Source: Prevotellaceae bacterium
Lineage (GTDB): Bacteria > Bacteroidota > Bacteroidia > Bacteroidales > UBA932
Direction: 5' to 3'
Assembly (NCBI GenBank): GCA_031278545.1
Contig: JAITKF010000076.1
Location: 1-38,027 of the forward strand
Length of the DNA: 38,027 bases
The position numbers were made by a program, and so were the translations under genes. The notes below the pieces were generated by a model. That model did no database searches and was not told the origin of the DNA. It saw only the letters and a list, made by a program, of their open reading frames with translations. Every line of letters starts with the position of its first letter. Within the stretch, counting starts at the first letter, position 1. This document shows, in pieces, positions 1-38,027 of this stretch.

Positions 1-1440
1 TTCCCCTTCCCGTCGCTGTCCGTGCAGGACATCGCCATTTGCGGCAGCGGAACAGTAACTATCGCCGCTACGACGACGAACTCCGGCGATGCCCTGAACT
101 GGTACGCCGATGCGAGTTATACAAATGTCCTTCCGCAGAACAGTTCGTTTACCTTCACGGCTACCGCCGACACTGCATTTTATATAAAGGCCACCGCCGG
201 CAATATTTGTAGCGTATACGATTCGGTGCGCGTGCGGGTATCGTCCTATTCGACGATAGACGTGCGGGAAGATACGTCGCTTTGCGCCGGTTTGCCGGTG
301 TCAATATACGCCACGACCGTCAATCCTTCCGACACGATACGCTGGTACAGCGACGCCCAACATACGAATTTGGTTACGCAATCGCATGCCTTCGATATAA
401 CGGCTACGACGACTACCACGTATTACGTGAAAGTCGTATCGGATAACGGATGCACGTCGTCCGACAAGGTGCAGATAATCGTATTTCCCTTGCCGGTATT
501 GACCACCGGGGATACGACCGTATGCGCCGGTACGAGTATCATTTTATCTGCTACGACCGCGAACCCCGCCGACACTCTGCGCTGGTACGATGACGCGCTT
601 TATACCAGCCTCCTTATACAGGCACGGACATTCACCACCCTGCCCCTATCATCCGACACGACGTTTTATGTGGAAGCCTCCGGCGCGTCGGGCGGATGCC
701 GAACAAGAAATAACTTGCGCGTATCGGTCGTCAACCCGCCTGATGTGGTAGCCATGGACAGCCGGCGCATTTGCTACGGCGAAGAAGTAACCTTGTCGAC
801 CAAACAGTCCAACGGGGATATTCAATGGAATGTGAATAATACCGTAATGCGCCCGACGGTTACCGGCGACTACGTGGTTACCGCCAGCCGTTGGCCCTGC
901 CCCGATGTGCGCGATACGGTTACGATAATCGTTGGAGAGGAGTTGTACATCTTGCCGGATGTATTGCCCCCATACCGGCGGAATATCCCCTATGCCCAAG
1001 AATTAACGACGAATGCCGTACCACCTGTATTTTCGTTAATCGACGGGCAACTTCCTGCCGGCATCCAGTTCTTGCCCACCGGCGCACTGGAGGGATTGCC
1101 GTTCCGTATCGAATATAACGATGCGGGGTATCCTTTCCGCGTGCAGGTAACCGACGAGTATGGCTGTGTTGTAACCAAAGAATACAAATTAACCGGCGGC
1201 TTTTTCATCCCCGAAGTATTCTCGCCTAACGGCGACGGCATCAACGAGTATTTTATGAAAGGCCTGCGGGTAATTATTTTCGACCGGATGGGACGAAAGC
1301 TCTTTGAAGGCTCCGACGGCTGGGACGGTACGCACCACGGCAGGGTAGTGCCCGAAGATGTCTATTTTTACATATTGTATTACTTGGAAGAAGGAATACG
1401 CGAAATACAAAAAACAGGATTTATTACAGTGGTTAAATAA
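1..1440 (+). CDS. Secreted protein with repeated Ig-like domains and a gliding-motility-type (T9SS type B) C-terminal sorting domain; 5' end truncated by window
   Basis: Frame is open to the window edge (the listed start at 22 is an internal GTG). About three ~90-aa repeats contain (D)T(I/L)RWYxDAxYT motifs. The C-terminus FFIPEVFSPNGDGINEYF...GWDGTHHGRVVPEDVYFYIL..GFITVVK matches CHU_C / type-B CTD character. Confidence 0.85.
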   Translation, partial: FPFPSLSVQDIAICGSGTVTIAATTTNSGDALNWYADASYTNVLPQNSSFTFTATADTAFYIKATAGNICSVYDSVRVRVSSYSTIDVREDTSLCAGLPVSIYATTVNPSDTIRWYSDAQHTNLVTQSHAFDITATTTTTYYVKVVSDNGCTSSDKVQIIVFPLPVLTTGDTTVCAGTSIILSATTANPADTLRWYDDALYTSLLIQARTFTTLPLSSDTTFYVEASGASGGCRTRNNLRVSVVNPPDVVAMDSRRICYGEEVTLSTKQSNGDIQWNVNNTVMRPTVTGDYVVTASRWPCPDVRDTVTIIVGEELYILPDVLPPYRRNIPYAQELTTNAVPPVFSLIDGQLPAGIQFLPTGALEGLPFRIEYNDAGYPFRVQVTDEYGCVVTKEYKLTGGFFIPEVFSPNGDGINEYFMKGLRVIIFDRMGRKLFEGSDGWDGTHHGRVVPEDVYFYILYYLEEGIREIQKTGFITVVK

Positions 1441-1441
1441 A

Positions 1442-2377
1442 ATGAAACAAAAATTATTTATACTCGTCATAGCTGGACTGTCGTCTGCAAACGCCTATGC
1501 GCAGAGTGATTTTGATTTCTCACAACGGTGGTTTAACGAATCGTTGTACAATCCGGCGGCTGTCGGCAACAGCCTCTCGACGGGTTTCTTCCTGCACACC
1601 CGCTCGCAGTGGTTAGGATTAGACGGCGCGCCGATTACCCTCGCCGGCGCATTCGATTACTTTAACCAACCCTTGCATTCGGGGTTCGGCGCAACGGTGG
1701 CCGCCGACTATATCGGCGTGTACCAAACCTACAATTTCCGGCTGGCCTATGCCTACTATATGCAATTTGCTTCCGGTGCGATGATGTCGTTCGGCCTGTC
1801 GGCCGGCGTGCTGGCACGGCATACGGACATCAACGCCGCTCAATTGGACGAGCCGGGCGACCCGGTAGTTGACTATAACCGAGATAAGGAATATACCCCC
1901 GATTTTGATTTCGGGCTCGAATACAAAGGCGCATTTAAATTCGGCGTAACCGTCCGCCATATCGGGGTGCGAGCGATGGCCGACAGCCGTTATGCGCCCT
2001 CGGTCAATATATGGGCTTACCTCTCGTCGCGCTTCAACATAACCCGCTCGATGAGCGTAGAACCGATAGCCTCCTTCACCTATCGCCGCGACATCTACCG
2101 TGCAGAAGCCGGTGCGCTCCTTTATTTCTTCAAAACACGAAACCTGCATACCTACAACGACCGCTTTTGGATAGGGGCGGTCTACCGTTCGGACCATAAC
2201 ATAGCCCTCCTTGCGGGAATGAACCTGACTTCGCGGATACGGATAGGCTACTCGTTTGATTACGGCGTAGACGACGTAGTCAATATAGCCACCTACGGTA
2301 CACACGAGCTGTTTTTCGCCTACCAGTTCAACCGGCAATTCTATAAGGACGTATGCTGCCCGGCGCTCAGGAATTAG
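1442..2377 (+). CDS. PorP/SprF family type IX secretion system outer-membrane protein
   Basis: ATG at 1442 (MKQKLFILVIAGLSSANAYAQ signal peptide) is preferred over the longer ORF start at 1358. SQRWFNESLYNPAAVGNS and the beta-rich body are typical of PorP/SprF; it directly follows a type-B CTD protein. Confidence 0.88.
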   Translation: MKQKLFILVIAGLSSANAYAQSDFDFSQRWFNESLYNPAAVGNSLSTGFFLHTRSQWLGLDGAPITLAGAFDYFNQPLHSGFGATVAADYIGVYQTYNFRLAYAYYMQFASGAMMSFGLSAGVLARHTDINAAQLDEPGDPVVDYNRDKEYTPDFDFGLEYKGAFKFGVTVRHIGVRAMADSRYAPSVNIWAYLSSRFNITRSMSVEPIASFTYRRDIYRAEAGALLYFFKTRNLHTYNDRFWIGAVYRSDHNIALLAGMNLTSRIRIGYSFDYGVDDVVNIATYGTHELFFAYQFNRQFYKDVCCPALRN

Positions 2378-2474
2378 GAATATCCTGCATTCCCTGCCCC
2401 GCGCCCCGTCTTGCGTTGTTAAAAAAATGTTTATTTTTTATAGAGAATGGGGATAATAAGCCGTCGAAAAATCG

Positions 2475-2482
2475 TACTTTTG
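2475..2482 (+). promoter_or_regulatory. Bacteroidota -7 box TACTTTTG upstream of prs
   Basis: TAnnTTTG match 18 nt upstream of ATG 2501; no clear -33. Confidence 0.5.
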
Positions 2483-2500
2483 TAAATCTTTAATAAAAGT

Positions 2501-3448
2501 ATGGATACACATCAAATAAAAATCTTCTCCGGGCGTGGCTCATTCTATTTGGCCGACAAAATAGCTACCGCCCTGAAATCAGACCTTGGCCGCACCACCG
2601 TCCTCGAATTTAGCGATGGGGAATTTCAACCGGCATTTGAAGAAAGCGTACGCGGCTGTACAGTCTTCGTCATTCAATCCACCTTCCCGCCAGTCGATAA
2701 TCTATTTGAACTACTGCTGATGATCGACGCCGCCCGACGAGCATCGGCCTATAAGGTCATGGCCGTGATACCCTATTTTGGATGGGCGCGGCAAGACCGG
2801 AAAGACCGCCCACGCGTATCTATCGGCGCAAAATTAGTGGCAAACCTGCTTCACGCTGCCGGCTGCGACCGCGTCATGACACTCGACCTCCACGCCGACC
2901 AAATTCAAGGATTCTTCGACTTCCCGGTCGACCATGTCTATGCCAGCTCCATCTTCCTGCCTTACATCCGCGATTTGAACCTCGAAAACCTCTCGATAGC
3001 CGCGCCAGATATGGGCGGCGCAAAACGCGCCAACGCCTATGCACGCATCCTGCAATGCCCGATGGTCATTTGTCATAAATCACGCGAAAAAGCCAATATC
3101 GTAGGTGAAATGACCGCTATCGGCGAAGTCGAAAACCGGCACATCATCATCCTCGACGATATGATCGACACAGCCGGCACGGTAGTCAAAGCCGCCGAGA
3201 TGATGATCGGCAAAGGCGCCCTGAGCGTGCGGGCAATGGCTACCCATGCCGTACTCTCAGGACCGGCCTGTGAACGCATTGCCGCCTCGCTGCTCGAAGA
3301 AGTCATTGTAACCGACACCATCCCCCTGTCCCGCAAGAGAGATGTCGATATCTCGAAAATCAAAGTCCTGTCAGTCGCAGAACTGATGGCCGACGTTATC
3401 AACAAAGTCTACTTAAACAAATCAATCAGCACTAACTTTGTAATGTAA
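2501..3448 (+). CDS. prs: Ribose-phosphate pyrophosphokinase
   Basis: FSDGEFQPAFEESVRG, RQDRKDRPRVSIGAKLVANLL, DLHADQIQGFFDFPVDHVYA and IILDDMIDTAGTVVKAA (PRPP loop) motifs. Confidence 0.96.
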   Translation: MDTHQIKIFSGRGSFYLADKIATALKSDLGRTTVLEFSDGEFQPAFEESVRGCTVFVIQSTFPPVDNLFELLLMIDAARRASAYKVMAVIPYFGWARQDRKDRPRVSIGAKLVANLLHAAGCDRVMTLDLHADQIQGFFDFPVDHVYASSIFLPYIRDLNLENLSIAAPDMGGAKRANAYARILQCPMVICHKSREKANIVGEMTAIGEVENRHIIILDDMIDTAGTVVKAAEMMIGKGALSVRAMATHAVLSGPACERIAASLLEEVIVTDTIPLSRKRDVDISKIKVLSVAELMADVINKVYLNKSISTNFVM

Positions 3449-3450
3449 CT

Positions 3451-4278
3451 ATGACAGCAGAAAACATACATGAAAAACTAATAGCCGGCCTGCGGAACTT
3501 CTTTGCACAAAGCGGCAAAACATCAGCCGTTGTCGGCCTTTCGGGAGGCATCGACTCGTCGGTAGTAGCCGCTTTGGCCGTCGACGCACTGGGCAAAGAA
3601 AACGTAAGAGGCCTCATGATGCCTTCGCAATACTCCACCCTCCATTCGGTAGCCGACGCCCTACTGCTGACCGAAAACTTAGGCATCACACACCACCTAA
3701 TCCCTGTCGAAAATATTTACCACGCATTTATCAAAGAACTAACCCCTGTCTTCGGTAGCAAAAAGAAAACCGATATAACTGAAGAAAACCTGCAAGCACG
3801 CATCCGGGCAACCCTGCTAATGGCCATATCCAACAAATACGACTGCCTCGTATTGAACACCTCGAACAAAAGTGAACTGGCGATGGGCTACGGCACCCTC
3901 TATGGCGACCTTATCGGCGCCCTGATGGTGATAGGCGACCTCTATAAAACACAAGTATACGAAACGGCATGGTACATCAACCGCAACAAACCCATCATCC
4001 CGCTTAACATAATACAAAAAGAACCGTCGGCCGAACTCCATCCCGGACAAAAAGACAGCGACTCGTTGCCACCCTACGCCCAACTCGACCCGATTCTACA
4101 TGCCCTCATCGAAGAACAACTCTCGCCGGACGAAACCATACAAAAAGGTTTTGACGCCGACACCGTCGCCCGAATAGCCAACCAAAAAGCCCAAGTAGCC
4201 TTCAAAGGCCACCAGCTGCCCCAGATGATCAAAATCAGCGACCGCCCGTTAGCAAGCAGGGAGAAATGGACGTTTTAA
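3451..4278 (+). CDS. nadE: NH3-dependent NAD+ synthetase
   Basis: SGGIDSSVVAALAVDALG PP-loop; NTSNKSELAMGYGTLYGDLIGAL; KEPSAELHPGQKDSDSLPPY. No glutaminase domain. Confidence 0.95.
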   Translation: MTAENIHEKLIAGLRNFFAQSGKTSAVVGLSGGIDSSVVAALAVDALGKENVRGLMMPSQYSTLHSVADALLLTENLGITHHLIPVENIYHAFIKELTPVFGSKKKTDITEENLQARIRATLLMAISNKYDCLVLNTSNKSELAMGYGTLYGDLIGALMVIGDLYKTQVYETAWYINRNKPIIPLNIIQKEPSAELHPGQKDSDSLPPYAQLDPILHALIEEQLSPDETIQKGFDADTVARIANQKAQVAFKGHQLPQMIKISDRPLASREKWTF

Positions 4279-4299
4279 TCGACGAGAACCCCGTATTCT

Positions 4300-4319
4300 G
4301 CCGAAAAAAGCGGCTTTTT
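4300..4319. terminator. Weak hairpin plus T-run between convergent nadE and the GH3 gene
   Basis: GCCG-AAAAAAG-CGGC-TTTTT; 4-bp stem only. Confidence 0.35.
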
Positions 4320-4352
4320 ACTCACAATCGCCATCCCCGTCAGGGAGGCGCC

Positions 4353-7304
4353 TTATTTCGGCACTACTCTTGCAAAATTTGAAAAGATAGCTGTACGTGT
4401 ATTCATTCGGCTGAGGCGGTTATTGTCATCAGGAAAGGTACGGTTGGAAAGGAAGACCACGATTAACTGGCGTTGCGGGTCGATCCAACAGAGGTTGCCG
4501 GTGTAGCCCGAATGCCCATAGCTATCAAGCGACCATTCGCGCCCAATAGGACTGGGTTTATCGGGACGGGGTTCGGGCTTGTCGAAACCGAGTCCGCGAC
4601 GTACGCCCTTATCACAAGCGGCGCAGGCGGTGAACCGGTCGACGATACTATCCGGCAAGTAACGCTCGCCACCATATTCCCCCCCGTTAAGGTACATTTG
4701 CAAAAGCTTTGCCAGGTCGTCGGCATTACCGAACAGGCCGGCATGCCCCGCCACACCGCCCAGCAACGCCGCCGTCGGGTCGTGGACAGTACCGTGGACG
4801 CGTTGCCGGCGGAACAATGTGTCGACCTCCGTCGGTACGATACGGCTCGGCGCCATACGCAGCAGCGGACGGTAACCGGTCGTGTGCATTCCCAGGGGGG
4901 CATAAAACAGGCTGTCGGCCATCCGGTCGAGCCCGTACCCTGTGAGACGTTCCAGCATCCGTTGCAAGTAAAGGAACCCCCAGTCGCTGTACCGGTACGC
5001 CCGACGTAGCAACGGCGACCGGTCAATACAATCGTACAGTAACGCCGCCAAATCGTCCGACGCATATAGCCCGCCGGCTACCTGCCTCGGATAGCGTGAC
5101 GACGCCTGAGGCGCAAAATACACCGTATCGGGTAAGCCCGACGAATCACGCGTGGCCTTAAATAGCGACCGGTGAAACGGCTCGAAGGCTTGCAAACCGG
5201 CGGTATGCGTCAGCAGGTCGGCGATATGCAGGTCGCCTTTATTCGTCGCCGCCAGCTCCGGCAGGTAGTCGCCCAGTGTGGCGTCGACCTGCAGCTGCCC
5301 GCGACCGACCAGATGCATCACGACAGGCAACGTCGCACCGATTTTCGTAATCGACGCCCAGTCGTACACATCCTGCTCCGAGACCGCCTGCGCCGCCGAA
5401 TCGTACGTATGACGCCCGACGGCTTTATGATAAAATACATCGCCCCGGTAGATGGCCATCACCTGCGCCCCCGGTATGGCCTTCTGGCGGATGGCGTCGG
5501 CAATCAGCGTATCGACCGCTGCCAGTTCTTGCCGCGCGATGCCGATCTCTTCGGGCGTCACATAATGCAGCCGCACGGGCGTTGTCTGGCGGACGCCGTT
5601 ACCGAAAACCCACCCTTGGTCGATCGATACCGGTAAGGTTCCCTGCGCCGTTACGCCGCCGAAGAGTAGTTGCGCCGACCGTTCCTGCGCATATTTCGTG
5701 TTATCGTACGATATGACGATGGCCGAAAACCGGCGCCTGTCGGGGAACTGCCGGATGCCGTAGGGGAGGCCGAAGAAAACGAGCGCCACCGCCTGCTCCG
5801 CCGCTATTCCGGTGAGGAAGGCCGCCGTGAGGCTGTCGACGCCAAAGTTGTGCGACGCCCGCGTATCGGTCGCATGGTAGCCTGCTATAATGAGGTTATA
5901 CGCCCGCAGTTGTTCCCGCAATTGCGTGAAGCTATCCGGCGTTGCCCCGGGGGCGACTAAAGTGGCACGGGGGATTGTGACCCTCCCAATCCCGGCATAC
6001 CGCTGCAAGTATTGCGCAAATGCCTCCCCGTTTTCACCGATGCTCAGGCAGGCGATTTTCAGCGTATCGAGGCGGCGTAGCGGCAGCAGGTCGTTATCGT
6101 TACACAGCAGGGTGAGGGTCTGTTCCGTTAGGCGATAGCGCAGGGCTTCGTGGGCCGGGCTGTTCAGGTCGTCGCGCAGGCCGGTAGCATTGACGGGGGT
6201 GTATTGGTTTAAACCGGCGCGGTATTTTGCGGCCAGCATTTTGCGGCATTTCATATTAATCTGATGCGCCGGGAGCTCGCCGTTGGCTACGGCCTGTGCT
6301 ATTGCCGTGATGGAGGCGGCGATGCTGTCGGGCATCAGCAGGACGTCGTTACCGGCCAGCAGGGCGGCTAATGCGGGCGGGGGGCTGTCGCCGGAGCCGG
6401 TAGCTGCTTTCATGTTCAGTGCGTCGGTGATAACCAGTCCGCCAAATTCCATGCCGTCGCGCAGCAAGCGGCTGACGACGGCGGGGGAGAATGTCGCGGG
6501 GCGTGCGGATGTGTCGAAGGCCGGTACTTGCAGGTGCGCTACCATAATGGCGTCGACGCCGCCTTCCATCAGCGTGCGGAAGGGGAACAGTTCGATGGAA
6601 TCCATCCGTGCGGGGGAGTGTGCCATCGCCGGCAGTGTTTCATGTGAATCTTGGGGGGTATCGCCGTGTCCCGGGAAATGCTTAATGCAGGTCATTATGC
6701 CTTTATTTTGCAGTCCTTGCATGTAGGCCATGCTTTTGGCGGCGACGTTGTATTTATTTTCGCCGAACGACCGGCTGCTGATTACCGGATTGGCGGGGTT
6801 GTTGTTAATATCGACGACCGGGGCAAAGTTCAGGTGAATGCCTGCCCGCCGGCATTGTTCGCCGATGGCTTCGCCCATTTGGCGTACCAGATTGTCGTCG
6901 GACATGGCGCCGAGCGCCATTTGACGTGGAAATGGCATGAGGCTGTCCATCCGCATGGCTACGCCCCATTCGGCGTCCATCGTTACCAGCAGGGGCGTCG
7001 TGGCGCAGGCTTGCAGTGCGTTAAGCCCGGCGGCGTAGTGGGACGGGTGCGCTTTCATGATTATCAGTCCTCCGATGGCTTCCCGTTGCAGCAGTTCGAG
7101 GGTGGCCGCTACGTTGTTTCGCTTGTCGCCTGTAAGGTGGACGGGGGCGATGAAGAGTTGCGCTATCCGTTGTCGCGGGGTGAGCGTTTGCATGACCGAG
7201 TCGACCCATTGCTGTTCGCGCCGTCGTTCCTGCATTGTCGGGGTTTGAGCCATCGCCGTTGCCGCAGACAGGGTGAGGATGATTAAGTGTGCTGTTTTTT
7301 TCAT
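4353..7304 (-). CDS. Glycoside hydrolase family 3 (beta-N-acetylglucosaminidase-like) fused to a C-terminal serine hydrolase (class C beta-lactamase-like) domain
   Basis: Signal peptide; GH3 motif KHFPGHGDTPQDSHETLP and VITDALNMKA; C-terminal SITK (SxxK), LTHTAGLQ, YSDWGFLYLQ and HSGYTG. Confidence 0.9.
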   Translation of the reverse strand: MKKTAHLIILTLSAATAMAQTPTMQERRREQQWVDSVMQTLTPRQRIAQLFIAPVHLTGDKRNNVAATLELLQREAIGGLIIMKAHPSHYAAGLNALQACATTPLLVTMDAEWGVAMRMDSLMPFPRQMALGAMSDDNLVRQMGEAIGEQCRRAGIHLNFAPVVDINNNPANPVISSRSFGENKYNVAAKSMAYMQGLQNKGIMTCIKHFPGHGDTPQDSHETLPAMAHSPARMDSIELFPFRTLMEGGVDAIMVAHLQVPAFDTSARPATFSPAVVSRLLRDGMEFGGLVITDALNMKAATGSGDSPPPALAALLAGNDVLLMPDSIAASITAIAQAVANGELPAHQINMKCRKMLAAKYRAGLNQYTPVNATGLRDDLNSPAHEALRYRLTEQTLTLLCNDNDLLPLRRLDTLKIACLSIGENGEAFAQYLQRYAGIGRVTIPRATLVAPGATPDSFTQLREQLRAYNLIIAGYHATDTRASHNFGVDSLTAAFLTGIAAEQAVALVFFGLPYGIRQFPDRRRFSAIVISYDNTKYAQERSAQLLFGGVTAQGTLPVSIDQGWVFGNGVRQTTPVRLHYVTPEEIGIARQELAAVDTLIADAIRQKAIPGAQVMAIYRGDVFYHKAVGRHTYDSAAQAVSEQDVYDWASITKIGATLPVVMHLVGRGQLQVDATLGDYLPELAATNKGDLHIADLLTHTAGLQAFEPFHRSLFKATRDSSGLPDTVYFAPQASSRYPRQVAGGLYASDDLAALLYDCIDRSPLLRRAYRYSDWGFLYLQRMLERLTGYGLDRMADSLFYAPLGMHTTGYRPLLRMAPSRIVPTEVDTLFRRQRVHGTVHDPTAALLGGVAGHAGLFGNADDLAKLLQMYLNGGEYGGERYLPDSIVDRFTACAACDKGVRRGLGFDKPEPRPDKPSPIGREWSLDSYGHSGYTGNLCWIDPQRQLIVVFLSNRTFPDDNNRLSRMNTRTAIFSNFARVVPK

Positions 7305-7321
7305 TTTATATAATTGGAATG

Positions 7322-7329
7322 CAAAGATA
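7322..7329 (-). promoter_or_regulatory. Bacteroidota -7 box TATCTTTG upstream of the GH3/serine hydrolase gene
   Basis: Minus-strand TAnnTTTG match 18 nt upstream of the start codon; no clear -33 TTTG. Confidence 0.5.
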
Positions 7330-7483
7330 GTAAGAATTGGGGATTCCTTGTGGCGGGGTGTTATGGCGACGTGTGCGTCAAGGGTATGGCTTGTTGAGGG
7401 GTTTTATCGCATCGCCCGATACGGGGCTATCAGGTGGTTCGATACGGGCGGTTCGTATAAAGCATCGTTTATTGTGAAAAGAT

Positions 7484-7515
7484 AAAGGGCGCAAGGTTTT
7501 TCCTTTGCGCCCTTT
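7484..7515. terminator. Strong hairpin downstream of the hexokinase gene
   Basis: AAAGGGCGCAAGG-TTTTT-CCTTTGCGCCCTTT, ~13-bp stem with one bulge, ~58 nt beyond the hexokinase stop. Confidence 0.7.
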
Positions 7516-7572
7516 GTAGTTGATGGATGAGGGGTGTGTGTGGGGGGTTGGGCGGTCGTTTGCTTTCGATGC

Positions 7573-8766
7573 TTACGATAGCGCCGCAATGGCTGTGCCT
7601 ATCAGGTTGGCGTTTTCCATGTGGAGGAGTTCGACGCGTATGCTGTCGTGGCCGAAGTCGTGCAGGAGGCGGTGTAGTTCTTCGATGACGATTTCTGAGT
7701 AGTCTTTGTCTTTTCTGTTTTGGCTCCAGAACAGGCTTCCTTCCGAGGTGAGCAGTACTCGTTTGATGGAGGGTTCGTGTGAAAGTAGTACTAGTATCAG
7801 TCCGGCCAGTGATGCGGCTACTAATTGTGCCGAGCGTTCGTAGAGCCAGCGTGCCATTTTTACGTATTCTTCTTTATAGATGGCCGGATAGCTTAGGATG
7901 GTAGTCAGTGTCTGGGCGTCGAATTTTTCTTCAAACTCGTCCTGCGGGAATGCGGATTTAAATATTTCTCCCAGGTACATGCCCGAGATTGCTTTTTCAA
8001 ATCGTTGCGCTCCTTTTTTATCGGAATTGGCGTCGACCATTTCGTCGTAGATCGTAAGGTGGGGCGGGTGGAAGTTGCCCGATTCGAGGTTGACCGGAAT
8101 GTATTGTCCGGTTTTATGTAGGGGGTCTAACTTGTCGATTTTATCCGACCGCATGAAGGCGGCCATGTTCGTGCCCGTACCGACGATGAGTCCGATGTAG
8201 GCGTCGTATCCGGGTTTGGTCAGGCCGGCGAACAGGCTTGCCACCGTGTCGTTGATTACTTTGATGCTGGTAAAGCGGAGTTGTTTTTTTTCGTTAAAGT
8301 ACCTCCGCAATGGTTCTCCTACCGGTTTACCGATCATTTCTTCGATGTTAACGCCTTTTGTCCAGAGGAGCAGCTGGGCGTCGCCGTTGGCCAGTGATTT
8401 GGCCGGGTACGAGAAGCAGTATCCCAGGGGGGTTCCCCGTTGCGTATCTATTTTGATTTCACCGATAGGGTCGGCTTGGGCTTTGAAGAGGTCTTCCTGG
8501 GTATAGCCGTCGTTCTTCATTTCCGACAGGTCGCGTTTCCAGCCGTTTTCGGGATGGATGACCGGTTGCCCGTTCTCAAAGTCGACCCGTGCCATACGGT
8601 AGTTCGTACCGCCCAGGTCGAGCACTACGGCCTGCCCGTTAATATTCGTCGTATTGGGCGAAATGTAGGTCGGCAGGCACTGGATTTCTTCCCCGTCTTT
8701 TTTTAAGCCGGATTCAATTTTAGCTTTTAAATCAAGCGCAATTTGTTTTAGTTTTTTTGTTTCCAT
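7573..8766 (-). CDS. Hexokinase family protein
   Basis: LDLGGTNYRMARVDF, CFSYPAKS, NDTVASLFAG and LIVGTGTNMAA: eukaryote-like hexokinase fold as found in Bacteroides. Confidence 0.92.
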   Translation of the reverse strand: METKKLKQIALDLKAKIESGLKKDGEEIQCLPTYISPNTTNINGQAVVLDLGGTNYRMARVDFENGQPVIHPENGWKRDLSEMKNDGYTQEDLFKAQADPIGEIKIDTQRGTPLGYCFSYPAKSLANGDAQLLLWTKGVNIEEMIGKPVGEPLRRYFNEKKQLRFTSIKVINDTVASLFAGLTKPGYDAYIGLIVGTGTNMAAFMRSDKIDKLDPLHKTGQYIPVNLESGNFHPPHLTIYDEMVDANSDKKGAQRFEKAISGMYLGEIFKSAFPQDEFEEKFDAQTLTTILSYPAIYKEEYVKMARWLYERSAQLVAASLAGLILVLLSHEPSIKRVLLTSEGSLFWSQNRKDKDYSEIVIEELHRLLHDFGHDSIRVELLHMENANLIGTAIAALS

Positions 8767-8820
8767 GTGTAATTTAACAATTATTTTAGTTTATACTCTT
8801 TTCATTCAATACAGGAAATG

Positions 8821-8828
8821 CAAAAGTA
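8821..8828 (-). promoter_or_regulatory. Bacteroidota -7 box TACTTTTG upstream of hexokinase
   Basis: CAAAAGTA on + strand = TACTTTTG on - strand, 55 nt upstream of the start. Confidence 0.5.
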
Positions 8829-8988
8829 AGGCTTTTTTTTTAATTTGGCTAACTTTTATTAAAACCATCGACACTTTTGTTAGGCTATTGAAGCGCCGAT
8901 GATCGCTAGTAAAGGACTAAATAAAGGGAAAGAAATGGCCGCCGGATGGGAACCGGGGCAGGCTAAATGAACGTGAAATGACAATTCA

Positions 8989-9020
8989 TTTGGATGTATG
9001 AGAAAATAGTTGTACTTTTG
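8989..9020 (+). promoter_or_regulatory. Bacteroidota-type promoter TTTG-N20-TACTTTTG upstream of serC
   Basis: TTTG at 8989-8992, TACTTTTG at 9013-9020; close to the consensus TTTG-N19-TAnnTTTG. Confidence 0.6.
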
Positions 9021-9053
9021 ATAAACAAAATGAAAATAGAATACCCCCACCAC

Positions 9054-10145
9054 ATGAAAAAAGCGTATAATTTTAACGCAGGCCCCTGCGTCCTCCCCCA
9101 ATCCGCCATCGCCGCAGGCATAGATGCCTTACGTGATTTTAAAGGCAGCGGCATGTCCGTCGTCGAAATCTCGCACCGAAGCAAAGACTGGGAAGCGGTA
9201 ATGACCGAATGCGACACCCTATGGCGCGAACTGCTACACATCCCCGACAACTACCGCATCCTGTTCCTCGGCGGCGGCGCCAGCATGCAGTTTTTGATGG
9301 TACCCTACAACCTGCTGGAACGGAAAGCCGCCTACCTGGAAACCGGCGTATGGGCAAAAAAAGCCTTCACCGAAGCCCGGCTGCTGGGTGGCGATGCGGC
9401 AATAAAAGTAGCCTCGTCGGCCGAGCGGAACTACTCATACATCCCCAAAGGATACGAAATCCCACACGACGCCGACTATTTCCACATCACCACCAACAAC
9501 ACAATCTACGGCACCGAAATCCATGAAGACTACGACAGCCCGGCGCTACTGGTTGCCGACATGTCGTCCGACATCATGAGCCGGCCGGTAGACATCCGCA
9601 AATACGGCCTGATATACGGCGGCGCCCAAAAGAACGTCGGCACAGCCGGCGTCACATTTGTCATCATCCGCGAAGATATTTTAGGACGGGTATCACGCCC
9701 GTTGCCAACAATGCTCGACTACCGCACACACATCAAAAACGCCTCAATGTTCAACACCCCGCCGGTATTCCCCATCCTGATTATGAACGAAACCCTGAAA
9801 TGGATAAAAGCACAAGGCGGAGTACCGCACATATACCAGCAAAACCTCGAAAAAGCAACACTGCTATACAACGAAATCGACCGTAACAAACTATTCACCG
9901 GCACCGCCGCACAAGAAGACCGCTCCCTGATGAACATCTGCTTCGTAATGAACAAAGAACATGCCGACAAAGAAGACGCATTCCTCACCTTTGCCAAAGA
10001 ACGCGGCATGGTCGGCATCAAAGGCCACCGCTCCGTAGGCGGATTCCGCGCATCAACCTACAACGCCTGCCCCACAGAAAGCATAAAAGCCCTAATCACC
10101 TGCATGCAGGAATTTGAAAAAAACACCCTTCAACCATCAAAATGA
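9054..10145 (+). CDS. serC: Phosphoserine aminotransferase
   Basis: [65 protein letters not shown] (PLP lysine region), [11 protein letters not shown]. Start chosen at 9054 (ORF opens at 8994). Confidence 0.95.
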
Positions 10146-11059
10146 AAACACTCATAGCCACAGAAAAACCCTTTGCCGAAGAAGCAATTACCGGCATCCG
10201 CCAAATCATCGAAAACGCCGGCGGAACCCTCCACCTACTCGAAAAATACACCGACACAAACACCCTCTACAACGCCGTCGCCGATGCCGACGCACTAATC
10301 GTACGCTCCGACAAAGTCACAAAAACCCTCATCGACGCCGCCAAACAACTGAAAATCGTCACACGCGCCGGCGCCGGATACGACAACATCGACCTGCCCG
10401 CCTGCACCGCCCGCGGCATCGTCGCAATGAACACCCCCGGACAAAACGCCAACGCCGTCGCCGAACTCGCCATCGGATTGATGATATACGCCGCACGAAA
10501 CACCTTCCAGCCGGGAACAGGCACCGAACTAAAAAACAAAAAACTCGGCATCCACGCCTACGGAAACGTCGGACGACAAGTAGCAAAACTCGGCAAAGGA
10601 CTCGGAATGGAAACCCTCGCCTTCGACCCATTCATACCCAACAACACCATCACACAAGACAACGTACAACCCTGCACATCAGTCGAAGAACTATACCAGA
10701 CGTGCCACTACATCTCCCTACACATCCCGGCCACAGAACAAACAAAACAATCCATCGGACGACGCCTACTATCCACCATGCCAAAAGGCGGCTGCCTAAT
10801 CAACACCGCCCGCAAAGAAATAATACACGAAAACGAACTAGCCGACATCCTCCACCAACGCCCCGACATAAAATACATAACCGACATCGCCCCCGACAAC
10901 CACACCACCCTACAAAAAAACTTCGGCACACGCTACTTCGCCACCCCCAAAAAAATAGGCGCCGAAACCACCCAAGCCAACATCAACGCAGGCATAGCCG
11001 CCGCCCAGCAAATCGTAAACTTCTTCACACACAACGACCGGACATTCCAACTAAACTAA
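10142..11059 (+). CDS. serA: D-3-phosphoglycerate dehydrogenase (NAD-dependent 2-hydroxyacid dehydrogenase)
   Basis: [42 protein letters not shown]; overlaps the serC stop (ATGA). Confidence 0.92.
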
Positions 11060-11090
11060 CACAAACCCCACAATAACACCCCCCACACAC

Positions 11091-12332
11091 ATGGTAAAAA
11101 TTAAACCCTTCGCGGCCCTCCGCCCCCCGAAAAAAATAGCACATGAAATAGCATCGCGCCCATACGACGTACTAAACTCACAAGAAGCCAAAGCCGAAGC
11201 CGGCGAAAAATCACTACTCCACATCATCAAACCCGAAATCGACTTCGACCCCATCATCGACGAACACTCCCCCCAAGCCTACGCCAAAGCCGTAGAAAAC
11301 TTCCACCTCTGGCAAAAACGCGGCTGGCTACAACAAGACCCAAAAGAAACCTACTACATCTACGCACAAACAATGAACCACCACACCCAATACGGACTCG
11401 TAGCCGCCGCTGCCGTTGACGACTACCTTGAAGGACGAATCAAAAAACACGAACTCACACGAAAAGACAAAGAAGACGACCGGATGATACACCTGCGAAT
11501 CCAAAACGCAAACATCGAACCCGTCTTCCTCACCTACCCCGACGCACCCGAAATAAACGAACTCATAAAAAACATCACCAAAAACCACCCCCCAGAATAC
11601 GACTTCACCACAAAAGACAACATTAGCCACCACCTCTGGACCATAAACAACCCCCACACCAACACCCGCATCACACAAATCTTCGCCCACATCCCAGCCC
11701 TATACGTAGCCGACGGACACCACCGCACCGCCGCCGCCGCACGAATAGGACTCGAAAAACGACAAACCAACCCGCACCACACCGGCCACGAAAAATACAA
11801 CTACTTCATGGCCGTCATCTTCCCCGAAAGCCACCTGCAAATCATCGACTACAACCGCCTAATCAAAGACCTAAACGGACTCACCCCCGCACAACTCCTC
11901 GACCAACTAAACACCCCCTTCGACATCACCCAACAAGGCCCCCAACCATACACCCCCACCAGACCACACAACCTCTCCATGTACCTCGACGGACAATGGT
12001 ACTCACTAAAAGCAAAACCCGCCACCTACAACGACAACGACCCCATCGCCACCCTCGACGTAACAATCCTATCCACCCACGTACTCGACCACATCCTCCA
12101 CCTCGGCGACCTACGCACCTCCAAACGAATCGACTTCGTCGGCGGCATCCGCGGACTACACGAACTACAACGACGCGTAGACAACGGCGAAATGGCCGTT
12201 GCCTTTGCACTCCACCCCGTCACCATGAAACAACTAATCGACATCGCCGACAACGGCCACATCATGCCCCCAAAAACCACCTGGTTCGAACCAAAACTAC
12301 GCAGCGGCCTGACCATACACAAACTATCCTAA
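11091..12332 (+). CDS. DUF1015 family protein (serC/serA-associated)
   Basis: KPFAALRPPKKIAHEIASRPYDVLN, LYVADGHHRTAAAARIGL, FVGGIRGLHELQRRVDNGEMAVAFALHPV; third gene of a serC-serA-DUF1015 cluster. Confidence 0.9.
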   Translation: MVKIKPFAALRPPKKIAHEIASRPYDVLNSQEAKAEAGEKSLLHIIKPEIDFDPIIDEHSPQAYAKAVENFHLWQKRGWLQQDPKETYYIYAQTMNHHTQYGLVAAAAVDDYLEGRIKKHELTRKDKEDDRMIHLRIQNANIEPVFLTYPDAPEINELIKNITKNHPPEYDFTTKDNISHHLWTINNPHTNTRITQIFAHIPALYVADGHHRTAAAARIGLEKRQTNPHHTGHEKYNYFMAVIFPESHLQIIDYNRLIKDLNGLTPAQLLDQLNTPFDITQQGPQPYTPTRPHNLSMYLDGQWYSLKAKPATYNDNDPIATLDVTILSTHVLDHILHLGDLRTSKRIDFVGGIRGLHELQRRVDNGEMAVAFALHPVTMKQLIDIADNGHIMPPKTTWFEPKLRSGLTIHKLS

Positions 12333-12345
12333 AACATCACACAAA

Positions 12346-12529
12346 ACAACAACCCCACTAAAAACGAACCCCTAGTCCCACTAAAAACGAGCCCCTAGTC
12401 CCACTAAGAACTAGCCCCTAGTCCTACTAAGGACTAGCCCCTAGTCCTACTAAGGACTAGCCCCTAGTCCTTAGTAGGACTAGCCCCTCATCCTTAATAA
12501 GACGAACAGCTAAAACCACTAAAAACACC
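12346..12529. repeat. 23-bp tandem repeat array (~8 units) containing imperfect palindromes CTAGTCCT-ACTA-AGGACTAG
   Basis: Units starting at 12369, 12392, 12415, 12438, 12461 and 12484 keep exact 23-bp phase; degenerate flanking units at 12346 and 12507. It fills most of the spacer between convergent genes. Confidence 0.92.
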
Positions 12530-12532
12530 CCC

Positions 12533-13726
12533 CTACCACAACCCCAACTCCCGCCTAATACCCACCGGGATAGCATCCCTATGCACAACGACATTAATAG
12601 ACTTATACCGCACAAACGCCTCGGAAACATACCAAAACCCCTTATACAACCCCGACTCACCCCAAGAATTCTTCACCATATAATACCTCCTCCCCGCCTG
12701 ATCCCGGGCCACACCATAAATAAGCATCCCATGATCATCCGTCGTCTGCAAATTATCGAACGCCTCCTGACGGACAGCCTGCGTAATAACCTTCTCATAA
12801 CCCGGCTTGCCGGAATAAAGCTCCGCTTCGCGGTCACGTTGCGACAACCCCAGCCAACGCGCCTGGTCGGAATCAGACATATCGGCCAAATTAACATCAG
12901 GCACAACCGCCACCCCATCACGCGAAAAACCCCTCTCGCTCACATCGGCCCCCCATGCAACAACATACCCCTGTTCAAGACCATAATCAATAACACCCAT
13001 CAACTCCTCCAGCGGTAAATTATACGAATCCGACCAGCGCCAATTATCGGGAATCTCCAACGCAAAACGACTATAAAACGGATGATGCGTAAACGACGTC
13101 AACGACACATAATCATCAGGCTCGATACCCAACGACGCCATAAACGTCAACGGCGTATACTCCTTACCGCCGTAAATAAACCGTCCGGGAACAACGCCCA
13201 GATAAGCATCCACGATCCCCTTAAAACCCTCAAGCCACACGGTCGACAATTTCCGGTTCGGATCCTTAACGATTGCCTCGACGTAAGCTTTCGCCGCCGC
13301 ATCCAACTCGGCATGGACATGCTTATCTTCCCCATATTGCAGGCCATTCATAGCCTGTTCGGGCACGATACCGTAATACTTCAGAACATAGAGTACGTCG
13401 TAGAACGAACCACCGCCGGCAAAATTACCATGTCCATGCAGCCGAACATATTTCACCGCCTTATCAATATAGGAACGGTGTACGATAAACATTTCCGAGA
13501 GATCATACTCCCCTTTTCCCGTCCGCAGCAATTCAGCTTCGATTAGGCCTAACGCCGAAAAACTCCAGCAAGTACCCGATCGGTTCTGGTTTTTGACCGA
13601 CGTTATAGGTAATTCACGGACAGTTGTAAAAATATAACCATCCTCCTTCCGCTGTTCATCTTGCGCCCACGCCGGGCCAACAAGCAGCATTAAAAATAAA
13701 AATAACCGTATACTCATACCATTCAT
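12533..13726 (-). CDS. Secreted C1-family (papain/bleomycin hydrolase-like) cysteine peptidase
   Basis: Signal peptide; NQNRSGTCWSFSALGLIEAELL (Cys active site), DDHGMLIYGVARDQAGRRYYMVKNSWGESGLYKGFWYVS (His/Asn). Confidence 0.9.
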   Translation of the reverse strand: MNGMSIRLFLFLMLLVGPAWAQDEQRKEDGYIFTTVRELPITSVKNQNRSGTCWSFSALGLIEAELLRTGKGEYDLSEMFIVHRSYIDKAVKYVRLHGHGNFAGGGSFYDVLYVLKYYGIVPEQAMNGLQYGEDKHVHAELDAAAKAYVEAIVKDPNRKLSTVWLEGFKGIVDAYLGVVPGRFIYGGKEYTPLTFMASLGIEPDDYVSLTSFTHHPFYSRFALEIPDNWRWSDSYNLPLEELMGVIDYGLEQGYVVAWGADVSERGFSRDGVAVVPDVNLADMSDSDQARWLGLSQRDREAELYSGKPGYEKVITQAVRQEAFDNLQTTDDHGMLIYGVARDQAGRRYYMVKNSWGESGLYKGFWYVSEAFVRYKSINVVVHRDAIPVGIRRELGLW

Positions 13727-13727
13727 T

Positions 13728-13836
13728 GTTAATAGTTAATAACTCTTAATTCTTAATTCTTAATTCTTAATTCTTAGTTCTTAGTTCTTAGTTCTTAGTT
13801 CTTAGTTCTTAGTTCTTAGTTCTTAGTTCTTAGTTC
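13728..13836. repeat. Heptanucleotide tandem repeat (GTTAATA x2, ACTCTTA, ATTCTTA x4, GTTCTTA x8, partial GTTC)
   Basis: Strict 7-bp periodicity over ~109 bp. It occupies the whole sufB-to-peptidase spacer, from 1 nt before the peptidase start codon into the sufB stop codon. Confidence 0.95.
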
Positions 13837-15268
13837 AACCCACGCTTCCTTCCAGCGACACCGCCAGCAACTTCTGCGCTTCCACAGCAAATTCCATCGG
13901 CAACTGATTCAATACCTCGCGGGCATAGCCATTGACAATAAGTCCGACGGCATCTTCGGTCGAAATACCGCGCTGGTTACAATAAAACAACTGATCCTCG
14001 CCAATACGCGAAGTAGTCGCCTCATGTTCGACAATAGCAGTATCATTATCGCTCTCGATACAAGGAAACGTATGAGCCCCGCAAAGGGAACCCAACAGCA
14101 AACTGTCGCATTGCGAATAATTACGGGCATTATCGGCAGAAGCGGACATCTTCACCAGACCACGGTAAGCATTCTGGCTATAACCGGCCGAAATACCCTT
14201 ACTCACAATCCGGCTACGCGTATCCCGCCCGATGTGAATCATCTTCGTACCCGTATCGGCCTGCTGACGATGATTCGTAACGGCCACCGAATAAAACTCG
14301 GAACTCGAACGGTCGCCCATAAGTACCGTCCCGGGGTACTTCCACGTAATAGCCGAACCGGTTTCGACCTGCGTCCACGACAAGCGGCCATTCTCGCCCC
14401 GGCAAATACCCCGCTTCGTCACAAAATTAAACACCCCGCCACGCCCCTGCCGGTCGCCCGGATACCAATTCTGGACAGTCGAATACTTCACCTCGGCATC
14501 CTTCAGCACGACGATTTCCACCACCGCCGCGTGCAGTTGGTGCTCGTCGCGCCGCGGGGCCGTGCACCCCTCAAGATAACTGACATAGCTCCCCTCGTCG
14601 GCCACAATCAACGTTCGCTCGAACTGCCCCGTGCCCCGCGCATTGATACGGAAATAACTCGACAACTCCATCGGGCAACGCGTATGCTTCGGAATATAAC
14701 AAAACGAACCATCACTAAACACCGCGCTATTCAACGCCGCAAAAAAATTATCACCCACCGGCACGACCGTCGCCAAATACTTCTTCACCAAATCAGGATA
14801 ATCGCGCACAGCCTCACTGAACGAACAAAAAATAATCCCCTTTTCAGCCAACGCCTCGCGGAACGTCGTCTTCACCGACACACTGTCGAACACCGCATCG
14901 ACCGCCACGCCCGACAACATATTCCGTTCCCCGAGCGGAATCCCAAGCCTGTCGAACGTCGCCTGCAACACAGGATCGATACCCGTCGCCACAAGACCCT
15001 TCGGCGCCGCATAATAAATAATACCCTGGTAATCTATCGGCGGAATACGCAAATGCGCCCACGCAGGCATCCTCATCGCCTGCCACCGCCGGAACGCATC
15101 CAAACGGAAATCAAGCATCCACGACGGCTCGCCCTTCTTCGACGAAATCAACCGGACGATATCCTCATTCAACCCACGCGGAATAAACTCCTGCGCCAAA
15201 TCTGTCGTAAACCCGTGCTTATACTCAGATTCGACAATCGTCTCCAACCTATCCTTCTCTTCACTCAT
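13835..15268 (-). CDS. sufB: Fe-S cluster assembly protein SufB
   Basis: [87 protein letters not shown]. Confidence 0.95.
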
Positions 15269-15273
15269 AGACG

Positions 15274-15281
15274 CAAAGGTA
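15274..15281 (-). promoter_or_regulatory. Bacteroidota -7 box TACCTTTG 5 nt upstream of the sufB ATG
   Basis: CAAAGGTA on + strand; minus-strand TACCTTTGcgtctATG. Confidence 0.55.
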
Positions 15282-15363
15282 CATTTTAATTACGAATTAA
15301 AAATAACCAGCCGCCGGACGACTGCCACAATACCACACAACCGGCGGTTTATAATTTTTTACT

Positions 15364-15371
15364 TACTTTTG
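15364..15371 (+). promoter_or_regulatory. Bacteroidota -7 box TACTTTTG upstream of the cupin gene
   Basis: TAnnTTTG match 20 nt upstream of ATG 15391; no clear -33. Confidence 0.5.
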
Positions 15372-15390
15372 CACTCTCCGAACATCAATA

Positions 15391-15759
15391 ATGAATAAAA
15401 ACATACAAAACATGAAAACACAAAGCAACCTCTTCCTTCTCGAAAACGAATTACCATGGGAATCCGGCGGAAAAGGCATCCGGCGTCAAATAATGGGATA
15501 CGACGGGCAACTGATGCTCGTCAAAGTAGCCTTTGAAACAGGCGCCACCGGCGCCGAACACGCCCACTACCACTCGCAATCGACCTACGTAGCCGCCGGC
15601 ATATTTGAACTAAACATCGAAGGAGTAAAAAAAATCCTACGAAAAGGCGACGGTTACTACATCCCTCCCGACGTCCGGCACGGCTGCCGCTGCCTCGAAG
15701 AAGGCCTGCTCATCGACTGCTTCAGCCCCCTCCGCGCCGACTTCCTCAACCCAAAATAA
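15391..15759 (+). CDS. Small cupin-domain protein
   Basis: GAEHAHYHSQSTYVAAGIFELNIEGVKKILRKGDGYYIPPDVRHGCRC double cupin motif; start may be 15391 or 15412. Confidence 0.88.
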   Translation: MNKNIQNMKTQSNLFLLENELPWESGGKGIRRQIMGYDGQLMLVKVAFETGATGAEHAHYHSQSTYVAAGIFELNIEGVKKILRKGDGYYIPPDVRHGCRCLEEGLLIDCFSPLRADFLNPK

Positions 15760-15852
15760 CATGAACGGCACAACCCCACCCCCGTCCACGACAAGAAATA
15801 AACTACACTGCGTAGTGGGCCCCCAACAACCCGGCAACTCAACAAAAAAACC

Positions 15853-15860
15853 TACCTTTG
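15853..15860 (+). promoter_or_regulatory. Bacteroidota -7 box TACCTTTG upstream of the ABC ATPase
   Basis: TAnnTTTG match 19 nt upstream of ATG 15880. Confidence 0.5.
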
Positions 15861-15879
15861 CAAAAAGAAACATCGCACC

Positions 15880-16809
15880 ATGAATATATTAGAAACAGAA
15901 AACATAACGAAACAATACACCCATCACCGGGCATTAGACAACGTCAGCATAGCCGTACCGAAGGGCGCAATCTTCGGACTGCTGGGGCCGAACGGCGCGG
16001 GAAAAACAACCCTCATCCGCATCATCAACCAAATCACCGCCCCCGACAGCGGCGCCATCACCTTCGACGGACGCCCCCTCGCCGCCAACGACATCTACAA
16101 AATCGGATACCTCCCCGAAGAACGCGGACTATACAAAAAAATGAACGTCGGCCAACAAGCCATCTACCTCGCACGCCTCAAAGGAATGTCGCGCCACGAC
16201 GCCACCACCGAACTCAAACGATGGTTCCACAAATTCAACATCCAAACATGGTGGAACAAAAAAGTCGAAGAACTATCGAAAGGAATGGCACAAAAAATAC
16301 AATTCCTCATCACCATCCTACACCGCCCGCCACTACTCATCTTCGACGAACCATTCAGCGGATTCGACCCCATCAACGTCAACCTCCTCAAAGAAGAAAT
16401 CCTCTCCCTGAAAGCCGCCGGCAGCGCCATCATCTTCTCCACACACAACATGGCCTCCGTCGAAGAACTATGCGACGAAATCTCACTCATCGACCACGCA
16501 CGAGTAGTACTCTCAGGAAAACTACACGAAATCCGCCGACAATACGGCGACAACCTCGTTGAACTAACCTGCCGCACCCACCACGACCATCCCCTCGCCC
16601 TACAAATACCCAACTACACCATCACCGGCAACGAATACATACACGGATGGCAAAAAGCCCTCATCCGCCTCCAACCCGGCCAAACAACCAACGGACTGCT
16701 ACAACAACTGCTCCCAAAAACCGAAATCAAAGAATTCCGCGAACGGATACCCTCCATGAACGACATCTTCCTCAAAGTCGTCCAACAAACCCCCACAACC
16801 AATGCCTAA
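15880..16809 (+). CDS. ABC transporter ATP-binding protein (ABC-2/NatA-like)
   Basis: Walker A GLLGPNGAGKTTLIR, signature ELSKGMAQKIQF, Walker B LLIFDEPFSGFDP, H-loop STHNMASVEELCD. Confidence 0.93.
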   Translation: MNILETENITKQYTHHRALDNVSIAVPKGAIFGLLGPNGAGKTTLIRIINQITAPDSGAITFDGRPLAANDIYKIGYLPEERGLYKKMNVGQQAIYLARLKGMSRHDATTELKRWFHKFNIQTWWNKKVEELSKGMAQKIQFLITILHRPPLLIFDEPFSGFDPINVNLLKEEILSLKAAGSAIIFSTHNMASVEELCDEISLIDHARVVLSGKLHEIRRQYGDNLVELTCRTHHDHPLALQIPNYTITGNEYIHGWQKALIRLQPGQTTNGLLQQLLPKTEIKEFRERIPSMNDIFLKVVQQTPTTNA

Positions 16810-17674
16810 AATCGCCTTCATCATGAACCCCGTATCGGGAACAGGAAACAAACGCACGCTCTGGAAACACATCGGCGAAACCTTCGGACTGCTGCCCAAC
16901 TACGAAACTCTCCTCTACACCACCCAATACCCCGGCGACGGATACCAACAAGCCAAACGATACGCCGAAGCAGGATACGACACCGTCGTCGCCGTCGGCG
17001 GCGACGGCACCATCAACGAAATAGCCCGCGCACTAATACACACCCCCACCGCCCTGGGCATCGTACCAATAGGATCCGGCAACGGACTCGCACGACACCT
17101 CAAAATCCCCATGAACTGCAAAAAAGCGCTCCACATCATCAAACAATCCCGCATACAACCCACCGACGCCGCACGAATCAACAACAAAATCTTCTTCTGC
17201 ACCGCCGGAATCGGCTTCGACGCACTCGTAGGACACCTCTTCAACACCTCCAAAACACGAGGCCTCTCAAAATACATCAAACACTCCACCACCGCACTCC
17301 TCCACTACACCCCGCAAGAATACCGCCTGCACATCGACGGACAAAGCCTCCTCCGCACCGCATTCCTCATCACATTTGCCAACGCCTCGCAATGGGGCAA
17401 CAACGCCTACGTCGCACCCCTGGCCGACAACCACGACGGTAAACTCGACATCGTAATATGGAAAAACATACCACGCAGCGACCTCCCCTTCATGCTGCCC
17501 AAACTATTCAACAAATCCCTCCACCGGTCGCCCCACATCGACACCTTCCGCGGACGCTACATCACCGTCGAACGAGCCCACGACGACTACGTACACTTCG
17601 ACGGCGAATCCTGCACAATGGGGAAAAAACTATACATCGAAATAATACCCCACGCACTAAACGTACTCTTTTAA
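16802..17674 (+). CDS. Diacylglycerol kinase-family lipid kinase (YegS/DagK-like)
   Basis: IMNPVSGTGNKR, VAVGGDGTINEIARAL, GIVPIGSGNGLARHLKIP; overlaps the upstream ATPase gene by 8 nt. Confidence 0.92.
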   Translation: MPKIAFIMNPVSGTGNKRTLWKHIGETFGLLPNYETLLYTTQYPGDGYQQAKRYAEAGYDTVVAVGGDGTINEIARALIHTPTALGIVPIGSGNGLARHLKIPMNCKKALHIIKQSRIQPTDAARINNKIFFCTAGIGFDALVGHLFNTSKTRGLSKYIKHSTTALLHYTPQEYRLHIDGQSLLRTAFLITFANASQWGNNAYVAPLADNHDGKLDIVIWKNIPRSDLPFMLPKLFNKSLHRSPHIDTFRGRYITVERAHDDYVHFDGESCTMGKKLYIEIIPHALNVLF

Positions 17675-17694
17675 ATCAACCAACAAATCAACAA

Positions 17695-18888
17695 ATGAAA
17701 AAATTCCAAGAATACTTAAAAAGCGAACTGGCCGCCATCGAAACAGCCGGCCTATACAAAAACGAACGAATAATCGTAACCCCACAACAAGCCATCATCC
17801 GCATCGCCGACGGACAAGAAGTAATAAACCTCTGCGCCAACAATTACCTCGGCCTCTCCAACCACCCACGCCTAATACAAGCCGCACAAACAGCCATCAA
17901 CGAACGCGGCTACGGCATGTCGAGCGTACGCTTCATCTGCGGCACACAAGACCTGCACAAAGAACTGGAAGCAGCCATATCACGCTACTTCCGGACAGAC
18001 GACGCCATCCTCTACGCCGCCTGCTTCGACGCCAACGGCGGAGTATTCGAACCTCTGTTCGACGAACGCGACGCCATCATCTCCGACGCCCTCAACCATG
18101 CCTCCATCATCGACGGCGTAAGGCTCTGCAAAGCGCAACGATTCCGCTACGCCAACGCCGATATGGATGAACTGGAAAACTGCCTGAAAACGGCCCGCTC
18201 GCAACGCTTCCGCATCATCGTAACCGACGGCGTATTCTCGATGGACGGCAACGTAGCGCCGGTCGATAAAATCTGCTCCCTCGCCGAACAATACGACGCC
18301 CTCGTGATGGTCGACGAAAGCCATTCGGCAGGCGTCGTCGGACGAACAGGACGCGGCGTCAGCGAACATTTCAACACCTACGGCCGAATCGACATCTACA
18401 CCGGCACGCTCGGCAAAGCATTTGGCGGAGCCATCGGCGGATTTACTGCCGGACGACAGGAAATTATCGCCATGCTGCGCCAACGCTCGCGACCCTACCT
18501 GTTCTCTAACTCCATCCCGCCAGCGGTAGCCAAAGCCGGAATCGAAGCCTTCAAAATGCTGGACGAAAGCGACGCCCTGCACCACCGGCAACAGGAAAAC
18601 GTACGCTATTTCGTCGACCGAATGCTCGCTGCCGGCTTCGACATCAAACCCACGCAAAGCGCCATTTGCGCCGTCATGCTCTACGACGCCAAACTCTCGC
18701 AAACCTTCGCCGACCGGATGCTCGACGAAGGCATATACGTCGTCGGATTCTACTATCCGGTAGTACCGCAGGGGCAGGCGCGCATCCGCGTACAACTCTC
18801 CGCCGCCCACGAACAGCCACACCTCGACAAAGCCATCGAAGCCTTCGTAAAAGTAGGAAAAGAACTGGAGATTATTAGAAATACATAG
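17695..18888 (+). CDS. kbl: Glycine C-acetyltransferase (2-amino-3-ketobutyrate CoA ligase)
   Basis: LCANNYLGLSNHP, RGYGMSSVRFICGTQDLHKELE, VDESHSAGVVGRTGRGVSEHF, TGTLGKAFGGAIGGF; start chosen at 17695 (ORF opens at 17458). Confidence 0.92.
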   Translation: MKKFQEYLKSELAAIETAGLYKNERIIVTPQQAIIRIADGQEVINLCANNYLGLSNHPRLIQAAQTAINERGYGMSSVRFICGTQDLHKELEAAISRYFRTDDAILYAACFDANGGVFEPLFDERDAIISDALNHASIIDGVRLCKAQRFRYANADMDELENCLKTARSQRFRIIVTDGVFSMDGNVAPVDKICSLAEQYDALVMVDESHSAGVVGRTGRGVSEHFNTYGRIDIYTGTLGKAFGGAIGGFTAGRQEIIAMLRQRSRPYLFSNSIPPAVAKAGIEAFKMLDESDALHHRQQENVRYFVDRMLAAGFDIKPTQSAICAVMLYDAKLSQTFADRMLDEGIYVVGFYYPVVPQGQARIRVQLSAAHEQPHLDKAIEAFVKVGKELEIIRNT

Positions 18889-18930
18889 CGACGGTGATAG
18901 TATAAACATCCCCCTAACTCCCCGATTCAA

Positions 18931-19965
18931 ATGGACTGGTTACTCGGTAAAACACTCGAAGAGCTAACAGCGCTGGCGACACAGCAGGGATGGCCGTCGT
19001 ACGTCGGGCGACAGATGGCCGATTGGCTGTACCGGAAAAAAGCAGGGACGATAGACGCCATGACCAACCTCCCAAAAACAGTGCGGGCGACGTTGAGCCG
19101 GCAGTTCGAGGTGGGCGGCTTTGCCCCTGCAACGGTGCAGCAATCGACCGATGATACGAAGAAATACCTCTTCCCAACCCGCGCCGGTCATTTCATCGAA
19201 ACGGTGATGATCCCCGACGCCGAGCGGGCGACACTCTGTGTCTCGTCGCAAGCGGGATGCCGGATGGGATGCCGGTTTTGCATGACAGCGCGGCAAGGAT
19301 TCCAGGGCAACCTATCGACCGGCGAAATACTGGCGCAATTCCACCGCGTGGCCGAGAGCGACCGCCTCACCAACGCCGTGTACATGGGCATGGGCGAACC
19401 GATGGACAACCTCGAGGAAGTCCTCACAAGCCTGCACATCCTCACCGCACCGTGGGGATGGGCGTGGAGCCCGCGCCGCATAACGGTATCGACCATCGGT
19501 ATCACACCGGCCATCCGGCGCTTCCTCAACGAAAGCGACTGCCACCTCGCCATCAGCCTCCACAACCCCTTCGACGCGGAACGCCGCGACCTGATGCCCC
19601 TGCAAAAAACATGGCCGATAGCCGACATCGTCCGCCAACTGCGCACTTGCGACTTCTCGGGACAACGGCGCGTCAGCTTCGAATACATCCTCTTTGCCGG
19701 ACTCAACGACAGCGGACGTCATGTCAACGAACTGGCGCGGCTACTACACGGGATGGAATGCCGCATCAACCTCATCCGCTTTCATCCCATCCCCGGCTCG
19801 CCCCTGCGCTCCCCGAACAACGAGCAGACGATACTTTTCCGAAACCGCCTCGCCCAAAAAGGACTCCTTACCACCATCCGCGCCTCCCGAGGACAAGACA
19901 TCATGGCCGCCTGCGGCCTGCTGTCGACCGAATCATCGAATACCAACGTAAAACGTAAAGCCTAA
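18931..19965 (+). CDS. rlmN: 23S rRNA (adenine(2503)-C(2))-methyltransferase, radical SAM
   Basis: CVSSQAGCRMGCRFCMTARQGFQGNLSTGEI, MGMGEPMDNLEEV, RITVSTIGITPAIRRFL. Confidence 0.95.
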   Translation: MDWLLGKTLEELTALATQQGWPSYVGRQMADWLYRKKAGTIDAMTNLPKTVRATLSRQFEVGGFAPATVQQSTDDTKKYLFPTRAGHFIETVMIPDAERATLCVSSQAGCRMGCRFCMTARQGFQGNLSTGEILAQFHRVAESDRLTNAVYMGMGEPMDNLEEVLTSLHILTAPWGWAWSPRRITVSTIGITPAIRRFLNESDCHLAISLHNPFDAERRDLMPLQKTWPIADIVRQLRTCDFSGQRRVSFEYILFAGLNDSGRHVNELARLLHGMECRINLIRFHPIPGSPLRSPNNEQTILFRNRLAQKGLLTTIRASRGQDIMAACGLLSTESSNTNVKRKA

Positions 19966-19985
19966 GCCGCATCTTGAATTTCCGT

Positions 19986-22969
<2,984 letters not shown>

Positions 22970-22976
22970 TTTATCC

Positions 22977-23038
22977 CTCGTCGTGGACGAGAACAAAACT
23001 ACATCGTGCAGTTGGGCATTCCTGCCGCGCGCGGCAGG
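22977..23038. terminator. Two hairpins between convergent ligA and the thiamine pyrophosphokinase gene
   Basis: CTCGTC-GTG-GACGAG (22977-22991) and the perfect 18-bp palindrome CCTGCCGCGCGCGGCAGG (23021-23038); no T-tract. Confidence 0.5.
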
Positions 23039-23043
23039 GATTC

Positions 23044-23739
23044 CTATTTCCGGATGCTTCTGTGTCCCCTGAAGATGATGAAGACCCCGCTGTCAAAACG
23101 GAGGGTGAAGGCGTTGCCGGCGGCTTCGTTGAGTGATCCTTTCCACCAACTGTGTAATGGTTGACCGTGCAGGGGGTAGCGCAGGCCGTCCGATGAAAGG
23201 GGTACGGCGGGGGTGAGTGAAAATAGGGAGACCGGTTGTCCGGCATAGCTTGCCAATGTGGCCGTCTGGCGGACGACGGTAAATGTGCCGTAGTCGGTGA
23301 GCATTTCGATGTCGCATTGCGCGGCGTAGTCGGCCAGTAGGGAGATGTTGGCAATCGTATGGTCTTCGCGCAGGCCGGTGGCGCCGACGATGGTCAGTTG
23401 CGCGACGTGATGTTGTGTGCAAAATCCGACGGCTTTCGTCAGGTCGTTGGTCTCTTGCGATGTGATATGGTGTAGGCGGTCGGCAAAACGGCGTTGCAGG
23501 TCACCGGGCAGGCTGTCGAGGTCGCCTACGATGTGGTCGGGCGCGCGTCCATGCGCCCAGAGTTTGACGGCGGCGCCGTCGCAGCATACGACCGTGCCGG
23601 CGGTCGTGAGTGCATGTAAGGGGATGGGGTGCGTGGGGTATTGGCCGTCGGCTAAAATGACCGTCGGCGGCGTCAGGGATGAGGGCGTCGGAGGGGAAAG
23701 GTTAGCGGGAATGGCAGGGGGACGGGGTGTTTGCATCAC
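23044..23739 (-). CDS. Thiamine pyrophosphokinase
   Basis: VCCDGAAVKLWAHGRAPDHIVGDLDSLP, TSQETNDLTKAVGFC, VGATGLREDHTIANISLL. Confidence 0.93.
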   Translation of the reverse strand: MMQTPRPPAIPANLSPPTPSSLTPPTVILADGQYPTHPIPLHALTTAGTVVCCDGAAVKLWAHGRAPDHIVGDLDSLPGDLQRRFADRLHHITSQETNDLTKAVGFCTQHHVAQLTIVGATGLREDHTIANISLLADYAAQCDIEMLTDYGTFTVVRQTATLASYAGQPVSLFSLTPAVPLSSDGLRYPLHGQPLHSWWKGSLNEAAGNAFTLRFDSGVFIIFRGHRSIRK

Positions 23740-23753
23740 ATGGCATTTTTTTG

Positions 23754-23773
23754 TACATTTGCGCGCAAATTTA
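23754..23773. promoter_or_regulatory. Closely spaced divergent -7 boxes (TACATTTG + strand; TAAATTTG - strand) between the thiamine pyrophosphokinase gene and carA
   Basis: TAnnTTTG on + at 23754-23761 and on - at 23773-23766, in a 63-bp divergent spacer. Confidence 0.5.
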
Positions 23774-23802
23774 GGAAATAAAATCGTATCGGTTATTTAT
23801 CT

Positions 23803-24882
23803 ATGACGCAATTTGCATTACCGGCCTCGTTGATTTTGGAAGACGGCTCCGTGTTTCATGGCGCTTCGTTCGGCAGCCGGACGGCTTCGTCTGGCGAAGT
23901 GGTGTTTAATACGGCGATGGTCGGCTATCCCGAAAGCCTTACCGACCCTTCGTATATCGGGCAAATCTTGGTGATTACTTACCCGATTGTGGGGAGTTAC
24001 GGCGTGGTGGCCAATCAGGTGGTGAATCATCTTTCGACTTATTACGAGAGTGAAGCGATTCATGTGAAGGGGTTGGTCGTGTCGGATTATACGCATGAGC
24101 ATAGCCACTGGCGCGCCCAAAAGAGTTTGCATGAATGGTTGTGCGAGCATCATATTCCGGGTATCTACGGGGTCGATACGCGCGAGTTGACCAAGTTGTT
24201 GCGGGAAAAAGGGTCGATGGCGGGGTGTATCGTGGGCGATATGTCCGACGAGGTCGTCTTCGCAAATCCCGATGGCGAGAATTTGGTGGCGAAGGGTAGC
24301 TGCCGCGAGGTGATTACTTATGAGGGTAACGGTGTGCGAATCGTGCTGGTCGATTGCGGCGTTAAGCATAATATTATCCGTTGCCTGCAACGGCGTGGGG
24401 TGACGGTCATCCGTGTGCCGTGGGATTATGATTTCCATACGCTCGATTACGACGGGCTGTTCCTGTCCAACGGACCGGGTAATCCCGACCATTGCGGGGC
24501 GACGGTATCGCACCTGCGGCAAGCGCTGGCCTGCGGGAAACCAGTCTTTGGCGTTTGCATGGGTAATCAGTTGCTGGCAAAAGCCGGTGGCGCCGCTACG
24601 TTTAAGATGAAATACGGGCACCGCAGCCATAACCAGCCGGTGCGTATGGCCGGTACTAACCGTTGTTTTGTGACCTCACAGAACCATGGTTATGCCGTCG
24701 ATACTGCTACGTTAGGCTGCGATTGGCAGCCGCTGTTCATCAATATGAACGATGATACGAACGAGGGTATCCGGCATGTGCATAAGCCGTTTTTCTCTGT
24801 CCAGTTCCACCCTGAGGCTACCAGCGGGCCTACTGATACGGAATTCCTGTTCGATGAATTCCTGTCGTCGATTGAACTATGA
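23803..24882 (+). CDS. carA: Carbamoyl-phosphate synthase small subunit
   Basis: LEDGSVFHGASFGSRTASSGEVVFNTAMVGYPESLTDPSY, FLSNGPGNPDHC, GVCMGNQLLAKAGGA, SVQFHPEATSGPTDT. Confidence 0.96.
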   Translation: MTQFALPASLILEDGSVFHGASFGSRTASSGEVVFNTAMVGYPESLTDPSYIGQILVITYPIVGSYGVVANQVVNHLSTYYESEAIHVKGLVVSDYTHEHSHWRAQKSLHEWLCEHHIPGIYGVDTRELTKLLREKGSMAGCIVGDMSDEVVFANPDGENLVAKGSCREVITYEGNGVRIVLVDCGVKHNIIRCLQRRGVTVIRVPWDYDFHTLDYDGLFLSNGPGNPDHCGATVSHLRQALACGKPVFGVCMGNQLLAKAGGAATFKMKYGHRSHNQPVRMAGTNRCFVTSQNHGYAVDTATLGCDWQPLFINMNDDTNEGIRHVHKPFFSVQFHPEATSGPTDTEFLFDEFLSSIEL

Positions 24883-24902
24883 ACTTTTAACTTTTAACTA
24901 TG
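24875..24902. repeat. Heptamer tandem repeat AACTATG-AACTTTT-AACTTTT-AACTATG at the carA / next-gene junction
   Basis: Four 7-bp units; the first contains most of the carA stop and the last contains the next start codon. Confidence 0.85.
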
Positions 24903-26882
24903 ACTGCAAAACATCACCGTGTTGTAAAAAGGAGTATTAAGCCGGCCTCCAAAGCGCCGACGATTAAAGCGCCGGCAACGAAAGTTACCCGCGAGCCGGA
25001 CGTCAACCGGTATAAGTATTATCTTCTGGCAGGCGTGCTGCTGCTTACGACCATTGTGTATTGGCCGTCGATGCAGAACGGCTTTGTGGCGGGCGATGAT
25101 TATATGATTGTCGTCAATAACCCGGACATCCGGTCGCTCTCTAATTTGCCGAATTTCTTTACGCAGGCTTACCACGCGATGTATTGCCCGGTGAAGATGA
25201 TTTCACATGCCGTCGACTATCTGTTTTCAGGGCCGAATCCGGCGGGGTATCATTTTTTTTCGTTGCTCTATCATTTGGTCAATGTGTCGCTGGTGTTCCT
25301 GTTGATTTTTTTATTGCTTCCCAATGCGTGGGGGGCGTGTATCGCCGCGCTGTTGTTTGCGCTGCACCCGGTGAATGTGGAGGCTGTGGGATGGCTCACC
25401 GGTCGCGGCGACCTGCTTTATGCCGGTTTTTACCTGGGCGGACTGATAGCTTATGTCTGCTACCTCGCCGGCGGTCGTCGGATGACGCATTTGCTCGTTG
25501 CTTTTGCGCTGTTTGTGCTGTCGGCGTTGTCGAAGGCGTCGGCCTTTACGTTTCCGCTGGCGTTGCTGGCGCTGGATTGGTATTACCGGCGGAAAATCGG
25601 GTCGTGGCGCGTGCTGCTGGAAAAAGCGCCCTTCTTCGCCGGCGCATTTGCGCTAGGCGTGTCGGCTATCCTGCTGCGTAGCGGGCACAGCACCCCGCTG
25701 AGCGATTACCTTACGCATTTTTCGGGCGTCAACAGTTTCGTTATTTTCCTTTACCCACTGACGTTCTACTTAGCGAAGTTCTTTGTGCCGGTCAACCTGG
25801 CGCTGCCCTACCCTCATCCGTTTGCATCGAACCTGCCCCTGTCGTGGGATTTCTATGTATATCCGTTCCTCCTGCTGGCCATAGGGCTGTTGATATGGCG
25901 GAATAAGAGCATCAGGAGGCCGCTGGCCTTTGCGTTTATGCTGTACCTCGCCACGCTGGTTTCGGCCATGCGCCTGACGCCGATGTTGGGTACCATTGCC
26001 GCCGACCGGTATTTCTATGTGGCGATGGTACCCGTCGTGTTCTTCGTAGCATGGGCTTTCGGCTACCTGTCCGCCCGCCGGTCATTGTGGCGCCGGCGCG
26101 CTTTTCCACTATTCTGTGTCGCTGTGTCGGCCTTTGCCGTTATGTCAACGGCCATGACGCATACCCGCATAAAAGTATTTAAAGATGCGATTAGCCTGTT
26201 CAGCGACGCGCACCGTAAGTATCCGCAGCACGCTACGCCACTCTACGAACTGTCCGGCGGCTACGTCTACAGCGGCGATATGGAGAACGCTTTCCGAACC
26301 GCCGATAAAATCCTCCAATTACTTCCCGATAACGAGGACGCACTGGCCTTTCAAACCAATCTCTACCTGTTGGTGCAGCGCCATGACGATGCGTTGAACA
26401 GTCTCAACCGCCTCCTGCGGGTTAAGCCGCGGGATAATTATTACATGATCAAAGCGTCGATTCATCAAACGTTGCAGCAGCTTGACAGTGTGCTGGCAAT
26501 CGTCGACATTCCCGCACTGCGGATGTCGATGAATAGTGAAACGCGCCTGATGGCCGGCCAATTGAAAGCCGAAGTATATGTAGACTTGAAGCGCTACGAC
26601 GAAGTTATCGCGCTGGTCGATTCCCTGCAGGCAGTATTCCCGTCGGCCTATTCTCTGCTGATGCCGCGGGCGTTGGCTTACTTTAATACCGGCGCTATCG
26701 ATACTGCCTTTAGCGATATGCAAACGCTTATCGAACATGATCCGACCAACGTGTTGGCGATGATGAATATGGGATGGTTGTATAGTAACGTCGGTCGGCA
26801 CGACGAAGCCTGCTGGTATTGGCAACAGGCGGCTTTGCTTAACGACCCGAACGCCCTCGAACTGATTAAGCAATGTCCGTAA
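24900..26882 (+). CDS. Polytopic membrane protein with C-terminal TPRs, TMTC/DUF1736-like (putative glycosyltransferase)
   Basis: YWPSMQNGFVAGDDYMIVVNNPDI, LFALHPVNVEAVGWLTGRGDLL, GTIAADRYFYVAMVP, followed by TPR-like repeats. Confidence 0.82.
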   Translation: MTAKHHRVVKRSIKPASKAPTIKAPATKVTREPDVNRYKYYLLAGVLLLTTIVYWPSMQNGFVAGDDYMIVVNNPDIRSLSNLPNFFTQAYHAMYCPVKMISHAVDYLFSGPNPAGYHFFSLLYHLVNVSLVFLLIFLLLPNAWGACIAALLFALHPVNVEAVGWLTGRGDLLYAGFYLGGLIAYVCYLAGGRRMTHLLVAFALFVLSALSKASAFTFPLALLALDWYYRRKIGSWRVLLEKAPFFAGAFALGVSAILLRSGHSTPLSDYLTHFSGVNSFVIFLYPLTFYLAKFFVPVNLALPYPHPFASNLPLSWDFYVYPFLLLAIGLLIWRNKSIRRPLAFAFMLYLATLVSAMRLTPMLGTIAADRYFYVAMVPVVFFVAWAFGYLSARRSLWRRRAFPLFCVAVSAFAVMSTAMTHTRIKVFKDAISLFSDAHRKYPQHATPLYELSGGYVYSGDMENAFRTADKILQLLPDNEDALAFQTNLYLLVQRHDDALNSLNRLLRVKPRDNYYMIKASIHQTLQQLDSVLAIVDIPALRMSMNSETRLMAGQLKAEVYVDLKRYDEVIALVDSLQAVFPSAYSLLMPRALAYFNTGAIDTAFSDMQTLIEHDPTNVLAMMNMGWLYSNVGRHDEACWYWQQAALLNDPNALELIKQCP

Positions 26883-28591
26883 TTGTGCGCATGAAGTCGA
26901 TGGCGAATACTCTTCGAGGTATCTTCCAACCGAAGTTTTTTACTTTAATCAAACGCCGGCAGTACGACCGGCAAACGTTTGCCGCCGACCTTATCGCCGG
27001 ATTGATAGTTGGCGTGGTGGCCATCCCGCTGGCTATTGCCTTCGGGATTGCGTCGGGCGTGTCGCCGCAGCAAGGGCTGATTACTGCTGTTATTGCCGGG
27101 TTCATCATTTCGTTTCTAGGAGGCAGCCACGTGCAAATCGGCGGCCCTACGGGGGCGTTTATTGTGATTGTCTACGGTATTGTCGCCAAATTCGGCATGA
27201 GTGGGCTGATTATCGCGACGGTGTTGGCCGGTATTATGCTTATCCTGATGGGCGCGCTGAAACTGGGTAATGTGATTAAGTTTATCCCCTACCCTATCGT
27301 CGTTGGTTTTACGAGTGGCATCGCGGTAGTGATTTTTTCGTCGCAGATAAAAGATTTTTTTGGGCTGCAGGCCGGCGCAGCACCGTCGGAATTTGTGGAT
27401 AAGTGGATTTTCTATATCCGGCATATCGGTACGGCACAATGGCCGGCGCTGGTTATCGGGGGCCTGACTGTCGCGCTGATTGCCCTTTGGCCGAAGGTAA
27501 CGAAACGTATTCCCGGCTCGTTAGTGGCTATTGTGATATTGACCGGCGGCGGGCTGCTGCTTGAGGGTTTCGGTATCCCGGTCGAAACTATCGGGAGCCG
27601 GTTTCCCGAACTGTCAGGCGGGTCGCCATTGCCGAAGCCGGAGGCGCCAACCATTACGATGGAGACAATTACCCGACTTATCCAGCCGGCGTTTACGATT
27701 GCGATGCTTGGAGCTATCGAGTCGTTGCTGTCGGCCATGGTGGCCGACGGGGTTACGGGTAAGAAACACCGTTCCAATACCGAATTGATTGCGCAAGGGG
27801 TGGCAAATGTCATTGTCCCGTTCTTCGGCGGTATTCCTGCTACGGGAGCTATCGCCCGGACGATGACGAATATTAATAACGGCGGGCGGACACCGGTGGC
27901 AGGTATTATCCATGCTGTGTTCCTGCTGCTGGTCTTCCTGTTCCTGATGCCGCTGGCGGTGCATATTCCTCTCGCATGTTTGGCCGGCGTGCTGGTTATG
28001 GTGTCATATAATATGAGCGAGTGGCGGTCGTTCCGCCTGCTGTTACGTAATCCGCGGTCGGATGTGGTTGTGTTGGTCGTAACGTTTTTCCTGACGGTCG
28101 TCTTTGACCTGACGGTGGCGATCGAGATAGGATTGCTGATGGCTATCCTGCTTTTCTTAAAGCGCGTTACCGAAACATCGACTATCTCGGTGATCAATGA
28201 GGAAATCAAAAACAGTGAAAGCGATGAGTACAGCGACGCCGAGACACTGCATTTGCCCGATGGTGTGGAAGTATATGAAATCAACGGCCCGTTCTTCTTT
28301 GGTATTGCTAATAAGTTCGACGAATTTGATCTGAGCAGTAAAAAGCAGCGGGTGCGGCTGCGTATTATCCGAATGCGCAAGGTGCCTTTTATCGACTCTA
28401 CCGGCTTGCACAACCTGCGCAATCTATGGAAGCGTTCGCAGCGGGAGAAAATTCAACTCATCTTGTCGGGCGTCAGTCCGGAGGTTCGTAAGACTATCGA
28501 AAAGTCAGGCTTCGCCGCAGAGTTGGGCGAGGAATTTATCTGTAGCCATATCAATGAAGCGGTGGAGAAGGCGTGGGCCACGTGCCCGTAA
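26873..28591 (+). CDS. SulP family inorganic anion transporter with STAS domain
   Basis: DLIAGLIVGVVAIPLAIAFGIASGVSPQQGLITAVIAGFIISFLGGSHVQIGGPTGAF; C-terminal STAS IRMRKVPFIDSTGLHNL. Confidence 0.94.
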   Translation: MSVIVRMKSMANTLRGIFQPKFFTLIKRRQYDRQTFAADLIAGLIVGVVAIPLAIAFGIASGVSPQQGLITAVIAGFIISFLGGSHVQIGGPTGAFIVIVYGIVAKFGMSGLIIATVLAGIMLILMGALKLGNVIKFIPYPIVVGFTSGIAVVIFSSQIKDFFGLQAGAAPSEFVDKWIFYIRHIGTAQWPALVIGGLTVALIALWPKVTKRIPGSLVAIVILTGGGLLLEGFGIPVETIGSRFPELSGGSPLPKPEAPTITMETITRLIQPAFTIAMLGAIESLLSAMVADGVTGKKHRSNTELIAQGVANVIVPFFGGIPATGAIARTMTNINNGGRTPVAGIIHAVFLLLVFLFLMPLAVHIPLACLAGVLVMVSYNMSEWRSFRLLLRNPRSDVVVLVVTFFLTVVFDLTVAIEIGLLMAILLFLKRVTETSTISVINEEIKNSESDEYSDAETLHLPDGVEVYEINGPFFFGIANKFDEFDLSSKKQRVRLRIIRMRKVPFIDSTGLHNLRNLWKRSQREKIQLILSGVSPEVRKTIEKSGFAAELGEEFICSHINEAVEKAWATCP

Positions 28592-29401
28592 GCTGTCGTC
28601 CACGCGGATAAAGTCATTGTTGACCGGCGCATATTTAGGGAGGATGTCATTTTCGGGGCTGTCCGGCGCGTCGGGACGAAGAATGGGCTCCCATGAATCG
28701 TGCCGGGGCTGGAATTTAATGCCAAGTTCACCCGTTCTGAAACGTTGGCCGCCTACGCCGGAGAGTTTGTAGCGTCCGTTACCCATGGGCGCCAGACAAA
28801 CGGCTTCGTTGGGATTCCACTCCACTAAATTGGCCGTAGTAGGGTTGCCTACGCCGCCAATAGCCCAGACAGCGCCGGAGCCGTCTTCCTGCAAGGAGGC
28901 CAAAGCATCGCCGCTCATGACTTGCACCTTAAAGTACTTGCATTCCACGTCGGCAATAATACGGTATTTACCGGTGATAGGTAGGAAGGACAGCGTCTGG
29001 GCGCCGGTTTTGGTAAAGAAATCGGGGTCAATCCACCAATCGGAAATATCTATGCCGCCCACTGTCAAGGTTTTGTTTTGGGTGATGGTTAAGTCCACGC
29101 TAAAGAGACGTCCATTGGCGCCCATTTTCGTCATCAGTACCCCGTTGATGTTCTTCCTTTCCTCGTAAGGCGTAATCTCTACGGACACGGACGATGTTTC
29201 GGGCAACATCGGGGTGGTCGCGGTTACCTCTGCCGTTACCGTCGCTTCGAGCGTCAGTCGTTCTGTGGGTATGGCTGTAAGATGCATTCCGTCATCCAGC
29301 CTTGTCGGGTCTGGTGCGCTATTTTCTTTCGACTCGCATCCTACACTTATTATATTAAAGGAGAGCGTAGCGATAGCTAAAACATGTAGTCCTTTTTTCA
29401 T
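28505..29401 (-). CDS. Putative outer-surface lipoprotein (Bacteroidales DUF5121/DUF5125-like; family assignment tentative), possibly 3'-truncated
   Basis: SPII signal MKKGLHVLAIATLSFNIISVGCESKENS; its last ~29 codons are antisense to the sulP 3' end. Confidence 0.65.
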   Translation of the reverse strand: MKKGLHVLAIATLSFNIISVGCESKENSAPDPTRLDDGMHLTAIPTERLTLEATVTAEVTATTPMLPETSSVSVEITPYEERKNINGVLMTKMGANGRLFSVDLTITQNKTLTVGGIDISDWWIDPDFFTKTGAQTLSFLPITGKYRIIADVECKYFKVQVMSGDALASLQEDGSGAVWAIGGVGNPTTANLVEWNPNEAVCLAPMGNGRYKLSGVGGQRFRTGELGIKFQPRHDSWEPILRPDAPDSPENDILPKYAPVNNDFIRVDDSLRARGPRLLHRFIDMATDKFLAQLCGEA

Positions 29402-29543
29402 TGGTTGTTTAATTGTTGATTTGTTTATATGTTAATTTTTAAAATGAATGCCCGTATATACGCGACCGGCATATACGCATACATGACTCTCGTATGTGCA
29501 TACACGACTCTTCGGCATCCTTGTTCGGAATGCACATAATAAC

Positions 29544-29575
29544 CCGCATCCCCGTGATGGGCATGTGTGATGCGG
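29544..29575. other. Hairpin in the AT-rich intergenic region upstream of the lipoprotein gene
   Basis: CCGCATC...GATGCGG perfect 7-bp stem with inner CCC-GTGAT-GGG. Confidence 0.5.
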
Positions 29576-29969
29576 CTATTTAATACTGCTGTAACTAACT
29601 ATACATTAGTAAATTGGTGGGTGATGGGGGGGTAGAATAGATGATTAGAAATCAAGACACTCGGGAAACGCAGAAGTCTTCCGGGACGTAAGAATACAAT
29701 AGTCGAATTGCTATACATAATGAGTCTCTATCTAAATATATATCTAAATTGATGTCTTTTAGCGAGTGAAGGTACAACAAGTATTCTGTAATTCTACTGC
29801 GAGGAAAAAAATAGGAGTATATTAAGAATATTAAACTATTATTAATAAGTTATTAAACTATCGAAGATGGCTCAAAAAAAGGAGGAAGGAGGAAGTAAGA
29901 AATTATTAAAAATTCCGGTGCGGATAGATTATTTTCAGCGGGGATTCGTCTTTTTTTTAAAAATAGCGC

Positions 29970-30689
29970 TCAGCCCATCAGGAACGACAGGTCGGCGGTC
30001 GCTACATATTCTTTCGGTTCACGGCCGTGTTTGAATACGCGTAGCGGACGGTCGCCATGCAGTTGCAAGCGGCGGCCTTCGACGTGAAACATGCAGGCTT
30101 CGCGCAGGCCGGCGACATACATGTGAGGGTTAGCGGTTGTGTATTCGGTCAGGCGTTGCTCGCGTGTTTCGCCGCCGTGTTTGGGGTCAAAGAAGTCGGT
30201 GTAGTGAGGGTTGATTTGGAAGGGTATTAGTTGGAGGGCTGTAAAGTCGTGCGGTTCGACAATCGGCATGTCGTTTGTTGTACAAATCGTCGGGCAGGCG
30301 AGGTTGGCTCCGGCGCTCCAGCCGATGTAGGGAACGCCTTCTTGTACCCGCCGGCGGACAGTTTCTATGATGTTCAATTCCTGTACGCTCTTTAAGAGAC
30401 TGAATGTGTTTCCTCCGCCGACTACGATGGCTTGCGCTTGTTCTACAGCTTGACGGGCGTCGGTATGGCGGTGGAGGCTGTCGACTTCGGTGCCGAAGTC
30501 GTTTAGTTTATTTTGTACCCGACGTTCGTATTCGTCGTACGTGAATGTTACTGCTGCAAAGGGGAAAAATAGGATTTTCTTTACATTCGACATTTGCAGA
30601 AAGTCCGCTATTGACGTCTTGCAGTAATCCAGATAGCCCTCACCGGCGTTGGTCGAGTTGCTTATCAAAAGTAGTTTCATTGTATTCAT
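29970..30689 (-). CDS. pepE: Dipeptidase E (peptidase S51)
   Basis: VVGGGNTFSLLKSV, GVPYIGWSAGANLACPTICTTNDMPIVEP, FQINPHYTD. Confidence 0.93.
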   Translation of the reverse strand: MNTMKLLLISNSTNAGEGYLDYCKTSIADFLQMSNVKKILFFPFAAVTFTYDEYERRVQNKLNDFGTEVDSLHRHTDARQAVEQAQAIVVGGGNTFSLLKSVQELNIIETVRRRVQEGVPYIGWSAGANLACPTICTTNDMPIVEPHDFTALQLIPFQINPHYTDFFDPKHGGETREQRLTEYTTANPHMYVAGLREACMFHVEGRRLQLHGDRPLRVFKHGREPKEYVATADLSFLMG

Positions 30690-30696
30690 TTTTTTA

Positions 30697-32424
30697 TTAT
30701 TTTATGTCCAGTTCCAAATTCTGACGCAGTTTTTCTACTGCCGGATAATGGGTATTGAGGTAATTCCACTGCTGCGAAGGGGAATAGAGGGGCGTTTCTT
30801 TTTCCGTGTCGTCCGGGGTCGCTATTGTAACGGCGAGCTCGAGCAGGTCGTTGTGCAGTTCTTTTCGCAGGAATGCGACGATTTCTGTCGTTGCTTCGTC
30901 CGCTATCCACTTTTGGCTTTCGTGCAGGGTAATATGTATCGTATGTTGCTCTGTTAGCGTTGGCGATACCTGCTCGACCGCCGCCATCAGGCGCGGTTTG
31001 TGGAGAATCGAGGTTACGAAATGCCGCCACGCCGTCTGCATCTGTTCCGGCGTAAAGGTCGTCTGTCGTGTTTCAGATTGTGCAGTATTGGGCGCTGTCC
31101 TTGCTTTAGCGTTCAATGTATCCTTTAAGGAGAAGGATGGCGGTACGGCTGTTTCCAAAGGTTTTGAAGGTTCTATGGTTTCTAATGTAGCTGAAGGTTC
31201 TATGGTCTTTAAGGGGTTTGCTGTTTCTACGGTAGTTGTCGGAGGATTTGGTGTTGCGCCACTGTCGCGGGGAGTTGTTCCTGCTGTTCCGGCAGCAGTC
31301 TCTGTTCCTAAAGCGATCATAGCGCCTTTTTCTACTCCTACGTAGGATAGTCTCATTAGCGCCAGCTCGACATGCAGTCGCGGATTGCCGCTGTTTTTGT
31401 AGTTCATTTCGCAGGTGTTGGTGATACCGAGTGCGGTGAATAAAAAGAGAGGCGTACATCGGGATGTCTGTTCGAGGTAGTCGTTTTTGAAGGCGTCGCC
31501 TGATTCAAACAGTTTAATGGTGGCCGCGTCTTTACATACCAGCAAATTTCGGAAGTGGTCGCTTAGTCCCGCGATGAAATGCAGCGCGTCGAACCCTTTG
31601 GCCAGCACTTCGTCGAACAGCAGCAGCGCCTCGGTGTATCGATGCGCCAGCAAATGGTCGGTCAGGGCGAAGTAGTATTTATAGTCGACTACATGGAGAT
31701 TCTTAATGATGGCGTCGTAGGTGATCGTATGTCCGCAGAAAACAACCGCCTGATCGAATATGGAGAGGGCGTCGCGCATGGCTCCGTCGGCTTTTTGGGC
31801 GATGATGTTGAGGGCTGTTTCCTCGACGGTTATTTGTTCTTTTTGCGCGATTGCTTTCAGGTAACGCACTATTCCGTCAATGCTGATGCGATTGAAGTCG
31901 TAGATTTGGCATCGCGAGAGTATCGTCGGGATAATTTTATGTTTTTCGGTCGTTGCGAGAATGAATATTGCGTGCGCCGGCGGTTCTTCCAGGGTTTTCA
32001 GGAAGGCGTTGAATGCCGCCGCGGACAGCATGTGCACTTCGTCGATGATGTAGACGCTGTATTTTCCTATTTGCGGTGGCACTCGCACTTGATCGGTCAG
32101 TCTGCGGATGTCGTCGACCGAGTTGTTCGACGCCGCGTCCAGTTCGTGGATGCTGTATGAACGACCTTCGTCAAAGGAGCGGCAGGATTCGCATTGGCCG
32201 CAGGCTTCGATCGAGTCGGTCGGGTGCAGGCAGTTGATGGTTTTGGAAAAGATGCGTGCGCAGGTGGTTTTGCCTACTCCGCGCGGCCCGCAGAAGAGGT
32301 AGGCGTGCGCCAGTTGCTTTCGCCGGATGGCGTTCTTCAATGTTGTCGAAATCGTATTCTGCCCCACGACCGACTCAAATGTTACAGGGCGGTACTTCCG
32401 CGCCGATACTATAAATTGTTCCAT
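30697..32424 (-). CDS. dnaX: DNA polymerase III subunit gamma/tau
   Basis: YRPVTFESVVGQNTISTTLKNAI, HAYLFCGPRGVGKTTCARIFSK, CGQCESC, IDEVHMLSAAAFNAFLKTLEEPP. Confidence 0.96.
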   Translation of the reverse strand: MEQFIVSARKYRPVTFESVVGQNTISTTLKNAIRRKQLAHAYLFCGPRGVGKTTCARIFSKTINCLHPTDSIEACGQCESCRSFDEGRSYSIHELDAASNNSVDDIRRLTDQVRVPPQIGKYSVYIIDEVHMLSAAAFNAFLKTLEEPPAHAIFILATTEKHKIIPTILSRCQIYDFNRISIDGIVRYLKAIAQKEQITVEETALNIIAQKADGAMRDALSIFDQAVVFCGHTITYDAIIKNLHVVDYKYYFALTDHLLAHRYTEALLLFDEVLAKGFDALHFIAGLSDHFRNLLVCKDAATIKLFESGDAFKNDYLEQTSRCTPLFLFTALGITNTCEMNYKNSGNPRLHVELALMRLSYVGVEKGAMIALGTETAAGTAGTTPRDSGATPNPPTTTVETANPLKTIEPSATLETIEPSKPLETAVPPSFSLKDTLNAKARTAPNTAQSETRQTTFTPEQMQTAWRHFVTSILHKPRLMAAVEQVSPTLTEQHTIHITLHESQKWIADEATTEIVAFLRKELHNDLLELAVTIATPDDTEKETPLYSPSQQWNYLNTHYPAVEKLRQNLELDIK

Positions 32425-32442
32425 ATTCTTTATTTTTAATTT

Positions 32443-32610
32443 CTATTGCTCATCAACAAGCGAATCTGTTACGACTATATCACTGTCGCCGCCCTTAGCC
32501 GCCTCGTTGCGGGCAGGCGATTCGACGATTCTACTGGAAATAGTTCCATATTCTTCGGCATGTTGCCTTTTGTAAGGTTTAATTTTTTCGATACGTTTGT
32601 GTGTAGACAT
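32443..32610 (-). CDS. Small ORF, 55 aa (MSTHKRIEKIKPYKRQHAEEYGTISSRIVESPARNEAAKGGDSDIVVTDSLVDEQ)
   Basis: Translated by hand from the minus strand; fills the gap between the DUF2851 gene and dnaX on the same strand; below the ORF-track length cutoff. Confidence 0.5.
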   Translation of the reverse strand: MSTHKRIEKIKPYKRQHAEEYGTISSRIVESPARNEAAKGGDSDIVVTDSLVDEQ

Positions 32611-32618
32611 TCGTTTTT

Positions 32619-33908
32619 TTACAAGGAGGCTTCAGGCTTCACCGTTGATAGTAGCAGGCTTGCGCCGATGCTGCATTTCAGGCATTGTTTGTTGTTGCAA
32701 TAATTTGTTTTCAGTTGGATGAGCGCCTGGGTATAGAATGCGCTGTCGGCGGCGACGCCGAGGCGTTCCCATCCGGCAGTAATCTGGTTTTTTTCCGGCG
32801 GCAATGTTTCTACTAAGGCGAGCGCTCTGTCGCATAGTGTTTCGTCGCCTTGCCGTCGTCCGTAGGTAAAGAGGAACGGCGTTACGAGGTTTATGAGAAT
32901 CCGTTCTATTGAGGCGCGTCCAAGCACTTTGGGGTATCGCTTTGCGGTCTTTCCAAACAGGTAATGTGTGTCCCAATATTCGGAGGCCCGTACATTGAAG
33001 AGGGTATATAGTTCGTTGACATTACGGAAGTAGAGGACTTTATCAATCAGATGGTGGGATTGCTGCAGGAGTTTTGCTAATTGAGCGATGCGTATGGTTG
33101 GGAAACTGAATGGGCGGAGGCGCAGGAATTTCCAGATGTGCTTTTCGAGTGGCGTCAACGAGAATTTGGTTTGTAAAAAGGCGTATTCCGTTTGCAGCGT
33201 CCGGTGATAGGCATCCGTTGCTTCGCCCTGCAATAATCCGGCTTGCCCGAATAGTAAGGCTTCTATCTGGGTCAATGAATGGCGGTGTTTTCCAATGGCC
33301 ACCAGAGACGTGGCTGTTGCCAGCATTTCAAAGGGGTCGGCATTGATGCTAAATCCGAAGGAGCGGAACAGCAGGCGGTAGAAAACTTCGCGCCAATCGT
33401 TCTGCGTCGCTTGCAGGACGTCGATTATTTGTTGTGATTTTCGTTCCATCCGTTCGACCAACAGCCGTCCCAAAAAATAGTTAATCCGAAATGGTTCGGT
33501 TTGTTTCAGGACATTCCTGCATGGCACCCATGCGGGCGATTGCAGCAAGTCGGTATAGCTTTGTTCCAGTTCCGGCGCATAACGTAAGACCAGTGTTGGC
33601 AGCCATTGTCCGTCGGGTCGCGCTACCGGACGGTCGTCTTCAAGGACGACGTGCAGGATGACGTTGTCGTAGCTTCTATCGTCGCTATGTACGTGCCGCG
33701 CCCAATCGGACGAGCGGCGGTGGATTTCCACATTGCCCGCCCACAGGGTATCGCCGATTCTGATTTTCGCGTTGAAAAAGTCGGGGCCGGCGTCCGTATT
33801 ATGTTGTCCGGGCGTTACGATTTCAAGCGGTTCGTCGCGCGTCGTACGCAAGTTCGACTTGTCGAATAGGGCATGTTCCCAAATAAAGTGTAAGAACTCT
33901 TCTTTCAT
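32619..33908 (-). CDS. DUF2851 family protein
   Basis: MKEEFLHFIWEHALFDKSNLRTTRDEPLEIVTPGQHNTDAGPDFFNAKIRIGDTLWAGNVEIHRRSSDWARHVH..YDNVILHVV. Confidence 0.9.
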   Translation of the reverse strand: MKEEFLHFIWEHALFDKSNLRTTRDEPLEIVTPGQHNTDAGPDFFNAKIRIGDTLWAGNVEIHRRSSDWARHVHSDDRSYDNVILHVVLEDDRPVARPDGQWLPTLVLRYAPELEQSYTDLLQSPAWVPCRNVLKQTEPFRINYFLGRLLVERMERKSQQIIDVLQATQNDWREVFYRLLFRSFGFSINADPFEMLATATSLVAIGKHRHSLTQIEALLFGQAGLLQGEATDAYHRTLQTEYAFLQTKFSLTPLEKHIWKFLRLRPFSFPTIRIAQLAKLLQQSHHLIDKVLYFRNVNELYTLFNVRASEYWDTHYLFGKTAKRYPKVLGRASIERILINLVTPFLFTYGRRQGDETLCDRALALVETLPPEKNQITAGWERLGVAADSAFYTQALIQLKTNYCNNKQCLKCSIGASLLLSTVKPEASL

Positions 33909-33919
33909 CGTCTTTATTT

Positions 33920-34528
33920 TTACATTGTAAACGGCTGCCTGTTCTTAATCGAGCGTCCCAGCGTCAGTTCATCGGTATATTCGAGTTCGTCGCCAAATCC
34001 GACGCCACGGGCAATGGTGGTTACAAGCAGGGGGAAATTGCGGAGTTTTTTATAGAGGTAGAAGCAGGTTGTTTCGCCTTCCATCGTGGTGCTCAGGGCT
34101 AATATCACTTCTTTAATGTCGCCTCCGGCTACGCGATCTACCAGCGTGTCGATAGACAGGTCGTGGGGCCCGACGCCGTCCATCGGGGAGATAATGCCGC
34201 CCAATACGTGGTACACGCCGCTGTATTGCCGTGTATTCTCGATACTTAATACATCGCGGATGGTTTCGACTACACAGACCGTCGTGTGGTCACGGCGCCG
34301 GTTGTCGCATATCGGGCAGCGATCGGTGTCCGATATGGTGTGGCAGACCGTGCAGTATTTTACATCGCTACGAAGTGAAATAAAAGCTTTGCCGAATCGC
34401 TCCACGTCTTCGCACGGTTGTTTCAGCAGGTGCAAAGCCAGTCGCAGGGCGGTCTTCCGACCGACCCCCGGTAATTTTGCAAATTCATCGACCGCAGCGT
34501 TTAATAATTTGGAAGGGAGTTCTTGCAT
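33920..34528 (-). CDS. recR: Recombination protein RecR
   Basis: [38 protein letters not shown] zinc finger, Toprim [36 protein letters not shown]. Confidence 0.96.
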
Positions 34529-34554
34529 TGACTATTGACTATTGACTATTGACT
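34527..34554. repeat. Heptamer tandem repeat ATTGACT x4 at the thioesterase/recR junction
   Basis: Four perfect 7-bp units; the last thioesterase codons and stop and the recR start codon edge lie in or against it. Confidence 0.92.
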
Positions 34555-34937
34555 TGCAACTTCCTGATGGCTTCCGGTGGGCGGCAGGGGCGGCGTGTGA
34601 GGGCATCGATGAACGCCAGTTCGGTTGCGCCGGTGCATACTTGCTCTCCGGCGGCATTGTAGATTTCGTATTCAAACCGGATACGCACGGTAATCGCTCC
34701 ACTGATTTTTGTGCGGACAGTCAACACCTCATCATAGCCGGCGGGGGTGAAGTAGCGGCATTCGGTCGTAATAATCGGCATCAGTATGCCGGCGGCCTCA
34801 ATGTCGGCATACGGGATACCTAACCCGCGTATGTATTCCGTCCTTGCCTGTTCAAAATAACGAATGTAGTTGGAATGGTGTACTACCCCCATCTTGTCGG
34901 TTTCATAATATTGTACGCGAATTGTTGTCTCGTGCAT
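34539..34937 (-). CDS. Acyl-CoA thioesterase (4-hydroxybenzoyl-CoA thioesterase / YbgC-like hotdog fold)
   Basis: RVQYYETDKMGVVHHSNYIRYFEQARTEYIRGLGIPYADIEAAGI. Confidence 0.92.
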   Translation of the reverse strand: MHETTIRVQYYETDKMGVVHHSNYIRYFEQARTEYIRGLGIPYADIEAAGILMPIITTECRYFTPAGYDEVLTVRTKISGAITVRIRFEYEIYNAAGEQVCTGATELAFIDALTRRPCRPPEAIRKLQVNSQ

Positions 34938-34950
34938 GTTGTTGATTTAT

Positions 34951-35049
34951 TTATTTGTTTTGGCGTAATGCGTTGCGGGTCTTACGCATTGTAATGGAGG
35001 CTTTACATCCTGCGCTACTACTTACGCCACTTCGAGGTTTGCGCTTCAT
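34951..35049 (-). CDS. Candidate small basic ORF, 32 aa (MKRKPRSGVSSSAGCKASITMRKTRNALRQNK)
   Basis: Translated by hand; its ATG overlaps the phosphohexomutase stop codon (ATGA) and it ends before the thioesterase start. Confidence 0.35.
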   Translation of the reverse strand: MKRKPRSGVSSSAGCKASITMRKTRNALRQNK

Positions 35050-36797
35050 GCTGTCACGCTTGTTGCAATTCCTAATTCTTTTGCTATTCGTTCAAATTTT
35101 GCATTCATTTCACCGGCGACTTTGAGGTAGTCGTCTTTTGTTTTCAGTTCGGCGGCGGCACCGAAGTAGAATTTGATTTTCGGTTCAGTGCCCGAAGGCC
35201 GCAAGGAGATAATGGTGTGGTCGTCCGTTTCGTATTGCAGGACGTTGGATGTTTCGCGCAGGTTTATCTTTGAACGGGCGCCACCGCCGGCAATGTCAAT
35301 GGTTTCAAGCGTCGAATAATCGTGAATCCGTACAACCATTGCCCCATCAATTGTTTTCAAAGGGACGCTGCGGAAACGTTTCATCATATCCTGAATCTGC
35401 GTCAGCCCGTCCTTGCCTTTCTTCGTAAGGGCAATCAACGTTTCCTTGAAGTAGCCGAACTCGACGTAAATACCGAGCAATATCTCGAACAGCGTTTTTC
35501 CCTGCTCGTTCGCCCAGGCCGCCATTTCAGCGATCGTACAGCAGGTTGTTACAGCATCTTTGTCGCGCACAAATTCGCCGACATTATAACCGAAACTTTC
35601 TTCACCGCCGGCGATGAAGGTTTTCGATCCCTCGTTGTCGCGGATTACTTCGGCGATATTTTTAAAACCGGTATATACATTATAGCATTCCACCCCGTAG
35701 TGTTCGGCAATGCGGCGCATCAGGTCAGTGGTTACGATTGTTTTGATGATATATTCCTTACCGGTCAACTTGCCCAATTCTTTCCAGCGGCGCAATATAT
35801 AATAGGTGAGCAGCGTGTTTGTCTGGTTGCCATTTAGCAGGACGAACTCGCCTTCGAGGTTGCGGATAGCCAGCCCTACGCGGTCGGCGTCGGGATCGGA
35901 GGCCATTACAATATCGGCGCCGGCTGTTGTCGCCTTGTCGATGGCCATTTTTAGCGCTGTCGGTTCTTCGGGGTTCGGCGATTGGACTGTCGGGAAATTG
36001 CCGTCGCTGACATCCTGCTCCGGCACGCGGATGATATTCGTAAATCCTTTCCGCCGCAAGGCTTCCGGTATCAATGTTACACCTGTACCGTGTAACGGCG
36101 TGTAGACAATCCGCAAGTTGCTACGTGCGTTGACAGCTTCGGGCGATAATTCCAGCGACAACACTTTTGTCAGGTACAGTTCGTCGATATCCTTTCCGAT
36201 ACGCTGAATATTGGCATCATTTCCTTCGAACAGCACTTGTTGCGGGTCGGTGATTTTTTCCACTTCGGCAATAATATTTTTGTCGTGCGGCGAGGTTACT
36301 TGTGCGCCGTCGTTCCAATAGGCTTTGTAGCCGTTATATTCCTTCGGATTATGCGAGGCAGTGATCACCACGCCGCCCTGACAACCCAGATGCCTCACCG
36401 TAAAACTCAATTCGGGCGTAGGTCGTAACGCCTCAAAAAGATATACTTTGATGCCGTTGGCAGCCAGCACATGCGCCGTGATCTGTGCAAAACAGGAACT
36501 ATTGTTCCGGCAGTCGTAAGCAATAGCCACTTTTATTTGAGGCAACTCCGGGAAACATCGTTTCAGGTAGTTTGCCAGTCCCTGCGTGGCCATTCCCACC
36601 GTATATTTATTCATACGGTTCGTACCGGCACCCATGATGCCGCGCAATCCGCCTGTGCCGAACTCCAAATTTTTATAGAAACTCTCGGTCAGTTCCGTCG
36701 GATTCGTTTCCATCAGGTCTTTTACCTCCGCTTTGGTTTTGGCATCGTAGCTCCCTGTGAGCCATGCCTGCACGCGTTGTTGTACGTGTTTGTCCAT
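35046..36797 (-). CDS. Phospho-sugar mutase (phosphoglucomutase/phosphomannomutase family)
   Basis: FGTGGLRGIMGAGTNRMNKYTVG, VVITASHNPKEYNGYKAYW, DPDADRVGLAIR, GGEESFGYNVGEFVRDKDAV, RPSGTEPKIKFY. Confidence 0.95.
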   Translation of the reverse strand: MDKHVQQRVQAWLTGSYDAKTKAEVKDLMETNPTELTESFYKNLEFGTGGLRGIMGAGTNRMNKYTVGMATQGLANYLKRCFPELPQIKVAIAYDCRNNSSCFAQITAHVLAANGIKVYLFEALRPTPELSFTVRHLGCQGGVVITASHNPKEYNGYKAYWNDGAQVTSPHDKNIIAEVEKITDPQQVLFEGNDANIQRIGKDIDELYLTKVLSLELSPEAVNARSNLRIVYTPLHGTGVTLIPEALRRKGFTNIIRVPEQDVSDGNFPTVQSPNPEEPTALKMAIDKATTAGADIVMASDPDADRVGLAIRNLEGEFVLLNGNQTNTLLTYYILRRWKELGKLTGKEYIIKTIVTTDLMRRIAEHYGVECYNVYTGFKNIAEVIRDNEGSKTFIAGGEESFGYNVGEFVRDKDAVTTCCTIAEMAAWANEQGKTLFEILLGIYVEFGYFKETLIALTKKGKDGLTQIQDMMKRFRSVPLKTIDGAMVVRIHDYSTLETIDIAGGGARSKINLRETSNVLQYETDDHTIISLRPSGTEPKIKFYFGAAAELKTKDDYLKVAGEMNAKFERIAKELGIATSVTA

Positions 36798-36829
36798 ACT
36801 GTTTTTACTTTAAGGTTATTTATTTTGAG

Positions 36830-37726
36830 TTAAAGATTTTCGTTCTTTCCAGCGTCCTGTTTTGCGATTATCGCTTTGAGGCAACGTTTCAGGGCGTCGT
36901 CCCATGCCGGTGCGACGACATCGTACACCCTCTGTATTTTACCGCATCCCAATACACTGTGCGCCGGACGGCGGGCTTTTGTCGGATAGTCTTCCGTCGT
37001 GCACGGTTCAACCCGACAGTCGCATTGCCCCCCGTGCATAATTTTTTCTGCAAATTCATACCACGAACAAGCGCCGGCATTAGTATAATGAAAAATACCG
37101 GCTTCAAAAAGGCCGGGTTGCACCGCCACTTTCGCCACTATTCGTAGTAACGCAGCCGCTAAGTCAGCCGCATACGTGGGCGAGCCTACCTGATCGTTGA
37201 CCACCCGCACGCTGTCGCGCTCACCGCCCAACCGTAACATAGTGCGTACAAAATTATTCCCTGTCGAGGAATACAGCCACGACGTCCGTACCACAATCCC
37301 CCGTTTGTACGACTGCACGGCGCGTTCGCCTTCTAATTTTGTCCTGCCGTACACCGACAATGGATTGACTGCATCGGTTTCCACGTAGGGTTCGGTTTTT
37401 TTCCCATCGAATACATAATCGGTCGAAACATGCAACAAATACGCATTCACCGAAAACGCCGCCTTCACCAAATGGCCGACAGCAAACGCATTGACCCGCT
37501 CGGCCGCCACCGGTTCGTCTTCAGCCCTATCTACTGCCGTATAAGCTGCTGTATTAATAATAAATTCAGGACGATGGAGGCTTACAAATTCCATAACCTC
37601 ATCGCCGTCAGTAATATCCAGTTCATCTATATCAACAAATACAAACCGTCCCTGTGGAAAGGACGCAGCAAATTGCTGCAATTCGTATCCTAATTGTCCT
37701 CTACTTCCTGTTACTAAAATTTTCAT
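36830..37726 (-). CDS. rfbD: dTDP-4-dehydrorhamnose reductase
   Basis: ILVTGSRGQLGYELQ, INTAAYTAVDRAEDEPVAAERVNA, HVSTDYVFDGKKTEPYVETDAVNPLSVYGRTKLEGE. Confidence 0.95.
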   Translation of the reverse strand: MKILVTGSRGQLGYELQQFAASFPQGRFVFVDIDELDITDGDEVMEFVSLHRPEFIINTAAYTAVDRAEDEPVAAERVNAFAVGHLVKAAFSVNAYLLHVSTDYVFDGKKTEPYVETDAVNPLSVYGRTKLEGERAVQSYKRGIVVRTSWLYSSTGNNFVRTMLRLGGERDSVRVVNDQVGSPTYAADLAAALLRIVAKVAVQPGLFEAGIFHYTNAGACSWYEFAEKIMHGGQCDCRVEPCTTEDYPTKARRPAHSVLGCGKIQRVYDVVAPAWDDALKRCLKAIIAKQDAGKNENL

Positions 37727-37752
37727 TCCTTGTTTCCGTTTTTAATGGATGG

Positions 37753-37760
37753 CAAAAGTA
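37753..37760 (-). promoter_or_regulatory. Bacteroidota -7 box TACTTTTG upstream of rfbD
   Basis: CAAAAGTA on + strand, 26 nt upstream of the rfbD start. Confidence 0.5.
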
Positions 37761-37844
37761 TGAAAAATTTTTGACTTGTGAAGCTGTTCGAATTCTTGCT
37801 GGATTGCTTTGTTGAAGGGCTGCGTTGTTTTTAGCAAATTTTTT

Positions 37845-37875
37845 TTTGCCAGTACAAGAAAAAATTTTACTTTTG
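37845..37875 (+). promoter_or_regulatory. Consensus Bacteroidota promoter TTTG-N19-TACTTTTG
   Basis: TTTG 37845-37848, exact 19-nt spacer, TACTTTTG 37868-37875. Confidence 0.75.
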
Positions 37876-37922
37876 TGGTATAATTTTTATCAATTAACAA
37901 ATTGATTTAAACCATAACCGCT

Positions 37923-38027
37923 ATGAAATGTTTAACCTTCCTATTGTGCTTATTGTTTGTCAGTATTTCCGCTATGGCAAACGGACAATCCCCACAACGG
38001 AAAGTTGTATTTGAATACGATGAAACG
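37923..38027 (+). CDS. Secreted protein, N-terminal fragment (truncated by window end)
   Basis: MKCLTFLLCLLFVSISAMANGQSPQRKVVFEYDET: signal peptide downstream of a consensus promoter; frame open to the window end. Confidence 0.65.
   Translation, partial: MKCLTFLLCLLFVSISAMANGQSPQRKVVFEYDET

Follow-up and report, generated by a model that had tools for sequence, protein, structure and literature searches.

Hairpin minisatellites with 21- and 23-bp units in a Bacteroidales genus: a 23-bp array with one inverted unit and its probable origin by slippage and template switching

Between two convergent genes of a Bacteroidales genome lies a gap that is filled almost entirely by short palindromic units, one of which is turned round. 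The locus raises the question of what such an array is and how it came about. It lies in the window, by which we mean the whole stretch of 38,027 nucleotides that was analysed, on contig C40 of the MAG G000 (2.08 Mb, 79% complete). An earlier, sequence-only reading of the gap had described about eight units in exact 23-bp phase between convergent genes, and had named a bidirectional terminator, a protein-binding array or a repeat family as possible roles. The features of the locus are as follows.

11091 to 12332, plus strand: DUF1015 gene (PF06245), the left neighbour.
12349 to 12532, no strand assigned: the whole array, units U1 to U8 in 23-bp phase, occupying nearly all of the 200-bp gap.
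From 12349: U1, decayed, in phase.
12372 to 12394, plus strand: U2, decayed, CTAGTCCCACTAAAAACGAG followed by CCC, with the loop ACTA.
12395 to 12417, plus strand: U3, CTAGTCCCACTAAGAACTAG followed by CCC, with two mismatches to the core palindrome.
12418 to 12440, plus strand: U4, a perfect 8-4-8 hairpin, CTAGTCCT-ACTA-AGGACTAG, with a CCC spacer.
12441 to 12463, plus strand: U5, of the same sequence as U4.
12464 to 12486, minus strand: U6, the inverted unit, CTAGTCCT-TAGT-AGGACTAG, with a flipped loop and the CCC spacer unflipped.
12487 to 12509, minus strand: U7, decayed, CTCATCCTTAATAAGACGAACAG, with a flipped-type loop (TAAT).
12510 to 12532, plus strand: U8, a decayed unit of the forward type, CCACTAAAAAC.
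12533 to 13726, minus strand: C1-type peptidase gene (PF03051/PF00112), the right neighbour, convergent with the DUF1015 gene.
13744 to 13836, no strand assigned: heptamer tract TCTTAGT/TCTTAAT, 13 copies, beyond the peptidase gene.

The array contains five to six clear 23-bp units and two or three decayed ones that are still in phase. When the phase is counted from 12349, U2 to U6 stand out clearly and decay has affected U1, U7 and U8, so the description of about eight phased units between convergent genes (DUF1015 on the plus strand, the peptidase on the minus strand) was fair. TRF called 12354-12488 with a period of 23, 5.1-5.2 copies and a 92-94% match, or alternatively with a period of 46, at a score of 184; the best score in 60 Markov-1 simulated windows (periods 15-60) was 58. 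By the head-to-tail criterion (units of 10-100 bp, above chance) the array is a minisatellite. Three units (U4, U5 and U6) are perfect 8-4-8 hairpins, and U4 and U5 carry the ACTA loop and the 8-bp arms that had been noted for the central units. In U7, the position pair 3:18 is C:G in place of A:T.

The gap folds far more stably than its shuffles on both strands, with z values of -10.7 for the plus-strand RNA, -7.8 for the minus-strand RNA and -10.0 for the DNA. The minus-strand RNA is predicted to fold almost all of the array into a single long hairpin, in which decayed pairs are retained as G-U pairs and U2 pairs with U7 over 17 bp with the use of such pairs. No Rfam model matched the window at its gathering score.

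As the sequence-only reading had stated, the inverted unit U6 reproduces the 20-mer of U4 and U5 in exact reverse complement; it is matched on the minus strand at 12464-12483 with zero mismatches. Since the arms are perfectly complementary, the inversion of U6 comes down to turning the 4-nt loop from ACTA to TAGT, that is, four simultaneous changes. The spacer of an 8-4-8 hairpin has been replaced by its exact reverse complement, and the arms are intact. Exact loop inversion within intact arms is a known signature of template switching at perfect inverted repeats (PMC8604942), and this supports the earlier suggestion that the unit arose by template switching at a hairpin. The class of arrays described below was scanned systematically for flipped loops; this gave no second clean case, with two trivial shift matches in self-palindromic units. 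In one 42-bp array (L145 15253) the second 21-mer resembles an inverted copy of the first, as judged by eye only.

When the core is taken as ancestral, every change in U2, U3 and U7 apart from a few transversions is, on the plus strand, either G to A or T to C. These changes match the strong regional substitution bias of G000, and on this ground the outer units seem to be copies of the core that have decayed. Nine CTAG tetranucleotides lie at 12372-12483 (112 bp), out of 16 in the window; the number given before was correct, and the remark that CTAG is rare holds for G000, 607 kb of which contain 107 against 864 expected, an approximately eightfold depletion.

Some observations concern the region as a whole. 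At 8985-23000 of the window, with a peak at 10500-13000, the GC skew reaches -0.57 and the AT skew +0.53, whatever the gene direction. The orthologous region in G004, the closest genus mate, has no strand skew. The changes in DUF1015 that are specific to G000 comprise 54 G>A, 28 T>C, 27 G>C, 3 C>T and 0 A>G, and have no strong dinucleotide context. Similar skewed islands occur on other contigs of G000, and the regional skew resembles mutation of a long-exposed single strand. A tie between arrays and strand-biased islands was weak in G000 (circular-shift p 0.018) and absent in G002, G004 and G005, and was not adopted.

The sequence of the array is confined to this locus. A search that tolerated up to 3 mismatches gave no match to the 20-mer in G000 outside the window, and blastn of the array gave no match in eight genus mates. 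The 20-mer was found in no viral contig, and a viral origin was set aside. A motif common to the 23-bp arrays was also rejected, as these share no word of more than 7 bp with the core unit of the window. The suggestion of a repeat family thus fails for the sequence, with a single locus and no dispersed copies in G000, and stands as a class of architecture and period, as many arrays of unrelated sequence are present in the genus.

U3 shares ACTAAGAACTA with heptamer tracts of G000, and the tract at 13744-13836 is of the same ACTAAGA type. Heptamer tracts of the GAACTAA/GAACTGA/GAGTTAA type occur at many gaps of G000, including, besides the one in the window, L153 9840-9984, L155 282-336, L160 234-337 and 16973-17051, and L162 146-214. 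Genus mates have heptamers of their own, for example TACGAAT in G005 and CATAACT in G002.

The class was analysed in about 1.2 Mb, comprising 607 kb of G000 and six genus mates, with 1.15 Mb of other Bacteroidales for comparison; gene calls outside the window were longest-ORF calls. TRF found approximately 7-19 tandem arrays per 100 kb in the five larger genus samples, against approximately 2 in the other Bacteroidales. The periods in the genus were sharply distributed, with 36 arrays at 21, 13 at 23, 14 at 42 and 7 at 41, against 0 at 20, 2 at 22 and 2 at 24. Some of the TRF arrays of period 21 are heptamer tracts (3 x 7) or lie within frames that are open by arithmetic; the periods 23, 41 and 46 cannot be explained in either way. 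In an independent count based on exact 14-mer recurrences, from which tracts with an internal period under 10 were excluded, the genus had 132 tandem loci, with 1 at period 20, 47 at 21, 4 at 22, 14 at 23, 4 at 24, 7 at 41 and 11 at 42. The other Bacteroidales had 24 loci and no peak at 21 or 23. In samples of the related genera g26, g24 and g18, 4 of 10 loci were of 21 bp, and there were hardly any in more distant genera of the family.

The unit sequences are mostly private to each locus, and few pairs of loci share more than expected by chance. The genus holds a clade-specific class of locus-private arrays with units of 21 or 23 bp, dimers of 42 or 46 bp and inverted pairs of 41 bp. We found no published description of 21/23-bp bacterial minisatellites or of palindromic tandem arrays in Bacteroidales within open-licence full text. 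The assemblies are fragmented MAGs, many of whose contigs break off within an array, so that copy numbers may be mis-assembled.

In the hairpin units of the class, the arms are usually of 6-8 bp and the two unpaired stretches total 5-9, usually 7 or 9; the array in the window, at 8+4+8+3, is in line with these. Most of the 42- and 46-bp units are forward dimers. In each of the seven 41-bp units, two halves of about 20.5 bp are inverted with respect to each other (inverted match p 0.00-0.09), with two matched blocks flanking an unmatched stretch of 4-5 nt. Two 41-bp arrays of G000 (L125 11195 and L154 11531) have arms in common and different loops. Over 19 hairpin arrays, the variation per site was 0.037 in the arms and 0.099 elsewhere in the unit (Fisher p 2e-11, a value that is only indicative, given non-independent sites and a choice of arms from the consensus). 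Some arrays of period 21 or 23 are only weakly palindromic. At L125 17377-17737, between convergent genes, two 23-bp arrays that are inverted copies of each other flank a terminator-like hairpin with A/T tracts; together the two arrays make one long inverted repeat.

Four gaps (those of the window, L125, L162 and L149) were compared between species. In G004 the two genes that border the array of the window lie about 42 bp apart, with no array and a short ATTCCTA-like heptamer run. At the L125 gap, 23-bp arrays in G000 and G004 and a 21-bp array in G007 are all of different sequence; G005 and G008 have no array there, and in G002 the contig ends. At the L162 gap an array is present in G000 and none in G004, which has other repeats. 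At the L149 gap the hairpin CCCAGAT-TACT-ATCTGGG of a 23-bp unit is kept in G000 and G002 with changed spacers, and one unit in G002 carries a paired A-T to G-C change, CCCGGAT/ATCCGGG. Downstream of the same L149 gene, G004 has a 42-bp array of other sequence. The comparison indicates that arrays can persist, be replaced or vanish. The stretch L149 6200-7048 had many partial copies in each of the five mates searched, frequently where contigs end, and no tRNA was found in it; it holds a dispersed element or repeats and was useless as an anchor.

The reading that we prefer, with a probability of roughly 0.6, is that slippage together with template switching by the polymerase produced these clade-specific hairpin minisatellites; we infer this copying mechanism, and likewise the absence of a sequence-specific function, from the sequences. 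A short hairpin-forming sequence in an intergenic gap would be duplicated head to tail by replication slippage. Template switching of the polymerase between the two arms would then keep the arms complementary, and would occasionally flip the loop to give an inverted unit, while arrays would be gained, replaced or lost in intergenic gaps. Slippage with template switching would account for U6 and U7, for the 41-bp inverted pairs and for the mirrored arrays at L125, since inverted copies around a hairpin would be the expected leftover of fold-back copying. Both loop inversion and the homogenisation of arms have been recorded as marks of polymerases that switch templates at inverted repeats (PMC8604942, PMC8794818), and the flipped and paired-change units would be natural records of this process in bacteria. 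It is worth noting that selection could yield both the lower variation of the arms and the paired A-T to G-C change in G002, so that the lower arm variation could equally reflect selection on structure. In addition, neutral slippage gives no reason for 21 or 23 over 22 or 20, and the weakly palindromic arrays of these periods also count against this reading.

The SbcD hairpin nuclease was not found in the six genus members searched, and its absence would allow palindromes to persist. Of the 80 genomes in the family of G000, 7 gave an SbcD (TIGR00619) match above the cut-off. Most family members thus lack it, among them genera in which the sample shows no arrays; its absence is therefore at most permissive, and loss of SbcCD as the specific cause of the arrays was rejected. 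MutS is present throughout, including G000.

The sharp periods admit another explanation, which we regard as improbable, namely that a dedicated enzyme or an architecture-reading protein makes or maintains hairpin arrays of any sequence with a fixed ruler of 21 or 23 bp. The footprint of such a ruler would be sharp peaks at 21 and 23, 41-bp inverted pairs and different arrays at the same gap in different species. The unit length of tandem repeats is usually thought to be set by chance at each locus. That about half of the tandem loci of the genus have one of two unit lengths, with differing sequences, points to a physical or an enzymatic ruler. An enzymatic ruler would amount to a genome-shaping activity of a new type; with a physical one, the arrays would offer a clean test of how hairpins and DNA helicity set the slippage length.

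It is similarly unlikely that the arrays serve as bidirectional terminators or stabilisers of mRNA 3' ends, in which stacked hairpins would halt polymerase or exonucleases from both sides. The array in the window lies between convergent genes, about 20-45 bp from each stop codon, the gap folds as strongly as described above, and in the minus-strand fold the decayed pairs of the long hairpin are kept as G-U; co-directional arrays are also somewhat closer to the upstream stop (21 of 32). The class, however, is not enriched in convergent gaps, as its convergent, co-directional and divergent gaps number 8, 32 and 6 against 91, 374 and 93 background gaps. An intrinsic terminator, with a GC-rich hairpin followed directly by a U-tract, is absent on the plus strand, which has no U-tract, and the scan found one weak site on the minus strand, with a 10-pair stem containing 3 GC pairs. 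At L125 a conventional terminator-like hairpin is already present between the two arrays. The G-U bias in the window is expected anyway from the regional bias of G>A and T>C substitutions, and of 5 other arrays that combine one-sided changes with co-directional neighbours, 4 would yield a coding-sense RNA with A-C mismatches, not G-U pairs. Selection at the RNA level was thus rejected as a reading of the one-sided G-U changes, as the coding-sense strand would usually be the wrong one. The bidirectional terminator named at the outset is not supported as a general role, given the lack of enrichment in convergent gaps, the lack of a plus-strand U-tract and the single weak minus-strand site; a terminator role is possible at the gap of the window and is not a property of the class.

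We consider it equally doubtful that a dimeric architecture-recognising protein, for example a nucleoid or structure-specific protein that recognises a hairpin, a bend or spaced half-sites, binds along one face of the DNA to units spaced by two helical turns. The symmetric units, the sharp periods near two turns (21, 42, 63), the lower variation of arms than of loops, and the one slot at which species share a conserved hairpin unit are consistent with such binding. On the other hand, 23 bp is a non-integral number of turns, and the units differ in sequence between loci, so that one sequence-specific protein cannot serve all of them.

A regulatory operator array, for example of the CTAG type, controlling a neighbouring gene is very improbable: multiple perfect inverted repeats with CTAG ends would suit it, but the array is flanked by the 3' ends of the two genes, away from their starts, and is absent from the same gap in G004. 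Least probable of all, and rejected, is the view that the array belongs to a dispersed family of REP/BIME-type palindromes that owe their spread to a RAYT transposase, because the likeness in unit size and hairpin form to REP/BIME palindromes, which are intergenic, of 20-40 bp, sometimes clustered, and GTAG- and CGTC-tagged (PMC3733652), is outweighed by the facts that REPs share their sequence genome-wide and associate with RAYT transposases, whereas the present unit is private to one locus of G000 (a MAG that is ~79% complete), is in none of eight mates, and is accompanied by no match to the Y1 transposase (PF01797) in G000 in a search that was positive in 5 of 14 control genomes.

With bacterial minisatellites (VNTRs) the arrays share head-to-tail, near-identical units, single loci, a mostly intergenic position and turnover between species; they differ in their many hairpin units, their genus-wide periods of 21 and 23 with dimers, and one inverted unit. 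Plasmid iterons are also tandem units of about two helical turns, but the arrays here are chromosomal, occur at many loci per genome with differing sequences, and adjoin no initiator gene. The closest likeness in mechanism, in exact loop inversion and perhaps in arms that are kept complementary, paired changes included, is to template switching and spacer inversion at quasipalindromes (PMC8604942, PMC8794818, PMC7202029), which have been described for single inverted repeats, whereas here the events lie within tandem arrays.

Two minor observations were made in the course of the analysis. Three gaps of G004 (L219 2337-2660, L132 5219-5301 and L224 848-906) contain 'CGTCATTGCGA...GAAGCAATCC'-like repeats, which we take to be reminiscent of CGTC-tagged REPs. 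Finally, public MAGs titled Alphaproteobacteria (L028-L031, L036, L038, L040, L042 and L043) encode DUF1015 proteins about 70% identical to that of the window, which reflects either gene transfer or mislabelled MAGs.
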